Source: Serinicoccus profundi | GTDB lineage: Bacteria; Actinomycetota; Actinomycetes; Actinomycetales; Dermatophilaceae | Direction: 5' to 3' | DNA length: 64,000 nt | Assembly (NCBI RefSeq): GCF_008001015.1 | Contig: NZ_CP042862.1 | Coordinates: forward strand, 2,232,001 to 2,296,000 | Translations under genes and position numbers: made by a program | Part shown: piece after piece, positions 1 to 64,000 of the stretch | Layout: each line of letters begins with the position of its first letter | Position numbering within the stretch: the first letter of the stretch is position 1 | Notes under the pieces: generated by a model | Database searches by the model: none | What the model saw: the letters and a program-made list of their open reading frames with translations, nothing else | What the model was told of the DNA's origin: nothing

Positions 1-1
1 A

Positions 2-949
2 CTCGTCGGGATGCGCGACGGCATCGAGGCCCACGTCGTGCTCCCCGCCCACCCTTCACCTGCCGGCGCGCCCCCCGGCCCACCCCCGCTGGTCTGCCGT
101 CCCCTCCCCCGCGTCTGGGCGCCGGAGGCGGCGCAGGAGGGCGCCGGATGGCCCGACGCAGCCCTGGAGGACGAGGGACCTGGCGCCGGGCACCAGACCG
201 CGCGGCCCGTGGGCGGCGACGCAGCCGCGCGGCCCGTGGGCGGTGACGAGGCCGCGCCGATGGCCGACGCATCCCAGGAGGGCGAGGTGCCCGACCTCGG
301 GCGCGGGGCCGCGTGGGCCGTAGGTGGTGACGAGGCCGCGCCGATGCAGCGTCCCGCTGGATCCATCCTGGTGCTCGGGCCACCCGGGTCGGGGCGCACG
401 ACTGCTCTGCAGTGGCTGCGGGCGGGGCGCGATGCGGTCGTGGTGGACCCCGCCGAGGATCACCGCCTGGAGGACCTCGAGGAGGAGTGCGCCCGGCTCG
501 GCCCCGGTGGGCTGCTCGTCGTGGACGACGCCCACCTGCTCTCAGGCAACCCGCTGGAGGAGGCCGTGGCCCAGCTGGCGACGGCATACCGGATGGAGCT
601 GCTCGTCGCCGCCGACCTGGACGCCGGCACGTCGTTCCGCGGGCTGGTGCCGTTGGCGGCCCGGGGGCGGACCGGTCTCGTGCTCAACGCGCACAGTCCG
701 AGCGATGGCGGCGTCCTGGGCGTGAGCCTGCCCGTCGGGGACCTGGCCATCCCCGGTCGCGGACTGCTCGTGCACCGTGGCCGGTGCACCCGGGTGCAGG
801 TCGCGGCGCCACCGCGACGGGACTCTCGTCCGGTTGGTCATCTCTCGGCCTCCTCGAGGGGGTTGAAAGATGACGAGCCGGACGAGAGTCGACCCGGTGT
901 GGCGACCACTGGGCGGCCGTCGGTCAGCGCTCCTCGAGCCGCCCCATGA
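2..949 (+). CDS. C-terminal part of an FtsK/SpoIIIE-like ATPase (5' end outside window)
   Basis: The reading frame is open from the window edge, so the start lies upstream. Counting from the Met at base 11, a P-loop GPPGSGRT is at about residues 123-130 and a Walker B-like LLVVDDAH about 40 residues later, followed by the closing motif GRGLLVHRGRCTRVQVA typical of the last ATPase domain of FtsK/SpoIIIE/EccC-type proteins. Such proteins pump DNA or secretion substrates at the membrane; which one is meant cannot be told from this fragment. Between residues 45 and 112 there is a Pro/Gly/Ala-rich stretch with three copies of a PVGGDEAA-like motif, which looks like an expanded linker. The last ~45 residues run through a long inverted repeat (821-890) and overlap the convergent gene by 26 bp, so they may not belong to the conserved fold. 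Confidence 0.75.
   Translation, partial: LVGMRDGIEAHVVLPAHPSPAGAPPGPPPLVCRPLPRVWAPEAAQEGAGWPDAALEDEGPGAGHQTARPVGGDAAARPVGGDEAAPMADASQEGEVPDLGRGAAWAVGGDEAAPMQRPAGSILVLGPPGSGRTTALQWLRAGRDAVVVDPAEDHRLEDLEEECARLGPGGLLVVDDAHLLSGNPLEEAVAQLATAYRMELLVAADLDAGTSFRGLVPLAARGRTGLVLNAHSPSDGGVLGVSLPVGDLAIPGRGLLVHRGRCTRVQVAAPPRRDSRPVGHLSASSRGLKDDEPDESRPGVATTGRPSVSAPRAAP
821..890. repeat. hyphenated inverted repeat in the 3' end of the FtsK-like gene
   Basis: Arms GACTCTCGTCCGG (821-833) and CCGGACGAGAGTC (878-890) are perfectly complementary. A second inner pair TCATCT (838-843)/AGATGA (869-874) extends the hairpin, and CCTCGAGG lies in the loop. It is far longer than chance pairing. It could act as a terminator-like hairpin or a protein site; no T-run follows. 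Confidence 0.7.
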
Positions 950-1349
950 GGAAGGTGGCGACGACGGTGCTGACGCCCAGCACCAGCACCCCGGCGCCGA
1001 TCCACCCCGGCACCAAGGGGAACAACGCGATGCCGAGCGGCACCATGAGGAAGTTGAAGGCGATCGCGGGCGCCTGGGCGCGAGGATGGCGCCGGCGCAG
1101 ACCGAGTGCGGTATAGCTCAGCGCGATGACGAAGACCACCATGGTCACGACCGACATGATGACGACCAGCAGGTCCTGGCCCTGGCCGAGAGCGAGCTCG
1201 ACAAGGTAGAACACGGCGAAGCCCGCGACGATCAGCGCCTCCAGCGCGACCAGCGCCGCCGCCACCCGACCGGCGGTGTGCTGACGAGGGGTCGGCGGGC
1301 CGAGGGGCTCGGGCTGAGGGTCCGGGGAGGCCGGGGGCGACGCGCTCAC
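924..1349 (-). CDS. four-helix integral membrane protein, function unknown
   Basis: This 141-residue protein has a Pro-rich cytosolic N-terminus of about 25 residues and then four hydrophobic segments (roughly residues 28-52, 60-82, 92-111 and 115-136) separated by short charged loops, one of them RRRHPRAQ. No catalytic motif is visible. The GTG start at 1349 is chosen because TACGAT (1361-1356) lies exactly 6 bases upstream, giving a leaderless transcript. It converges with and slightly overlaps the FtsK-like gene. I do not recognise the family; small membrane proteins of this layout are common in actinobacteria and often unassigned. Confidence 0.75.
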   Translation of the reverse strand: MSASPPASPDPQPEPLGPPTPRQHTAGRVAAALVALEALIVAGFAVFYLVELALGQGQDLLVVIMSVVTMVVFVIALSYTALGLRRRHPRAQAPAIAFNFLMVPLGIALFPLVPGWIGAGVLVLGVSTVVATFLMGRLEER

Positions 1350-1355
1350 CGCACC

Positions 1356-1361
1356 ATCGTA
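1356..1361 (-). promoter_or_regulatory. -10 element, leaderless start of the 924-1349 gene
   Basis: TACGAT on the minus strand, 6 bases before the GTG start at 1349. Confidence 0.55.
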
Positions 1362-1409
1362 GGTTCGGCCCGGCTCAGACCTTCCCGAGCCCGCAGGTCA
1401 GAAGCGGGG

Positions 1410-1517
1410 ACGGCAGGAGGCCGGGCAAGCGGAAAGCCAGGCGAGAAGCCGGGCCGGCAGGAAGCCAGACAAGCGGAAAGGCAGGCCGGCAGGAAGCCAC
1501 GCAAGCATGAAGCGCCG
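1410..1517. repeat. degenerate 32-bp tandem repeats in the 1350-1647 intergenic region
   Basis: Three related 32-bp units begin at 1410, 1454 and 1486; the second and third are directly adjacent. They share CGGCAGGAAGCC and CAAGCGGAAAG. A further short CAGGCGGC/GGCAGGAACC repetition continues to about 1595. Otherwise the 298 bp between the two convergent-side genes hold nothing I can interpret. Confidence 0.65.
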
Positions 1518-1647
1518 CGAAAGACAGGTGGGCAGAAACCCACGCGGCCGCCCGCAGAAGCCCAGGCGGCCGGCGGCAGGAACCCAGGCGGCAGGCGGCC
1601 AACGCCGGGCCTCTCCCCCGCGACGCTGTCTTCCCGTGCGCGCCCGG

Positions 1648-2445
1648 CTAGACCAGGTGCCCGGCGGGAGCCAGCTCGCGGGTGTGGAAGCGGTGGGCGA
1701 CGGCATACCCCAACCGCTCGTAGAGCGCGATCGCGCCCGCGTTGTCGGTGAACACGCTGAGCGTCGACACCCCGGCCTCCTCCACCGCGCGCGCGGTGAG
1801 CTCCTGCGTGAGCAGGCCGCCGAGTCCGTGGCCGCGCAGGTCCGGGCGGACGATGATGCCGGCGAGGTGCGGCATACCCGAGGCCAGCTCGTGCAAGGCA
1901 CCGACGGCGACGATGTCGTCCGCGCGGTCGCGGACCGCGAGCCATGCGGTGGCGAAGCCGAAGCCCGGGAAGCCCATGTAGCGGCCGTCGCTGTGCGCCG
2001 CACCGAAGCTCTCGATGAGCGCGGCGTCGCGGTGGTCGTCCAGGTCGTGCACCGCCAGCCCACGGGCCGAGAGCTCGGCGCGGGCGTCCAGGCCGTAGTC
2101 GTGCTCGGTCCACATGAACGACCAGTGCCCGGAGCCGGTGCTCGCATAGGGCCCGGGCAGCGACAGGGGACGGTCCTCGCTGGTGGAGAACCACTCCAGC
2201 GCGAGATCCTCACCGCCCGCCTCGACGATGGCTGCCAGCGCCTGCGACTCCGAGGACCTGACGGCTGAGGCACCGACCACCGCCGCACCGCCCCAGTGAC
2301 CCGAACCGGGGCGCCACGGACCCACGCAGGCCCAGCCGTCCGGCGCGGCGACCGCCACGATCTCGCTGCTCGTGGCGAAGCGCACGAACGGGTCGTGGTC
2401 GGAGAGTCTGAGCAGTTCGTCACGGTCGACCTGACTCCATGTCAC
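1648..2445 (-). CDS. GNAT-family N-acetyltransferase
   Basis: The 265-residue protein ends in a GNAT domain: the acetyl-CoA-binding motif A reads IIVRPDLRGHGLGGLL (R-x-x-G-x-G type) and is followed by the motif B region ALYERLGYAVAHRFHTR. The N-terminal half (about residues 1-130) is a second, divergent GNAT-like or adaptor domain, so this is probably a tandem-GNAT protein. The GTG at 2445 is preferred over far upstream in-frame starts, because the longer frame would run over the divergent gene's promoter and start. The substrate is unknown; GNAT enzymes acetylate antibiotics, amino acids, polyamines or protein termini. Confidence 0.82.
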   Translation of the reverse strand: MTWSQVDRDELLRLSDHDPFVRFATSSEIVAVAAPDGWACVGPWRPGSGHWGGAAVVGASAVRSSESQALAAIVEAGGEDLALEWFSTSEDRPLSLPGPYASTGSGHWSFMWTEHDYGLDARAELSARGLAVHDLDDHRDAALIESFGAAHSDGRYMGFPGFGFATAWLAVRDRADDIVAVGALHELASGMPHLAGIIVRPDLRGHGLGGLLTQELTARAVEEAGVSTLSVFTDNAGAIALYERLGYAVAHRFHTRELAPAGHLV

Positions 2446-2552
2446 GGGCGGTAGCCTGCCACACCCGCGAGGCCGGGAGAAGATCCCCCTGGGGTATGCC
2501 GGTGGGAGCGTCTGCGCGCGCACCGCGGCTCGCGCCGGGGCACCCGCTCGCC

Positions 2553-2558
2553 TACGCT
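2553..2558 (+). promoter_or_regulatory. -10 element of the PGPGW-family gene
   Basis: TACGCT lies 8 bases before the GTG start at 2567, which fits a leaderless transcript. Confidence 0.5.
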
Positions 2559-2566
2559 CAACCCTT

Positions 2567-3190
2567 GTGAGTGCCGCCGCCAAGAGAATCGCCCTGGAGA
2601 CCCTGGGCTGGGTCGTCCTGGTGGCCGGCATCCTGGCGTTGGTGCTCCCCGGTCCGGGGCTGCTGCTCACCTTCGCCGGCCTGTGGATCCTGTCGACGCA
2701 GTATGCCTGGGCCCGCCGCTGGACCAACCCGGTCAAGATCCGCGCCCTGCGTGGTGCCGCCGAGGGGGTCGAGACGATCCCGCGCATCATCCTGTCCGCC
2801 CTCATCGCCCTGGGACTGGTCGGGGTCGCGGTGTTCTGGCTGATGTCGCCGCCACCGCCGAGCTGGTGGCCGATCGACGAGCGCTGGTGGCTCTTCGGCG
2901 GTCGGCCGGTCGCCATCACCATGATCGTCTCGAGCGCGATCGCGATCGTGCTGCTCGTCTACAGCGTCGTGCGGTTCTACGGCAAGCCGCAGGCCCGCGC
3001 CGAGATCGATCGGATGGAGGCTGAGCACCTGGCGGCCGTCGCCCGGGAGGCGCGGAGCGAGGCGAGCGAGGAGACCGAGGAGGCCCGTCAGGCACAGGAG
3101 GAGGCGCGCGAGGCTCAGGAGCGCGCCGACGCGTCGGAGGCGCAGGCTGCGGCCGAGACCAGCCCCGACGAGGCTCCCAGGGCTAGCTGA
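2567..3190 (+). CDS. PGPGW-family transmembrane protein with charged coiled-coil tail
   Basis: A 207-residue protein. Residues 10-45 form a hydrophobic hairpin around LVLPGPGLLL, the hallmark of the PGPGW (TIGR02611-like) membrane family of actinobacteria. Two further membrane segments follow at about 72-92 and 112-137, the latter after the loop SPPPPSWWPIDERWW. From about residue 145 the chain is a highly charged Glu/Ala/Arg heptad-like helix (EEARQAQEEAREAQERA), probably a cytosolic coiled coil. The GTG start sits just behind a -10 hexamer. The function of this family is not known to me. Divergent from the GNAT gene. Confidence 0.8.
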   Translation: MSAAAKRIALETLGWVVLVAGILALVLPGPGLLLTFAGLWILSTQYAWARRWTNPVKIRALRGAAEGVETIPRIILSALIALGLVGVAVFWLMSPPPPSWWPIDERWWLFGGRPVAITMIVSSAIAIVLLVYSVVRFYGKPQARAEIDRMEAEHLAAVAREARSEASEETEEARQAQEEAREAQERADASEAQAAAETSPDEAPRAS

Positions 3191-3243
3191 CGCGGCATCC
3201 CCATCCGCCGGTATGCCGCCGCTGGTCAGCGGCGCGGCCGCTA

Positions 3244-3421
3244 GGAGCGCAGTCGGTGGGGCCGCGCTGGGAGCGCAGTCGGAGGGGCCGCGATCCAGCC
3301 CGGTCCGTGCCAGGCGCTCAGCCGGTGGTCAGCAGGCCAGCCCGGCCCATCAGGAGCTCAGTCGGTGGGTCAGCAGGCCAGCCTGGCCCGCCGGGCGCTC
3401 AGTCGGTGGGGCAGCAGGGGG
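3244..3421. repeat. tandem echoes of the miaB 3' end
   Basis: Five degenerate copies of a GCTCAGTCGGTGGGGC-like core start near 3244, 3270, 3313, 3353 and 3394. The last copy contains the miaB stop codon (TCA at 3399-3401 on the plus strand) and its final codons; the others fill the intergenic space towards 3190. Confidence 0.7.
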
Positions 3422-4943
3422 CCGTGCTGACGGCGACCGGCGGCGGCGCGCCGACAGTGGGGATCCCGAGGCTCACCGCGGGCTTGGTCACTGCCCCCGG
3501 GGTCGCACCGTCCTGCAGCGCCGCCCACGCGTCGCCGCCGCGGGTGCGGCGCACGGCATACACCCCACCCTGGACGCCGGAGTCGGCGACGAGGTGGTGC
3601 GGCGCGCCATACGTCACCGCCACGGTCACCGCGTCGCCCGGCCGGGGCACCTCGGCACCCTCGGGCACCGCGAAATGCACGAGCCGGTTGTCCTTGGCCC
3701 GCCCGGAGAGGCGGTGGGTCTCGGCGTCCTTGCGGCCCTCACCAGGCGCCACGAGCACCTCGACCTCGCGTCCCTCGACCTCGCGGTTGCCCGCCCAGGA
3801 GACCTCCTCCTGCAGCGCGAGGAGCCGGTCGAAGCGCTCCTGGACGACCGCCTTGGGGATCTGGTCGTCCATCTCGGCGGCCGGGGTGCCGGGGCGGATG
3901 GAGTACTGGAAGGTGAAGGCGCTGGAGAAGCGTGAGGCGCGCACGACGTCGAGGGTGTCCTGGAAGTCCTGCTCGGTCTCCCCCGGGAAACCGACGATGA
4001 GGTCGGTCGTGATCGCGGCGTCCGGGATCTGCTCACGCACGCGGTCCAGGATCCCGAGGAACTTCTCGGAGCGGTAGGACCGGCGCATCGCCTTGAGCAC
4101 CCGGTCCGAGCCCGACTGCAGCGGCATGTGCAGGCTGGGCATGACGTTGGGCGTCTCCGCCATCGCGGTGATGACGTCGTCGGTGAAGGCCGCCGGGTGC
4201 GGCGAGGTGAAGCGCACCCGCTCCAGCCCCTCGATCTGCCCGCAGGAGCGCAGCAGCTTGCCGAAGGCCAGCCGGTCGCCGAACTCCACGCCGTAGGTGT
4301 TGACGTTCTGCCCCAGCAGGGTGACCTCCACGACACCCTGCGCGACGAGCGCCTCGATCTCGGCCAGGATCTCGCCGGGGCGGCGGTCCTTCTCCTTGCC
4401 GCGCAGCGCCGGGACGATGCAGAAGGTGCAGGTGTTGTTGCACCCGACCGAGATCGACACCCAGCCGGAGTATGCCGAGTCCCGCCGGGTCGGCAGGGTG
4501 GAGGGGAAGGTCTCCAGCGACTCGAGGATCTCGACCTCGGCGGCCTTGTTGTGGCGGGCCCGGTCGAGCAGGGCCGGGAGCGAGCCGACGTTGTGGGTGC
4601 CGAAGACGACGTCCACCCAGGGGGCTCGCTCGACGATGGTGGAGCGGTCCTTCTGCGCCAGGCAGCCACCGACCGCGATCTGCATGTCGGGGTTGGTCTG
4701 CTTCGCCGGGCGGAGCTGGCCGAGGTTGCCGTAGAGCTTGTTGGCGGCGTTCTCCCGGACCGCGCAGGTGTTGAAGACGACGACATCGGCCACCTGCGGG
4801 CGCTCATCCCCCGGCAGGCTGGCCAGGTCGACGTAGCCGGCCGTCTCGAGAAGGCCGGCGAGGCGCTCGGAGTCGTGGACGTTCATCTGGCACCCGTGGG
4901 TGCGCACGTCATAGGTCCTGGTGCTGGTGGTCGTCGTGCTCAT
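3399..4943 (-). CDS. miaB: tRNA-2-methylthio-N6-dimethylallyladenosine synthase MiaB
   Basis: A radical-SAM methylthiotransferase that adds a methylthio group to i6A37 of tRNAs reading U-starting codons. The N-terminal UPF0004 domain carries the three auxiliary-cluster cysteines ([23 protein letters not shown]). The radical-SAM cluster motif is [11 protein letters not shown] at about residues 168-178. A TRAM domain ([13 protein letters not shown]) follows near residue 400. At 514 residues it has an extra tail of about 50 residues beyond TRAM ending in TAPCCPTD, which is encoded by the repeat echoed downstream. The start at 4943 has TACCCT nine bases upstream. It lies behind the TSUP gene in the same direction and two genes from recX-recA, as in many actinobacteria. 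Confidence 0.96.
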
Positions 4944-4952
4944 CGCAGGTCC

Positions 4953-4958
4953 AGGGTA
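4953..4958 (-). promoter_or_regulatory. -10 element of miaB
   Basis: TACCCT on the minus strand, nine bases before the ATG at 4943, so transcription would start at or within a base or two of the start codon. Confidence 0.5.
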
Positions 4959-4994
4959 CGCGCTCGGCCAGGGCCGGCCGTGCGGCCGGGAGGT

Positions 4995-5741
4995 TCACCC
5001 GAGCCAGGACAGCAGACCCCGGACGAGCGCCACCAGCCCACCGGTGGCGGCCACGCCGATCGCGACCCGCCGGGCGGTGCCCATCCCCACGCGGCCGCTC
5101 ACCAGCGAGCCGGCAGCGATACCGACCGGGACCGCGACGCACATCGCCACCCAGGTCCACCACGGGACCAACCCCTCGGCCGGGGTGGCGCCGACCACGA
5201 CCTTGGTCACCACGGACGCGGAGTTGGCGAGCAGGAAGATGGGCTGCAGGGTCGCGGCGAACGAGCGCTGGTCCCAGCGGGAGGCGACGGCATAGACCGC
5301 CATGGCTGGACCGGCGACCCCAGCGGTGGTGTTCATGAAGCCGGCCACCGCCCCGGAGACGACGACCGCACCGCGCCCGGTCACCGTCAGCCGGCGCCGG
5401 GTGCCCAGGACGGCGCCGATGGCCACGAGCACGCTCGCCCCGAGCACGACGTCCAGGACGGCGGTCGAGACGTGCCGCACCACCAGGGCACCGACCACCG
5501 AGCCGACCAGCAGCAGCGGCACCAAGGTCCAGAACCGCCGCCAGTCCACGTCGCCGCGCAGCATGACGGCCAGGATCGCGGCCGCGACGATCGCCGCGAC
5601 GTTGGAGACCATGACCCCGGCCACCGGCCCGATGAGCACCGTGGCGACGGGCGCGACGCTCATCCCCAGCCCCATACCGGCCACGCGTTGCAGCGCCGCC
5701 CCCAGGGTGACGGCGGCGATGACGAGCACGGCGAAGGTCAC
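4995..5741 (-). CDS. TSUP-family (TauE/SafE-like) membrane permease
   Basis: A 248-residue polytopic protein with about eight hydrophobic helices in the two-half arrangement of the TSUP (DUF81) family, which exports or imports sulfur- and carbon-containing anions such as sulfite, sulfoacetate or taurine derivatives. Family-like signatures are the Gly-rich first helix QRVAGMGLGMSVAPV and the second-half helix GAVAGFMNTTAGVAGPAMAVY. The GTG at 5741 starts MTFAVLVIAAVTLGAALQRV. It lies 51 bp upstream of miaB in the same direction. No substrate can be deduced. Confidence 0.82.
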   Translation of the reverse strand: MTFAVLVIAAVTLGAALQRVAGMGLGMSVAPVATVLIGPVAGVMVSNVAAIVAAAILAVMLRGDVDWRRFWTLVPLLLVGSVVGALVVRHVSTAVLDVVLGASVLVAIGAVLGTRRRLTVTGRGAVVVSGAVAGFMNTTAGVAGPAMAVYAVASRWDQRSFAATLQPIFLLANSASVVTKVVVGATPAEGLVPWWTWVAMCVAVPVGIAAGSLVSGRVGMGTARRVAIGVAATGGLVALVRGLLSWLG

Positions 5742-5839
5742 ACGGGGCAGTCTCTCTCACGTCCGGCACTCCGGCTGCCACCGGAGGCGTGCGGCGCTAC
5801 TGTGTGCCTCACAGCAGGCGCGAGCGAAGGAGCACCGTC

Positions 5840-6256
5840 ATGAGCGATCAGGCCGACCGCGAGACCATCGGCGACGATCTCGGGGTGTGGAGCGTCGATG
5901 CGGAGGACCAGCTGCAGCCCGAGGACACGCTCGACGGGGAGGGGGACGTGCTGGACCGGGGGTACCAGACCGGCGAGCACTACGTCGGATCCTCGGCCTT
6001 CGGAGTCACCGCGGACGAGCAGTCGCACGAGGAGAGCATCGCCCAGCGGGAGCGCCAGGAGGAGTCGGAGCGGTATGCCGAGCGGCACCGCCCGGACGGA
6101 GAGGCGCGCGAGATCGCGCGCGAGTGCCGCACCACGAGCTGGGACTCGCCGGAGGAGTCGGCCATGCACTACCACGACCCCGACGCGGACACCGAGGAGC
6201 TCACCGAGGTCGAGTGGGAGCCCTCGGACGACGTGCCGCGCAGTGAGGACGAGTAG
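5840..6256 (+). CDS. DUF5709-like acidic hydrophilic protein
   Basis: A 138-residue, strongly acidic protein without membrane segments. The block LQPEDTLDGEGDVLDRGYQT and the later FGVTADEQSHEESIAQR resemble the conserved core of DUF5709 proteins, which are small, soluble and uncharacterised in actinobacteria. The ATG at 5840 is chosen over an in-frame upstream ATG (5789), because AAGGAG (5827-5832) stands seven bases before it; a TACTGT hexamer at 5798-5803 would give a leader of about 30 bases. This is one of the few genes here with a clear Shine-Dalgarno leader. Its stop almost touches the convergent gene; the junction GAGTAGCCCGGGCTGCTC is nearly palindromic. Confidence 0.75.
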   Translation: MSDQADRETIGDDLGVWSVDAEDQLQPEDTLDGEGDVLDRGYQTGEHYVGSSAFGVTADEQSHEESIAQRERQEESERYAERHRPDGEAREIARECRTTSWDSPEESAMHYHDPDADTEELTEVEWEPSDDVPRSEDE

Positions 6257-6266
6257 CCCGGGCTGC

Positions 6267-7553
6267 TCAGTGCTGCGGGTCGACCTCGGCCCAGAAGCGC
6301 TCCCAGCGTGGCCAGTCGAGGTAGCCCACGTCGAGGCCGTCCTGCCAGTCGTCCCATTCGATGACGCCCAGGCTGCGACCCGCGTGATCAGGCCTCGTGG
6401 AGAGCACGTCGGTGAGCGCCTCCAGGTCGGCCCACTTCCCGGCGTCCCGCACACGCACTGAGCGCGGCTCTCCGCGTGCCGTCCAGTGGAGCACCTGGGC
6501 GCCCTCCTCCTGCTCGACCCGGACGTCGCCGTCCACGGCGAAGTGCCCGCTGCTGAGCTCTGCGGCGAGGAGGAGGTAGTCGGCGTAGTCGACCGGGCCG
6601 GTGTCCTTGGCCGGAATCGTCAGGCACAGCCGCGCCTCGGTCAGCATCGCGCGCACCAGCTCGACCGTCTCGTCGGAGAGATAGATGTCTCGGGTGAGGT
6701 CGAGAGCCCCGGGATCGAGGATCCCGTGCTCGCCGAGTCGACGGGCCAGCTGCACCGCCCTCGGTGAGGGCGGATCCTCCCGCTCCAGGGGTGGGAGACC
6801 TCGGCGGCTCAGCTCGGCGCGGCCCCAGCTGCTGAGTGACAGGAGCTCCAGGGTCGAGTATGCCCGGGACGAGTCGCGACCTGGCTGCGCGCCCGCCTCG
6901 AGCGCGGCCCGGCCGAGTGCCTCAGCGTCTGCGTCCTCCACCCGCGTCGCCAGCCGCGCCGCGAACCGCAGGAGGTCGCCCAGCTCGACGACCGGCTCGG
7001 GCGCACGGAACAGGCGCCGACGGGGCCGCAGCGCGGCGAGAGCCACCTGCAGCAGCGGCCCTGGGTCAGGGACCGCGGGCACGGCGTCCCATCCGGCACT
7101 GTAGGCCGCACGGAGGTCCTTGGGGTCCGTGGACCCGGCGAGGCCACGCACGATCCGCGTGACCTCGTGCCCGTCACCCACAGCACCCAACGTCACCGCG
7201 GCCCACACGGCCTGCTCGGCCCGGCGCAGGTCGGGCTGCCGGAGCTCGCGGCGCACGGCCTCCTGCAGGACCGCCCGGGCCTCGGCGGTGGCGACCCGGT
7301 CGGTGTAGCTCAGCAACCCTGCCGTGGCGTCGCCGTCCTCCACCATGGCCTTCAACGGCAGAGGGTCGTCCGCGAGCTCGGCGAGGAGGATGGCGGCAGC
7401 CGCGCGGCGGTAAGGGCTCTCCGAGGCGAGCAGCTGACGCAGGGCGGCGACCGCCTCCGGGTCGGGCCTCCCCTGCGCGCGGAGGTCGGCGACCTCCCTG
7501 GGGTCGAGCTGGTCCGGCGTCGAGCGGAGACGTCGCTGCGCGGTCGCGTTCAT
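6267..7553 (-). CDS. uncharacterised 428-residue protein
   Basis: I do not recognise this family. The protein is soluble, Leu/Ala/Arg-rich and largely helical. Its first half (to about residue 200) shows repeated helix pairs such as ALRQLLASESPYRRAAAAIL and AEQAVWAAVTLGAVGDGHEV, which suggest HEAT-like repeats. The C-terminus is Trp-rich (EWDDWQDGLD, YLDWPRWERFWAEVD). The start at 7553 is chosen because TATGCT (7566-7561) lies seven bases upstream; an ATG at 7565 is the alternative. It follows recX by 70 bp in the same direction but has its own -10. Confidence 0.7.
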   Translation of the reverse strand: MNATAQRRLRSTPDQLDPREVADLRAQGRPDPEAVAALRQLLASESPYRRAAAAILLAELADDPLPLKAMVEDGDATAGLLSYTDRVATAEARAVLQEAVRRELRQPDLRRAEQAVWAAVTLGAVGDGHEVTRIVRGLAGSTDPKDLRAAYSAGWDAVPAVPDPGPLLQVALAALRPRRRLFRAPEPVVELGDLLRFAARLATRVEDADAEALGRAALEAGAQPGRDSSRAYSTLELLSLSSWGRAELSRRGLPPLEREDPPSPRAVQLARRLGEHGILDPGALDLTRDIYLSDETVELVRAMLTEARLCLTIPAKDTGPVDYADYLLLAAELSSGHFAVDGDVRVEQEEGAQVLHWTARGEPRSVRVRDAGKWADLEALTDVLSTRPDHAGRSLGVIEWDDWQDGLDVGYLDWPRWERFWAEVDPQH

Positions 7554-7560
7554 GCCGATC

Positions 7561-7566
7561 AGCATA
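7561..7566 (-). promoter_or_regulatory. -10 element of the 6267-7553 gene
   Basis: TATGCT on the minus strand seven bases before the ATG at 7553. Confidence 0.5.
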
Positions 7567-7586
7567 GGCAGCGACGGGCCTGGCGT

Positions 7587-7633
7587 GCAGCGCCCGACCT
7601 CAGTCGCGGCGCAGCGCCCGACCTCAGTCGCGG
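7587..7633. repeat. 24-bp tandem duplication across the recX stop codon
   Basis: The segment starting GCAGCGCCCGACCTCAGTCG at 7587 is repeated at 7611 with a 24-bp period. The second copy contains the recX stop (7624-7626) and the codons for its last residues; the first copy is its echo downstream of the gene. Confidence 0.75.
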
Positions 7634-8259
7634 CCGTGCTCCGGCAGGTCGTCCAGAGCCTCCCGGATGACCTGGAAGGACACCCCGGCGTCATAGCCCT
7701 TGCGGGCCAGGAACGCCGCGAGGCGACGGGTCTGGACCTCGCGGCCCAGACCCCGCATGGTGCGGAGGCGTCGCGCGACGAGGGCGCGTGCCTGCTCCTT
7801 CTCCTGCTGCGGGTCGATGTCCTGCAAGATGGCGTCGACGAGCTCGTCCGACACCCCCTTCTGCCGCAGCTCCTGGCGCAGCGCACCCGCGGCGAGGCCC
7901 TTGGTCTCCTGCTTGGACCGGACATACATCTCCGCGTAGGCCTCGTCGTCGACGAGCCCCACCTCGGTCATGCGGTCCAGCACCCGGGCCGACGCCTGCG
8001 GGTCGCACCCCTTGTCGCGCAGCTTGTCCTCGAGCTGACGCCGGGTCCGCGGCCCCATGGCGAGCTGGCGCAGCACGACCTTGCGGGCTTCCGCCTGGGG
8101 GTCGGTGTGGGCCTGCTCACCCGGCGTCCCCGCCGTGTCGCCCTTGGGGTGAGGGTCACCTGTCGTCGCAGGGCCCGACCGGAGCCCGTAGGCGCTGGCC
8201 GCCGACTCGGCGGCCGCCAGCGCCTCCCGGGCCGCAGACAACCTGTCTGCGCCGGCCAT
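7624..8259 (-). CDS. recX: regulatory protein RecX
   Basis: RecX binds RecA filaments and limits their activity. The 211-residue protein has an N-terminal extension of about 55 residues (Pro/Gly/Ala-rich) and then three-helix repeats typical of RecX: RKVVLRQLAMGPRTRRQLEDKL, VLDRMTEVGLVDDEAYAEMY and ALRQELRQKGVSDELVDAIL. Its ATG shares one base with the recA stop (TGATG), so it is translationally coupled and transcribed with recA. The first residues (AGADRL) repeat the AGTDRL of the recA N-terminus at the DNA level. Confidence 0.93.
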   Translation of the reverse strand: MAGADRLSAAREALAAAESAASAYGLRSGPATTGDPHPKGDTAGTPGEQAHTDPQAEARKVVLRQLAMGPRTRRQLEDKLRDKGCDPQASARVLDRMTEVGLVDDEAYAEMYVRSKQETKGLAAGALRQELRQKGVSDELVDAILQDIDPQQEKEQARALVARRLRTMRGLGREVQTRRLAAFLARKGYDAGVSFQVIREALDDLPEHGRD

Positions 8260-9353
8260 CAGAAGTCGACCGAGACCTCACCGGTGACCGGGTCCACCCC
8301 GTCCGGCAGGTCTTCGGTCACCGGCGCCGCACCGATGCCGAGCTTGGCCTTGATGTTGCGGTCGATGGTGTCGGAGATGTCCGGGTTGTCCTTGAGGAAC
8401 TGGCGGGCATTCTCCTTGCCCTGCCCCATCTGCTCGCCCTCGTAGGTGTACCAGGCTCCGGACTTGCGGACGAAGCCGTGCTCCACCCCCATGTCGATCA
8501 GGCCGCCCTCGCGGGAGATGCCCTGGCCGTAGAGGATGTCGAACTCCGCCTGCTTGAACGGCGGCGACACCTTGTTCTTGACGATCTTGGCGCGGGTCCG
8601 GTTGCCGACCGCGTCGGTGCCGTCCTTGAGGGTCTCGATGCGTCGCACGTCGATGCGCACGGAGGCGTAGAACTTCAGCGCCTTGCCACCGGTCGTGGTC
8701 TCCGGCGAGCCGAACATCACGCCGATCTTCTCGCGCAGCTGGTTGATGAAGACGGCCGTGGTGCCGGTCGTGCTGAGGGCACCGGTGATCTTGCGCAGGG
8801 CCTGGCTCATGAGCCGGGCCTGCAGACCGACGTGGCTGTCGCCCATCTCGCCCTCGATCTCCGCACGCGGCACGAGCGCCGCCACCGAGTCGATGACGAT
8901 GATGTCGAGCGCACCGGAGCGGATGAGCATGTCGGCGATCTCCAGCGCCTGCTCACCGGTGTCGGGCTGGGAGACGAGCAGCGCGTCGGTGTCGACCCCG
9001 AGCTTCTTGGCGTAGTCCGGGTCGAGCGCGTGCTCGGCGTCGATGAAGGCGGCGATCCCGCCGGCCTTCTGTGCGCTGGCGACCGCGTGCAGCGCGACCG
9101 TGGTCTTACCGCTGCTCTCCGGGCCGTAGATCTCCACGACGCGACCCCGCGGCAGGCCGCCGACGCCGAGAGCGACGTCGAGCGCGATGGCACCGGTGGG
9201 GATGACCTGGATCGGCGGACGGTCCTCGTCGCCCAGGCGCATGACCGAGCCCTTGCCGTGCTGCTTCTCGATCTGGGCCATGACCGTGTCGAGTGCCCTC
9301 AACCTGTCTGTGCCGGCCCCTGCGGAGTTGGTGGTCTTGCTTGCCTGCGGCAT
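8259..9353 (-). CDS. recA: recombinase RecA
   Basis: RecA (364 residues) forms filaments on single-stranded DNA, drives strand exchange and triggers LexA self-cleavage. Walker A is GPESSGKTT, Walker B is [15 protein letters not shown], and the MAW-like region [19 protein letters not shown] and DNA-binding loops [19 protein letters not shown] are intact. There is no intein. A good ribosome site GAAGGAG (plus strand 9361-9368 read in reverse) lies seven bases before the ATG. The 282-bp upstream region holds a PafBC-type promoter (9443-9465) and a distal promoter with a LexA-like palindrome (9525-9547). recX follows directly. Confidence 0.98.
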
Positions 9354-9442
9354 GTGCGGTGCTCCTTCGTCTCGTGGCGGGCGCGCCTACCTTCGACCGA
9401 CCCGCGGACCCCCCTCGGTGGGCGATCCGATGTCTGCGTCAG

Positions 9443-9465
9443 ACGCTAGGTGCTCCCGCCGACAG
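9443..9465 (-). promoter_or_regulatory. PafBC (RecA-NDp)-type promoter of recA
   Basis: On the minus strand CTGTCGGCG is followed after exactly eight bases by TAGCGT. This matches the known mycobacterial RecA-independent DNA-damage motif TTGTCRGTG-N8-TANNNT. The transcript would have a leader of about 83 bases to the recA ATG. Confidence 0.7.
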
Positions 9466-9517
9466 ACCTCGCTGCCCGACACAGATCTGTGGACAGCTCC
9501 GCCTGTGGCGGCACCAT
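9446..9517 (-). CDS. possible 23-residue leader ORF upstream of recA
   Basis: ATG at 9517 stands seven bases after TACCGT (9530-9525), the geometry of leaderless genes here. It encodes 23 residues starting MVPPQAELSTDL. Its TAG stop is the first half of the TAGCGT -10 box of the proximal recA promoter. It may be a real small protein, a leader that couples the two promoters, or chance. Confidence 0.3.
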   Translation of the reverse strand: MVPPQAELSTDLCRAARSVGGST

Positions 9518-9524
9518 GTGGACC

Positions 9525-9547
9525 ACGGTAATCGAAAGCCTGTACGA
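9525..9547 (-). promoter_or_regulatory. distal recA promoter with LexA-like palindrome
   Basis: TCGAAAGCCTGTACGA (9532-9547) matches the actinobacterial SOS box TCGAAC-N4-GTTCGA except for two symmetric positions. On the minus strand it ends one base before a TACCGT hexamer (9530-9525). A LexA-repressed second recA promoter is the natural reading, but the two mismatches leave doubt. Confidence 0.45.
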
Positions 9548-9635
9548 CATCCCGCAGGGGGTGTCGCGTGTCGCGCCAGGGATTCGCGGACCCGACAACC
9601 GCCCGGGCACAGCGCCGCCCCACCCGCACCTCCGC

Positions 9636-10751
9636 TCAGGCGAGCGTGACGACATACCCCGTTCCGCGACGGGTCAGCTCGACGAGCCCCGCCGCTGCGG
9701 CGCCCTTGCAGAACTGCAGGAAGGAGCCGTAGCCGAGCGGCTTCTCCGAGAAGCCCTCCCGCCGGGCGCGGACCTGGTCCTTGAGCCCGGACAGCGCCAC
9801 CCCCGACCCGTCGTCGAGCTCGGCGACGGTCTGCCGCAGCAACGCGAAGGCCTCCTGCCGACCACCCTCCTCCGGCAGCGTCACCTCCGGGTCACCCTTG
9901 GCCGGGCCCGCGCTGAGCTCGATGATGCCGCGGCCGGCGAGGTGGTCCAGCAGCTCGCCGAACGCGCGGAAGCCGTAGGCCGCCTCGGAGAAGGTCGAGT
10001 CCTTGCGCACGAGGGTGCGCTTGAGCACCGATGCGGTCACCGCACCACTGGAGCTGCGCTGGAGTCCCGACACGGTCTGGGCCACGAGCGAGGCGAGGTC
10101 GGTGGTGGACTCCTCGACCTCCTCCGGCTCCGGTTCGGCGTCCGCGTCTGCGTCTGCGGCCGGCTCGACCTGCTCCACCGCAGCAGCGGTCGCCGCTCCA
10201 CGAGAGCCACCCTTGCCCCGCCCCTTGCCCCGGCCGCCCGTGCTCTTGGGTGCCTCGGTGTCGGGCGAGTCCGCCGGCACCACCCCGTCGAGGTCGTCGT
10301 AGTAGAGGAACTCGTCGCAGGCCGGCGGCAGCATCGTCGACGTCGAGTCCCGCACTCCGAAGCCGATGACCCGCTTGTTGAGCTCGCGCAGCTTGTGCAC
10401 CAGCGGGGTGAAGTCGCTGTCCCCCGTGCAGATCGCGAAGGTCGTGATGTAGTCGCGCTCGTAGGCCGTCTCGATCGCGTCGACGGCCATCTTGATGTCC
10501 GCCGCGTTCTTGCGCGAGGCGCCCATCCGCTGGGTCATCTCGATCAGCTCGACGTGGTTGCGCGTCAGCATCCGGCGGTCCTCGTCGAAGTAGGACCAGT
10601 CGGCGTAGGCGCGTCGCGTCACCACCCTGCCCCGCTCCGCCAGCGCGTCGGCCACGGGCCGGAGGTCGAAGGGGACCCCGAGGTGGTCCCGCGAGCCCAG
10701 TGCGAGGTTCTCGTAGTCGATGAGCAGTGCGATCCGGTCCTCGTCATCCAT
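9636..10751 (-). CDS. NYN (LabA/DUF88) domain protein with C-terminal LOTUS-like domain
   Basis: A 371-residue protein. Residues 1-160 are a NYN domain of the PIN-like nuclease fold: LLIDYENLAL holds the first acidic residue, DIKMAVDAIE the middle one, and CTGDSDFTPLV the Asp pair. An acidic, low-complexity linker follows (residues ~170-220, with DADADAEPEPEEVEE), and the C-terminal region from about 225 carries winged-helix-like repeats (SVLKRTLVRKDSTFSEAAYG, FSEKPLGYGSFLQFC) that resemble OST-HTH/LOTUS domains. Such proteins are thought to act on RNA. The ATG at 10751 is six bases behind TACCCT. It is divergent from lysC. Confidence 0.85.
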   Translation of the reverse strand: MDDEDRIALLIDYENLALGSRDHLGVPFDLRPVADALAERGRVVTRRAYADWSYFDEDRRMLTRNHVELIEMTQRMGASRKNAADIKMAVDAIETAYERDYITTFAICTGDSDFTPLVHKLRELNKRVIGFGVRDSTSTMLPPACDEFLYYDDLDGVVPADSPDTEAPKSTGGRGKGRGKGGSRGAATAAAVEQVEPAADADADAEPEPEEVEESTTDLASLVAQTVSGLQRSSSGAVTASVLKRTLVRKDSTFSEAAYGFRAFGELLDHLAGRGIIELSAGPAKGDPEVTLPEEGGRQEAFALLRQTVAELDDGSGVALSGLKDQVRARREGFSEKPLGYGSFLQFCKGAAAAGLVELTRRGTGYVVTLA

Positions 10752-10757
10752 GTCCCG

Positions 10758-10763
10758 AGGGTA
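10758..10763 (-). promoter_or_regulatory. -10 element of the NYN-domain gene
   Basis: TACCCT on the minus strand, six bases before the ATG at 10751. Confidence 0.55.
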
Positions 10764-10778
10764 TGCCCCGCCCGCCCG

Positions 10779-10810
10779 GCGACCATCTGCGACGCCCGGT
10801 GGGGGTGAGC
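10779..10810. repeat. single copy of the 32-bp repeat found as an array at 58.3 kb
   Basis: The core GCGACCATCTGCGACGCCCG followed by GTGGGGGTGAG matches the units at 58411-58500. It lies in the 180-bp gap between the divergent NYN and lysC genes. Confidence 0.75.
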
Positions 10811-10855
10811 GGGGTGAGGGATTCCCCGGCGTCAAGGCCACGGCGCCCGACGGCC

Positions 10856-10861
10856 TAGACT
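10856..10861 (+). promoter_or_regulatory. -10 element of the lysC-asd operon
   Basis: TAGACT, about 70 bases before the lysC ATG. Unlike most promoters here it implies a leader; CAGGAAG close to the ATG can serve as ribosome site. Confidence 0.45.
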
Positions 10862-10931
10862 GGCCGCTCGAACCTTCGGTCAGGACGCCGCCGTCCGGCT
10901 GCCCCGTCATACCCCCTGCACAGGAAGTCCC

Positions 10932-13351
<2,420 letters not shown>

Positions 13352-13405
13352 GCAGGCCGGGCCTCGCTCCCCCGGGGTCGACCGGCGCGGTCACCGAGGG
13401 GTGGG

Positions 13406-14053
13406 TCACTGCTCAGGGCGTCGGGCGATGACGACCGCCTGCGGGTCCGCCTCGGAGCCGAGCGGGCCACGCTCCATCCGGGCGGTCACCGACAGCCCCA
13501 GCCTCTCGAGCCGGGAGGCGATGTCGGTGACACTGCGGTGGTACCGGTGCATGACCACGTGGTGACCGAGAGCGGCGAAGCCCTGGCCGACGACGCGCAT
13601 GCCCTCCCCCACCTGGAAGGCCAGCAGGACGTGACCTCCCGGCCGGAGCACGCGCACCAGCTCCGCCAGGACCTGGTCGAGGTCGTCGTCCGGCGTGTGG
13701 ATGGTGGAGTACCACGAGAAGACGCCGTCGAACTCCTCGTCGGGCTCGTCGAGGGCGGTGAGGCTCCCGACGGTGCACCGGTATGCCGGGTGGTCGGCCC
13801 GCGCCCGACGCACCATCTGCGGCGACAGGTCCACGCCCTCCGGCCGGCAGCCGCGCGCCGCGAGGTGGGCAAGCATGCGGCCCGCACCGCAGCCTGCGTC
13901 GAGCACGCGTGGTGCGTCCCCGAGCGAGGCGACGAAGTGGTCGATCATGGCGAGGTCGACCGGCTGCTCGGGTTCGGTCGCCCTGAACGCGTCGGCGTAG
14001 ACATCGGCGACGGTGTCGTAGGCGACCCTCGTCAGCGCCTCCTCAGGCCTCAT
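13406..14053 (-). CDS. class I SAM-dependent methyltransferase
   Basis: A 215-residue Rossmann methyltransferase. Motif I is VLDAGCGAGRML, the acidic residue of motif II is in EGVDLSPQMV, and motif III/IV FDGVFSWYSTIHTPDDD and LRPGGHVLLAFQVG follow. The N-terminus VAYDTVADVYADAF is the usual opening of the small-molecule methyltransferase group (UbiE/TehB-like). The substrate is unknown. It is the last gene of a three-gene operon (VOC protein, PH-like membrane protein, methyltransferase) and overlaps the preceding gene by 11 bp. Confidence 0.88.
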   Translation of the reverse strand: MRPEEALTRVAYDTVADVYADAFRATEPEQPVDLAMIDHFVASLGDAPRVLDAGCGAGRMLAHLAARGCRPEGVDLSPQMVRRARADHPAYRCTVGSLTALDEPDEEFDGVFSWYSTIHTPDDDLDQVLAELVRVLRPGGHVLLAFQVGEGMRVVGQGFAALGHHVVMHRYHRSVTDIASRLERLGLSVTARMERGPLGSEADPQAVVIARRPEQ

Positions 14054-14510
14054 CGACCCTCTTCCGCAGCTCGGCGAATCGGCTCCCGGTCAGGACCTCG
14101 GCATGCTGCAGCCGGGCGGGGGCATACGCCAGGAGCTCGTCGAGCTGGTCCCCCGGCACGGTCAGGGGGATCTCGGAACCATCCGCCCGGCATGCGGTCA
14201 GGACGTCGAGGTCACGGCCCTGCCGACGGAACCCGACGACCTCGTCCCACGGCACGTGCTGCCGACCAAGACTGAGCCCCGTGGAGTCGGCCGCGGTGCC
14301 GCTCGAGGACACGACGAAGTTCAAGATCCACAGCACCCAGACGACGAGCTGAACCGCCACCCACCACCAGTCCCCCTCCTGCATCACGTAGACGACGGCG
14401 GCGACGGGCCACAGCACGGCGAGCGACAGCCAGACCCACCTCAGCCGCGGCCCGCGTCGCCACAACCTCGTGCCCTCCGCGCCGCCCGTCTCCCTGTCGC
14501 GACCGGTCAT
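14043..14510 (-). CDS. small membrane protein with PH-like domain
   Basis: A 155-residue protein. Two membrane helices (about residues 25-42 and 48-68, WVWLSLAVLWPVAAVVYVM and WWVAVQLVVWVLWILNFVV) are followed by a cytosolic domain of short strands ending in a helix, with VPWDEVVGFRRQGRDLDVLT, typical of bacterial PH (bPH2-like) domains. No catalytic residues. It overlaps both neighbours (four bases with the VOC gene), so it is cotranscribed. A protein with a similar two-helix plus PH layout is at 62736. Confidence 0.7.
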   Translation of the reverse strand: MTGRDRETGGAEGTRLWRRGPRLRWVWLSLAVLWPVAAVVYVMQEGDWWWVAVQLVVWVLWILNFVVSSSGTAADSTGLSLGRQHVPWDEVVGFRRQGRDLDVLTACRADGSEIPLTVPGDQLDELLAYAPARLQHAEVLTGSRFAELRKRVDEA

Positions 14511-14884
14511 CCGAAGTAGTCCGGATGGGGCTCGAGGAGGCAGAACTCGTTGCCCTCGGGGTCGGTCAGGACGTCGTGGGCGACGAGGTCGCCCTCGCGC
14601 ACGGTATGCAGCAGCCGGGCACCGAGCCCCTCCAGCCGGGCACGCTCAGCCTCGCGGCTGACGCCCTGCTCGGGCAGCAGGTCCACGTGCAGCCGGTTCT
14701 TGCCCACCTTGCCCTCGGTGACCGGCCCGAAGCCGAGGCGCTGCGGCCCGCCCGGATCCCCTACGCTCGCCCACCCGGGTTCCTGCTGCCGCAGCTCCCA
14801 TCCGAGCGCATCGGCCCAGAACCGGGACAGCGCGAGCGCGTCCTGACAGTCGAAGACGGTGTTGTAGAGGCGCAGCGTTGCCAT
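14507..14884 (-). CDS. VOC-family (glyoxalase-like) protein
   Basis: The 125-residue protein has the paired beta-alpha-beta-beta-beta modules of the vicinal oxygen chelate fold: TVFDCQDALALSRFWADALG at the start, KNRLHVDLLPEQG in the middle and DVLTDPEGNEFCLLEPHP at the end. This subtype (often called glyoxalase-like domain) frequently lacks a proven activity; it may bind or modify a small hydrophobic compound or antibiotic. It starts the three-gene operon; its leaderless start is supported by TAGACT eight bases upstream. Confidence 0.85.
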   Translation of the reverse strand: MATLRLYNTVFDCQDALALSRFWADALGWELRQQEPGWASVGDPGGPQRLGFGPVTEGKVGKNRLHVDLLPEQGVSREAERARLEGLGARLLHTVREGDLVAHDVLTDPEGNEFCLLEPHPDYFG

Positions 14885-14892
14885 GCGGAGTC

Positions 14893-14898
14893 AGTCTA
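14893..14898 (-). promoter_or_regulatory. -10 element of the VOC/methyltransferase operon
   Basis: TAGACT on the minus strand, eight bases before the ATG at 14884. Eight bases further upstream stands CGGTCGGTG (14915-14907), a weaker match to the PafBC -35-like element. Confidence 0.55.
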
Positions 14899-14930
14899 GA
14901 TGGCGGCACCGACCGTGGCCCTGCGATCCG

Positions 14931-15158
14931 TCAGCGCTGCTCTCGCGCCGGGAGGTCGGGCAGGTGGTGGTGCTCCGGCGCGATGTCCATGTCGCGGCAG
15001 ATGGCCTCCCACACGGTCCGCACCTGCTCGCCCTGCCCCAGCGCGTCGTCGGCCGTGCGCCCACCGAGGCTGCCCAGGGTCTGGGTACGGGTGACCACCG
15101 CCCCGTAGCCGGCCCCGAACTCCTGCTCGACGAGGGCCCAGAACTCGCTCAACCGCAT
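14931..15158 (-). CDS. DUF3046 protein
   Basis: The 75-residue protein (MRLSEFWALVEQEFGAGYG, then GGRTADDALGQGEQVRTVW and AICRDMDI) has the full-length DUF3046 pattern, a small actinobacterial family that is typically encoded next to recA. Its function is unknown. Here it lies 5.6 kb upstream of recA rather than adjacent, with lysC-asd and the NYN gene between. The start is set by TAGCCT six bases before the ATG. Confidence 0.88.
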   Translation of the reverse strand: MRLSEFWALVEQEFGAGYGAVVTRTQTLGSLGGRTADDALGQGEQVRTVWEAICRDMDIAPEHHHLPDLPAREQR

Positions 15159-15164
15159 ACCTCC

Positions 15165-15170
15165 AGGCTA
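15165..15170 (-). promoter_or_regulatory. -10 element of the DUF3046 gene
   Basis: TAGCCT on the minus strand, then GGAGGT and immediately the ATG at 15158; the latter is too close to act as ribosome site, so a leaderless start is likelier. Confidence 0.55.
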
Positions 15171-15172
15171 GG

Positions 15173-16093
15173 TCACCCCAGCAGCGCCATCACCACCAGC
15201 ATGACCGGCAGCGAGAGCACGGTCGTCAGGAAGACCCCGTCGCGGGCGAGCCGCTCACCGCTGTTGTAGGCGACGGAGAGGACGTAGACGTTCTGCGCGG
15301 TGGGCAGGGCGGCCATGACGACCGCCGCGAGCACCTCCTCGGAGCGCAGACCCAGCACCGGCCCGGCCACCACCCCGGCCACCACGGGCATGAGGACCAG
15401 CTTGACGCCCACGACGGCCGCCGGCTCGGCGAGGCCGGTCTCGCGCCCCGGGAGCGGCGAGAGCCGCAGGGAGATGCCGAAGGCGATGAGCATGCAGGGC
15501 ACCGCGACACCGGCGACGAGCTCGACCGGCGCCAGCACCACCTCCGGCGGCACCCAGCCCGAAAGGTTGACGACCAGCCCCAGGACGGTGCCGATCGTCA
15601 ACGGGTTGGTCAGCGGCAGCTTCAGCACCCGCACCCACGACACCTGCGCCGCCCGCGTGGCGTCGAGTGCGGCCAACCACCCCGGCTGCAGGAAGAGCAG
15701 CTGCATGAGCAGCACGGGCGCGGCCCAGGACGCGTCACCGAGGACGTAGATGGCGATCGGCAGGCCCAGGTTGTTGGCGTTGACGTAGCTCGCCGCCATC
15801 CCTCCCATCACCGCGTCCGACCACCGCCGGCGCAGGACCCGGCGCGCGATGAGGAGGTAGACCACCGCGCAGACCGCGACGGCGACGACCGTGGCGATGA
15901 GGAAGCCGGAGAAGATCACGCCGACCTCGGCCCGGGAGACGATGAGGAAGAGCAGGGCCGGTGATCCGACCCAGAAGGTCAGCCGGGCCAGCATCCGTTG
16001 CTCGTCGCGACCGAAGATGCCGGTCTGCGCCAGGAGCCACCCGACGAAGACGACCGCGGCGATGAGCGAGAACCCTTCGAGGACGGACAGCAC
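15173..16093 (-). CDS. AEC-family (auxin efflux carrier-like) transporter
   Basis: A 306-residue membrane protein with about ten helices in two halves. The AEC/BART-type signature is the broken helix ASYVNANNLGLPIAIYVLGD and its second-half counterpart AALPTAQNVYVLSVAYNSG. Bacterial members carry malate, malonate or other organic acids; the substrate here cannot be assigned. The second of two adjacent GTG codons (16093) is chosen because GATAAT (16105-16100) lies six bases upstream. It is divergent from the carboxyltransferase gene at 16158, with overlapping promoter regions. Confidence 0.85.
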   Translation of the reverse strand: MLSVLEGFSLIAAVVFVGWLLAQTGIFGRDEQRMLARLTFWVGSPALLFLIVSRAEVGVIFSGFLIATVVAVAVCAVVYLLIARRVLRRRWSDAVMGGMAASYVNANNLGLPIAIYVLGDASWAAPVLLMQLLFLQPGWLAALDATRAAQVSWVRVLKLPLTNPLTIGTVLGLVVNLSGWVPPEVVLAPVELVAGVAVPCMLIAFGISLRLSPLPGRETGLAEPAAVVGVKLVLMPVVAGVVAGPVLGLRSEEVLAAVVMAALPTAQNVYVLSVAYNSGERLARDGVFLTTVLSLPVMLVVMALLG

Positions 16094-16099
16094 CACGCC

Positions 16100-16105
16100 A
16101 TTATC
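16100..16105 (-). promoter_or_regulatory. -10 element of the AEC transporter gene
   Basis: GATAAT on the minus strand six bases before the GTG at 16093. Confidence 0.5.
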
Positions 16106-16143
16106 GGTGGGCCGTCGCGTCAGATCGGCCCCCGCCCTGCTGC

Positions 16144-16149
16144 TAGCGT
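16144..16149 (+). promoter_or_regulatory. -10 element of the carboxyltransferase gene
   Basis: TAGCGT eight bases before the ATG at 16158. Confidence 0.6.
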
Positions 16150-16157
16150 TCTTGCTC

Positions 16158-18167
16158 ATGGCCGAACCCCGTCACACCCCCGACCCGGCAGACTCCGACC
16201 TCGATGTCGACGACGTCTACGGAGAGGGCGGGGTCACCCCCGATCTGCTGGACCGGCGACCCGTCGTGCCGCGCACCGTCGCAAGCCTCTACGAGACCCG
16301 CCCGGGGCTGAACCCCACCCAGGCCGTGACCACCTTCCTCGAGGCGGTCAACCTGCAGGAGCGCTTCGGCCACCTGCGGGTCGTGGACGACCTCATCGGT
16401 CTGCAGCGGCGGGTCGGCGACACCATCGAGCGCTACACCGACAAGCTGCGCAACGCCGAGGCCCGCTCGGGCAACAGCGAGTCCGCGCGCTTCGGGATCG
16501 GACACTTCGGGCGCGAGCGCGCTGTCGTGTATGTCGTGGACTGGTCCTTCTTCGCCGGGTCCCTGGGCGAGGTGGCCGGGGAGAAGTTCGTGCAGGCCGC
16601 CGAGCTGGCCGAGCGGGAGGGGCTGCCGCTCATCAGCATGGGGGCCTCCTCGGGGGTCCGTCAGCACGAGAACGTGCTGGGTCTGGTGCAGATGCAGCGG
16701 ATGGCGGCGGCGGCCAACAAGTTCCAGCACACGACGAACCGGCCCTACATCTCGGTGCTCGCCGGGCAGGTCTGGGGTGGCATGTCGGCCAGCGCCGTCC
16801 CGGTGGCCGACCTCATCGTCGCGCTGGAGGGCACCGACTACGGTTTCGCCGGCCGGAGGGTCATCGAGACCTTCGAGGGTCGGGAGGTGCCGCGCGGCCT
16901 GCAGAGCGCGGAGGCCAACTACCTCGACCGCAACGTCGACGTGCTCGTCAAGGATGTCGAGGAGCTCATCGCCTTCGTCGGGCAGGTCCTCGCCTCGGGC
17001 CGCACCTCCCACCGGCTCAAGGCGGACGACCGGGCCGAGCACTCGGCTGAGAAGGGGTCGCGCACCATGACGGCCGGGCCCGAGGGCTTCTCGGCGGCGC
17101 TGTGGGACCGCCAGGAGGTCGAGGAGTCAGTCGACATCCCCCGGGAGCGGCGCGACCGCGACAGCACCTCGACCCGCGACTCGCTCATGGCGCGCTACAA
17201 CGAGATCGCGGCCGGGGCCGGGCGACTGGACACCGAGTTCTTCCTGCGGCACGTCTTCGACTCTGCGGTCCCGTTCTACAACCACGTCCGGTTCGAGGAC
17301 CAGAAGGCCTACCCGAGCATCATCGCGGCGCTCGCGACCCTGCGCGGCCAGTCGTTCATGGTCATCGGCGACCAGCCCTCATACGCGATCTCCGGGGGAT
17401 ATGTCGGCAAGCGCCCGGCGAACCCGAGCCCGGAGGACTTCGAGTATGCGGTCCGCATGATGACCGCGGCCGAGCGCTGGGACCTGCCGATCGTCTTCTT
17501 CACCGACACCCTGGGCGCGATGCCGTCGATGGCGGCCGAGCGGCGCGGCCAGTCCCGCGCCATCGCCCAGAGCATCAAGCGGGCCGCCTCCCACCCCTTC
17601 CCCACGATCTCGGTGATCTCCGGCGCGATGGGCTCCGGCGGCGGCCTGGCGACGACGCCCTTCGGCCGGCAGACGATCATGCTGGACAGCGCCCTGGGCT
17701 TCGTCTCCGAGCCGCGCTCCACCGCCTCGATCCTCTACAGCGTCGCCAACCCCAGCGTCGAGCAGGTCGGGATGACCCTGGAGACGATGAAGGCCTCGGC
17801 GCTCGACCTCAAGGCGCAGGGCCTGGTCGACACGATCGTGCACGACGCCGACGACCCGGAGGCGACCGCCCGCGAGCTGCGCACCGCCATCATCAAGGGC
17901 TACAACGCCCAGCACGGGCTCAACCCGCGACGCCTGCGCCGCCAGGCCGACGACCGCCTCCGGCCGCGCACGCTCGGCAAGCTGGCGACGACCGGAGAAC
18001 GACACGCTCACGAGGAGCAGCCTCAGCAGCAGCACCGGAGCGCAGATGAGCAGGACAGCACCGCACCGGAGCAGCCTGATCGCGCGACCAGCGACGTGGC
18101 TCCCCCTGCCGAGGCAGGTCTCGAGCCGCAGCACGAAGACCCCGCCGTGGAGGAGCACTCCGGCTGA
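16158..18167 (+). CDS. single-chain acyl-CoA carboxyltransferase (AccD-like plus AccA-like halves)
   Basis: The 669-residue protein has two crotonase-fold carboxyltransferase halves. The N-terminal half (about residues 50-300) has AccD-like blocks such as ISMGASSGVRQHENVLGLVQM and VLAGQVWGGMSASAVPVADL but no N-terminal four-Cys zinc ribbon. The C-terminal half (about 330-600) has AccA-like blocks, FEDQKAYPSIIAALATLRGQ, PIVFFTDTLGAMP, and ISGAMGSGGGLATTPFGRQT. The last ~60 residues are Gln/His/Glu-rich and probably disordered. It would transfer CO2 from carboxybiotin to an acyl-CoA, so needs a biotin carboxylase/BCCP partner; none is adjacent, and the AccA3-like protein at 56523 is one candidate. 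Leaderless start. Confidence 0.82.
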   Translation: MAEPRHTPDPADSDLDVDDVYGEGGVTPDLLDRRPVVPRTVASLYETRPGLNPTQAVTTFLEAVNLQERFGHLRVVDDLIGLQRRVGDTIERYTDKLRNAEARSGNSESARFGIGHFGRERAVVYVVDWSFFAGSLGEVAGEKFVQAAELAEREGLPLISMGASSGVRQHENVLGLVQMQRMAAAANKFQHTTNRPYISVLAGQVWGGMSASAVPVADLIVALEGTDYGFAGRRVIETFEGREVPRGLQSAEANYLDRNVDVLVKDVEELIAFVGQVLASGRTSHRLKADDRAEHSAEKGSRTMTAGPEGFSAALWDRQEVEESVDIPRERRDRDSTSTRDSLMARYNEIAAGAGRLDTEFFLRHVFDSAVPFYNHVRFEDQKAYPSIIAALATLRGQSFMVIGDQPSYAISGGYVGKRPANPSPEDFEYAVRMMTAAERWDLPIVFFTDTLGAMPSMAAERRGQSRAIAQSIKRAASHPFPTISVISGAMGSGGGLATTPFGRQTIMLDSALGFVSEPRSTASILYSVANPSVEQVGMTLETMKASALDLKAQGLVDTIVHDADDPEATARELRTAIIKGYNAQHGLNPRRLRRQADDRLRPRTLGKLATTGERHAHEEQPQQQHRSADEQDSTAPEQPDRATSDVAPPAEAGLEPQHEDPAVEEHSG

Positions 18168-18171
18168 CGCC

Positions 18172-18200
18172 CGGGCCTGGACTCAGCTGGTCCAGGCCCG
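18172..18200. terminator. hairpin between convergent genes
   Basis: CGGGCCTGGAC (18172-18182) and GTCCAGGCCCG (18190-18200) form a perfect 11-bp stem with a 7-base loop, just after the carboxyltransferase stop and covering the stop codon of the convergent ABC gene. No T-run follows, as usual in high-GC actinobacteria. It may stop transcription from both sides. Confidence 0.7.
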
Positions 18201-20132
18201 CCAGAGCGCGGCGTACTCCCCGTCGGCGGCCATGAGTTCGTCGTGGCTGCCCAGCTCGACGATCCGGCCATCCTGCACCACGGCGATGCGGTCCGCGTCG
18301 TGCGCCGTGTGCAGCCGGTGCGCGATCGCCACGACGGTCCGCCCGGTGAGCAGGGCGTTCATCGAGCCCTCCAGGTGTCGTGCCGTGCGGGGGTCGATGA
18401 GGCTCGTCGCCTCGTCCAGCACCAGGGTGTGCGGGTCGGCCAGGATCAGCCGGGCCAACGCGATCTGCTGGGCCTGCGCCGGCGTCACCTCGTGGTGACC
18501 CGATCCGAGGACGGTGTCCAGGCCCTGCGGCAGCGCCGCCACCCAGTCGCGCGCGTCCACGGTCGTGAGGGCACGCCATACCTCCTCATCACCCGCGCCG
18601 TCCCGCGCGAGCTCAACGTTGTCGCGCACGGACCCACGGAAGACGTGGTGCTCCTGGGTGACGAGCGCGACCTCGGTGCGCAGCAGCTCCAGGGGCAGCT
18701 CGGTGAGCGCCACCCCGCCCACCGTGGCGGCGCCTCCGGTCGGCGCGTGGATGCCGGACAGGAGCCGGCCCAACGTCGACTTGCCGGAACCGGAGGGCCC
18801 GACGATCGCGAGCCGCTCCCCCGGCTCCAACCGCAGGTCGATGCCGTGCAGCACGTCGTGACCGGGGCGGTAGGCGTAGCGCAGGTCGTCGCCGACCAGC
18901 GTGCTGCCCTCGGGCCGCGCCTCGCCCGCCACCCGGTCCGCGGGCACCTCGGCGATGCCGAGCAGGCGCGTGGTCGAGGCGACACCGACCTGCAGCCGAT
19001 CGATCGTGCCGACCAACCGGTCGAACGGGCCGTAGAACGTCTCGATGAAGAGCATCGCCGTGGTGATCTGCCCGATCGTCACGGCACCGTTGGAGTAGAG
19101 CCAGGCACCGAGGACGAGGGTGATGACCCGCGGCACGGAGAACGCCATGTCCATCACGGCGAACAGCACGTTGCGCAGGACCAGGCCGTAGCGCTCGGCC
19201 TGGGAGGAGACCTCGATGTCGTCGACGCCGAGACCGCGGCGGCGGTCCTGCAGACGGTAGGCCTCCACGGTCCGCACGCCCTCCACCGTCTCGGTGAGGG
19301 TGGTATTAATGTCGCTGTAGGTCGCGCCCTCCAGCAGGTATGCCGCAGGCGCGTCGCGCAGGTAGCGGCGCACCTGCCACAGGGACAGCGAGGCAGTGAC
19401 GAGGGTGGGGAGTGCCAGCGCCCAGGAGTTGAGCACCATGAAGACCACCGTGAGCAGCACGGTGACGACGCCGATGATGAACTCGGGCAGGGCCCAGCGC
19501 ACGGCGCTGCTCATCGACCCGACGTCACGGGTGACCCGGGTGACCAGGTCGCCGGTGCCGGAGGACTCGACCTTGCCCAGCGGCAGGCGCAGGACGGCCC
19601 GGATGACGTGCTCGCGCGCCTGCGCCAGCACGCCCTGCCCGAGGACGGCGGCCAGCGACTTCGCGGCGAAGGTCAGCACCGCCTGCGCGACGAGCACCAC
19701 GACGACGAGCAGCACGAGGTCGGTCACGACCTGCCGCGCCGGGTCACCGCCGGCGACGTCGACCGCGTCGACGAGGCGACCGAGCAGCAGGGGGACGGCG
19801 AGGCCGGCCGCGGCGGCCAGCGCGTTGGCCAGGGTCACCAGGACGACGAGTCGGGAACGCTCGCGGAGCAGGCCGCGCAGGTAGTCCACGACCGTGCGGG
19901 CCGTGGCCACCGGCAGACCGCGGTCGGGGTCGAGGGCGGTGACGAGGTTGGCGCGGGCCCGCTCCCGGCGCAGGGCGTGCCGCTCCCACAGCAGCCGGTG
20001 GCGCTCGCGGACCCCGACGGAACCGGGGGGCGGTGGGCGCAGGAGGTCGGGCACGACGGGTGCCCTGTCCGCGGCGTCCCGCCAGGTGCGGGCCGAGCGC
20101 TCGCGCAGGTCGACATCAAGCAGGTCGGTCAT
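18183..20132 (-). CDS. ABC exporter half-transporter with intact ATP site but degenerate signature motif
   Basis: A 649-residue type IV ABC half: about 60 extra N-terminal residues, six membrane helices (~85-370), then the nucleotide-binding domain. Walker A (GPSGSGKST, near residue 442) and Walker B with catalytic Glu (HTLVLDEATS, near 566) are intact, as is the switch His (VVAIAHRLHTAHDADRI). The signature is VTPAQAQQIALAR instead of LSGGQ (near 550). Its four-base overlap with the gene at 20129 shows they form one heterodimer. The partner has the reverse pattern, so only one composite ATP site can work: this protein's Walker A with the partner's LSGGQ. The exported substrate is unknown. 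Confidence 0.88.
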   Translation of the reverse strand: MTDLLDVDLRERSARTWRDAADRAPVVPDLLRPPPPGSVGVRERHRLLWERHALRRERARANLVTALDPDRGLPVATARTVVDYLRGLLRERSRLVVLVTLANALAAAAGLAVPLLLGRLVDAVDVAGGDPARQVVTDLVLLVVVVLVAQAVLTFAAKSLAAVLGQGVLAQAREHVIRAVLRLPLGKVESSGTGDLVTRVTRDVGSMSSAVRWALPEFIIGVVTVLLTVVFMVLNSWALALPTLVTASLSLWQVRRYLRDAPAAYLLEGATYSDINTTLTETVEGVRTVEAYRLQDRRRGLGVDDIEVSSQAERYGLVLRNVLFAVMDMAFSVPRVITLVLGAWLYSNGAVTIGQITTAMLFIETFYGPFDRLVGTIDRLQVGVASTTRLLGIAEVPADRVAGEARPEGSTLVGDDLRYAYRPGHDVLHGIDLRLEPGERLAIVGPSGSGKSTLGRLLSGIHAPTGGAATVGGVALTELPLELLRTEVALVTQEHHVFRGSVRDNVELARDGAGDEEVWRALTTVDARDWVAALPQGLDTVLGSGHHEVTPAQAQQIALARLILADPHTLVLDEATSLIDPRTARHLEGSMNALLTGRTVVAIAHRLHTAHDADRIAVVQDGRIVELGSHDELMAADGEYAALWRAWTS

Positions 20133-22066
20133 GCGTTCACCTCCGTCGTGCGCTGGTGGTCGGGGTCGGACTGGGGGTCGTCGGCGGCCTCACCGCGCAG
20201 CACGATGCGCCGGTAGCCGGGGTGGCGCTCGACCAGCTCGTCGTGCGTGCCGGTCGCCACCACCTCGCCGTCGACGAGGAAGGCCACCTCGTCGGCGTGG
20301 TGGAGCAGCAGGGGCGAGCCGGTGACGACGAGGGTCGTGCGCCCGGCCCGGTGCTCCGGCAGGCGCTGGGCGATGCGGGCCTCGGTGTGGGCGTCGACGG
20401 CCGAGGTCGGCTCCACGAGGACCAGCACCGGCGCGCCTGCCGCGAGGGCCCGGGTGAGCACCAGGCGCTGCCGCTGCCCACCGGAGAGGCCGCGCCCGCG
20501 CTCGTCGAGCACGCCCTGCCAGCCGCCGGGAAGGATGTCGAAGACGTCCTCGGCCGCGGCGGCGTGGAGCGCCGCCTCCGCCTGCTCGCGGGTCAGGGTG
20601 CCGTGCGGGTCGACGGCGTCCTGGAGCGTGCCGGCGAAGACGTGGGCGGCGGTGTCGCTCACCATGACGAGCTCGCGCACCTGCTCCAGCGGCAGGTCCG
20701 CCAGGTCGGTGCCGCCCAGCCGCACCTCCCAGGCGCCACGGGCCCGCTCGGCGTCGAGACGCTCGAGCTCGCGGCGCTGGTCGGCCCGATCACGGGCCGC
20801 CCTGCGGGCCGCACGCCCGGTCGCCTCGTCGTCGCCACCTGGCACCGTCTCACCGGCCGGGAGGTAGCGGCCCAGCCGGTCCGCGAGCGCCGCGGTCTCG
20901 TCGGGGACGGCGCTCACGACCATGGTCAGCAGACCGGGCCGCGCCCGCAGCCCGGACCGTTCGTCCACCAGCTCGCCCGCGGCCAGTCCGTGACCCCGCT
21001 CCCGCTCGGTGGCGGCGCCCTCGGGCCACGGGTTGGTCGTGCCGAACACCCCGATCGTCTTGCGCGCGGACACCACGGACCGGGTGATCTGCTGGGCCGC
21101 CTCGAAGACGACCCGGATGGGCTGGACGAGGAAGAGGGCATACCCGAGGAAGGTGATGAGCTCACCGATCTCGAGGTCACCCTCGCGCACCCGCTGCACG
21201 CCGAGCACCATGAGGGCAACGACGAACAGCCCGGAGAGCAGCACCCCCACGGCCTCGACGAGGGCACCCCAGCCACCCGCCTGCACCCCGGAGTGACGCA
21301 CCCGCTGGCTCTGCCGGGCGTAGTTGGAACCGAAGATCCGCTCACCACCGATGCCCCGCAGGATCCGCAGGCCGGCGACGATGTCCGTGGCCATGGAGGT
21401 CAGCTCGGAGTCGCGGCTGCGCTCGCGGGTCTGCGCGGCGGCCAGCGGTCGGAGCAGCACCGAGGAGATGAGGACGAGCACAGGCGCGACGAGCAGCACG
21501 ACGAGGCCGAGCGGCACCGAGATCTGCAGCACGATGAAGGCCACGAGCAGGTAGGCGATGACATTGCCGACGAGGCGGGAGAAGATCTCGATGAAGTGGC
21601 CGAACTGGTCGCCGTCGCTGCCGTTGACGCTGAGCACCTCGCCGGTCGGGGCGCGCCGCGGGAGCACGTGGCCCAGCCGGGTGGCCTGGTGGGTGACCAG
21701 GCGGGTCTGGCCGTAGGCGGCATACAACCAGGAGCGCACGACGACCGTGTGGTAGAACACACCGCTGCTCGCGCCCACCAGGGTGATGACGAGCAGGACA
21801 CCGCACCAGAGGGCCGTGCGCGAGGCGTCGCCCACGAGGATGCCCTCGTCGACGGCCCGGCCGAAGACCCACGGGGTGAGCGCCGTCGGGAGCATCCACA
21901 GCAGGCTGCACAGGCACCCGACGAGCACGAGGTCGCCCTGCTGCCGCAGGAGCCACCACAGGAAGCGCACCGGGCCGCGGGTGTCGGGCACGCCGATGCC
22001 GGCCCGGTGACCGGACGGCGTCGAGGCGTCGGTCCAGGCGGTGACGGAAGGGGGGAAGTCGCGCAT
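20129..22066 (-). CDS. ABC exporter half-transporter lacking a Walker A motif
   Basis: A 645-residue half-transporter with six membrane helices (about residues 40-320). In the nucleotide-binding domain the signature LSGGQRQRL (near residue 526) is canonical. Where Walker A should be (near 377-396) the sequence reads LTMVVSAVPDETAALADRL with no Gly-Lys-Ser/Thr, and the Walker B Asp is replaced (VLVLVEPTSAVD). A charged 40-residue insertion rich in Arg/Asp/Glu follows the lost P-loop. The frame is continuous, so this is not a sequencing frameshift. It is coupled by ATGA to its partner at 18183. It should bind no ATP in its own site but complete the partner's site. Confidence 0.88.
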   Translation of the reverse strand: MRDFPPSVTAWTDASTPSGHRAGIGVPDTRGPVRFLWWLLRQQGDLVLVGCLCSLLWMLPTALTPWVFGRAVDEGILVGDASRTALWCGVLLVITLVGASSGVFYHTVVVRSWLYAAYGQTRLVTHQATRLGHVLPRRAPTGEVLSVNGSDGDQFGHFIEIFSRLVGNVIAYLLVAFIVLQISVPLGLVVLLVAPVLVLISSVLLRPLAAAQTRERSRDSELTSMATDIVAGLRILRGIGGERIFGSNYARQSQRVRHSGVQAGGWGALVEAVGVLLSGLFVVALMVLGVQRVREGDLEIGELITFLGYALFLVQPIRVVFEAAQQITRSVVSARKTIGVFGTTNPWPEGAATERERGHGLAAGELVDERSGLRARPGLLTMVVSAVPDETAALADRLGRYLPAGETVPGGDDEATGRAARRAARDRADQRRELERLDAERARGAWEVRLGGTDLADLPLEQVRELVMVSDTAAHVFAGTLQDAVDPHGTLTREQAEAALHAAAAEDVFDILPGGWQGVLDERGRGLSGGQRQRLVLTRALAAGAPVLVLVEPTSAVDAHTEARIAQRLPEHRAGRTTLVVTGSPLLLHHADEVAFLVDGEVVATGTHDELVERHPGYRRIVLRGEAADDPQSDPDHQRTTEVNA

Positions 22067-22076
22067 GGCGTGAGCC

Positions 22077-22082
22077 AGCCTA
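22077..22082 (-). promoter_or_regulatory. possible -10 element of the ABC exporter operon
   Basis: TAGGCT on the minus strand, ten bases before the ATG at 22066. Confidence 0.4.
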
Positions 22083-22240
22083 AGCCGCGGGTCAGACAGT
22101 CCTCCACCGGTTTTCCGCGCACGTCAGCACCGGTGCGGGTATGCCGCGCCCGCGCGGCGTGGGAGACGCTCGGCGCGGGCCCGCCAGGGGATGAGAGGAT
22201 GAGGCCGAAGCATCCGATCTCGGCGTCCTGGAGGTATCTC

Positions 22241-22462
22241 GTGAGCACTGGTGCGAACCTCGCCTGGTGGCAGAAGCTGCTCGTCGCGCTCAAGCTGTGG
22301 CGCCCCGAGCACCGCACCGACCACCACGCGCGCAAGGAGATGGAGCGCCCCGAGATGCCCCCGGTGACCGGTGCCTACGGCAATCGGGTGGAGACGGCGA
22401 CCCGCCGTCGGCTCGTGCCGCAGCGTCGGGACGACCGCCCGATCACCAGCACGATGGACTAG
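22241..22462 (+). CDS. small basic hypothetical protein (73 residues)
   Basis: GTG at 22241 is preceded by GGAGGT (22230-22235) at five bases. The product starts MSTGANLAWWQKLLVALKLW and continues with an Arg/His/Glu-rich tail ending in DDRPITSTMD. The first 20 residues could form an amphipathic helix. No family is recognised. It lies alone between the divergent ABC operon and lhr; its end is only 48 bp from the lhr start, and the lhr promoter lies in that gap. Confidence 0.5.
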   Translation: MSTGANLAWWQKLLVALKLWRPEHRTDHHARKEMERPEMPPVTGAYGNRVETATRRRLVPQRRDDRPITSTMD

Positions 22463-22481
22463 GCGCCGTCCCACCCCACCT

Positions 22482-22504
22482 CTGTCGGTGCCGCGTGGCA
22501 CAGT
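22482..22504 (+). promoter_or_regulatory. PafBC (RecA-NDp)-type promoter of lhr
   Basis: CTGTCGGTG, exactly eight bases, then CACAGT, then six bases to the GTG start at 22511. Matches TTGTCRGTG-N8-TANNNT with one changed base in each box, and gives a leaderless damage-inducible transcript. Confidence 0.65.
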
Positions 22505-22510
22505 GACCGC

Positions 22511-25500
22511 GTGACCGGCAGCGACCACCCCGACAGCGCCACCACCGAGCTCGACCCCTCGCTCGTGCTGGGCCGCTTCTCCGCGCCGACCCGCGCCTGG
22601 TTCGAGGCGTCGTTCGCGGGCCCCACGGCCGCCCAGCTCGGTGCCTGGGACTCCATCAGCCGCGGCGAGCACACCCTCGTCGTCGCGCCCACCGGGTCGG
22701 GCAAGACGCTCTCGGCCTTCCTCTGGGCCATCGACCGGATCGTCAGTGAGCCGCGCCCCGCCGCCCCGCAGAAGGCGAAGCGGGGAGCGGGCGCGTCAAC
22801 GGATGCACCGGACGAGCCCCGCGGGCGGTGCCGGGTGCTCTACGTCTCCCCGCTCAAGGCGTTGGCCGTCGACGTGGAGCGCAACCTGCGTTCTCCCCTC
22901 GTCGGGATCGGCCACGCCGCCCGCCGACTGGGGGCGCAGGCTCCGCAGGTGTCGGTGGCCGTCCGCTCCGGTGACACGCCGGCCGCCGAGCGCCGGGCCT
23001 TCGCCAAGGACGGCGCGGAGATCCTCATCACGACGCCGGAGTCGCTCTTCCTCCTGCTCACCTCCCAGGCCCGCAGCGCCCTCACCGGGGTCGAGTCGGT
23101 CATCGTCGACGAGGTGCACGCCGTGGCCGGGACCAAGCGCGGCACCCACCTCGCGCTCACCCTCGACCGCCTCGACCACCTGCTGGAGCGCCCCGCGCAG
23201 CGGATCGGGCTGTCCGCCACCGTGCGGCCGGTCGAGGAGGTCGGCCGCTACCTCGCGGGTGGCCGTCCGGTGAGCACCGTCCAGCCGACCTCGACCAAGA
23301 GCTGGGACCTCGAGGTGGTCGTGCCGATCCCCGACATGGCCGACCCCGGTGCCGCGGAGCGGCCCGGTGCTCCCGGGGCGCAGCCTGCGTCCCGGACCGA
23401 CGGGCCGCCCCCGGGCAGCAGCGACTGGGAGGAGGCCACGGCCACTGACGACGGCCTGGCCGTGACCGAGCTCGACGGGGCCGGTCCGGGGCCGGTCCTG
23501 CCCGACCTCGACGGAGCCGGTCCGGGGCCGGTCCTGCCTGACCTCGACGGGGCCGGCGGCGAGCTCACCGAGGACGTCTGGGCGCCGGCCACCGACCCGG
23601 AGGAGCGGGCCTCGATCTGGCCGCACATCGAGCGCCGCGTCACCGACCTCGTCGCCGCCCAGACCTCGACGCTGGTCTTCACCAACTCCCGGCGGGTCGC
23701 CGAGCGGTTCACCTCCCGCCTCAACGAGGAGTGGGAGGACCGGCACGCGCCCGCCGACGCCGACGAGGGGGACGGGGAGGACACCACGGGCGACATCGAC
23801 GCCGCGGGAGGGCGGCATACCTCCCGGTCCTCGGCCCAGGTCATGGCCCAGTCGGGGTCGGGCGGAGCGGCCCCACCCGTCCTCGCCCGGGCACACCACG
23901 GGTCGGTGAGCAAGGAGCAGCGCGGCCAGATCGAAGACGCCCTCAAGACTGGTCAGCTGCCGGCGGTGGTCGCGACCAGCAGCCTGGAGCTCGGCATCGA
24001 CATGGGCGCGGTCGACCTCGTCGTCCAGGTCGCCAGCCCACCCAGCGTCGCCTCGGGGCTGCAGCGGGTCGGCCGGGCCGGGCACCAGGTCGGGGCCACC
24101 AGCCACGGGGTGTTCTTCCCGACCCACCGCGCCGACCTCGTCCAGACCGCCGTGGTGGTCGACCGGATGCGGCGCGGCGCGATCGAGTCGCTCACCGTGC
24201 CGACCAACCCGCTCGATGTCCTGTCCCAGCAGGTCGTCGCGATGCTGGCGATGGAGGACTGGGCGGTCACGGATCTCTTCGCGCTGGTGCGGCGCAGCGC
24301 GTCCTACGCCGCGCTCCCCCGCTCCCTCTTCGACGCGGTGCTCGACATGCTCGCCGGGCGCTACCCCGGCGAGGACTTCTCCGACCTGCGCCCACGGATC
24401 GTGTGGGACCGCGTCACCGACACGCTCAGCGCCCGGCGTGGGGCGCAGCTGCTCGCCGTCACCTCCGGCGGCACGATCCCCGACCGCGGCATGTATGCCG
24501 TCATGCTCGCCACCGGCGAGGGGCCCGGGCGGCGCGTCGGCGAGCTCGACGAGGAGATGGTCTACGAGTCCCGCGTCGGTGACGTCTTCACCCTGGGCAC
24601 GACCAGCTGGCGGATCGAGGACATCACCCATGACCAGGTGCTGGTGACCCCGGCACCGGGACAGATTGGGCGGCTGCCGTTCTGGAAGGGCGAGTCGCTG
24701 GGGCGGCCCGCCGAGCTGGGCGCGGCGGTCGGCGAGTTCGTACGCCGGATCGCGGGGCGGCCGCGGGAGGCCGCCCTGGCGGACCTGGCCGAGCAGGGGC
24801 TGGACGGCTTCGCCGCCGACAACCTGCTCACCTACCTCGGGGACCAGCGGGAGGCCGTCGGGCACCTGCCCGACGACCGCACCATCGTCGTCGAGCGCTT
24901 CCGTGACGAGATCGGCGACTGGCGCGTGGTCGTGCACTCGCCGTGGGGCAGCCCGGTCCACGCGCCGTGGGCGCTGTGCCTGGCGGCCCGCATGCGTGAG
25001 CGTTTCGGGGCCGACGTCCAGGCGCTGGCGGCCGACGACGGCATCGTGCTCCGACTGCCCGACCTCGGCGGCTGGGACGACCCGGGCGAGGACGGACCGG
25101 CGTCGGACGGCGGTCCGGGACCCGAGGCGGATCGCGGCGCGGGCGCCGAACGCGGTGCGGGAGGCCGCGGTGCAGGGTCCTCGTCCTCACGAGGAGGCTC
25201 GGGTGCCTCGGAGGCCGCGCGACTGGACGCCGAGATCGCCGAGCTGCTGACCCTCGACCCGGACGAGGTCGCCGATCTCGTCACCCAGGAGATCGGCGGG
25301 TCCGCCCTCTTCGCCTCCCGCTTCCGCGAGTGCGCGGCCAGGGCGCTGCTGCTCCCCCGCCGCAACCCCGGCAAGCGGCAGCCGCTGTGGCAGCAGCGGC
25401 AGCGGTCGGCCCAGCTGCTCGAGGTGGCCTCGCGCTACCCCACCTTCCCCATCGTCCTGGAGGCCGTGCGCGAGTGCGTCCAGGACGTCTACGACGTCGA

Positions 25501-27772
25501 GGCGCTGCGTGAGCTCATGCGCCAGCTCGCCTCCCGGGAGGTCCAGCTGGTCTCGGTGGCCAGCCCACGCCCGTCACCGTTCGCCTCCTCGCTGCTCATG
25601 GGCTATATCGCCCAGTTCCTCTACGAGGGGGACTCCCCCCTGGCAGAGCGTCGGGCGGCCGCGCTGTCGCTCGATGCCGGTCTGCTCGCCGAACTGCTCG
25701 GTCGGGGCGAGGGGGCAGCGCTGCGCGACCTGCTCGACCCCGAGGTCGTCGCCCGCACCGAGGCCGAGCTGCAACGCCTCGCCCCCGATCGCCAGGCCCG
25801 CGACCCCGAGGAGGTCGTGGACCTGCTCCGGGTGCTCGGGCCGCTCACCCGTCAGGAGGTCGGCGAGCGGACGACGCAGGAGCAGCGGGAGGAGGTCGAG
25901 GGATGGCTCGCCGCGCTCCTGGAGGCGCGGCGCATCATCGAGGTGCGCATCGCCGGGGAGCAGCGGGTCGCCGACGCCCAGGACGCCGCCCGCCTGCGGG
26001 ACGCTCTGGGGGTCGCCATGCCGGTGGGGGTGCCCGCGACCTTCCTCGAGGGTGTCGAGGACCCGCTCGCCGACCTGGTGGTCCGGCACGCCCGCACGCA
26101 TACCCCGTTCACCGTCGACTCCCTCGCGCAGCGGCTGGGCCTGGGCACCGCCGTGGTCCGCGACGCCGTGCGCCGACAGGTCTCCTCCGGCCGCATGGCC
26201 ATGGGCGCGCTCGCTCCCTCCGGCACCGGCGACGAGGACGTCTGCGACGCGGAGGTCCTGCGGCTGCTCCGACGCCGCTCGCTGGCCGCGCTGCGGCAGG
26301 AGGTCGAGCCGGTCACGCAGGCCGCCTACGCCCGCTTCCTGCCGCGGTGGCAGTCGGTCGGGGAGCTGCGTGGCCTCGACGGCACGGTGCGCGCCGTGGA
26401 GCAGCTCGCCGGTGCCCGCATCCCCGCCTCGGCGCTGGAGTCGCTCGTTCTGCCGGCCCGCGTCGTCGACTACTCCCCCGCCATGCTCGACGAGCTCATG
26501 AGCGGCGGCGAGGTGCTCTGGCAGGGGCACGGCTCCCTCCCGGGCGACGACGGGTGGGTCTCCCTCCATCTCGCCGACACCGCCCACCTGACCATGACGC
26601 CTCCGGAGCCGGTCGCCACCGACGACGACCCCGACGCCCTCGACGAGACGGCGCGCGGGGTGCTGGAGGTGCTCGAGCGGGTCGCCGGCGGCGCCTACTT
26701 CTTCCGGGCGCTCAGCGACGCCGTGGGCTCCCTCGACGACCAGCGGCTCGCGGCCACGCTCTGGGAGTTGGTGTGGTCCGGCCGGGTCAGCGCCGACACC
26801 TACGCCCCGGTCCGGGCGCTGCTCTCGGGTGGGCGCACCACCCACAAGGCGCGCCGCGCACCCTCCCGTCCCGCCCGGTGGTCGCGCACCTCCGTGGGTC
26901 TGGCGAGCTCGCGCGCGAGGCCCGGCCGACCTTCCGGACCGACGCGGTCGGGCCCCGCCTCCACGGTGGGCCGGTGGTCGCTGCTGCCGCCCGTCGAGAC
27001 CGATCCCACCGTCCGCGCCCTCGCGGGGGCCGAGCAGCTGCTGGACCGGTATGGCGTGCTCACCCGCGGCTCCGTCGTGGCCGAGGGCGTGCCCGGGGGG
27101 TTCGCGGGGGTCTACCGCGTGCTCTCCGGTGCAGAGGAGGCAGGTCGGGTGCGCCGCGGCTACGTCGTCGAGGGCCTGGGGGCCGCGCAGTTCGGCAGCA
27201 GCGGGGCCATCGACCGGCTGCGGGCCCTCAGCCACGAGCGCCCGCACGGCTCTGGTGATGACGGCGTCGGTGCCGAGAGCGGCGAGGTTGTTGGCAGCGG
27301 CGGGTGGCAGGCGGGCGGCGCTGGTGCTGGGGGTGGCGCGGGCTGGCAGGCAGGCAGCGCCGGTCGGGGTGCGGGCGGCCCCGAGGTGGTCCTCCTCGCG
27401 GCCACCGACCCGGCCAGCCCTTTCGGCGCGAGCGTGCCCTGGCCGGAGCGGGGTGAGGAGGAGGCCGGTCACCGTCCGGCGCGCAAGGCCGGCTCGATGG
27501 TGGTGCTCGTCGACGGCGTGCTGGCGCTCTACCTCGAGCGCGGCGGGCGCAGCGCCCTCACCATGGAGCTGCCCGCCGAGGCCGACCCGGGTGAGGTCTG
27601 GCCCGCGGCCGCGCGCGCCCTCGTCACCGCGGTGCGCCGCGGATCCCTCAGCGGGATCACCATCGCCAAGATCGACGGGGCCGGGGCCCTCGGCTCGGCG
27701 CACCCGTTGGCGGCTGCCCTGGCCGACGCCGGGTTCCACACGGCCCCGCAGGGTCTGCGGCTGCGGCGCTGA
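22511..27772 (+). CDS. lhr: Lhr-family ATP-dependent helicase, expanded
   Basis: A superfamily 2 3'-5' DNA/RNA-DNA helicase used in DNA repair and induced by damage in mycobacteria. Walker A is VAPTGSGKTLSAF, the DExH box is VIVDEVHAV, motif III is GLSATVRP, motif IV TNSRRVAERF, motif V ATSSLELGIDMGAVD, and motif VI QRVGRAGHQVG. The Lhr-specific winged-helix and C-terminal domains follow. At 1753 residues it is clearly longer than the roughly 1500 of relatives because of low-complexity insertions: about residues 275-365 (with a 12-residue repeat), about 860-900, and Gly/Ala/Trp-rich segments near 1600-1630. The neighbourhood (Nei, RecA) is the usual repair cluster. Confidence 0.95.
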   Translation: MTGSDHPDSATTELDPSLVLGRFSAPTRAWFEASFAGPTAAQLGAWDSISRGEHTLVVAPTGSGKTLSAFLWAIDRIVSEPRPAAPQKAKRGAGASTDAPDEPRGRCRVLYVSPLKALAVDVERNLRSPLVGIGHAARRLGAQAPQVSVAVRSGDTPAAERRAFAKDGAEILITTPESLFLLLTSQARSALTGVESVIVDEVHAVAGTKRGTHLALTLDRLDHLLERPAQRIGLSATVRPVEEVGRYLAGGRPVSTVQPTSTKSWDLEVVVPIPDMADPGAAERPGAPGAQPASRTDGPPPGSSDWEEATATDDGLAVTELDGAGPGPVLPDLDGAGPGPVLPDLDGAGGELTEDVWAPATDPEERASIWPHIERRVTDLVAAQTSTLVFTNSRRVAERFTSRLNEEWEDRHAPADADEGDGEDTTGDIDAAGGRHTSRSSAQVMAQSGSGGAAPPVLARAHHGSVSKEQRGQIEDALKTGQLPAVVATSSLELGIDMGAVDLVVQVASPPSVASGLQRVGRAGHQVGATSHGVFFPTHRADLVQTAVVVDRMRRGAIESLTVPTNPLDVLSQQVVAMLAMEDWAVTDLFALVRRSASYAALPRSLFDAVLDMLAGRYPGEDFSDLRPRIVWDRVTDTLSARRGAQLLAVTSGGTIPDRGMYAVMLATGEGPGRRVGELDEEMVYESRVGDVFTLGTTSWRIEDITHDQVLVTPAPGQIGRLPFWKGESLGRPAELGAAVGEFVRRIAGRPREAALADLAEQGLDGFAADNLLTYLGDQREAVGHLPDDRTIVVERFRDEIGDWRVVVHSPWGSPVHAPWALCLAARMRERFGADVQALAADDGIVLRLPDLGGWDDPGEDGPASDGGPGPEADRGAGAERGAGGRGAGSSSSRGGSGASEAARLDAEIAELLTLDPDEVADLVTQEIGGSALFASRFRECAARALLLPRRNPGKRQPLWQQRQRSAQLLEVASRYPTFPIVLEAVRECVQDVYDVEALRELMRQLASREVQLVSVASPRPSPFASSLLMGYIAQFLYEGDSPLAERRAAALSLDAGLLAELLGRGEGAALRDLLDPEVVARTEAELQRLAPDRQARDPEEVVDLLRVLGPLTRQEVGERTTQEQREEVEGWLAALLEARRIIEVRIAGEQRVADAQDAARLRDALGVAMPVGVPATFLEGVEDPLADLVVRHARTHTPFTVDSLAQRLGLGTAVVRDAVRRQVSSGRMAMGALAPSGTGDEDVCDAEVLRLLRRRSLAALRQEVEPVTQAAYARFLPRWQSVGELRGLDGTVRAVEQLAGARIPASALESLVLPARVVDYSPAMLDELMSGGEVLWQGHGSLPGDDGWVSLHLADTAHLTMTPPEPVATDDDPDALDETARGVLEVLERVAGGAYFFRALSDAVGSLDDQRLAATLWELVWSGRVSADTYAPVRALLSGGRTTHKARRAPSRPARWSRTSVGLASSRARPGRPSGPTRSGPASTVGRWSLLPPVETDPTVRALAGAEQLLDRYGVLTRGSVVAEGVPGGFAGVYRVLSGAEEAGRVRRGYVVEGLGAAQFGSSGAIDRLRALSHERPHGSGDDGVGAESGEVVGSGGWQAGGAGAGGGAGWQAGSAGRGAGGPEVVLLAATDPASPFGASVPWPERGEEEAGHRPARKAGSMVVLVDGVLALYLERGGRSALTMELPAEADPGEVWPAAARALVTAVRRGSLSGITIAKIDGAGALGSAHPLAAALADAGFHTAPQGLRLRR
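23471..23556. repeat. 36-bp tandem repeat inside lhr
   Basis: Two full units (23471-23506, 23507-23542) and a 14-bp partial unit encode the repeat LDGAGPGPVLPD in the linker between the two RecA-like helicase lobes. Confidence 0.85.
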
Positions 27773-27800
27773 CGTCCGAGGCACCCCGCGCCGCCCCGCC

Positions 27801-27954
27801 GTCGTCCTGGTCGGCGACCCAGCTCCGGCGTCGTCCTGATCAGTCACCCCGGCCCGTCGTCGTCCTGGTCGTCCACCCCGGCTTCGTCGTCGTCCTGGTC
27901 GGCCATCTCGGCCCGGTCCGGGCCGGTCCGGGCCGGTCCGGGCCGGTCCGGGCC
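27801..27954. repeat. intergenic tandem repeats between lhr and the ABC-F gene
   Basis: Four units of about 29-30 bp, each opening GTCGTCCTGG (or -GA), start at 27801, 27830, 27859 and 27889. They run into four 10-bp units GGCCGGTCCG (about 27912-27954). These fill most of the 324 bp between the lhr stop and the ABC-F start; the rest is the ABC-F promoter and leader. Confidence 0.75.
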
Positions 27955-27995
27955 GACCGCCCGGAAAGGCAGGTGACCGGCGGTGACCACCCTGC

Positions 27996-28001
27996 TAGCG
28001 T
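27996..28001 (+). promoter_or_regulatory. -10 element of the ABC-F gene
   Basis: TAGCGT seven bases before an ATG at 28009 that opens a four-codon ORF; the ABC-F ATG is 88 bases further on, so the gene has a leader. Confidence 0.5.
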
Positions 28002-28008
28002 GCGCCCC

Positions 28009-28023
28009 ATGTGGATCTCCTGA
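28009..28023 (+). other. possible four-codon leader ORF (MWIS) before the ABC-F gene
   Basis: ATG TGG ATC TCC TGA sits exactly where the TAGCGT promoter would start transcription. Short leader ORFs control several antibiotic-resistance ABC-F genes by attenuation. Whether this one is translated is unknown. Confidence 0.3.
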
Positions 28024-28096
28024 CGCCCCGCCTCCCGATGCCGCCGTGTGCGTCCCGCCCGTCAGTCCCCCTCGCCAGGAGTTCGAGATCCCCGCC

Positions 28097-29844
<1,748 letters not shown>

Positions 29845-29848
<4 letters not shown>

Positions 29849-30903
29849 CCCCTCCGCCGGTGACCCGCCGCACCGGGCTCAACCGCACTCTGCTCCTCGA
29901 CGAGCGGCAGCCGTGGCACGGTCGGCCGGCCGGGCGGGTCCTCGGCGCCGTCGGCCTCGCCGAGCGGGTGCAGGTCCACCACCCCTCGCCTCGCCCGGTC
30001 GAGCAGCCGCTCGCCGCCCTGGACGCTGCGCTGCGCGACGAGGAGCCGTGGGCGCAGGAGGTCGCGGCGGAGTGGATCGCCGGACTGACCCGACTGCTGC
30101 GCACGCTCACCCGTCCCAACGACGCCGACCGACGGGCCCGGGAGGAGTGGGACGCCGCAGAATGGGATCGCTGGGCTGCGGTGCGCCGGTTCGTCCTCGG
30201 CGGTGGGGTGGTCGCTGGGGCGCTCGGGCAGCAGGCCCTGGCCGATCCCGACCTGCGTGCCCTGCCCGCCGAGCTCCTCATCGCCGCAGACCCAGCGATC
30301 GCCCCGCTGACCGGTCTGGTCGCGGCGGCGCCCGTCACCGGCGACCTGCTCGTCCTCGACCTCGGCCACTCGGCCGTCAAGGCGGCGACGTGGACCGCTC
30401 GCACCGGCACGCTCGGCCCGGTGCATCGGACCGGCGTGCCGTGGACGCCGTGGGACGTGGGCACCTGGCCGGCGCCGGAGCGTCTCCTGGCGCTCGTCGT
30501 CGAGGCGACCCGACAGGTGACCAGCCGAGGGGAGACCGGCAGACGGGTGACCGGCCGGAGTGCACCGGAGGCGGTGGCCGAGGCGGGCGACGACCGATGT
30601 GGGCCGAGGCGACCCGCAGCGTCGACGCGGGGCGTGGCCGAGCTGGAGGTCCGGGTCTCGCTCGCCAACTACGTCGTCGACGGGGTGCTGGACGACGACC
30701 AGACCTACGGCACCCTCGGCCGGCTGGGCCCGGACCCGACAGCCCTGCTCGGCGCGGCCCTGACCGCAGGCCTGGACCGGCCGGTGCGCGTGAGCGAGCT
30801 GGTCAACGACGGTCAGGCGGCGGCGCTGGCCTGGACCGACCAGCCTCCGACGGCCGTCCTGAGCGTCGGCACCTCGCTCGGCCTAGGCTTTCCCCGTGCC
30901 TGA
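29845..30903 (+). CDS. uncharacterised actin-fold (ROK/BadF-like) protein
   Basis: A 352-residue protein starting by GTGA overlap with the ABC-F stop. The region from about residue 165 shows LLVLDLGHSAVKAATW, the phosphate-1 loop pattern of the sugar-kinase/hsp70/actin superfamily (D-x-G-x-x-x-x-K), and later VNDGQAAALAWTD and VLSVGTSLGLGFP, which match the catalytic-Asp and adenosine-loop regions. A non-conserved stretch near residues 220-260 is Arg/Ala-rich. It may be a sugar kinase or a catalytically changed relative. I do not recognise the specific family. Its last codons contain the promoter and GTG of nei. Confidence 0.6.
30884..30889 (+). promoter_or_regulatory. -10 element of nei inside the upstream gene
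   Basis: TAGGCT six bases before the GTG at 30896. Confidence 0.6.
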
Positions 30904-31753
30904 GGGAGACGCGGTCTGGCGGACCGCCCGCCGTCTGCACCAGGGCCTGGCCGGTCAGGTGCTGGTGGGCTCCGACCTGCGGGTCCCCGCGCACGCCACG
31001 GCCGACCTCTCCGGGCGACGCACGCTCGAGGTGGTCCCCCGCGGCAAGCACCTCCTGCACCGGATCGAGGGCGACCTCTCCCTGCACAGCCACCTGCGGA
31101 TGGAGGGGTCCTGGCGGGTGCACCCGGTGGCGCGGCGGCACCCGCTGGGGCGACGGCATACCGTCCGGGCCCTGGTGTGGACCGACGAACGGGTGGCGGT
31201 CGGCGACTCGCTCGGGATGCTCGACCTCGTCCGCACCAGCCAGGAAGACCGCGTCGTCGGTCATCTCGGGCCGGACCTGCTCGACCCGGGGTATGACGCC
31301 GACGTCGCCCTGGCGAACGTGCGCTCCGACCCGGCCCGCACCATCACCGAGGCCTGCCTGGACCAGCGCAACGTCGCGGGCATGGGCACGATCTTCACCG
31401 CGGAGCCGCTCTTCCTGCTGCGGATCAACCCCTGGACCCCCGTCGGGAAGCTCACCGAGGAGCAGGTCAGCGAGCTGCTCACCCTGGCGCGACGCCTGCT
31501 CGTCCTCAGCTGCCGGGCCGGTCGGACCACGATCACCGGGCGCGGCGACGTCAACGACGACGACGCGTGGGTGCACGGACGGATGGGCCTGCCGTGCAAG
31601 AGGTGCGGGACGACGATCCGGCTCGCGCCCATCGGCGTGCAGCCCCAGCAGCGGGTGATGTTCTCCTGCCCCGGCTGCCAGGGAGGGCGGGCGCCCACGG
31701 ACGACGGTCGGCCCCAGTCTCCGCTGGGTCACGGGCGACGCCCGACCTACTGA
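30896..31753 (+). CDS. nei: endonuclease VIII-like DNA glycosylase/AP lyase
   Basis: Removes oxidised pyrimidines. The chain begins (GTG)PEGD, giving the catalytic N-terminal Pro and the adjacent Glu needed by Fpg/Nei enzymes; this fixes the GTG at 30896 as the start. PRGKHLLHRIEGDLSLHSHL contains the conserved Lys of the beta-hairpin, and QRNVAGMGTIFTAEPLFL is the helix-two-turn-helix. A C-terminal zinc finger CKRCGTTIRL...FSCPGCQ (two CxxC pairs) is present. Length 285 residues, normal for Nei2. It is near lhr, as in many actinobacteria, and its own -10 lies inside the preceding gene. Confidence 0.93.
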   Translation: MPEGDAVWRTARRLHQGLAGQVLVGSDLRVPAHATADLSGRRTLEVVPRGKHLLHRIEGDLSLHSHLRMEGSWRVHPVARRHPLGRRHTVRALVWTDERVAVGDSLGMLDLVRTSQEDRVVGHLGPDLLDPGYDADVALANVRSDPARTITEACLDQRNVAGMGTIFTAEPLFLLRINPWTPVGKLTEEQVSELLTLARRLLVLSCRAGRTTITGRGDVNDDDAWVHGRMGLPCKRCGTTIRLAPIGVQPQQRVMFSCPGCQGGRAPTDDGRPQSPLGHGRRPTY

Positions 31754-31780
31754 TGTCACGTCCTTCAGGCGGCCGGTGTC
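31754..31780 (+). promoter_or_regulatory. ECF41-type promoter
   Basis: TGTCACG (31754-31760), a 16-base spacer and TGTC (31777-31780). The published ECF41 target consensus is TGTCACA-N16-CGTC. It lies right behind the nei stop codon and ahead of the decarboxylase-sigma operon, as expected for autoregulation. Confidence 0.65.
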
Positions 31781-31813
31781 TCCATGTCGACACCGATCCA
31801 CGAGGAGGACACC

Positions 31814-32434
31814 ATGACGTCCCTGCGCATCACCCCCGCCCGGCTGGACGGCCCGCTGGGCCGCCTGGTCACCACCCTGACCACGCGCTTCTTCGGAGCG
31901 GTCCCCGACCCGGCCCGGGCGCTGTGGCACCACCCGCGCGTGCTCCTCACCGACCTGGTCTTCGAGGGCCTGCTCTCGCGCTGGTCGGCCCTGGACCCGC
32001 ACCTCAAGACGTATGCCGTCCTCGCGAGCGCGGGCCGCATCGGCTGCTCCTGGTGCCTCGACTTCGGCTACCACGGCGCGCAGGTCGCCGGTCTGGACCT
32101 GGCCAAGGTCAGCCAGGTGCCGAGGTGGCGGGACAGCGAGGTCTTCACCGCGCTGGAGCGTGACGTCATGGACTACGCCGAGGCGATGACCGCCGACCCG
32201 CCCGAGGTGACCGACGAGCAGGTTCACCGGCTGGAGGCGGCCCTCGGCCCCACGGCACTGGTGGAACTGACGATGATGGTGGGCGTGGAGAACCTGCGAT
32301 CCCGGGTGAACGCGGCGCTCGGCCTGAGCAGCCAGGGCTTCAGCGACCGGTGCCCGGTGCCGTTGGCAGGCATGGCGGAGACCGGGGGCCCGAGCGCGAC
32401 AAGACCTGCTGACACGAACGCAGACCATGGGTGA
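31814..32434 (+). CDS. carboxymuconolactone decarboxylase (AhpD-like) family protein
   Basis: The 206-residue protein has the CMD helical fold with the AhpD-like redox pair in AGRIGCSWCLDFGYH (CxxC) and the later ALGPTALVELTMMVGVENLRSR. Such proteins are peroxidase/redox enzymes acting with small thiols; CMD proteins are standard partners of ECF41 sigma factors. The ATG at 31814 is preferred over 31784 because GAGGAGG (31802-31808) precedes it properly. Its end overlaps the sigma gene by eight bases. The promoter is the ECF41-type site at 31754-31780. Confidence 0.88.
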   Translation: MTSLRITPARLDGPLGRLVTTLTTRFFGAVPDPARALWHHPRVLLTDLVFEGLLSRWSALDPHLKTYAVLASAGRIGCSWCLDFGYHGAQVAGLDLAKVSQVPRWRDSEVFTALERDVMDYAEAMTADPPEVTDEQVHRLEAALGPTALVELTMMVGVENLRSRVNAALGLSSQGFSDRCPVPLAGMAETGGPSATRPADTNADHG

Positions 32435-33326
32435 GGAACCGGCGAGCTCGCCGACGGACACCTTTATCCGGCACCGACCGCTGCTCTTCACGGTCGCCTA
32501 CGAGATGCTCGGGTCCGTCGTGGACGCCGAGGACGTGCTGCAGGAGGTGTGGCTGCGGTGGGACGCCGCGGACCGCTCAGACGTGCTCGACCCGCGTGCC
32601 TACCTCGTCCGGATCACCACCAGGCTGGCCCTCAACCGGCTGCGGACCCTGGCCCGGCGCCGCGAGGACTACGTCGGCACGTGGCTGCCGGAGCCGTTCC
32701 TCACCACTCCGGACGTCGCCGACGACGTCACGCTCGCCGACTCGGTGTCGACCGCCGTCCAGCTCGTGCTGCTCACCCTCACCGACATCGAGCGCGCGGT
32801 CTTCGTGCTGCGCGAGGTCTTCGCCCTGCCGTATGCCGAGATCGCCGCAGCGATCGACCGCACGCCGGAGGCGACCCGGCAGATCGCCCACCGGGCGCGC
32901 AGCCACGTGCAGGCCCGGCGACCGCGGGGTCAGGTCGACTCAGCCGAACAGCACCGCGTCGTGGAGGTGTTCCGGACGGCGACGGCGACCGGCGACCTGC
33001 AGCAGCTGATGGATGTCCTGGCCCCCGACGTCGTCCTGCTCAGCGACGGCGGGGGCGCGGTCAGCGCGGCGCTGCGGCCCATCCATGGGGTGGAGAAGGT
33101 CCTGCGATTCCTCACCGGGGTCTACCGCGAGGACCTCACCGTCGAACGCGCGCTCGTGGGCGGCTCCCCGGCGATGGTCATCCGGCTGGGTGGCCGGGTC
33201 GACAGCGTCGCCACCGCACTGGTCGAGGGCGGAGTGGTGACGACGATCTACGTCGTGCGCAACCCTGCCAAGCTGTCCCACGTCTCCCAGGAGGTGCCAC
33301 TGACCAGAGGCCTGTCTGCGACCTAG
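32427..33326 (+). CDS. ECF41-family RNA polymerase sigma factor with SnoaL-like C-terminal domain
   Basis: A 299-residue extracytoplasmic-function sigma factor. Region 2 (FTVAYEMLGSVVDAEDVLQEVW) and region 4 (LREVFALPYAEIAAAIDRTP) flank the ECF41-typical linker motif WLPEP at residues 86-90. The fused SnoaL-like domain from about 175 to the end carries DGGG (207-210) and NPAKL (279-283), the other two hallmark motifs. The fused domain regulates the sigma factor in place of an anti-sigma protein. It is cotranscribed with the CMD gene, probably from its own ECF41 promoter. Its TAG stop shares CTAG with the stop of the convergent gene. Confidence 0.95.
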   Translation: MGEEPASSPTDTFIRHRPLLFTVAYEMLGSVVDAEDVLQEVWLRWDAADRSDVLDPRAYLVRITTRLALNRLRTLARRREDYVGTWLPEPFLTTPDVADDVTLADSVSTAVQLVLLTLTDIERAVFVLREVFALPYAEIAAAIDRTPEATRQIAHRARSHVQARRPRGQVDSAEQHRVVEVFRTATATGDLQQLMDVLAPDVVLLSDGGGAVSAALRPIHGVEKVLRFLTGVYREDLTVERALVGGSPAMVIRLGGRVDSVATALVEGGVVTTIYVVRNPAKLSHVSQEVPLTRGLSAT

Positions 33327-34723
33327 TCGCGTCGCCCACCTGGCAGGAGGCTGCGGACCCGGTCGCGACACCGGCGTAGGCGCGCCCGGGCCTCCCTCCT
33401 GGCTCGCCCGGTGACGCGCGGCCACCGCTCCTGGGGAGGGTGGGCGTCCAGCCACGCGGCGAGCGCCTGCTGTGCCGCGGCGCGGTCGACGGAACGCACG
33501 TCGTAGTCGCGCACCGCCTGCTCCTCCGCGGCACTCATTGGGGGCGCGACCCGGTGCAGGCGGTCGGCGATCTCGGCGCGGTAGGGCTCCGGCACCAGCT
33601 CGAGGGCGGGCTCGTAGGAGCGGTCGAGCCACGGCAACGGATCGGGGCCGACCTTGTCCGCCACCAGGCGCAGGAGCGCGCTGTCGCCTCCCGCCGCGAG
33701 GTAGGCGTGGGTGGTGTGGGCGATGACCGGCTCCACCTTGACCGGGTCGGCGAGGAGGTGCCCCCGGGGCTCGGCCCCGCGCCACTGCCGCTCCAGCACG
33801 TGCGCGGAGGGCCACCGGCCGGTGACGGCGCCGGCCAGCAGCGTCTTGCGGGCGCACTTCGCGCAGCGTCCGCACGGCGCGCCGAGACGCGGCCCGCGTA
33901 CGCACGACTGGGCTGCCGCGCCGAGCGCGTGCGTCTGCACGATCCGGCTGGTCACGACCTCGGAGACGCCGGCGATCGGCACGCACACGGGGAGCCCCAC
34001 GGCCGCGAAGACGTCGCCCCACTCCCCGATGAAGGGAGAGTCGGCGAGGTCGCGGTAGTAGCCGCGCTGCAGCCGGTAGGTCGCCTCGAGCGGGGCACCC
34101 CAGGCGATGGCGTCGAGCCGGTCCCGGTCGGCGTGGAGCAGCAGCGGCACGGCGGTGGTGAAGTCGTGCGGGAACCCCATGACGTCGCGGAGGTACTCGA
34201 CGTCGCTGCGCACCACCTCGACCTGCCGCCCGTGCCGGCGCACGACCTCGCAGGACTGCTGCGCCGCTCGGGTGTCGAACATCGTGGCCCGCCGCTCCCC
34301 CGCCGGAGCCCGACGCCGGAGGTGGTAGGAGCGGGTCGCCTCCGGCATGACGGCGAGCGCGGCGACGCTGTCGGTGCCGCCGCTGAAGCACAGCCCGGGG
34401 GCACCCGGCTCAGGTCGGGCCCGCGGCGCCAGATCGGGATCCACGGACGCCAGGCGCAGCCCCGGCCCGGACCGCAGCGCCGTGGCCAGTGCTTCGCTTC
34501 CCGCCACCGAGGTGACGACGGGTGTCTGCCGGCGGATCCACGGTCGGGCGCAGAGGATGGCCGACAGGACGAGCAGGTCGGGGTGCAGCGAACGCGGGGC
34601 GACGGAGACCTCGAAAGACGCGGTATGCCGTGCCAGCCCACCCTTGCGGGTGTCGGGCTCGCCCTCGCCGGGCGTGAGGCCGATGAGGACCCGACCCGGC
34701 TCGTGTCGGAGGTCGAGGTGCAT
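33323..34723 (-). CDS. PP-loop ATP pyrophosphatase-like protein with Cys motif
   Basis: A 466-residue soluble protein. Near residue 113 stands LCFSGGTDSVAAL, the SGGxDS loop of N-type ATP pyrophosphatases that adenylate a carbonyl group (as in tRNA-modifying, 7-cyano-7-deazaguanine and amidotransferase enzymes). Farther on is CGRCAKCARK, a CxxCxxC motif that may bind zinc or iron-sulfur. The first 90 residues look like an adaptor domain, and the last 50 are very Arg-rich. It may match DUF6395, but I am not sure. It lies 24 bp behind clgR in the same direction, so it is likely the last gene of the rimO-pgsA-cinA-clgR operon. Substrate unknown. Confidence 0.65.
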   Translation of the reverse strand: MHLDLRHEPGRVLIGLTPGEGEPDTRKGGLARHTASFEVSVAPRSLHPDLLVLSAILCARPWIRRQTPVVTSVAGSEALATALRSGPGLRLASVDPDLAPRARPEPGAPGLCFSGGTDSVAALAVMPEATRSYHLRRRAPAGERRATMFDTRAAQQSCEVVRRHGRQVEVVRSDVEYLRDVMGFPHDFTTAVPLLLHADRDRLDAIAWGAPLEATYRLQRGYYRDLADSPFIGEWGDVFAAVGLPVCVPIAGVSEVVTSRIVQTHALGAAAQSCVRGPRLGAPCGRCAKCARKTLLAGAVTGRWPSAHVLERQWRGAEPRGHLLADPVKVEPVIAHTTHAYLAAGGDSALLRLVADKVGPDPLPWLDRSYEPALELVPEPYRAEIADRLHRVAPPMSAAEEQAVRDYDVRSVDRAAAQQALAAWLDAHPPQERWPRVTGRARREARARLRRCRDRVRSLLPGGRRD

Positions 34724-34747
34724 CGGACGTCGCGGGCCGCCGGCGGC

Positions 34748-35089
34748 TCAGGCTGCGGACACGACCGACTCGCGGCGCGCGACGCGGCGGGAGTCGATCG
34801 GCTTGGCCAGGCCCTCGGTGAGCACCGTGGTCATCGTGGTCTCAGCGGCCTCGGTGAGGCTGACCCGGTCGGCGACCGTCGACAGCATCTGCGACAGGGG
34901 CACGTCCAGCGCCTTGCAGATCGAGGCCAGCAGCTCAGAGCTGGCCTCCTTCTCCCCGCGCTCGATCTCCGAGAGGTAGCCCAGCGAGCAGGACGCCGAG
35001 GCACTCACCTCGCGCAGGGTCCGACCCTGCGTCTGGCGGGTCTCCCGGAGGGCGTCCCCGAGCTCGCGTCTCAGCAGCACCATGGTCAT
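34748..35089 (-). CDS. clgR: transcriptional regulator ClgR
   Basis: A 113-residue XRE-type helix-turn-helix protein. [42 protein letters not shown] is matched in pieces by ClgR/PopR proteins (short blocks [11 protein letters not shown] and [17 protein letters not shown]), which activate clpP, clpC and other proteolysis and stress genes in actinobacteria. The C-terminus ends SAA; a nonpolar Ala-Ala end is the known ClpP degradation tag of ClgR, so the protein is likely short-lived. It overlaps the cinA stop by four bases (ATGA). Confidence 0.93.
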
Positions 35090-35703
35090 CCCTCCTCGTC
35101 TCTCGCCGTCTCGGTCGTGCGTCGTGCGGCGCCACCGACCCGTGCGGACCGGGTGGGTCGCGGGGGTGCCGGTACGGCACCTGATGTCTCTACCGTACCT
35201 CCCTCGCCCGACACACCCTGCCCCAGGCAGTCACGCAGCAGCTCGAGCGCGGCCTTCACCGTGTCCTTCCTGATCTGGTCACGATCGCCATGGAGGGTCA
35301 ACATCTGATGGGCCTGCACGTGTTCCCGGCGCGCGACGGCGAGGTGCACGGTGCCCACCGGCTTGCCCTCGCTGGGGTCCGGGCCCGCGACCCCGGTGGT
35401 CGAGACGCACCAGTCGGCGCCCAGGACCCCGGCTCCCCCGACCGCCATCGCCTCCGCGCACTCCCGCGAGACCGCACCGTGCGCGTCGAGCACCTCGCGG
35501 GCGACCCCGAGCACCCGCTCCTTGACGGGGACGGCATACGCCACCACCGCACCACGGACGGTTGCGCTCGCCCCGGGGACCCCGGTCAGCGCCCCGCAGA
35601 GGAGCCCACCGGTCAGCGACTCAGCCGTCGCCACGGACTCCCCACGTGCGACGAGCCCCCGCACGAGCGCGGCGGCGACGTCCTCACCCGACCCGCCGGT
35701 CAC
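35086..35703 (-). CDS. cinA: CinA-family nicotinamide-nucleotide amidase
   Basis: The 205-residue protein is the stand-alone C-terminal CinA domain (PncC), which deamidates nicotinamide mononucleotide in NAD salvage. Signature blocks are [30 protein letters not shown]-like [18 protein letters not shown], and [19 protein letters not shown]. The last ~35 residues after LRDCLG are a Pro/Thr/Arg-rich tail. The N-terminal COG1058 domain found in longer CinA proteins is absent, as usual in actinobacteria. GTG start overlaps the pgsA stop by four bases. Confidence 0.93.
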
Positions 35704-36320
35704 GATCCCGCGGTGGTGGACCGGCCGGCCGGGGCGAACGCCTGCCGGACGTAGTCGACCCCCGTCACGACGGTGACGAACGTGGCGACATACATGACCC
35801 AGACCCCGAGGTCGTCGAACCAGCCGCCGAGCGGCGCGATGACCATGGAGATGCCGACCGCCTGCAGCACCGTCTTGAGCTTGCCACCCTTGCTCGCGGG
35901 GATGACGCCGCGCCGGATGACGACGAAGCGCATGAGGGTGATGCCGATCTCGCGCACGAGGATGACGACCGTCACCCACCAGGGCAGCAACGAGAGCAAC
36001 GACAGCCCGATGAGCGCCGTCCCGATGAGGGCCTTGTCGGCGATGGGGTCCATGAGCTTGCCGAAGGAGGTGATGAGGCCGTGCTTGCGGGCCAGGTGCC
36101 CGTCGACCCAGTCGGTGGCGATCGCGACGAGGAAGAGCGCCAGGGCCCACCAGCGCAGCGCCACGTCGTCGCCCCCGTCGGCCAGCAGCAGCCAGCCGAA
36201 GAACGGCACGAGCGCGATCCGCAGCACGGTGAGGGCGTTGGGGAGGTTCCACGCCGACACCCGATCCGGGACCGCCGCCGTCGCGAGGTCAGGGCCGTCG
36301 GGGTCGTGCGGGCCGATCAT
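35700..36320 (-). CDS. pgsA: CDP-diacylglycerol-glycerol-3-phosphate 3-phosphatidyltransferase
   Basis: Makes phosphatidylglycerol phosphate, the precursor of phosphatidylglycerol and cardiolipin. The CDP-alcohol phosphotransferase motif D-x2-DG-x2-AR-x8-G-x3-D-x3-D is complete in [10 protein letters not shown] followed by [17 protein letters not shown]. About six membrane helices are present in 206 residues, with [17 protein letters not shown] at the start as in PgsA proteins. The ATG at 36320 overlaps the rimO stop by four bases and is preferred over the longer frame to 36359. Confidence 0.94.
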
Positions 36321-37831
36321 CGTGGGGAGTCCTCGCTGCCGGGAGAGACGATGGGACATGCCACCAGATCCACACCCTCGGTGTCCACCACCCGCGCCGT
36401 GACGATCGTGCCCGGCGTGAGCGAGGGCATACCTCCCTGCTCGTCGACGAGGTAGGTCACGCCGTCGACGTCCGGGCCCTGCTGCCCGGCGCGGCCGACC
36501 AGGCGCGGCTCGTCGTCGGGGTCGTCGCCCTCGACCGACTCGACGAGCACCTCCACCGTGCTCCCGATCCGCTCGGCGGCGCGCTGGGCGGTGAGCTCCT
36601 CGACCAGGGCCCCGACCTGCTCCACCCGCTCGCGGATGACGTCCTCGTCGATCTTGTCGGCATACCCCTCGGCCTCGGTGCCGTCCTCGTCGGAGTAGCC
36701 GAAGACCCCCACGACGTCGAGCCGTGCCTCGCTGAGGAAGTCGGTCAGCTCGGCCAGATCCTCCTCGGTCTCCCCCGGGAAGCCGACGATGACGTTGGTG
36801 CGGATGCCGGCCTCGGGCACCCGGGCCCGGACCTGCTCAAGCAGCCCGAGGAAGGACTCGCGGTCGCCGAAGCGGCGCATCCGCCGCAGCAGGGGGCCGG
36901 AGGCGTGCTGGAAGGAGATGTCGAAGTAGGGCACCACGCCGGGCGTCCTCGCCATCGCGTCCAGCAGGTCAGGGCGGATCTCCGCGGGCTGGAGGTAGGA
37001 CACCCGCACGCGCTCGATCCCCGGCACCTCGGTCAGCTCGGGCAGCAGCGCATCGACCAGGCGCAGGTCACCGAGGTCCTTGCCGTAGGACGTGGTGTTC
37101 TCGCTCACGAGGAAGACCTCCTTGACGCCCCGCTCCCCCAGCCAGGTCGCCTCGGCGAGGATCTCCTCCGGCGTCCGCGAGACGAAGGCACCGCGGAACA
37201 TCGGGATCGCGCAGAACGCGCAGCGTCGATCGCAGCCGGAGGCGATCTTCAACGGCGCCCACGGGCGGCCGTCCAGCCGGGCGCGCACGACCCGGGGGCC
37301 GGTGGCGGGGGCGACCTGCTCGAGCGGGACCTCGTCCTTCGGTGCGGCGCTCGGCTGCTGGTGCCCGGGCAGCGCCACCCCTGTGCTGGAGGTATGCCGT
37401 GCGCTCGGTGAGATCGGCAGCAGCCGCCGGCGGTCGGACGGCACGTGCGAGGGCACCGACTGGCCGGAGAGGATGGTGCGCAGGCGCTGGGACATGTCGC
37501 CGTAGGAGTCGAAGCCCAGGACGGCGTCGGCCTCGGGCAGCTCCGCGGCCAGCTGCTCGCCGTAGCGCTCGGCCATGCACCCGACGGCGACGACCTTCTG
37601 GGTGCGACCGGTGCGCTTGAGCTCGTTGGCCTCGAGGAGCGCGTCGATCGAGTCCTTCTTGGCCTGCTCGACGAACCCGCACGTGTTGACGACCGCCACG
37701 TCGGCGTCGCCGGCGTCCTCGACGAGGGTCCACCCCTCGGCGGCGAGGCGACCGGCCAGCTCCTCGGAGTCCACCTCGTTGCGGGTGCACCCCAGGGTGA
37801 CGACGGCGACGCTACGGGAGGCTTCAGGCAT
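36317..37831 (-). CDS. rimO: ribosomal protein S12 methylthiotransferase RimO
   Basis: Radical-SAM enzyme that methylthiolates an Asp of ribosomal protein S12. The UPF0004 domain cysteines are in [26 protein letters not shown] and VGCMAERYG; the radical-SAM motif is [11 protein letters not shown]; a TRAM domain stands at the C-terminus. RimO is told from MiaB by [10 protein letters not shown] and the Cys spacing. An insertion of about 60 Pro/Ser-rich residues between the first two domains is typical of actinobacterial RimO. The ATG at 37831 follows TAGACT at six bases; it heads the operon rimO-pgsA-cinA-clgR. Confidence 0.96.
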
Positions 37832-37837
37832 CCCCCG

Positions 37838-37843
37838 AGTCTA
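37838..37843 (-). promoter_or_regulatory. -10 element of the rimO-pgsA-cinA-clgR operon
   Basis: TAGACT on the minus strand, six bases before the rimO ATG at 37831. Confidence 0.6.
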
Positions 37844-37907
37844 CGGCGGACCCGGGGCCCGACCTACCGGCTCGGGGTGGGGCGGGTGGTCGGCCATGAT
37901 GGGGCCC

Positions 37908-37985
37908 ATGCCGCTGACGCCCGCACCTGACGATGCCGCAGCCCACCCCTTCCATGGCGGCGGCCGCGGACGGACGCGGCCGTGA
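37908..37985 (+). CDS. possible 25-residue ORF coupled to the dipeptidase
   Basis: ATG at 37908 begins [19 protein letters not shown] and ends at TGA 37983-37985, overlapping the dipeptidase GTG by four bases in the way of real operon neighbours. CATGAT seven bases upstream is only a poor -10. It may be a leader that delivers ribosomes to the dipeptidase start, or a chance ORF. Confidence 0.3.
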
Positions 37986-39097
37986 GCGACGGGGCCCACC
38001 CTCTCGTGCTGGACGGTCACAACGACCTGCCGTGGGCGCTGCGTGAGCTCGTCGGTGCCGAGCGGGCGCTCGAGGTCGACCTGCGCGCCGACACCCGGGG
38101 GCTCGGCCTGCACACCGACCTCTCGCGTCTGCGCACGGGCGGCGTCGGTGGGCAGTTCTGGTCGGTCTACGTCCCGTCCTCCCTCACCGAGCCCGAGGCG
38201 GTGCTCGCCACGCTCGAGCAGGTCGACGTGGTGCACCGCCTCGTCAGGAGGTATGCCGACCGCCTCGCCCTGGCCACGACCGCGGCCCAGGTGCGGGAGG
38301 CGATGGCGCAGGGCCGGGTCGCCTCGTTGCTCGGCGCCGAGGGCGGGCACTCGATCGGTTCCTCGCTGGGGGTGCTGCGGGTGCTGCACCGGCTGGGGGT
38401 GCGCTACCTCACCCTCACCCACAACCACAACACCCCGTGGGCCGACAGCGCCACCGACGAGCCCGAGCACGGGGGGCTGACCGGCTTCGGGCGCGAGGTC
38501 GTCGGCGAGCTGAACCGGCTTGGCATGCTCGTCGACCTCTCCCACGTCGCGGCCACCACCATGCGGGACGCGCTCGCGGCCACGGCTGCCCCGGTGGTCT
38601 TCAGCCACTCGGGGGCGCGCGCCCTGTGCGACTCCCCGCGCAACGTCCCCGACGACGTCCTGGAGTCGCTGGCCTCCGGCGGCGGGGTCTGCATGGCGAC
38701 CTTCGTGCCACAGTTCGTCTCCCAGGACTGCTGGGACTGGCAGGTCGGGGCGCGGCAGGCAGCGCACGCCGCCGGGGTGGACCCCAACGACCACCCGGCG
38801 ATGACCCGCTTCAGCCGGGCCCACCAGGAAGCCAACCCGCGGCCCGTGGCGACGCTGGAGCAGGTGGCCGACCACGTCGAGCACCTGCGTGCCGTGGCCG
38901 GGGTGGACCACGTGGGGCTGGGCGGCGACTTCGACGGCACCGAGCAGGTGGTGGCCGGGCTCGAGGACGTGTCGACCTATCCCGCGCTCTGGGAGGAGCT
39001 GGGCCGTCGCGGATGGTCCGGCGCCGACCTGGAAAAGCTGGCGCACGGCAACGTGCTGCGGGTCATGCGCGCCGTCGAGGACGTGGCACAGGGCTGA
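37982..39097 (+). CDS. M19-family (renal-type) membrane dipeptidase
   Basis: A zinc peptidase that cleaves dipeptides, often with D-residues. The 371-residue protein has the first zinc ligands in [12 protein letters not shown] (HxD), the bridging Glu in [11 protein letters not shown], His in VDLSHVA, His in [11 protein letters not shown], and Asp in VGLGGDFDG. No signal peptide or membrane segment is present, so it is cytosolic. The GTG at 37982 is used because homology starts at once; a small ORF overlaps it by GTGA. Confidence 0.92.
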
Positions 39098-39146
39098 GCA
39101 GCGCCTCGCCACGCAGCGGGCAGCTCCGGCACGCCACCCTGGCCGC

Positions 39147-39258
39147 GTGAGCAGGGGCTCAGAGCCAGGCGGGCAGCTCGGGCAGGTCGACCCGGGCTCG
39201 TGAGCGGGGGCTCAGAGCCAGGCGGGCAGCTCTGGCAGGTCGCCCCGGCTCGTGAGCG
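39147..39258. repeat. 52-53-bp tandem echo of the 3' end of the mycothiol-enzyme gene
   Basis: A unit opening GTGAGCAGGGGCTCAGAGCC at 39147 recurs at 39200 (containing the true stop codon at 39212-39214) and partly at 39252. The first copy lies entirely downstream of the gene. Confidence 0.75.
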
Positions 39259-39928
39259 GGAGGGTGGCCGGTCGCCCGGTGACCCAGGCGGCGAGCGCCC
39301 GGACGTCCCCCGAGACCTCGACGGCGTCGGCGGCGGGCTCGCCGATCTCCCAGCGCCCCTGCCCGTCGAGCTCCTGCAGGACCAGGCTCGGGTGGCCCTC
39401 GACGCGCGAGCGCTGCCGGCTGGCGTCACCCACGAGCGCGGCGGCGACGTCCAGCGGCAGGTCCTGGTCGGACGCGGCGGCCCCCAGGTCGATCGCGTGG
39501 AGGTAGACCTCCCGCACGCGCAGCCAGGGGATGACGGAGGCCGGGATCTGCGTGCCCTGACGCACCCGCACCCGGGCCTCCCACTGCTCCTCCCCCAGCC
39601 GTCCGACGTCCTCGGCCAGGGCCAGCGCGTCGCCGCTCGAGCGTCGCCGCAGCTCGGCCGCGGACGCCGTCGCGAGGTCCTCGATGTCGGCGTCGCGGGA
39701 CTCAGGCGAGGCATACATCGGCGTCTCCTCACCGGTACGCGCCCAGGTCACGAGGTTGTGCAGCGCGCCGGCATTGAGCGCGACGTGGGCCACCACGTGG
39801 GCCCGCGTCCAGCCCGGCAGGAGGGAGGGCGCGGTGAGCGCGTGGTCCTCCAGCGCCTCGAGCGTGGCCTCCCACAGCCGCGTGCCGGCCTCCATCCAGG
39901 CCAGGGAGCTCTCGCGTCCGGGTGCCAT
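39212..39928 (-). CDS. maleylpyruvate isomerase/DinB-family mycothiol-dependent enzyme
   Basis: The 238-residue protein has the four-helix DinB-like N-terminal domain of mycothiol-dependent maleylpyruvate isomerases: LPGWTRAHVVAHVALNAGAL supplies the first metal His, and IPWLRVREVYLHAIDLG the later one(s). A C-terminal domain from about residue 160 (GHPSLVLQELDG, DVRALAAWVTGRPA) binds the thiol cofactor. Such enzymes conjugate or isomerise small molecules with mycothiol. The exact substrate is unknown. The ATG stands one base after the ftsK stop, so it is cotranscribed with ftsK. Confidence 0.85.
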   Translation of the reverse strand: MAPGRESSLAWMEAGTRLWEATLEALEDHALTAPSLLPGWTRAHVVAHVALNAGALHNLVTWARTGEETPMYASPESRDADIEDLATASAAELRRRSSGDALALAEDVGRLGEEQWEARVRVRQGTQIPASVIPWLRVREVYLHAIDLGAAASDQDLPLDVAAALVGDASRQRSRVEGHPSLVLQELDGQGRWEIGEPAADAVEVSGDVRALAAWVTGRPATLPLTSRGDLPELPAWL

Positions 39929-39929
39929 G

Positions 39930-42767
39930 TCAGTCCCGCCCGGTGAGCGACCAGGCATCCTCGCTCTCGGGCTCCTCCTCGTCCTCGACGTAGGTGCCGC
40001 TGATCGGGTCGTTGTCGTAGCGGGTGTCCCGGCGGAGGGCCGGAGCACCGCGCTCCGGCTCGTCGTCCTCGACCTCCCGCTCGTCGGCCACCTCGGTGGG
40101 GTCGGCGTCGAAGGGGGCCGGGTCGGACTCGGGCTCGGGCCGCGGCGGGTCCTGGCCCTGGAGCAGCGCGAGGGTGGTCTCGAGGTCGTCGGGCTTGACG
40201 AGCACGTCGCGCGCCTTGCTGCCCTCGGACGGACCGACGATGCCCCGGCTCTCCATGAGGTCCATGAGGCGTCCCGCCTTGGCGAAGCCGACCCGCAGCT
40301 TGCGCTGGAGCATGGAGGTCGAGCCGAACTGCGTCGTGATGACCTGCTCGGTCGCCTGCAGCAGCAGGTCGAGGTCGTCGCCGATGTCCTCGTCGATGTG
40401 CTTCTTGGCCGGGGCGGCGATGACCTCCTCGACGTACTTCGGCTTGAGCTGACCGGTGACGTGGGCGACGACGTCGTGGATCTCGGTCTCGGTGACCCAG
40501 GAGCCCTGCACGCGCATGGTCTTGCTCGCGCCCATGGGCAGGAAGAGCGCGTCACCCATGCCGATGAGCTTCTCCGCGCCCGGCTGGTCGAGCACGACCC
40601 GGGAGTCGGCCAGGGAGGAGGTCGCGAAGGCCATCCGGCTCGGCACGTTGGCCTTGATGAGGCCGGTGACCACGTCGACGCTGGGTCGCTGGGTCGCGAG
40701 GACGAGGTGGATGCCCGCCGCGCGGGCGAGCTGGGTGATCCGCACCACCGACTCCTCTACGTCGCGCGGGGCGACCATCATGAGGTCGGCGAGCTCGTCG
40801 ACGACGACGAGGAGGTAGGGGTAGGGCTGCAGGACCCGCTCCGACCCCGGCGGCGGGGTCACCTTGCCGGCCCGGATCGCCTTGTTGAAGTCGTCGATGT
40901 GCTTGTAGCCGAAGGCCGCGAGGTCGTCGTAGCGGTGGTCCATCTCCTTGACGACCCAGGCCAGGGCCTCCGCGGCCTTCTTGGGGTTGGTGATGATCGG
41001 GGTGATGAGGTGCGGGACGCCCTCGTATGCCGTGAGCTCGACCCGCTTGGGGTCGACGAGGATGAGGCGCACCTCGTCGGGGGTCGAGCGCATGAGGATC
41101 GAGGTGATCATCGAGTTGACGAAGCTGGACTTTCCGGAGCCGGTGGCCCCTGCGACAAGCATGTGCGGCATCTTGGCGAGGTTGGCGATGACGTAGCCGC
41201 CCTCGACGTCCTTGCCGACACCCATGACCATCGGGTGGGTGTTGTTGCGGGCGGTCTGGCTGCGCAGCACGTCGCCGAGGCTGACGTTCTCGCGGTCGGC
41301 GTTGGGGATCTCCACACCGACCGCGGACTTGCCCGGGATCGGGGAGAGGATGCGCACGTCGGCGCTGGCGACGGCATACGCGATGTTCTTGGACAACGCC
41401 GTGATCCGCTCGACCTTGACGCCCGGGCCGAGCTCGACCTCGTAGCGGGTCACGGTGGGGCCACGGGTGAAGTCGGTGACCTGCGCGTCGATGTTGAAGT
41501 CCTCGAGCACCCCGGTGAGCGCCTCCACGACCTTGTCGTTGGCCTCGGACCTCTCCTTGTGCGGGCTGCCGGGCTTGAGCAGGGCCGACTCGGGCAGGGT
41601 GTAGGTGACGTCACCGGCGAGCTGGAGCTGCTCGACGCGCTGCGGCAGCTGTGCGGTCGGGGGCGCCTCCAGCTCGGGCTTGGGCGCCTGCTTGGACTTC
41701 TCCACCGCACTCGGGGGCGCCGGGCGCTTCACGCCGGGTCGCAGGGCGGGGATCTCCTCGGTCGAGTCGCCCTCGGCCGGGGCCTGCTGCCGCTTCGCCC
41801 GGGTCGGTGCGGGAGCGTCGCCTGTCGGGCCGGGGTCGACCTCGGGCGTCGCGGACCGGCTCTCGCCGGCTGCTGCGCCGCGCCTCGTCGGACGCTTCCG
41901 GGTGCCGCGGTCCACCACGGCAGCCTGCTCGAAGGCGACGTCGCCGTCGCGCTCCCCGTCGACGTCGCCCGCGCGCCGACGGCGGCGCGGCAGGACGTTG
42001 CCGTCGGCGTCGACCTCGTCGAAGCGGGCGGAGTCGAAGAGCTGCTGCTCGACCTCGCGGAGGCGGTCGGGGATCCGGTGCACGGGGGTGCGAGTGAGGA
42101 CGAGGAAGCCGAAGAGGCCCAGGAGGCTGAGGACGATGTATGCCCCGGTCACGGTGATCGCCGACGCCGGGATCGAGGAGGCCATGAAGCCGAGGATCCC
42201 GCCCGAGCGCTGCAGGACCGCCGAGCCCTCGGCGTAGTCCGGGTTGCCGGTCGCCAGGTGGGTGATGCCGCTGGCAGAGACGAGGATGGCCGTCATGCCG
42301 ATGCTCATCCGGTTGGTCGCCTGCTGCTCCCCCGGCGCGCGGAAGAGCCGGACGGCGAAGAAGAGGAGCACGGCCGGCAGCACGAGGGCGACGCGGCCGA
42401 AGGTGCCCGCGGCACCGACGTGGATGACGTCGCCGACGAAGCCGTCCAGACCCCACCACTCGCGCAGCGCGACGACGAGCGCCAACGCCAGGAGGAGGAA
42501 CCCGGCCCCGTCCCGCCGGTGCTCGGGCTCCAGGTCGTGGGCGGTGTCGGTCATGGCCCGCACCGTGCCCCCGGTGACGCCGGCGATGCCGCGCAGGGCC
42601 CGACCGGGCAGCGAGGGTCCGTCCGGCGCGCGGGACGCGGAGCGGCTCCCCCTGGAGGAGCTCGTCGAGCTCGCGGAGCTGCGGCCCTTGGTCGTCGTCG
42701 ATCGGCTGGCGGGGCGCTTGGAGGCGCCGCCGGAGCTGGCTCGGGTCGAGGTCGCAGTTTTCGCCAC
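39930..42767 (-). CDS. ftsK: DNA translocase FtsK
   Basis: Anchored at the division septum, FtsK pumps chromosome termini and helps XerCD resolve dimers. The 945-residue chain has an Arg/Ser/Thr-rich N-terminus (to ~65), four membrane helices (~90-250), an acidic/Pro-rich linker (~270-400), the motor with Walker A VAGATGSGKSSF (near 537) and Walker B LLVVVDELADLMM, and the C-terminal gamma winged helix STSMLQRKLRVGFAKAGRLM that reads KOPS sites. The GTG at 42767 is chosen since TACCGT (42779-42774) is six bases upstream; the frame is open further upstream but without homology. Confidence 0.96.
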   Translation of the reverse strand: MAKTATSTRASSGGASKRPASRSTTTKGRSSASSTSSSRGSRSASRAPDGPSLPGRALRGIAGVTGGTVRAMTDTAHDLEPEHRRDGAGFLLLALALVVALREWWGLDGFVGDVIHVGAAGTFGRVALVLPAVLLFFAVRLFRAPGEQQATNRMSIGMTAILVSASGITHLATGNPDYAEGSAVLQRSGGILGFMASSIPASAITVTGAYIVLSLLGLFGFLVLTRTPVHRIPDRLREVEQQLFDSARFDEVDADGNVLPRRRRRAGDVDGERDGDVAFEQAAVVDRGTRKRPTRRGAAAGESRSATPEVDPGPTGDAPAPTRAKRQQAPAEGDSTEEIPALRPGVKRPAPPSAVEKSKQAPKPELEAPPTAQLPQRVEQLQLAGDVTYTLPESALLKPGSPHKERSEANDKVVEALTGVLEDFNIDAQVTDFTRGPTVTRYEVELGPGVKVERITALSKNIAYAVASADVRILSPIPGKSAVGVEIPNADRENVSLGDVLRSQTARNNTHPMVMGVGKDVEGGYVIANLAKMPHMLVAGATGSGKSSFVNSMITSILMRSTPDEVRLILVDPKRVELTAYEGVPHLITPIITNPKKAAEALAWVVKEMDHRYDDLAAFGYKHIDDFNKAIRAGKVTPPPGSERVLQPYPYLLVVVDELADLMMVAPRDVEESVVRITQLARAAGIHLVLATQRPSVDVVTGLIKANVPSRMAFATSSLADSRVVLDQPGAEKLIGMGDALFLPMGASKTMRVQGSWVTETEIHDVVAHVTGQLKPKYVEEVIAAPAKKHIDEDIGDDLDLLLQATEQVITTQFGSTSMLQRKLRVGFAKAGRLMDLMESRGIVGPSEGSKARDVLVKPDDLETTLALLQGQDPPRPEPESDPAPFDADPTEVADEREVEDDEPERGAPALRRDTRYDNDPISGTYVEDEEEPESEDAWSLTGRD

Positions 42768-42773
42768 GTTGGC

Positions 42774-42779
42774 ACGGTA
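42774..42779 (-). promoter_or_regulatory. -10 element of ftsK
   Basis: TACCGT on the minus strand six bases before the GTG at 42767. Confidence 0.5.
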
Positions 42780-42891
42780 CCCAATGGCCACCCTGGTCAC
42801 AGGGGTCCCACGCCGAGCACCCCTTGATACGGTGACGCCGGACGACGCTCGCGACAGGGCGCGAAGGTGGGTCTGCCGCAGGGAGGTACTG

Positions 42892-43539
42892 ATGCGCACG
42901 TCCGGACCTGATCTGCGTGGTCCCGCCACGGCCGCCTTCGCCGCGGCAGCCCTGATCCTCGCCGGGTGCGGGCAGGATGCGGGCGACCCCACGCCTGCTG
43001 CGACCTCGCTGAGCGTCGAGGCGACGGCCGACCTCGGCGCCCCCACAGCCCCAGGCCTGGACCCCACCAGCCAGGGTCTGGCGGTGACCTACACGGTGCG
43101 CAACGACGGCGAGGCACCCGTGCTCGTGGCACGAGAGCGAGGTCACAGCCAGGACACCTCGTCCTTCGGCCCGGACAACGAGGAGTCCGTCTGGGTCCGC
43201 ACCGACGGCGACGTCCTGCGGCTGAGCAAGGAGATCGTGCCCCTGCCCGAGGGCACCGTCGAGGAGACGGAGACGACCTTGCCTGCCGCGCTGCTCGAAC
43301 CGGGCGGCACCCTCGAGGGCACCGCCTTCGTGCTTCTCCCGGTGACCGTCGACTTCCCCGACGCCCCGCAGCGTGGTGAACGGGTCGAGCCGCTGCCGAG
43401 CACCTGGCAGCTCTGCCTCACCACCGCCCCGGTGGACACCGCGGACGGGCGCACCGACGTCATCGGGCGGCATACCTCCGCGCTGGCGACGATCTGCAGC
43501 GAGCCCGCTTCGGTGCCCGAGGGCCTCTCGGGCCGGTAG
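42892..43539 (+). CDS. secreted lipoprotein, function unknown
   Basis: A 215-residue protein with a lipoprotein signal peptide: hydrophobic stretch to residue 24 and lipobox LAGC with Cys26. After a Thr/Ser/Ala-rich spacer, the mature part shows GLAVTYTVRNDGEAPVLV and a strand-rich middle, as in Ig-like or DUF4352-type extracellular domains. No enzymatic motif. The ATG at 42892 is preceded by GGAGGT (42882-42887). It is divergent from ftsK. Confidence 0.78.
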   Translation: MRTSGPDLRGPATAAFAAAALILAGCGQDAGDPTPAATSLSVEATADLGAPTAPGLDPTSQGLAVTYTVRNDGEAPVLVARERGHSQDTSSFGPDNEESVWVRTDGDVLRLSKEIVPLPEGTVEETETTLPAALLEPGGTLEGTAFVLLPVTVDFPDAPQRGERVEPLPSTWQLCLTTAPVDTADGRTDVIGRHTSALATICSEPASVPEGLSGR

Positions 43540-43599
43540 CGGGAGGACGGGATGTCGATCTGCTGACATCTGTCACGGGGCATCCGCACGACCCGGGCC

Positions 43600-43605
43600 T
43601 AGCGT
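43600..43605 (+). promoter_or_regulatory. -10 element upstream of the 38-residue ORF
   Basis: TAGCGT about 45 bases before the ATG at 43651. Confidence 0.4.
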
Positions 43606-43650
43606 CGAGGGATCACCACCCGCCGATGACCACGAGCCCCAGGAGCCGTC

Positions 43651-43767
43651 ATGATCCAGCAGGTGCCCGACGCCGATCGGACCGTCGAGGGGTATGCCGC
43701 GCCTGACGTCTCGCGCGTCGTCGCCGACCCCTCCGGCACAGGGCGCTGCGGCCCCGTGCGCGAGTAG
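43651..43767 (+). CDS. hypothetical 38-residue protein
   Basis: ATG at 43651 follows AGGAG (43641-43645) at five bases and TAGCGT at 43600. The product begins MIQQVPDADRTVEGYAAPDV and ends GTGRCGPVRE. It is hydrophilic with one Cys. Its TAG stop is the start of the TAGGGT -10 box of the next gene. No family is recognised. The ribosome site and tight fit to the next promoter argue for a real gene. Confidence 0.45.
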   Translation: MIQQVPDADRTVEGYAAPDVSRVVADPSGTGRCGPVRE

Positions 43768-43770
43768 GGT
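43765..43770 (+). promoter_or_regulatory. -10 element of the 2TM gene overlapping a stop codon
   Basis: TAGGGT six bases before the ATG at 43777; its TAG is the stop codon of the 38-residue ORF. Confidence 0.6.
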
Positions 43771-43776
43771 GAGGGG

Positions 43777-44142
43777 ATGAGCCAGCCTGTCGACGGGCCG
43801 CACGATCCGATGGACACGCCCTTCCCGCTCCAGCCCTACCGACCCTCCACCGAGCTCGACCCCGAGCTGCGGCAGCGGGCGCTCAAGCGGCTCGCGCAGC
43901 GCAAGGAGTTCGTCCAGCACCTGTCGATCTACGGGATCATCATGGCGCTGCTCGTCGGGATCTGGCTGGTCAGCGGCATGGGCTACTTCTGGCCCATCTG
44001 GCCGATGATGGGATGGGGCGTCGGCGTCGCCAGCCATGGCCTGACGCTGCGGATGGACCGCGAACCCACGGAGGCGGAGATCGCCGAAGAAGCGGCCCGC
44101 CTGCGCCGACGCCTCGGACGACCCGATCACCCGGAGGACTGA
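43777..44142 (+). CDS. 2TM-domain membrane protein
   Basis: A 121-residue protein with the 2TM pattern: conserved cytosolic entry QRALKRLAQRKEFVQHLSIY, first helix GIIMALLVGIWLVSG, aromatic turn MGYFWPIWPMMGWGV, second segment GVGVASHGL, and a charged C-terminal helix (EAEIAEEAARLRRRLGR). The family is widespread and sometimes fused to histidine kinases; here it stands alone. Function unknown. Leaderless start behind TAGGGT. Convergent with rnj. Confidence 0.85.
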   Translation: MSQPVDGPHDPMDTPFPLQPYRPSTELDPELRQRALKRLAQRKEFVQHLSIYGIIMALLVGIWLVSGMGYFWPIWPMMGWGVGVASHGLTLRMDREPTEAEIAEEAARLRRRLGRPDHPED

Positions 44143-44156
44143 GCGCGAGGCATACC

Positions 44157-44175
44157 CGGGTCCCTGATGGACCCG
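44157..44175. terminator. hairpin between 2TM gene and rnj
   Basis: CGGGTCC (44157-44163), loop CTGAT, GGACCCG (44169-44175) between the stops of two convergent genes. Confidence 0.5.
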
Positions 44176-44176
44176 C

Positions 44177-45862
44177 TCAGGCGTCGATGACGACGGGGAT
44201 GATCATCGGGCGCCGCCGCAGCCTGTTGCCGACGAAGGACCCGACGGTGCGCCGGATGACCTGCTGCAGCTGGTAGGTGTCCTGGGTGCCCGAGCGCTGC
44301 GCCTCCTCGAGGGCGGCGACCAGCTTGGGGCGGACCCGCTCGAAGACGTCCTGGCCCTCCGCGAAACCGCGGGTTTGGATCTCCGGGCCGGCGGCGATCG
44401 CGCCGGTCGAGGCGTCGCGGACCACGATGATCGTGACGAAGCCCTCGTCGCGCAGGATGCGCCGGTCCTTGAGCATCGTCTCGTCCGCGGCGCCGACGAG
44501 CGAACCGTCGACGTAGACGTAGCCGCAGTCGACCGCCCCGGCGACCCGGGCCACCCCGTCGATGAGGTCCACCACGACGCCGTCCTCGGCGATGACCACG
44601 TGGTCGCGTGGCACCCCGGTCTGCACAGCGAGGTCACCGTTGGCGACCATGTGCCGCCACTCGCCGTGGACCGGCAGGACGTTGCGCGGCTTGACGATGT
44701 TGTAGCAGTAGAGCAGCTCACCGGCGCTGGCGTGGCCGGAGACGTGCACGAGGGCGTTCTCCTTGTGCACGACGTCGGCGCCGCGGCGGGTCAGACCGTT
44801 GATGACGCGGTAGACGGCATTCTCGTTGCCGGGGATGAGCGAGGAGGCGAGAAGCACGGTGTCGCCCTCGCCCACGTCGATCTGGTGGTCCCCGTTCGCC
44901 ATCCGCGACAGCGCCGCCATCGGCTCCCCCTGGGACCCGGTGCAGATGAGGACCTGGTCCTGGTCCGGGAGCGTGGTGAGCCGCTTGAGGTCCACCAGCA
45001 CGCCGTCGGGGACGCGCAGGTAACCGAGGTCGGCCGCGATGCCCATGTTGCGGATCATCGAGCGCCCGACCATGGCGACCTTGCGCCCCGACTCCTGCGC
45101 CGCGTCGAGGACCTGCTGTACCCGGTGCACGTGCGAGGAGAAGCACGCCACGATGATGCGCCGCTCGGCCTTGTGGAAGACCCGCTCGATCGCCGGCGCG
45201 ATCTGCCGCTCCGGGGTCGTGAAGCCCGGGACGTGCGCGTTGGTCGAGTCGGTCATGAAGAGGTCGACGCCCTCCTCGCCGAGGCGGGCCAAGGCGCGCA
45301 GGTCGGTGATGCGGCCATCGAGCGGCAGCTGGTCCATCTTGAAGTCGCCCGTGTGCAGGATCGTCCCGCCGGAGGTGCGGATGAACACCGCGAGCGCGTC
45401 CGGGATCGAGTGGTTGACGGCGATGAACTCGCAGTCGAAGGGGCCGAGCACCTCGCGCGCCCCCTCCCGCACGCCCAGGGTGAGCGGGGTGATCTTGTGC
45501 TCCTTGAGCTTGGCCTCGATGAGCGCCAGCGTCAGCTGCGACCCGACCAGCGGGATGTCCGGCTTGAGCCGCAGGAGGTAGGGGACCGCGCCGATGTGGT
45601 CCTCGTGACCGTGGGTCAGGACGATGGCGACGATGTCGTCGAGGCGGTCCTCGATCGGCCCGAAGTCGGGCAGGATCAGGTCGACGCCGGGGTGGTGCTC
45701 CTCGGGGAAGAGGACGCCGCAGTCCACGACGAGCAGCTTGCCGCGGTGCTCGATAACGGCCATGTTGCGGCCGACCTCACCGAGACCACCCAGAGGTATG
45801 ACGCGGACGCCCCCGTCCGGGAGCGGCGGGGGCGCGGTCAGCTCGGGGTGCGGGTGGCTCAT
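44177..45862 (-). CDS. rnj: ribonuclease J
   Basis: A 561-residue beta-CASP metallo-beta-lactamase ribonuclease with 5' exo- and endonuclease activity in rRNA maturation and mRNA decay. The metal site is [10 protein letters not shown] with further ligands in [23 protein letters not shown], and the C-terminal [11 protein letters not shown]. The beta-CASP part contains [17 protein letters not shown]-terminal domain of ~110 residues ends [12 protein letters not shown]. Start set by TATCCT eight bases upstream of 45862. Divergent from thyA with only 60 bp between, as in the conserved rnj-dapA-thy neighbourhood, but dapA is missing here. Confidence 0.96.
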
Positions 45863-45870
45863 GGCGACAG

Positions 45871-45876
45871 AGGATA
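45871..45876 (-). promoter_or_regulatory. -10 element of rnj
   Basis: TATCCT on the minus strand eight bases before the ATG at 45862. Confidence 0.55.
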
Positions 45877-45909
45877 TCCGGACCGAGAGGGTGTGTCCCC
45901 GCCCTCGTC

Positions 45910-45915
45910 TAGGGT
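45910..45915 (+). promoter_or_regulatory. -10 element of thyA
   Basis: TAGGGT seven bases before the ATG at 45923; back-to-back with the rnj promoter. Confidence 0.6.
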
Positions 45916-45922
45916 GTGGCGC

Positions 45923-46744
45923 ATGCAGGCATACCTCGACCTCCTGGAGCGGATCCGCCGCGAGGGGGTCCGCAAGGACGACCGGACGGGGACGGGCACG
46001 CTGTCGGTCTTCGGGCACCAGATGCGCTTCGACCTCACCGAGGGTTTCCCGGCGCTGACGACCAAGAAGCTGCACCTGCGCTCGATCATCGGCGAGCTTA
46101 TCTGGTTCCTCCGCGGCGACACCAACGTGCGCTGGCTGCAGGAGCGCCGGATCACGATCTGGGACGAGTGGGCGGACGAGCAGGGCGACCTCGGTCCGGT
46201 CTACGGCCACCAGTGGCGGTCCTGGCCGACCGCCGACGGGCAGACCATCGACCAGATCCAGCGGCTGGTCGAGGGCCTGCGGACCACCCCCCACTCGCGT
46301 CGACACATCGTCAGCGCCTGGAACGTCGCCGACGTCGACGACATGGCGCTCCCGCCGTGCCACACGATGTTCCAGTTCTACGTCGCGCCCGCGGCCGCCG
46401 ACGACGAGGACCAGCGGGGGTGGCTGTCGTGCCAGCTCTACCAGCGCAGCGCCGACACCTTCCTCGGCGTGCCCTTCAACATCGCCTCCTATGCCCTGCT
46501 CACGCACATGGTGGCGCAGGTGACGGACCTGCGAGCCAAGGACTTCGTCCACACCCTGGGTGACGCACACCTCTACACCAACCACCTAGACCAGGCGGCC
46601 GAGCAGCTGACGCGCACCCCCGGCCCGTTGCCGACGCTGTGGCTCAACCCTGAGGTCCGCGACATCGACGGGTTCGAGATCGAGGACGTCGAGGTCCGCG
46701 ACTACGTCGCCGCACCCACGATCAAGGCACCGATCGCCGTATGA
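45923..46744 (+). CDS. thyA: thymidylate synthase ThyA
   Basis: Methylates dUMP to dTMP using methylene-tetrahydrofolate, releasing dihydrofolate. The 273-residue protein has [18 protein letters not shown], the catalytic Cys in [12 protein letters not shown], the dUMP-binding [20 protein letters not shown], and [15 protein letters not shown]. It is complete. Its stop overlaps the ATG of the NUDIX-DHFR gene by four bases, so dihydrofolate production and reduction are coupled. Confidence 0.97.
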
Positions 46745-47751
46745 GCGCAGGCCCCGCGGGCGCGCCTGCGCCCGACCGCGAGGACCGGCACCCCGACTCC
46801 AGGCTCGTGCCCGCCACGTATGTCGTGCTGCAGCGCGAGGGCGGGTCCGGCACCGAGGTGCTCCTGCAGCTGCGCCAGGGCACGCCCTACATGGACGGGT
46901 GGTGGGCGTGCGGGGCCGCCGGGCACGTCGAGCCGGGTGAGTCCTTCCTGCAGGCGGGCGTCCGCGAGGCGTCGGAGGAGATGGGCATCACCCTCGCGGA
47001 GTCCGAGCTGTCCTACCTCGCGACGGTGCACCGCACCTGCGCGCTCCCGGACCCGGTCGAGCAGCGGGTCGACGTCTTCGTCACCGCGACCACCTGGACG
47101 GGAGAGCCGCACGTGGCCGAGTCGCACCGAGCCGCCGAGCTGCGTTGGTGGCCGCTGGATGAGCTGCCCGACGCCGTGGTCCCGCACGAACGTCTCGCCC
47201 TCGACGCGCTGCGGGAGGGAAGACGGGGCTCGTTGCTGCTCCACGGCTTCCGCCAGTCGTTGACCCTGGTGGCCGCGGTCGGTCGCAACGGCGTCATCGG
47301 CGACGGGTCGTCGATGCCGTGGCACCTCCCCACTGATCTGAGGTTCTTCAAGCAGACCACGATGGGCGGAGTCCTGCTCATGGGTCGAGGCACCTGGGAC
47401 TCCATCGGCCGCGCGCTGCCGGGCCGACGCACGATCGTGGTCACCCGGCAACGCGACTGGTCCGCACCGGGCGCCGAGGTGGCTCATTCGCTCGCGGAGG
47501 CCCTGCTCATGGCCGGGGACAGCGAGGTCTTCGTCGTCGGTGGCGGTGAGATCTATGCCCAGACCATCGATCATGCCCAACGGTTGATCCTCACCGAGGT
47601 CGACCTCGAGCCGGAAGGCCGCACCCGCTTCCCCCCTGTCGACCCCTCGGCGTGGCGCGTCGTCTCTCGCCAGCCCGGCTCCGGAGACGACGCCGTGGTC
47701 GCGTGGGTCACCTGGGAACGCCTCGACCGCCCCGGCGCGACATCGGCCTGA
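46741..47751 (+). CDS. NUDIX hydrolase-dihydrofolate reductase fusion protein
   Basis: A 336-residue two-domain protein. Residues ~20-165 are a NUDIX domain with a full Nudix box at 61-83 (G-x5-E-x7-REASEEMGI), which cleaves nucleoside-diphosphate-linked compounds. Residues ~172-330 are dihydrofolate reductase: [30 protein letters not shown] with the substrate-binding Asp199, [17 protein letters not shown] and [14 protein letters not shown] regenerates tetrahydrofolate used by ThyA. The NUDIX part may remove a folate-pathway pyrophosphate (as NudB does for dihydroneopterin triphosphate) or sanitise a nucleotide; this is inference. Coupled to thyA by ATGA. Confidence 0.9.
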
Positions 47752-47850
47752 CAGCGCAGCCTCCGGGCCAGGACATCGAGTCACAGCCGGCAAGTCCGGC
47801 TCGATCGCAGCCCCATCACCCGGCCCTCCCGGGTCGGGTGCGGGGCAGGA

Positions 47851-49119
47851 TCATCGCAGCTTCCACCGCACACCGGTGGCGTCGACCTGGGCCGTGGCGT
47901 CGTGCTGGTGGACCCACGTGTGGTACCTGGGACACAGCAAGGCGTAGTTGGCGAGGTCCGATCGTCCGCCCCTGGCCCAGTGGACGACATGATGCGCATC
48001 GCACCAGGACGCCGGCACGTGGCACCCCGGGAACGTGCACCCCTGATCTCGGTGAGCGAGGGCTCGTCGCTGCCCCGGGGTGACCAGTCGGCGGGCGCAC
48101 CCGAGGTCGAGGATCTCGCCCTTCTCGCCGAGCACGGCCGGGATGAGGTCGGCCTCGCACGCGAGCTGGCGCACCTGACCGGCGCTCAGGGTGCCGTCGT
48201 GCACGGTGACCCCCGCTCCACGTAGGGCACCGGTGAGCTCGTCGAGTGCCATGGTCACCATGACCTGCGCCTTGGGCGTGGTCGGTTGACCCTCACTGCC
48301 GGCCACCCCTCGACGGAGGACCGTCATGAAGGCGTCATATCGGCGCTGCCCCGGCGTGCGCGTGTCCAGCATCGCGGTCATCCCTGGTGCAGTCGTCGCC
48401 GTCACCCCTTGTGCAGTCGTCGCTGACGTCCCTGGCGCAGTCGTCGCCGTCGTCGCCGTTGCCGTCGAAACTGTCGTCGACGTGGTCGCGGTCGGGGCGC
48501 CGCCGTCACCCGTGGCCGTGACCGGCGCTGCCAACGGCGAGCGGAGGATGGCCTGGATCGTCGCGACGTCGGCGTCATCGCCGACCGTGAGCACGAAGCG
48601 ACGCACCGACCCGTCGGCGAGCGAGGACTCGTGCAGGTCGCGCAGCTCGTGTCGAGCCTTCTCCCGGGCGACCTGCTCGCGCTCGGACAGGCAGGACGCC
48701 ACGAGCTTCGAGGTGATCCTGGTCAGAGCCTTGTCGTCGAAGCGGTCATCACCGGCCGCAGCGGCGAGGAGCTCGGTCGCCTCCGCATACTCCGACTCCC
48801 CCACCGCTGGTCGGATCCGCCCGAGCGCCCGTAGCACCGACGCGGCGCGCGAGACGGTCACCGACCCACGCTCGACCGCGTCGAGCAGCGGCTGGTGGAC
48901 CTGCTCCTGGCCGGCCCGGGCCACGGTCGCCACCTCGGCGGCCTCACGGGTCGACAACCCGGGGCACTGACTCCTCACCCAGTCGATGACGGAGAACCCG
49001 GAACCCACGTGCAGTCCCCGCGTGATGGCCTCCCGCGCCACCGTCACCAGGAGCGACTGAATCCGTGCCAGCGCGGTGTCGAGGCCGGACAGCACCTGCG
49101 AGAGCTCCTGCTCATGCAC
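47851..49119 (-). CDS. DUF222/13E12-type HNH endonuclease (N-terminus possibly frameshifted)
   Basis: From the GTG at 49119 this gives 422 residues. The N-terminal helical DUF222 domain (LSGLDTALARIQSLLVTVA, ELATELLAAAAGDDRFDDKAL-like TELLAAAAGDDRFDDKALTR) leads to a Thr/Ala low-complexity stretch and then the HNH nuclease: QGCTFPGCHVPASWCDAHHV, HWARGGRSDLANYALLCPRY, HTWVHQ. These multicopy actinobacterial genes are damage-inducible in mycobacteria. No ribosome site precedes GTG 49119. A much better start, ATG 49265 behind a PafBC-type promoter, lies in another frame (see 49044-49265), so either the gene carries a frameshift or the true start differs. Confidence 0.75.
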   Translation of the reverse strand: MHEQELSQVLSGLDTALARIQSLLVTVAREAITRGLHVGSGFSVIDWVRSQCPGLSTREAAEVATVARAGQEQVHQPLLDAVERGSVTVSRAASVLRALGRIRPAVGESEYAEATELLAAAAGDDRFDDKALTRITSKLVASCLSEREQVAREKARHELRDLHESSLADGSVRRFVLTVGDDADVATIQAILRSPLAAPVTATGDGGAPTATTSTTVSTATATTATTAPGTSATTAQGVTATTAPGMTAMLDTRTPGQRRYDAFMTVLRRGVAGSEGQPTTPKAQVMVTMALDELTGALRGAGVTVHDGTLSAGQVRQLACEADLIPAVLGEKGEILDLGCARRLVTPGQRRALAHRDQGCTFPGCHVPASWCDAHHVVHWARGGRSDLANYALLCPRYHTWVHQHDATAQVDATGVRWKLR

Positions 49120-49265
49120 AGCGCCGGCCGGCTCAGAGCGACCACAGCGCGGTCCAGACCACGGCTCACCTCGTCGATGGCACCGGCGCACCCCGGCTCG
49201 ACGCCCCTCGTCCTGGGGTCCCGGCCACCGCCCGACGGACCCTCGCCCCCGCGATTCCCCTTCAT
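49044..49265 (-). other. likely original N-terminal segment of the HNH gene in another frame
   Basis: ATG 49265 lies seven bases behind TACAGT. Its frame reads MKGNRGGEGPSGGG, then AIDEVSRGLDRAVVALSRPA, which looks like the usual DUF222 opening, but runs out of frame with the HNH gene; a -1 change near 49120-49140, within GCCGGCCGGC, would join them as ...ALSRPAGAVHEQELSQVLSGL. Confidence 0.45.
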
Positions 49266-49272
49266 GCGAACA

Positions 49273-49295
49273 ACTGTACGACCGCCGACTGACAG
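49273..49295 (-). promoter_or_regulatory. PafBC (RecA-NDp)-type promoter of the HNH gene
   Basis: On the minus strand CTGTCAGTC, eight bases, TACAGT, then seven bases to ATG 49265. It fits TTGTCRGTG-N8-TANNNT closely. Confidence 0.65.
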
Positions 49296-49346
49296 ACCTT
49301 CCCACCTGCGCTGATGCCCCCCACTGGCGACTCGGACGCTGCGGCG

Positions 49347-49352
49347 TAGGCT
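49347..49352 (+). promoter_or_regulatory. -10 element of the S9 peptidase gene
   Basis: TAGGCT seven bases before the GTG at 49360. Confidence 0.55.
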
Positions 49353-49359
49353 CGTTCTG

Positions 49360-51303
49360 GTGAAACCTGGCGACCTCACCCTGATCCGCACCCTCTCCTC
49401 CCCGACCGTCCACCCCGCTGGACGAGACACCGTCGTGGTCCTCAGTCGGCCCGACGTGGAGGACAACCGCTACCGCACCAGCCTGTGGCGCCTGGACCTC
49501 ACGGTCGAGGACGCCGAACTGACCCGGCTCACCCACGGCACCCGCGACTCCGCCCCCCGCTACTCCCCCGACGGCACCCGGCTCGCCTTCCTCCGCGCTT
49601 CCGAGGACGGCCCGGCCCAGCTGCACGTCATGAGCACGGATGGCGGCGACGCACGCCTGCTGACCGACCAGCCGCTCGGTGTCGGCGCCTACTCCTGGTC
49701 CCCCGACAGCAGCCAGATCGTGTATGCCGCCCGCGTGCCCGAGGAGGGTCGCTACGGCACCGACACGGAGGTCAAGCCCGACCAGGAGGCGCCGCGCCTC
49801 ATCGAGCACAGCACCTACCTCGCGGACGGTCTCGGCTACGTGCTCGACCGACCGAGCGCGATCTTCCTGCTCGACCTCGCCCCCGTCGACGTCACCGACC
49901 CCCACGACCCGGCTGCGCCCGAGGCGATCCCCACCAGCACCCAGCTCACCCATGGCGCCGGCGACGACACGGCACCGGTCTTCCTGCACGGTGGCACCCG
50001 CGTCGCCTTCCTCGCCTCCCGCGACCGGCGGGGCACCTGGAGGCCCGACACCCTCGTGCGGGACGTGTGCTCGATCGACCTGCGCGGCAAGGGATTCCGC
50101 CGCCACACCGACGGGACGGGGTCCGTCGGCAGCCTCACCGTCGGCACCGACGGCACGGCCGTCTACGGCGCCAACGACCTCGGCCCGTCCCTCCAGGACT
50201 TCGTGGCCCACAATGCCGTCCTGCGCCGCCTGGACGGCCCCGGCGTGGCGCTCACGGACGCCGAGGACGACCACCTCGCCTGCTCACCCGTCATCGCCGA
50301 CGACGGCCGGGTCATCGCGGCCTTCGAGCGGCGCGGCGACACCGAGGTACGCGAACTCCCTTCCGGCACAGTCGTTCTCGACGGCCACGTGAGCGTCGAT
50401 GCGCTGGCGACCGGTGGCGACGTGACGGTCGCTGTCGCGGGAACGCGCACGTCATACTCCGAGCTGTTCGTGGGCCGCGGCAGCGAGCCGCTCACCCAGC
50501 GGACCGAGCTGGCGCGGCACCTCACCGGCTCGGCCGCGGCCATCGAACCGGAGGAGCTCGAGGCGACCTCGGGGGACGGCTACCCCGTCCACGGGTGGTT
50601 GTTCCGGCCCACCACCAAGGCACGTCGCAAGGCGGGCCACCCGGTGATCCTCATGATCCACGGCGGCCCCTACGCGCAGTACTCCGGCAACCTCTTCGAC
50701 GAGGCGCAGGTGCTCGCAGGTGCGGGGTATGCCGTCGTCATGGGTAACCCGCGCGGTGGTGCGGGGTACGGCGCGAGCCACGGGCGGGCGGTCAAGGAGG
50801 CGATCGGCACGGTCGATGTCACCGACCTCACCGCGCTGCTGGACCACGCGCTGACCCTGCCCGGGCTCGACAGCTCACGCCTCGGCGTCCAGGGCGGCTC
50901 CTACGGCGGTCTCATGACGACCTGGCTCGTCGGTCACAGCGACCGCTTCACCGCCGCGATCAGCGAGCGGGCCGTCAACGCCTGGGACTCCTTCGCCGGC
51001 ACCAGCGACATCGGCTGGTTCTTCGCCGACGAGTATGCCGGCGCCTACCAGCACGAGCAGTCGCCGCTGACCTGGGCCGACAACATCACCACCCCGACAC
51101 TGATCATCCACTCCGAGCGTGACTTCCGGTGCCCCCTGGAGCAGGGACAGCGCCTCTTCGCCCGCCTGAAGCGCAACGGTGTGCCGACCAAGCTGCTGAT
51201 CTTCCCGGGCGAAGGTCACGAGCTCTCCCGCAGCGGCCAGCCGCGCCACCGACAGCAGCGCTTCGAGCACATCCTCGACTGGTGGGCCGAGCACCTGCGC
51301 TAG
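49360..51303 (+). CDS. S9-family prolyl oligopeptidase/acylaminoacyl peptidase
   Basis: A 647-residue serine peptidase. The N-terminal part (~1-390) is a beta-propeller with WD40/TolB-like strands (RDSAPRYSPDGTRLAFLR, GAYSWSPDSSQIVYAAR). The C-terminal alpha/beta hydrolase has the oxyanion region MIHGGPYAQYSG, nucleophile Ser in VQGGSYGGLMTTW, Asp in IIHSERDFRCPLEQ, and His in FPGEGHELS. No signal peptide, so it acts on peptides in the cytosol. Leaderless start. Its TAG stop shares CTAG with the stop of the convergent fusion gene. Confidence 0.93.
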   Translation: MKPGDLTLIRTLSSPTVHPAGRDTVVVLSRPDVEDNRYRTSLWRLDLTVEDAELTRLTHGTRDSAPRYSPDGTRLAFLRASEDGPAQLHVMSTDGGDARLLTDQPLGVGAYSWSPDSSQIVYAARVPEEGRYGTDTEVKPDQEAPRLIEHSTYLADGLGYVLDRPSAIFLLDLAPVDVTDPHDPAAPEAIPTSTQLTHGAGDDTAPVFLHGGTRVAFLASRDRRGTWRPDTLVRDVCSIDLRGKGFRRHTDGTGSVGSLTVGTDGTAVYGANDLGPSLQDFVAHNAVLRRLDGPGVALTDAEDDHLACSPVIADDGRVIAAFERRGDTEVRELPSGTVVLDGHVSVDALATGGDVTVAVAGTRTSYSELFVGRGSEPLTQRTELARHLTGSAAAIEPEELEATSGDGYPVHGWLFRPTTKARRKAGHPVILMIHGGPYAQYSGNLFDEAQVLAGAGYAVVMGNPRGGAGYGASHGRAVKEAIGTVDVTDLTALLDHALTLPGLDSSRLGVQGGSYGGLMTTWLVGHSDRFTAAISERAVNAWDSFAGTSDIGWFFADEYAGAYQHEQSPLTWADNITTPTLIIHSERDFRCPLEQGQRLFARLKRNGVPTKLLIFPGEGHELSRSGQPRHRQQRFEHILDWWAEHLR

Positions 51304-52835
51304 GCGGTTCCGCTCCGCTGGTATCCGAGCCGCGACATGAGCGCGCCGCACCTTGCCTCGATCCTGCGGAGGTTGTCCGGACCGAAGAACGCCTCCGGAG
51401 AGATCTCGCGATCTCCCCGGGGCTGGAACTGTCGGTCCTGCGAGCCGGTGATGTCGTGGACGACCGGGCGGCCCAATGATCGGGACAGCTTCTCGATCTG
51501 CCCGCGCTTGTCGGTGCAGAAGTCCTCGTACCGGATGAGGGTTATCCGGTCTGCGGCCTCGAGGTAGGCCGACACGGCGCGCGCCCATCTCTCGGCCAGC
51601 GCCTCGACATACTGCTGCGGCTCGGCGACGATCCCCGCATTGGTCACGATGGAGTGCCAGCCGGGAAGTGTGTCGCGGAGGTGGGCGTACTGCTCGGTGG
51701 TCAGATCCTGCTGGGAGCCAGGGAGATCCACCCTATTGAGGATGCTCCTGATGTTGTCCCTTGGGTCGCGGACGACGAAGACCACGGGCGCATCCGGGAA
51801 GGCAGCCCGCAGCGAAGGAAGGATGAAGATGAAGTCGTTGTCCTTCACGACCTCGGCGGAGAAAGCTTTGGAGCGTCGTTGGGCCAGCGCAGCGATGGCT
51901 TCGTCCTGCCCCAGCAGGTCCTCCAGCCGGGTGCGGCTCTGATACAACACGTCAAGGGACGGCTTGCCACCCATGCATTCGGCCAGCAGAGCAGCGATCG
52001 CCGTGCTTCCCGACTTTTGATTACCCAGCACGAACACCGGTGACGTCCCTACGCCGGTCGGGCCCGTGGTCGGGGGAGGGCTCACCCGCTCCTGCTGCTG
52101 GCCTTGCGCCGGGCCCGGCGAAGGGATGTCAGCGGCCGTCTCCCGCGAGATGGCCACGACCCGGCTGACGTAGCCCGACCTGCGCAGGGCTGAGAACTCG
52201 TCCTTGACGGACTGGCGGCCGAACTGCTGGTAGGCAGCCACCGCGATCTGTATCTGATCACTGGTGCTCCGTGTCGGTCGATAGAGCGCGGCCTCCCCCG
52301 ACATGAGGGTGCCCAGGCTGAACCTCACTACGCGGTGACCGAGACCACGGACCGCCCCAGCGACCGCGCGGTGGTCCGGATGGCCATCCTCAGGATGCGC
52401 CGCTACGACCCACCGGGCCCCCCGACGATCGAGCTTCTTCAGGGCCTTGCGGACGTCCGCCACTTGCACGTTGCCATCCGGAAGACCCAGTCGGATGATC
52501 TGCCCAGCACCAGCGGTGAGCGCCGACCATGCGGCCGCCTGCTCGGACCGGCGGAACTCCTGCTCGTACGCCTCGGTCCACCCATTGATCCGAGCCCGCT
52601 GCGAAGCACCACCGTCGCTGACGGCAACCAGGACGACGGGGTGTGACGTTCGGGCGCACAACCACGGGATGTAGGCCGCGAGCCGTAGGGTCTCGTCGTC
52701 TGGGTGCGGCGAGACCACATAGGTCACTGGGCGGGACAACACAGAGGCGACGCGCCGCGATCCCTGACGGACATGCTTGCGCAACGCCGCCCGACTGGGG
52801 GCGTGACCAAGCATGTTCCGCATCATCGAGAGCAT
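51300..52835 (-). CDS. PIG-L deacetylase-sulfotransferase fusion protein
   Basis: A 511-residue two-domain protein. Residues ~35-235 are a PIG-L/LmbE zinc N-deacetylase: VVSPHPDDETLRLAAYIPWL with ligands H44/D47, and AAHPEDGHPDHRAV with H152/H155. A Pro/Gln-rich linker (236-264) leads to a PAPS-type sulfotransferase: 5'-phosphosulfate loop VFVLGNQKSGSTAIAALL (near 271-280) and 3'-phosphate motif VVFVVRDPRDNIRSILNR (near 356-368). No signal peptide or membrane helix. It would deacetylate an N-acetyl sugar and sulfate it or a linked group. Substrate unknown. The base composition is visibly less GC-rich than neighbours, hinting at transfer. The start follows TAGCCT at six bases. Confidence 0.88.
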   Translation of the reverse strand: MLSMMRNMLGHAPSRAALRKHVRQGSRRVASVLSRPVTYVVSPHPDDETLRLAAYIPWLCARTSHPVVLVAVSDGGASQRARINGWTEAYEQEFRRSEQAAAWSALTAGAGQIIRLGLPDGNVQVADVRKALKKLDRRGARWVVAAHPEDGHPDHRAVAGAVRGLGHRVVRFSLGTLMSGEAALYRPTRSTSDQIQIAVAAYQQFGRQSVKDEFSALRRSGYVSRVVAISRETAADIPSPGPAQGQQQERVSPPPTTGPTGVGTSPVFVLGNQKSGSTAIAALLAECMGGKPSLDVLYQSRTRLEDLLGQDEAIAALAQRRSKAFSAEVVKDNDFIFILPSLRAAFPDAPVVFVVRDPRDNIRSILNRVDLPGSQQDLTTEQYAHLRDTLPGWHSIVTNAGIVAEPQQYVEALAERWARAVSAYLEAADRITLIRYEDFCTDKRGQIEKLSRSLGRPVVHDITGSQDRQFQPRGDREISPEAFFGPDNLRRIEARCGALMSRLGYQRSGTA

Positions 52836-52841
52836 GCTGGG

Positions 52842-52847
52842 AGGCTA
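52842..52847 (-). promoter_or_regulatory. -10 element of the PIG-L/sulfotransferase gene
   Basis: TAGCCT on the minus strand six bases before the ATG at 52835; it implies this gene is transcribed apart from the operon at 52873-55929. Confidence 0.55.
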
Positions 52848-52872
52848 ACAAGGCGCCCATCGCCGGGTCTGA

Positions 52873-53124
52873 CTACCTTCTGGAGCGCGATAGCCGGCCC
52901 CAGCGGTAGCACCCCAGGCCCAGCACCACGGCGCCGACGCCGATCAGACCCATGCCCACCCCGTCCTGCCAGAGGATGACGCGGGTCGGCTCGATCTCCT
53001 GATAGGCGAACCACCCGAAGCTTCGTGGCACGAAGAAGGGCAGCAGCCCACCAGCAACGACCATCGAGGCTCCGGTCGCGGCCAGCGCCTTTGCGTGCCC
53101 GCTCGACCGACGCTCCTGCACCAT
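52873..53124 (-). CDS. small two-helix membrane protein
   Basis: 83 residues with two hydrophobic segments (about 15-35, ALAATGASMVVAGGLLPFFV, and 50-72, VGMGLIGVGAVVLGLGCY) and basic ends. Its ATG shares a base with the carboxylase stop (TGATG), so it is cotranscribed. In many actinobacteria a small epsilon subunit follows the carboxylase beta gene; this protein is membrane-bound and does not look like one. Function unknown. Confidence 0.65.
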   Translation of the reverse strand: MVQERRSSGHAKALAATGASMVVAGGLLPFFVPRSFGWFAYQEIEPTRVILWQDGVGMGLIGVGAVVLGLGCYRWGRLSRSRR

Positions 53125-54716
53125 CACACCGGCGGGATGCTGCGGTGGCGGGTGGAGAAGTGCCGGTCCCGACGAGACGCATACCTCAGCCGGTGCACGA
53201 CCTCGGCCCGCAGGTCCTCGGGTTCGGTGATGGCGTCGATGACGAGGTCGGCAGCGAGCCGCTCCAGGTCGACGTCCTCGAGGTACTCCGCGCGCTTGGC
53301 GTCGATGAACTCCTGCCGCGCGTCGAGGTCCTGGATCTCCGCGATCTTGTTGGCGTAGACCGCGTTGACGGCGGCCTCGGGCCCCATGACCGCGATCCGC
53401 GCCGTGGGCAGCGCGATGGTCGCCTCGGGGCCGAAGCCCGGCCCGCCCATGGCATACAACCCGGCGCCGTAGGCCTTGCGGAGCACGATGCACAGCTGCG
53501 GCACGGTCGCCTCCGACACCGCCGAGACCATCTTGGCACCGTGCCGGATGATCCCGCCGCGCTCGACCTCGGACCCGATCATGAAGCCCGGGACGTCGGC
53601 GAGGTAGAGCAGCGGGATGCCGTAGGCGTCGCACAGCCAGATGAAGCGTGAGGCCTTGTCGGCCGAGTCGGTGAAGAGCACGCCGCCCTTGACCGCGGAG
53701 TTGTTGGCCACGATCCCGACGCTCTGCCCGTCGATGCGCCCCAGCCCGACGACGAGCTCGGCCGCGAAGAGCGGCTTGACCTCGAAGAAGCTGTCGTCGT
53801 CGACGAGACCCTCGATCACCTCGTGCACGTCGAAGGGCACCGACTCCGCCTCGGGCACGGTATGCCGTGTCAGCGGCGTCGCGGGCTCCTCACCCTCGTA
53901 GGCGGGCGTCGGGGCGCGCCACGACTCGGGCAGGTAGGAGAAGAAGTGGCGCGCCAGCTCGATCGCCTCGGTGTCATCGGCGGCGAGCAGGTCCCCCACC
54001 CCCGAGACGGTGCAGTGCATGCGGGCACCGCCCATCTCCTCCAGCGACACCTTCTCCCCCACGACCATCTCGGCCATCCGAGGGCTGCCGAGATACATCG
54101 AGGCGTTGCCCTCGACCATGATGATGAGGTCGGTGAAACTGGGGATGTAGGCCCCACCGGCTGCGCTCGGCCCGAAGAGGCAGCAGATCTGCGGCACCTT
54201 GCCCGAGAGCGCGACCTGGTTGTGGAAGATCCGGCCCGCCCCGCGCCGCCCCGGGAAGAGGTCGACCTGGTCGGTGATCCGCGCACCCGCGGAGTCGACG
54301 AACCAGAAGATCGGCAGCTCCTCGCGCAGCGCCGCCTCGGTGGCCCGGATGATCTTCTCAACCGTCCGTGCCCCCCACGACCCGGCCTTGACCGTCGGGT
54401 CGTTGGCGACGACGATCGCCGCCCGCCCGTCGACCTCACCCCGACCCGTCACCACACCGTCGGCCGGCAGACCGGCCGCGGTGGCGTTGGCATACCGCCC
54501 GTCCTCGACGAAGGTGCCCTCGTCGAAGAGCAGCGCGATCCGGTCGCGGACGTAGAGCTTGTTCTGGCTGTCGAGCTTGGCGCGCGCCTTCTCCCCCGGC
54601 CCGGCGGAGTCCGTATGCGCACGCTCCAGCCGGGCCCGCAGGTCGGCGACGCGCGGGTCGCCCTGGCCCGCGACGGGGCCGGAGTCGTCTGCGCTGGCGC
54701 TCGTCATACCGGTCAT
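53124..54716 (-). CDS. acyl-CoA carboxylase beta (carboxyltransferase) subunit
   Basis: The 530-residue protein has both crotonase-like lobes of the AccD/PccB family. N-lobe: GSWGARTVEKIIRATEAAL, FGPSAAGGAYIPSFTDLII and GGARMHCTVSGVGDLLA. C-lobe: PLLYLADVPGFMIG and LRKAYGAGLYAMGG. It transfers CO2 from biotin to an acyl-CoA. The pocket loop (ASMYLGSPRMAEMVVGEKVS) differs from methylcrotonyl-CoA carboxylases, which read TIFLGGPPLV there, so the substrate is open. It follows the acyl-CoA dehydrogenase gene by 28 bp; a biotin-bearing partner is at 56523 on the other strand. Confidence 0.92.
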   Translation of the reverse strand: MTGMTSASADDSGPVAGQGDPRVADLRARLERAHTDSAGPGEKARAKLDSQNKLYVRDRIALLFDEGTFVEDGRYANATAAGLPADGVVTGRGEVDGRAAIVVANDPTVKAGSWGARTVEKIIRATEAALREELPIFWFVDSAGARITDQVDLFPGRRGAGRIFHNQVALSGKVPQICCLFGPSAAGGAYIPSFTDLIIMVEGNASMYLGSPRMAEMVVGEKVSLEEMGGARMHCTVSGVGDLLAADDTEAIELARHFFSYLPESWRAPTPAYEGEEPATPLTRHTVPEAESVPFDVHEVIEGLVDDDSFFEVKPLFAAELVVGLGRIDGQSVGIVANNSAVKGGVLFTDSADKASRFIWLCDAYGIPLLYLADVPGFMIGSEVERGGIIRHGAKMVSAVSEATVPQLCIVLRKAYGAGLYAMGGPGFGPEATIALPTARIAVMGPEAAVNAVYANKIAEIQDLDARQEFIDAKRAEYLEDVDLERLAADLVIDAITEPEDLRAEVVHRLRYASRRDRHFSTRHRSIPPV

Positions 54717-54744
54717 CGTGTCAGCAACCCCTCGGCCCGCGGCG

Positions 54745-55929
<1,185 letters not shown>

Positions 55930-55988
55930 CGTCGTCCGCATCCTTGCTCGCGCTCGGGGTGGCGGCGGGGACTCCCGCCAGCGTTCTC

Positions 55989-56032
55989 GCCCATCCTGCT
56001 TGACGTTGACGCTAAGGTCAAGCAGGATGGGC
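55989..56032. promoter_or_regulatory. MerR-type operator between divergent acyl-CoA genes and regulator
   Basis: Perfect 16-bp arms GCCCATCCTGCTTGAC (55989-56004) and GTCAAGCAGGATGGGC (56017-56032) around 12 bases; the inner part reads TTGAC-GCTAAG-GTCAA (56006-56021). It lies midway between the dehydrogenase and the MerR gene and resembles operators of LiuR-like regulators. Confidence 0.75.
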
Positions 56033-56042
56033 GCGGACGATC

Positions 56043-56057
56043 TTGACGTAAGGACAA
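56043..56057 (+). promoter_or_regulatory. second, imperfect MerR operator
   Basis: TTGACGTAAGGACAA, a variant of the inner palindrome of the main operator, three bases before the merR GTG; suggests negative autoregulation. Confidence 0.5.
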
Positions 56058-56060
56058 CCA

Positions 56061-56447
56061 GTGAACGACACCACAACGACGTGGACCATCGCCCAGATGG
56101 CCGACGACTACGACGTGACCCACCGCGCCCTGCGCCACTACGAGCACCTCGGGCTGCTCTCCCCCGACCGGGAGGGCCAGCGCCGCATCTACCACCGCCG
56201 CGAGCGCACCCGCCTCGCCCTCATCCTGCGAGGCCGTCGCCTGGGCTTCTCCCTGGAGGAGATCGCGACGATCCTCGACATGTATGACGACCAGCCCGGC
56301 GAGGTGGGTCAGCTGCGCTACCTGCTGTCCCAGATCGGCGACCGGCGGGCCGACCTGGAGCGTCGCCGACACGACATCGAGGACAGCCTGCGCGAGCTCG
56401 ACGAGCTCGAGCAGCGGTGCGCCGAGGACGTCGCCCGCCTGTCGTGA
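56061..56447 (+). CDS. MerR-family transcriptional regulator
   Basis: A 128-residue regulator. The MerR winged helix TIAQMADDYDVTHRALRHYEHLGLLSP is present in its usual pieces (THRALRHYEHLGLL, REGQRRIYHRRERTRLALIL), followed by the dimerising helix (RRADLERRRHDIEDSLRELDEL). There is no large effector domain, as in LiuR-like regulators of acyl-CoA catabolism. It is divergent from the acyl-CoA dehydrogenase operon and sits beside two operator copies, so it very likely controls that operon and itself. Leu/isovalerate catabolism is the LiuR model, but the enzymes here do not look specific for it. Confidence 0.9.
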   Translation: MNDTTTTWTIAQMADDYDVTHRALRHYEHLGLLSPDREGQRRIYHRRERTRLALILRGRRLGFSLEEIATILDMYDDQPGEVGQLRYLLSQIGDRRADLERRRHDIEDSLRELDELEQRCAEDVARLS

Positions 56448-56510
56448 CGTCACCCGGGGCCGCCGCGACGGGGCCCGCCACCTGGCCGCGCACGGCATAC
56501 CTCACGGGCT

Positions 56511-56516
56511 AGGGTG
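56511..56516 (+). promoter_or_regulatory. -10 element of the AccA3-like gene
   Basis: TAGGGT six bases before the ATG at 56523. Confidence 0.6.
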
Positions 56517-56522
56517 ACCCCC

Positions 56523-58298
56523 ATGCCGATCAGCAAGGTCCTCATTGCCAACCGCGGCGAGATCGCCGTGCGTATCGCCCGCGCGTGCAGCGACGCGGGC
56601 CTGGGTTCCGTCGCCGTCTATGCCGACCCCGACCGGGACGCCCTGCACGTCAAGGTCGCCGACGAGGCGTACTCCCTGGGCGGGTCGACCCCCGGCGAGT
56701 CCTACCTCGTGCAGGAGAAGCTGCTCGACGTCGCCCGTCAGGCCGGGGCCGACGCGGTGCACCCCGGCTACGGCTTCCTCGCCGAAAACGCCTCCTTCGC
56801 CCAGGCCGTCATCGACGCCGGGCTGACCTGGATCGGCCCCTCCCCCGACGCGATCGACGCGCTCGGCGACAAGGTCAAGGCGCGCCACATCGCGCTGGAA
56901 GCGCAGGCGCCGCTCGTGCCGGGCACCAAGGACCCGGTCGAGGGTCCCGACGAGGTCGTCGCCTTCGCGCAGGAGCACGGGCTGCCCGTGGCGATCAAGG
57001 CCGCCTACGGCGGTGGCGGGCGTGGGCTCAAGGTGGCCCGCACGATGGAGGAGATCCCCGACCTCTTCGACTCCGCCGTCCGCGAGGCGGTCACCGCCTT
57101 CGGCCGCGGCGAGTGCTTCGTCGAGCGCTTCCTCGACCGCCCGCGGCACGTCGAGACGCAGTGCCTGGCCGACCAGCACGGCAACGTCGTGGTCGTCTCG
57201 ACCCGCGACTGCTCGCTGCAGCGCCGCAACCAGAAGCTCGTCGAGGAGGCGCCCGCGCCGTTCCTCACCGACGAGCAGCACGCCGAGCTGGTGCGCGCGA
57301 GCAAGGCGATCATGACGGCCGCGGGCTACGTCGGCGCCGGGACCTGCGAGTTCCTCGTCGGCCCCGAGGGCGACATCTCCTTCCTCGAGGTCAACACCCG
57401 TCTCCAGGTGGAGCACCCGGTCACCGAGGAGGTCACCGGCATCGACCTGGTCCGTGAGCAGTTCCGCATCGCCGACGGCGAGGAGCTGGGCTACGACGAC
57501 CCGGCGCCCCACGCCCACTCCTTCGAGTTCCGGCTCAACGCCGAGGACGCCGGCCGCGACTTCCTCCCCGCGCCCGGCACGGCGACGACCTTCCGCCCGC
57601 CGTCGGGCCCGGGCGTGCGGCTCGACTCCGGCGTCGTCGAGGGCGACACGGTGGCTGGAGCCTTCGACTCGATGCTCGCCAAGCTCATCGTCACGGGCCG
57701 CACCCGCCAGCAGGCGCTGGCCCGCTCCCGTCGCGCGCTCGCGGAGTTCGAGCTGGAGGGTATGCCGACCGTCCTGCCGTTCCACCGCGCCGTCGTCTCC
57801 GACCCGGCCTTCGCCCCGGAGGACGCCGACGCGCCGTTCACGGTGCATACCCGGTGGATCGAGACCGACTTCGACAACCAGATCGAGGCCTACTCCGGCC
57901 CGACCGCGGATGCCCCCGAGGAGGCCGAGCGGCAGACGGTCGTCGTCGAGGTCGGCGGCCAGCGCCTCGAGGTGTCGCTGCCGGGCGGGCTGTTGCTGGG
58001 CGGCGCCGGTGGCGCGGCCGCCGGTGGACGCAAGAAGGCCCCCAAGCGCTCGCGCGGTGGTGGCGGAGGAGCAGCTGCGTCCGGTGACGCCGTGACCGCG
58101 CCCATGCAGGGCACCATCGTCAAGATCGCCGTCGAGGAGGGTCAGACCCTGGCCGAGGGCGACGTCGTCGTCGTGCTCGAGGCGATGAAGATGGAACAGC
58201 CCATCAAGGCGCATAAGGCCGGCACCGTGACCCGCCTCTCCGCCGCCGTCGGCGACACCGTGGCCAACGGCGCCGCGATCTGCGAGCTCAAGGACTGA
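56523..58298 (+). CDS. accA3: acyl-CoA carboxylase alpha subunit (biotin carboxylase plus BCCP, AccA3-like)
   Basis: Carboxylates biotin with ATP and bicarbonate and carries it to a beta subunit. The 591-residue chain has the biotin carboxylase domain ([20 protein letters not shown] at the start, Gly-rich ATP loop [30 protein letters not shown]) and a C-terminal biotinyl domain with [13 protein letters not shown] (Lys biotinylated) after a Gly/Lys-rich linker. It matches the actinobacterial AccA3 type shared by several beta subunits. The start behind TAGGGT is preferred over GTG 56514. In the window it could serve the beta subunit at 53124 or the one-chain enzyme at 16158. Confidence 0.93.
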
Positions 58299-58317
58299 CC
58301 AACACTCGGCACCTCCT

Positions 58318-58500
58318 CCCCACCGAGCGCCGCACATGGTCGCTGTGCACCCCACCGAGCGCCGCAGATGGTCGCCCAGCGTTGCCGCTGACGACGCGGG
58401 TCGCCCTGAGAGCAACCATCTACGACGCCCGGTCCCCCTGAGAGCGACCATGTGCGACGCCCGGTCGCCCCGAGAGCGACCATCTGCGGCGCTCGGTGGG
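58318..58500. repeat. 32-bp repeat array in inverted arrangement
   Basis: Two units in one orientation (58320-58344 and 58352-58376, core CCACCGAGCGCCGCAGATGG) have a 32-bp period. Three units in the opposite orientation (from 58411, 58443 and 58475, core AGCGACCATCTGCGACGCCC) also have a 32-bp period, with a degenerate fourth at 58379-58410. A lone copy is at 10779. There are no unique spacers, so this is not a CRISPR. It lies between the convergent accA3 and lpdA genes. Confidence 0.85.
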
Positions 58501-58518
58501 GAAAGGGGGCAGCCGAGC

Positions 58519-58571
58519 GGGAGGGGCGGTCGTGGGAGGGGTCGGGAGGGGCTGTCGTGGGAGGGGTGGGG
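58519..58571 (+). repeat. G-rich direct repeats with quadruplex potential
   Basis: Four GGGAGGGG blocks at 58519, 58534, 58544 (GGGAGGGG spans 58544-58551) and 58559, then GGGG at 58568-58571, separated by 1-7 bases, just beyond the lpdA stop. Confidence 0.6.
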
Positions 58572-60047
58572 TCAGTCGGCGATCTCGTGCAGCTGGCGGG
58601 CGGCCTCGGAGAGTGAGCCGCTCATCGAGGGGTAGACCGTGAAGGTCGCCGAGAACTGGTCGACGTTGAGCCGGTTGGCCACGGCGAGGGCGATGGGGAA
58701 GATCAGCTCGCTGGCGCGCGGCGCCACGACCACGCCGCCGATGATCGTCGCGCTGCCGCTGCGGGCGAAGAGCTTGACGAAGCCGTCCTGGAGGTTCTGC
58801 ATCTTGGCGCGCGGGTTCTTGGTGAGCGGCAGCATGACCACCCGCGCGTCCACCCGGCCCTCATCGATGTCGGCCTGGCTCACGCCGACGGTCGCGATCT
58901 CGGGGTCGGTGAAGATGTTGGAGCTGACCTTGCCCAGCGACAGCGGCGCCACGGCGTCACCGAGGGAGTGCGCGACCGCGATCCGGCCCTGCATCGCCGC
59001 GATCGAGGCCAGCGGGAAGACACCGGTGCAGTCGCCCGCGGCATACACCCCGGGCGCGCTGGTGCGCGAGACCCGGTCCACCTCGACGTGGCCGGACCGG
59101 CTCAACCGCACCCCGGCCTCTTCCAGCCCCATGTCGGTGGTGTTGGGGATCGAGCCGACGGCGAGCAGCGCATGGGTGCCCTCGACCTCACGACCGTCCT
59201 CGAGGGTGACGACGACCCCGTCGCCCTCGCGTCGGACGGCGCCGGCGCGAGAGCGGTTGAGCACCGTCATCCCCCGTCGACGGAAGACCTCCTCCACGAC
59301 ATTGGCGGCGTCGGCGTCCTCCCCCGGCAGCACCCGGTCGCGCGAGGAGATGAGGGTCACCCGGCACCCGAGCCCGAGGTAGGCGTGCGCCAGCTCGGCA
59401 CCGGTGACACCCGAGCCGATGACGACGAGGTGCTCGGGCAGCTCGGTGAGGTCCCAGATCTGCTGCCAGGTGAGGATCCGCTCCCCGTCCGGCGTCGCCG
59501 AGTCGAGCACCCGCGGGCGGGCTCCCGTGGAGACGAGGATGAGGTCGGCCTCCAGCTCGCGGCGGGTATGGCTCTCGGCACAGTCCTCGTCGTGCGGCGC
59601 CGGCTCCTCACCGGAGTCGACGTCGTCCACGCCTTCGAGCACCTGCACCCGCCCGGCACCGAGGAGGCTGCCTGCCCCCTGGACGACCTCGACCCCGGCG
59701 GACTCCAGCCGCTCGGCGATGTCGCGGCTCTGGGCCTGCGCGAGCTCGATGATCCGGGCGTTGACGTCGGCGATGTGCGCGGTGACGCCCTGGTCGCCGG
59801 GCACCTGGGCGCCGTCGAAGTGCACCCCGATCCGCTTGGCCGCGCTGAAGCGGTCCATGAAGTCGGCGGTGGCGATGAGGGCCTTGCTGGGCACGCAGTC
59901 GGTGAGCACGGCCGCACCGCCCAGGCCCGAGCGCTCGACCACCGTCACCTCCGAGCCGAGCTGAGCAGCGGCCAGGGCGGCCTCGTAGCCACCGGGACCT
60001 CCCCCGATGACGACGACGGACTTGTTGGCGGCACTCACGTGCCCCAT
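58572..60047 (-). CDS. lpdA: NAD(P)H-quinone dehydrogenase LpdA (lipoamide dehydrogenase-like)
   Basis: A 491-residue FAD/NAD disulfide-oxidoreductase-fold protein: VVVIGGGPGGYEAALAAAQL, second Rossmann VVIGSGVTGAELAHAYLGLG, FAD motif GVYAAGDCTG, and dimerisation domain SSNIFTDPEIATVGVSQAD. The redox pair is broken: GGAAVLTDCVPSK keeps only the second Cys, as in the mycobacterial LpdA/Rv3303c-type quinone reductases, so it is not a lipoamide dehydrogenase. A non-conserved acidic insertion lies near residues 130-150. ATG 60047 is used instead of the TTG three bases earlier. Divergent from the phosphorylase gene. Confidence 0.9.
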   Translation of the reverse strand: MGHVSAANKSVVVIGGGPGGYEAALAAAQLGSEVTVVERSGLGGAAVLTDCVPSKALIATADFMDRFSAAKRIGVHFDGAQVPGDQGVTAHIADVNARIIELAQAQSRDIAERLESAGVEVVQGAGSLLGAGRVQVLEGVDDVDSGEEPAPHDEDCAESHTRRELEADLILVSTGARPRVLDSATPDGERILTWQQIWDLTELPEHLVVIGSGVTGAELAHAYLGLGCRVTLISSRDRVLPGEDADAANVVEEVFRRRGMTVLNRSRAGAVRREGDGVVVTLEDGREVEGTHALLAVGSIPNTTDMGLEEAGVRLSRSGHVEVDRVSRTSAPGVYAAGDCTGVFPLASIAAMQGRIAVAHSLGDAVAPLSLGKVSSNIFTDPEIATVGVSQADIDEGRVDARVVMLPLTKNPRAKMQNLQDGFVKLFARSGSATIIGGVVVAPRASELIFPIALAVANRLNVDQFSATFTVYPSMSGSLSEAARQLHEIAD

Positions 60048-60058
60048 CAAACCATCGC

Positions 60059-60064
60059 TACCCT
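60059..60064 (+). promoter_or_regulatory. -10 element of the purine nucleoside phosphorylase gene
   Basis: TACCCT six bases before the ATG at 60071; on the other strand the same region gives TAGCGA in front of lpdA. Confidence 0.5.
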
Positions 60065-60070
60065 GATCCG

Positions 60071-60904
60071 ATGACTACTGGTGCCGCCCCTGAGCTCGAC
60101 GACCCCGCCACCGACCCGCTCGAGGTGGCGTCAGCCGCGGCGCAGGTCATCGCGCAGCGCACCGGCGCCGACCGGCACGACATCGCGCTCGTCCTCGGCA
60201 GCGGCTGGAAGCCTGCGGCGGAAGCCCTCGGCCGGGCGGACGCCGAGATCGACCACGCCGACGTGCCCGGCTTCGCGGCGGCCGCGGTCGCCGGCCACTC
60301 CGGCACGATGCGCTCCATCCCGCTGAGCAGCGGCCGACGCGCCCTCGTCTACGGCACCCGCACCCACTTCTACGAGGGCAAGGGCGTGCGCTCGGTCGTG
60401 CACGCGGTCCGCACGGCGGCCGCGGCCGGGTGCTCCACGATCGTGCTCACCAACGGCTGCGGCGGGTTGCGTCCGGAGTGGGCCCCCGGGACCCCGGTCC
60501 TCATCAAGGACCACCTCAACCTCACCGCCACCTCCCCGATCGAGGGCGCGAACTTCGTCGACCTCACCGACCTCTACTCCGCGCGCCTTCGCGACCTCGC
60601 CCGCGAGGTCGACCCGTCGCTCGACGAGGGCGTCTACGTGCAGTTCCCCGGACCGCACTACGAGACCCCCGCGGAGGTCCAGATGGCCAAGGTGCTGGGT
60701 GGCGACCTCGTCGGTATGTCGACCGCCCTGGAGGCGATCGCCGCCCGGCAGGCGGGGCTCGAGGTCCTCGGGGTCTCCCTCGTCACCAATGCGGCGGCCG
60801 GGATCAGCGAGACACCGCTGGACCACCAGGAGGTCATCGACGCCGGTGCGGCGGCCGCGCAGCGGTGCGGTGAGCTCCTGGCCCGCATCGTCGAGCGCAT
60901 CTGA
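60071..60904 (+). CDS. purine nucleoside phosphorylase
   Basis: Cleaves purine nucleosides with phosphate to base plus (deoxy)ribose-1-phosphate. The 277-residue protein is of the trimeric type: LVLGSGWKP for phosphate, VAGHSGTM, YGTRTHFYEGK, VLTNGCGGLRP, GVYVQFPGPHYETPAEVQ with the base-site Glu, GGDLVGMSTALEAIAARQAG, and VTNAAAGI with the base-site Asn. Followed by a phosphosugar mutase gene, which may convert the released ribose-1-phosphate, so the two probably work together. Confidence 0.95.
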   Translation: MTTGAAPELDDPATDPLEVASAAAQVIAQRTGADRHDIALVLGSGWKPAAEALGRADAEIDHADVPGFAAAAVAGHSGTMRSIPLSSGRRALVYGTRTHFYEGKGVRSVVHAVRTAAAAGCSTIVLTNGCGGLRPEWAPGTPVLIKDHLNLTATSPIEGANFVDLTDLYSARLRDLAREVDPSLDEGVYVQFPGPHYETPAEVQMAKVLGGDLVGMSTALEAIAARQAGLEVLGVSLVTNAAAGISETPLDHQEVIDAGAAAAQRCGELLARIVERI

Positions 60905-60984
60905 GCGCACCACCCCGGCACCACCCGTGACCTGCACGCCCGCACCGGCGTGACCAGCCCCGACCACCGCCAGCGAGGACATCC

Positions 60985-62673
60985 ATGAGCACGACCGACG
61001 ACCTTCTCACCACCGCGCGCGCCTGGCTCGAGGACGACCCCGACACCGCGACACGGCAGGAGCTGCACGGCGTCCTCGAGCGTGCACAGGCGGGCGACGA
61101 GGAGGCGGTCGCCGACCTGGCCGACCGCTTCAGCGGGTTCCTCGAGTTCGGCACCGCCGGGCTGCGCGGGGCGCTCGGGGCCGGCCCCAACCGGATGAAC
61201 CGTGCCGTGGTCATCCGCACCGCGGCCGGGCTCACGGCATACCTCCGCGCGCGCCTGGAGTCCTCCGGCGACGCCACCCCGGGCCCGGCCGTCGTCATCG
61301 GCTTCGACGCGCGGCACAACTCCGACGTCTTCGCCCGGGACACCGCCGCGGTCGTGACCGCCGCCGGTGGGCGCGCGATGGTGCTCCCGCACCCGCTGCC
61401 GACGCCCGTGCTCGCCTTCGCCATCGGCCACCTCGGCGCCGACGCCGGCGTCATGGTGACAGCGAGCCACAACCCGCCGCAGGACAACGGCTACAAGGTC
61501 TACCTCGGCGACGGCTCCCAGATCGTCCCGCCCGCCGACGTCGACATCGCAGCCCAGATCGCGACGGTCGGCTCCACCGCGTCCGTGCCGCTGGCGCAGG
61601 ACGGCTGGGAGACCCTCGGCGAGGAGGTGCTCGAGGCCTACCTCGAGAGCGCGGTCGCCGTGCTCGACCCGGCCAGCTCCCGGGACCTCTCCGTCGTGCA
61701 CACCGCGCTGCACGGGGTCGGCTCGGAGGTGGTCCGCCGAGCCTTCGAGCGGGCCGGTTTCACCACCCCCGCACCGGTCGCCTCCCAGGCCGAGCCGGAC
61801 CCCGAGTTCCCGACCGTCGCCTTCCCCAACCCGGAGGAGCCCGGTGCCATCGACGCGGCGCTCGAGCTCGCCGCGCGGGTCGGCCCGGACCTCGTCATCG
61901 CCAACGACCCGGACGCCGACCGCTGCGCGCTGGCGGTCGAGGACGGCACCGGGTGGCGGATGCTGCGTGGCGACGAGGTCGGCGCCCTGCTCGGTCAGCA
62001 CGTCATCGACCGGGGCAGGGTCGGCGGCGACCGACCCGTCCTCGCCCGCTCCATCGTCTCCTCCCGGCTGCTCGGCGCCATGGCGCAGGACGCGGGCCTG
62101 GAGCCGGCGGAGACGCTCACCGGGTTCAAGTGGATCGGCCGGGTGCCCGGCCTGGCCTACGGCTACGAGGAGGCGCTCGGCTACTGCGTCGACCCGGCCA
62201 CCGTGCCCGACAAGGACGGCGTCACCGCGGCGCTCATGGCCGCCGAGCTCGCCGCCACGCTCAAGGCGCAGGGGCGCACCCTGCTCGACCTGCTCGACGA
62301 GCTCGCGCTCCGGCACGGGGTGCACCAGACCGACTCCTTCTCGGTGCGCGTCGAGGACCTCGGCCAGATCCCACCCGTCATGGCCCGCCTGCGGCAGGAG
62401 ACGCCCTCGCAGGTCGGTGGCGTGCCCGTCGCCCGGGTCGACGACCTCGCCGACGGGGTCGACGGCCTGCCGCCCACCGACGGCGTGCGCTTCCTCCTCG
62501 AGGACGACACCCAGGTCATCGTCCGGCCCAGCGGCACCGAGCCCAAGCTCAAGGTCTACCTCGAGGCGATCGCGCCGGTGGACGGGGCGAGCGGCCTGGG
62601 CGAGGCCCGCCAGGAGGCGACCCGTCGCCTGGAGCAGGTGCGGGAGAGTATGCAGCAGCTCACCCAGGTCTGA
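60985..62673 (+). CDS. alpha-D-phosphohexomutase family phospho-sugar mutase
   Basis: A 562-residue enzyme shifting phosphate between C1 and C6 (or C5) of sugars. The phosphoserine loop is VMVTASHNPPQDNGYKVY, the metal loop is NDPDADRCALAV, the sugar loop is YGYEEALGYCVDP, and the phosphate loop is VIVRPSGTEPKLKVY. This long type is annotated as phosphomannomutase/PgcA-like; behind a purine nucleoside phosphorylase gene it may act on ribose-1-phosphate. A GAGGAC ribosome-like site lies about eight bases before the ATG at 60985. Confidence 0.93.
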   Translation: MSTTDDLLTTARAWLEDDPDTATRQELHGVLERAQAGDEEAVADLADRFSGFLEFGTAGLRGALGAGPNRMNRAVVIRTAAGLTAYLRARLESSGDATPGPAVVIGFDARHNSDVFARDTAAVVTAAGGRAMVLPHPLPTPVLAFAIGHLGADAGVMVTASHNPPQDNGYKVYLGDGSQIVPPADVDIAAQIATVGSTASVPLAQDGWETLGEEVLEAYLESAVAVLDPASSRDLSVVHTALHGVGSEVVRRAFERAGFTTPAPVASQAEPDPEFPTVAFPNPEEPGAIDAALELAARVGPDLVIANDPDADRCALAVEDGTGWRMLRGDEVGALLGQHVIDRGRVGGDRPVLARSIVSSRLLGAMAQDAGLEPAETLTGFKWIGRVPGLAYGYEEALGYCVDPATVPDKDGVTAALMAAELAATLKAQGRTLLDLLDELALRHGVHQTDSFSVRVEDLGQIPPVMARLRQETPSQVGGVPVARVDDLADGVDGLPPTDGVRFLLEDDTQVIVRPSGTEPKLKVYLEAIAPVDGASGLGEARQEATRRLEQVRESMQQLTQV

Positions 62674-62735
62674 CCCCGCCCCGGCGGCAGACCCTTCGCC
62701 CCGGCGACGACCGGGGCGTGTTCGAGAGGAGAAGC

Positions 62736-63347
62736 ATGGCACCGTCCGACGGGGGCCTCACCGGCGACGTCATCGGCACCTACCGCACCCTGCCCGCCCG
62801 GATCCTGGGTTGGGCGATGGTCGCCGGCGCGGTGCTCCTGGCCGCCCTCACCACCTGGGACCTCCTCTCGGGCCAGCGGGCCGGGGTGCTCGGGGCGGCA
62901 GCACTGGTGACGGGGATCGCGGCGGCGGCCTGGGCGCTCTTCCTGCGGCCCCATGTGGTGCTACGCGAGGACGGGGTCCGGCTGGTCAACGTCGTCACGG
63001 ACACCACGGTGCCCTTCGCCGCGGTCGAGGAGATCACCCACCAGTGGGCCCTCGAGCTGCACGACACCCAGGGCCGCCGGCACAGCGCGTGGGCCGTCCC
63101 CGCCAAGCGTGAACGCAGCCGTCGCACCGGGGTGGACGACTTCGCCGAGACGACCCGGCAGCGGGGCGACGGGGGCGTCACCGCCCAGTCGGTCGCCGAC
63201 CAGGCCCAGCGGACCCTGCAGCGGTGGCGGCTGGACGGCGGGCAGATCGGCACCGAGCGGCGCACCGCGGTGACGGCCCTGTCCTGGCCGGCCGTCGTGG
63301 TCCTCTCCCTCGCGACGACCCTCGCCGTGCTCGCCGTGCTGCTCTGA
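62736..63347 (+). CDS. PH-domain membrane protein
   Basis: A 203-residue protein with two N-terminal membrane helices (about 22-42 and 49-70), then a PH-like domain (VVLREDGVRLVNVVTDTTVP, VEEITHQWALELHD) with a charged loop, and a C-terminal membrane helix (ALSWPAVVVLSLATTLAVLAVLL in part). It resembles actinobacterial membrane PH proteins of unknown role. GAGGAG (62726-62731) precedes the ATG by four bases. Confidence 0.75.
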   Translation: MAPSDGGLTGDVIGTYRTLPARILGWAMVAGAVLLAALTTWDLLSGQRAGVLGAAALVTGIAAAAWALFLRPHVVLREDGVRLVNVVTDTTVPFAAVEEITHQWALELHDTQGRRHSAWAVPAKRERSRRTGVDDFAETTRQRGDGGVTAQSVADQAQRTLQRWRLDGGQIGTERRTAVTALSWPAVVVLSLATTLAVLAVLL

Positions 63348-63382
63348 GCGCAGGTCCCCTCCCACCCGCGCCGCACGCGACC

Positions 63383-63388
63383 TAGACT
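63383..63388 (+). promoter_or_regulatory. -10 element of the uridine-kinase-like gene
   Basis: TAGACT eight bases before the ATG at 63397. Confidence 0.6.
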
Positions 63389-63396
63389 GTCCCCCC

Positions 63397-64000
63397 ATGG
63401 ACCCGGCCCCTCCTCCCGCGCGCGTGCTCGTGCTGGCCGGTCCCAGCGGCGCCGGCAAGTCCAGGCTCGCCGCCCACCTGCACACCAGCCACGGCTGGCC
63501 GGTCGTCCAGCTGGACGACTTCTACCGCGAGGGCACCGACCCCGACCTGCCGATGAGCCCACTCGGCCTGCCCGACTGGGACCACGTCGACTCCTGGGAC
63601 CTCGACGCCGCCCTCGGCGCACTGGAGCAGCTGTGCCGGGAGGGCTCGGCCCACATGCCGGTCTACGACATCAGCCGCTCCACGGTGAACGGCACGCACG
63701 AGGTGAGTCTCGGACGGCATACCGTCGTCGTCGCGGAGGGCATCTTCGCCGCCCACACCGTGACCGGGCTGCGCGAGCGCGGCCTGCTCGCCGACGCGTG
63801 GTGCGTGCGCAACCGCCCCTGGCTGACCTTCACCCGGCGCCTCGCGCGCGACCTGGCCGAACGCCGCAAGCCCCCGCTCACCCTCTGGCGGCGCGGCCAC
63901 GTCCTGCGGCGGGCCGAGCCGGGTATCGTGGCGGCGCAGGAGGAGCTCGGCGCGCGGCCCATGACCGCCCGTGAGGCCGAGACCCTCGCCCGGGGGCTGT
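63397..64000 (+). CDS. uridine kinase-like P-loop kinase (3' end outside window)
   Basis: The frame is open to the window end after 201 codons. The P-loop VLVLAGPSGAGKSRLAAHL, the substrate-binding VVQLDDFYREG with the catalytic Asp-Asp, and the strand VVVAEGIFAAH are as in uridine kinase/phosphoribulokinase-like proteins. The C-terminal helices (RRLARDLAERRKPPLTLWRRG) carry the lid arginines. It probably phosphorylates uridine/cytidine in salvage, which would fit the phosphorylase upstream, but related kinases use other substrates. Leaderless start. Confidence 0.82.
   Translation, partial: MDPAPPPARVLVLAGPSGAGKSRLAAHLHTSHGWPVVQLDDFYREGTDPDLPMSPLGLPDWDHVDSWDLDAALGALEQLCREGSAHMPVYDISRSTVNGTHEVSLGRHTVVVAEGIFAAHTVTGLRERGLLADAWCVRNRPWLTFTRRLARDLAERRKPPLTLWRRGHVLRRAEPGIVAAQEELGARPMTAREAETLARGL

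Follow-up and report, generated by a model that had tools for sequence, protein, structure and literature searches.

Could a bacterium have assembled, from domains of its own, a single protein that frees an amine on a sugar and then sulfates it? Animals that make heparin-like sugars carry a deacetylase and a sulfotransferase in one chain (NDST), and a preliminary description of a 64,000-nt stretch of the Serinicoccus profundi genome (hereafter, the window) had proposed a bacterial analogue. The candidate is a single open reading frame (positions 51300..52835, minus strand, stop codon included) that starts with ATG and encodes 511 aa, in which a PIG-L domain precedes a sulfotransferase half.

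Results

Both Pfam matches exceed their cut-offs and the zinc and PAPS motifs are intact, which bears out the description of two domains in one frame. The PIG-L domain (residues 40–163; 52347..52718, minus strand) matched PF02585 at 64 bits against a curated cut-off of 28.2 (E = 2.5e-17), and its fold was recovered by matches spanning residues 34–232, among them MshB, BshB, the teicoplanin deacetylase and GalB. The PHPDDE motif (residues 43–48; 52692..52709, minus strand) holds the predicted zinc ligands H44 and D47 and the predicted base D46, and HPDH (residues 152–155; 52371..52382, minus strand) holds H152 and the predicted ligand H155, roles that we assume to be those of the MshB residues. 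All of H44, D46, D47, H152, D154 and H155 are present, and each is shared by 90% or more of the 22 rows of alignment A3. Profile, zinc motifs and fold are thus common to the fusion and to PIG-L/LmbE enzymes (MshB, BshB, teicoplanin Orf2, diacetylchitobiose deacetylase), from which it differs in its added sulfotransferase and in scoring far under the NCBIfam BshB equivalog cut-offs (19.5 and 14.8 bits vs 182.5 and 195.25).

The sulfotransferase half (residues 259–511; 51303..52061, minus strand) was recognized by Pfam profile, structure model and fold matches. It matched Sulfotransfer_3 at 55.9 bits (curated cut-off 27, E = 9.2e-15) as well as Sulfotransfer_1 (E = 7.5e-7). The model of this half (pLDDT 84.7, pTM 0.85) has a sulfotransferase fold, closest to TPST and near the 3-O-sulfotransferases; the full-length model (mean pLDDT 52.6) was uninformative on it. 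Compared with other proteins of the Sulfotransfer_3/tyrosylprotein sulfotransferase fold, this half is bacterial, fused and part of a small family. The predicted 5'-phosphosulfate loop GNQKSGST (residues 271–278; 52002..52025, minus strand) retains K274–T278, and the predicted 3'-phosphate motif VVRDPRDNIRS (residues 354–364; 51744..51776, minus strand) contains R356 and S364, an Arg and a Ser that all 13 rows of alignment A4 share; both motifs presumably act here in their usual roles. Asp295 of DVLY (51951..51953, minus strand), invariant in all four rows of alignment A2, is a candidate catalytic base, at what we take to be the distance of TPST2 Glu99 from the P-loop. Loss of zinc or PAPS-binding residues had been named beforehand as grounds for abandoning the proposal, and on alignment both sets are kept. 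The halves are joined by a fast-evolving, Pro/Gln-rich linker (about residues 233–258; 52062..52139, minus strand), and no membrane anchor was seen in the protein.

Full-length orthologues (74% identity) occur in two other Serinicoccus species (G012, G020); a third (G016) has a copy broken in two by a frameshift that falls within the PAPS 3'-phosphate motif. The dN/dS ratio is about 0.17 in the PIG-L half and 0.20–0.22 in the sulfotransferase half; the linker (24 codons) gave 0.40 and 1.4. Purifying selection acts on both halves. Because orthologous fusions exist and dN/dS is low in both halves, a chance fusion is rejected; the preliminary description had envisaged that the domains might otherwise always be separate genes, and separate-gene homologues do exist in two genomes (G018, G013), but the fusion is kept in two more species.

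No further PIG-L/sulfotransferase fusion was found beyond Serinicoccus in the samples searched. In a scan of genome contigs with one PIG-L pattern, only L028 (S. sediminis) carried the sulfotransferase half among the best 80 of 202 PIG-L relatives. Searches for further members of the sulfotransferase family found none in 395 other genomes sampled from the order (1e-6) or in 395 sampled from the phylum (1e-8); these searches and those of the class may have missed relatives, because they scored no more than 3 to 6 first-look candidates per genome. All three proteins scanned from other genera (L024, L025 and L026) are fusions of PIG-L to a NodS-like methyltransferase; like our protein, they place PIG-L first and a group-transfer domain second in one chain, and they differ in having a methyltransferase for the sulfotransferase and PIG-L halves only 37–41% identical to that of our protein over about 130 residues. 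Plasmid, viral and defence associations were each rejected: there was no plasmid match at 1e-8, none of 164 pattern matches of the sulfotransferase alignment in viral contigs was a relative, and PADLOC had no match for the fusion protein or for the GNAT–PIG-L protein described below.

The gene lies at a cassette site, which is bordered by a convergent Peptidase_S9 gene (49360..51303, plus strand), the fixed border, and by a carboxyl transferase gene of the acyl-CoA carboxylase beta type (53124..54716, minus strand), with a small membrane-protein-like gene (52894..53124, minus strand) between carboxylase and fusion. Genes were named by Pfam scan or marked by eye, and some script-picked reading frames are shadows (e.g. 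over cysN). This one syntenic site houses the fusion gene in four Serinicoccus species. An observation new to this analysis is that the same site holds a fusion of a GNAT acyltransferase to PIG-L in five sister species: across 17 of the 18 S9-bearing genomes (G014 left out; the G013 stretch is without the carboxylase gene), it carries GNAT–PIG-L in 5 of 17 species, PIG-L–sulfotransferase in 4 and neither in 8. Both fusions pair PIG-L with a group-transfer domain, but GNAT–PIG-L has an acyltransferase for the sulfotransferase, the reverse domain order and a PIG-L domain of another subfamily, and, unlike its counterpart, is preceded by a stop–start-coupled GNAT gene.

The preliminary description had read the gene as lower in GC than its surroundings, driven by its own promoter and perhaps acquired. 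The two 1-kb blocks of the fusion have GC contents of 0.659 and 0.683 (0.693–0.776 in the remaining 62 blocks of the window) and its GC3 is 0.81, as against 0.92 and 0.94 for the genes on either side; low GC is therefore true of the S. profundi copy but not of the orthologues, with GC3 of 0.97 (G020) and 0.96 (G012). There is no sigma-70 consensus match on the gene's strand within 51000–53400, but a putative leaderless-type –10 element, TAGCCT (52842..52847, minus strand), stands 6 nt before the ATG, and this TAGCCT-6nt-ATG arrangement is identical in all four species with the fusion; we take the element to fit the leaderless-type consensus. Across the whole window, on both strands, 19 of 1085 ATGs have TANNNT 5–8 nt upstream. 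Acquisition is borne out only in part: trees of the flanking genes (best matching piece of each gene only) show recombination at the site within the genus, but the site is one and the same in four species and no donor outside the genus was found in the samples searched.

The absence of pathway neighbours, also claimed previously, holds at the fusion locus, where the flanking genes show no biosynthetic cluster, but not for homologues of the separate halves. These lone homologues adjoin glycan genes and, in one case, PAPS synthesis genes, a second new observation. In G018, cysD and cysN immediately precede a lone sulfotransferase homologue (53%); cysC, TauE and a separate PIG-L gene lie at most 6 kb from it, and the 24 kb before it contain Polysacc_synt_2, Bac_transf, glycosyltransferase, Wzy_C and flippase genes. 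The closest lone PIG-L homologue (47%), in G013, directly follows an inositol-1-phosphate synthase gene and lies near glycosyltransferases, next but one to a GNAT gene that is homologous to the GNAT half of GNAT–PIG-L (34%, 5e-60); UDP-sugar dehydrogenase and ABC transporter genes are 15–19 kb distant. An apparent PIG-L gene near the G004 cys cluster was rejected: the 77%-match reading frame is antisense to another gene, and a PIG-L query finds nothing there.

As a PAPS source, the S. profundi genome encodes an APS kinase (3006320–3006778), and beside it a PAPS_reduct-fold protein of CysD type and a GTPase of CysN type. In the genus, genes for APS kinase co-occur with those for Sulfotransfer_3, also a new finding. 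APS kinase (E < 1e-50) is present in 13 of 31 genomes, namely 6/6 with a homologue of the fusion protein and 7/25 without (Fisher 0.0023), a count that leaves out one weak second match in G007 and the PF01583 matches of G019, G021 and G026 (3e-4 to 5e-4, 21.2–22.2 bits), taken as other kinases despite exceeding the curated cut-off of 21.1. Sulfotransfer_3 exceeds its cut-off in all 13 genomes with APS kinase and in 2 of the 18 others (5e-7), G024 being left out as a bearer with PF13469 below cut-off.

Discussion

The fusion is not a member of the NDST family, and NDST-like working would be convergence. The first half of NDST is an NDST-type deacetylase and that of the fusion, by profile and fold, is PIG-L; the fusion's nearest sulfotransferase fold is TPST, and it has no visible anchor. 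Membership apart, no test run here overturned the two-domain architecture, the intact motifs or the idea of an NDST-like enzyme. The available portion of PMC13353177 describes a man-made NDST for bacterial use, which combines an NST domain with polysaccharide deacetylases and so resembles the fusion in joining a deacetylase to a sulfotransferase, and makes no mention of a natural bacterial fusion of this kind.

We tentatively propose, at somewhat less than even confidence, that the protein is a PAPS-dependent tailoring enzyme of the cytoplasm, which acts on a surface-glycan precursor, de-N-acetylating one of its amino sugars and sulfating that sugar, probably at the amine so exposed; from the domains and their genomic associations we infer deacetylase activity, glycan substrate, coupling and N-attachment alike. 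The protein would be soluble, bifunctional and glycan-tailoring. Its PIG-L half, with zinc on H44, D47 and H155, would take the acetyl group off an N-acetylated amino sugar carried by a surface-polysaccharide precursor, itself cytoplasmic and probably lipid-linked, and its C-terminal half would take PAPS, supplied by cysD, cysN and cysC encoded elsewhere in the genome, and place sulfate on the same glycan, most probably onto the newly freed amine. One chain would thus do the job of NDST with an unrelated deacetylase. The module can be read as one that unmasks an amine and then caps it ("unmask and cap"), the cap being exchangeable, since GNAT–PIG-L occupies the same site and PIG-L is fused to NodS-like methyltransferases in other genera. 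NodS acts on the amine freed by NodB.

Sulfate might instead go to a hydroxyl of the same glycan, the PIG-L half leaving a free amine, and we regard this as rather unlikely. The fold, closest to TPST and near the 3-O-sulfotransferases, agrees with it, as does G018, where both functions are separate genes and a hand-over of the amine is needless; Nod factors (NodB, NodH) combine deacetylation with O-sulfation. It leaves unexplained, however, why PIG-L is joined to GNAT or to a NodS-like methyltransferase, whose acyltransferase and methyltransferase relatives act on amines. A small-molecule or glycolipid substrate (GlcNAc-inositol, a natural product) in place of a polysaccharide precursor seems less likely still: MshB, BshB, the teicoplanin deacetylase and GalB are among the PIG-L fold matches, and the G013 homologue follows inositol-1-phosphate synthase, but the G013 and G018 homologues also sit among glycosyltransferase and polysaccharide genes, and the fusion's flanks hold no visible cluster. 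A decaying or accidental fusion devoid of coupled function, to which the G016 frameshift and the narrow distribution might point, is highly improbable in view of two intact orthologues, low dN/dS in both halves and a conserved start and –10 element.

If the amine-capping enzyme proposed here is N-sulfating, bacteria would have a natural counterpart of NDST made of bacterial domains. The site itself is a natural experiment, with a PIG-L domain beside different transferase partners in near relatives; the surface-glycan chemistry of sister species can therefore be compared, and "unmask and cap" is directly testable. More speculatively, and with some doubt on our part, Serinicoccus may have evolved, separately from animals, a one-chain N-deacetylase/N-sulfotransferase that makes N-sulfated amino sugars in a surface polysaccharide, at a site that would swap N-sulfate and N-acylate cassettes and so switch coat charge between species.

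A conserved fusion protein in Serinicoccus

The gene at 51300-52835 (minus strand) is a single open reading frame for a 511-aa protein, as the preliminary description had it, and Pfam bears out both of its domains, with PIG-L at residues 40-163 (2.5e-17) and Sulfotransfer_3 in the same chain (9.2e-15). The zinc and PAPS motifs noted earlier are intact: the zinc/catalytic residues of the PIG-L half (H44, D46, D47, H152 and H155) and the PAPS residues of the sulfotransferase half (K274-T278, R356 and S364) are all present, their roles being taken from work on MshB, SULT and TPST. The protein looks soluble, because its highest 19-residue hydrophobicity, which lies within the sulfotransferase half, averages only 1.55 (Kyte-Doolittle).

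Homologues of this protein (PIG-L-ST) were found in 6 of the 31 genomes of the Serinicoccus genus group (1e-10). The complete fusion occurs in G012 and G020 as well as in the window's own genome, G000, and so the two domains are not always separate genes, a point on which the preliminary description had wanted a survey. In G016 a frameshift within the PAPS 3'-phosphate motif breaks the fusion in two (L018:9119-10651), reflecting sequencing error or decay, while G018 carries the sulfotransferase half alone (53% identity) and G013 the PIG-L half alone (47%). Searches beyond the genus used overlapping samples of the order, class and phylum, each a subset of the larger group. Nine of 396 order genomes matched, the eight besides G000 via the PIG-L half only; the class sample (394 genomes, 1e-15) held no match to the fusion protein beyond G000; the sulfotransferase half matched only itself in the 396 order genomes (1e-6), as did its profile in 396 phylum genomes (1e-8); and a plasmid search gave no match. 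Since none of these searches gave another, the fusion is known here from Serinicoccus only.

In comparisons of G000 with G020 and G012, the PIG-L half gave a dN/dS of 0.17 and the sulfotransferase half 0.20–0.22; the 24 linker codons gave 0.40 and 1.4. The fusion is real and conserved, and it looks functional.

Alternative fusions at a recombining site

All four PIG-L-ST fusions have a Peptidase_S9 gene on one side and a gene for a carboxyl-transferase (acyl-CoA carboxylase) on the other. The S9 gene of this site was found in 18 of the 31 genomes, and in the 17 whose site contents were examined the occupant was PIG-L-ST in four, a fusion of a GNAT acyltransferase (Acetyltransf_6) with PIG-L in five (G003, G004, G027, G028 and G030) and neither in eight. 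Like PIG-L-ST, GNAT-PIG-L is convergent with the S9 gene. In all five species its start is overlapped by the stop of an upstream GNAT gene of similar sequence (L163:2615-5154, with the equivalent position in L160, L161, L162 and L168), assigned to Acetyltransf_1 in the two copies scanned, those of G003 (7.3e-5) and G004 (5.3e-4, at the cut-off). The PIG-L domain of GNAT-PIG-L is 29% identical to that of PIG-L-ST and 32.5% identical to the PIG-L encoded in the cys cluster of G018; judging from sequence, it is of a different subfamily from the PIG-L of PIG-L-ST. In the window, an open reading frame with DUF222 and HNH domains (47851-50274) has a listed start overlapping the opposite-strand S9 gene, its true start probably lying further in.

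The DNA of G000 and G004 is 98.2% identical until the S9 gene ends, dissimilar across the cassette and 86% identical past it. In quick trees, made with no bootstrap, the S9 gene of G000 pairs with that of G004 (SH-aLRT 100), and the carboxylase gene of G004 groups with those of other GNAT-PIG-L species. One clade of the carboxylase tree holds all four PIG-L-ST species, G026 and every GNAT-PIG-L species except G030, which falls in the other. The shift in identity and the disagreement of the two trees over G004 point to recombination within the genus at the cassette site. The earlier suggestion of an acquired gene of lower GC stands only in part: the recombination is within the genus, and the low GC holds for the G000 copy (GC3 0.81) but not for those of G020 (0.97) and G012 (0.96).

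PAPS supply and surface-glycan genes

The PAPS genes of G000 lie ~0.72 Mb from the fusion, near flippase, sulfotransferase, Wzz (a match only 0.1 bit over the cut-off) and Wzy_C genes. This stretch, outside the window at 2.997-3.019 Mb (L125:4738-16740 and L137:1-6480), includes cysN, cysD, cysC and a transporter gene, and is likely a sulfated-exopolysaccharide locus. G000 has four PF13469 matches (one weak), and all but the fusion fall within 2.987-3.020 Mb. Across the genus, APS kinase was found in 13 of the 31 genomes (E < 1e-50). It was present in all six with a homologue of the fusion protein versus 7 of 25 without (Fisher 0.0023), and Sulfotransfer_3 exceeded its cut-off in all 13 APS-kinase genomes versus 2 of the 18 others (5e-7); counting three weak over-cut-off matches as APS kinase changes these values to 0.018 and 2e-4, and all of them are too small because the genomes share descent. 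The GNAT-PIG-L carrier G030 gave no match to APS kinase or Sulfotransfer_3, which is what a PAPS requirement confined to the sulfo cassette would predict. Several further sulfotransferase genes in the genus (L173, L174, L175 and L177) have atypical codon-position GC and are perhaps recent arrivals.

The lone sulfotransferase gene of G018 comes immediately after cysD and cysN and has APS kinase, TauE and PIG-L genes within 6 kb; the 24 kb preceding it contain Polysacc_synt_2, Bac_transf, Wzy_C, flippase and glycosyltransferase genes. In G013, an inositol-1-phosphate synthase gene immediately precedes the lone PIG-L gene, and after the PIG-L gene come a homologue of the GNAT in GNAT-PIG-L (34%, 5e-60) and two glycosyltransferase genes; farther off, at 15–19 kb, are genes for UDP-sugar dehydrogenase, glycosyltransferase and ABC transporter. 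From these neighbourhoods, the closest relatives found for each half sit among surface-glycan genes.

A possible unmask-and-cap mechanism

The partners found here for PIG-L domains are a sulfotransferase, a GNAT acyltransferase that occupies the same site and, in other genera of the order, a NodS-like methyltransferase, the last in all three proteins scanned with Pfam (L024:8687-10081, L025:9680-10996 and L026:9627-11132). NodS acts on the amine freed by NodB. Given these partners, the simplest common account is that an amine exposed by the PIG-L half is capped by the partner domain; this account does not cover a close PIG-L relative (L022:8089-9780) whose partner is a set of cell-wall-binding repeats (CW_binding_2). 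In PIG-L-ST, the PIG-L half would unmask the amine and the sulfotransferase half would then cap it with sulfate from PAPS. A possible alternative is tailoring at two sites, with the amine left free and the sulfate placed on oxygen. N-sulfation by PIG-L-ST stands as a good hypothesis rather than a demonstrated finding.

In the open-access literature, where absence is not absence in print, PIG-L with sulfotransferase returned by title only animal glycogenomics and LmbE with sulfotransferase nothing related; 'bacterial N-sulfotransferase', Serinicoccus with sulfotransferase, and PIG-L, sulfotransferase, fusion and deacetylase together returned none. Published sources do present NDST1, an animal heparan N-deacetylase/N-sulfotransferase (PMC10864358), an artificial NDST (PMC13353177) and sulfated capsules of marine bacteria (PMC11641403, PMC11766843). 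PIG-L-ST, found in one genus only, is a new architecture for a kind of enzyme pair that is already known.
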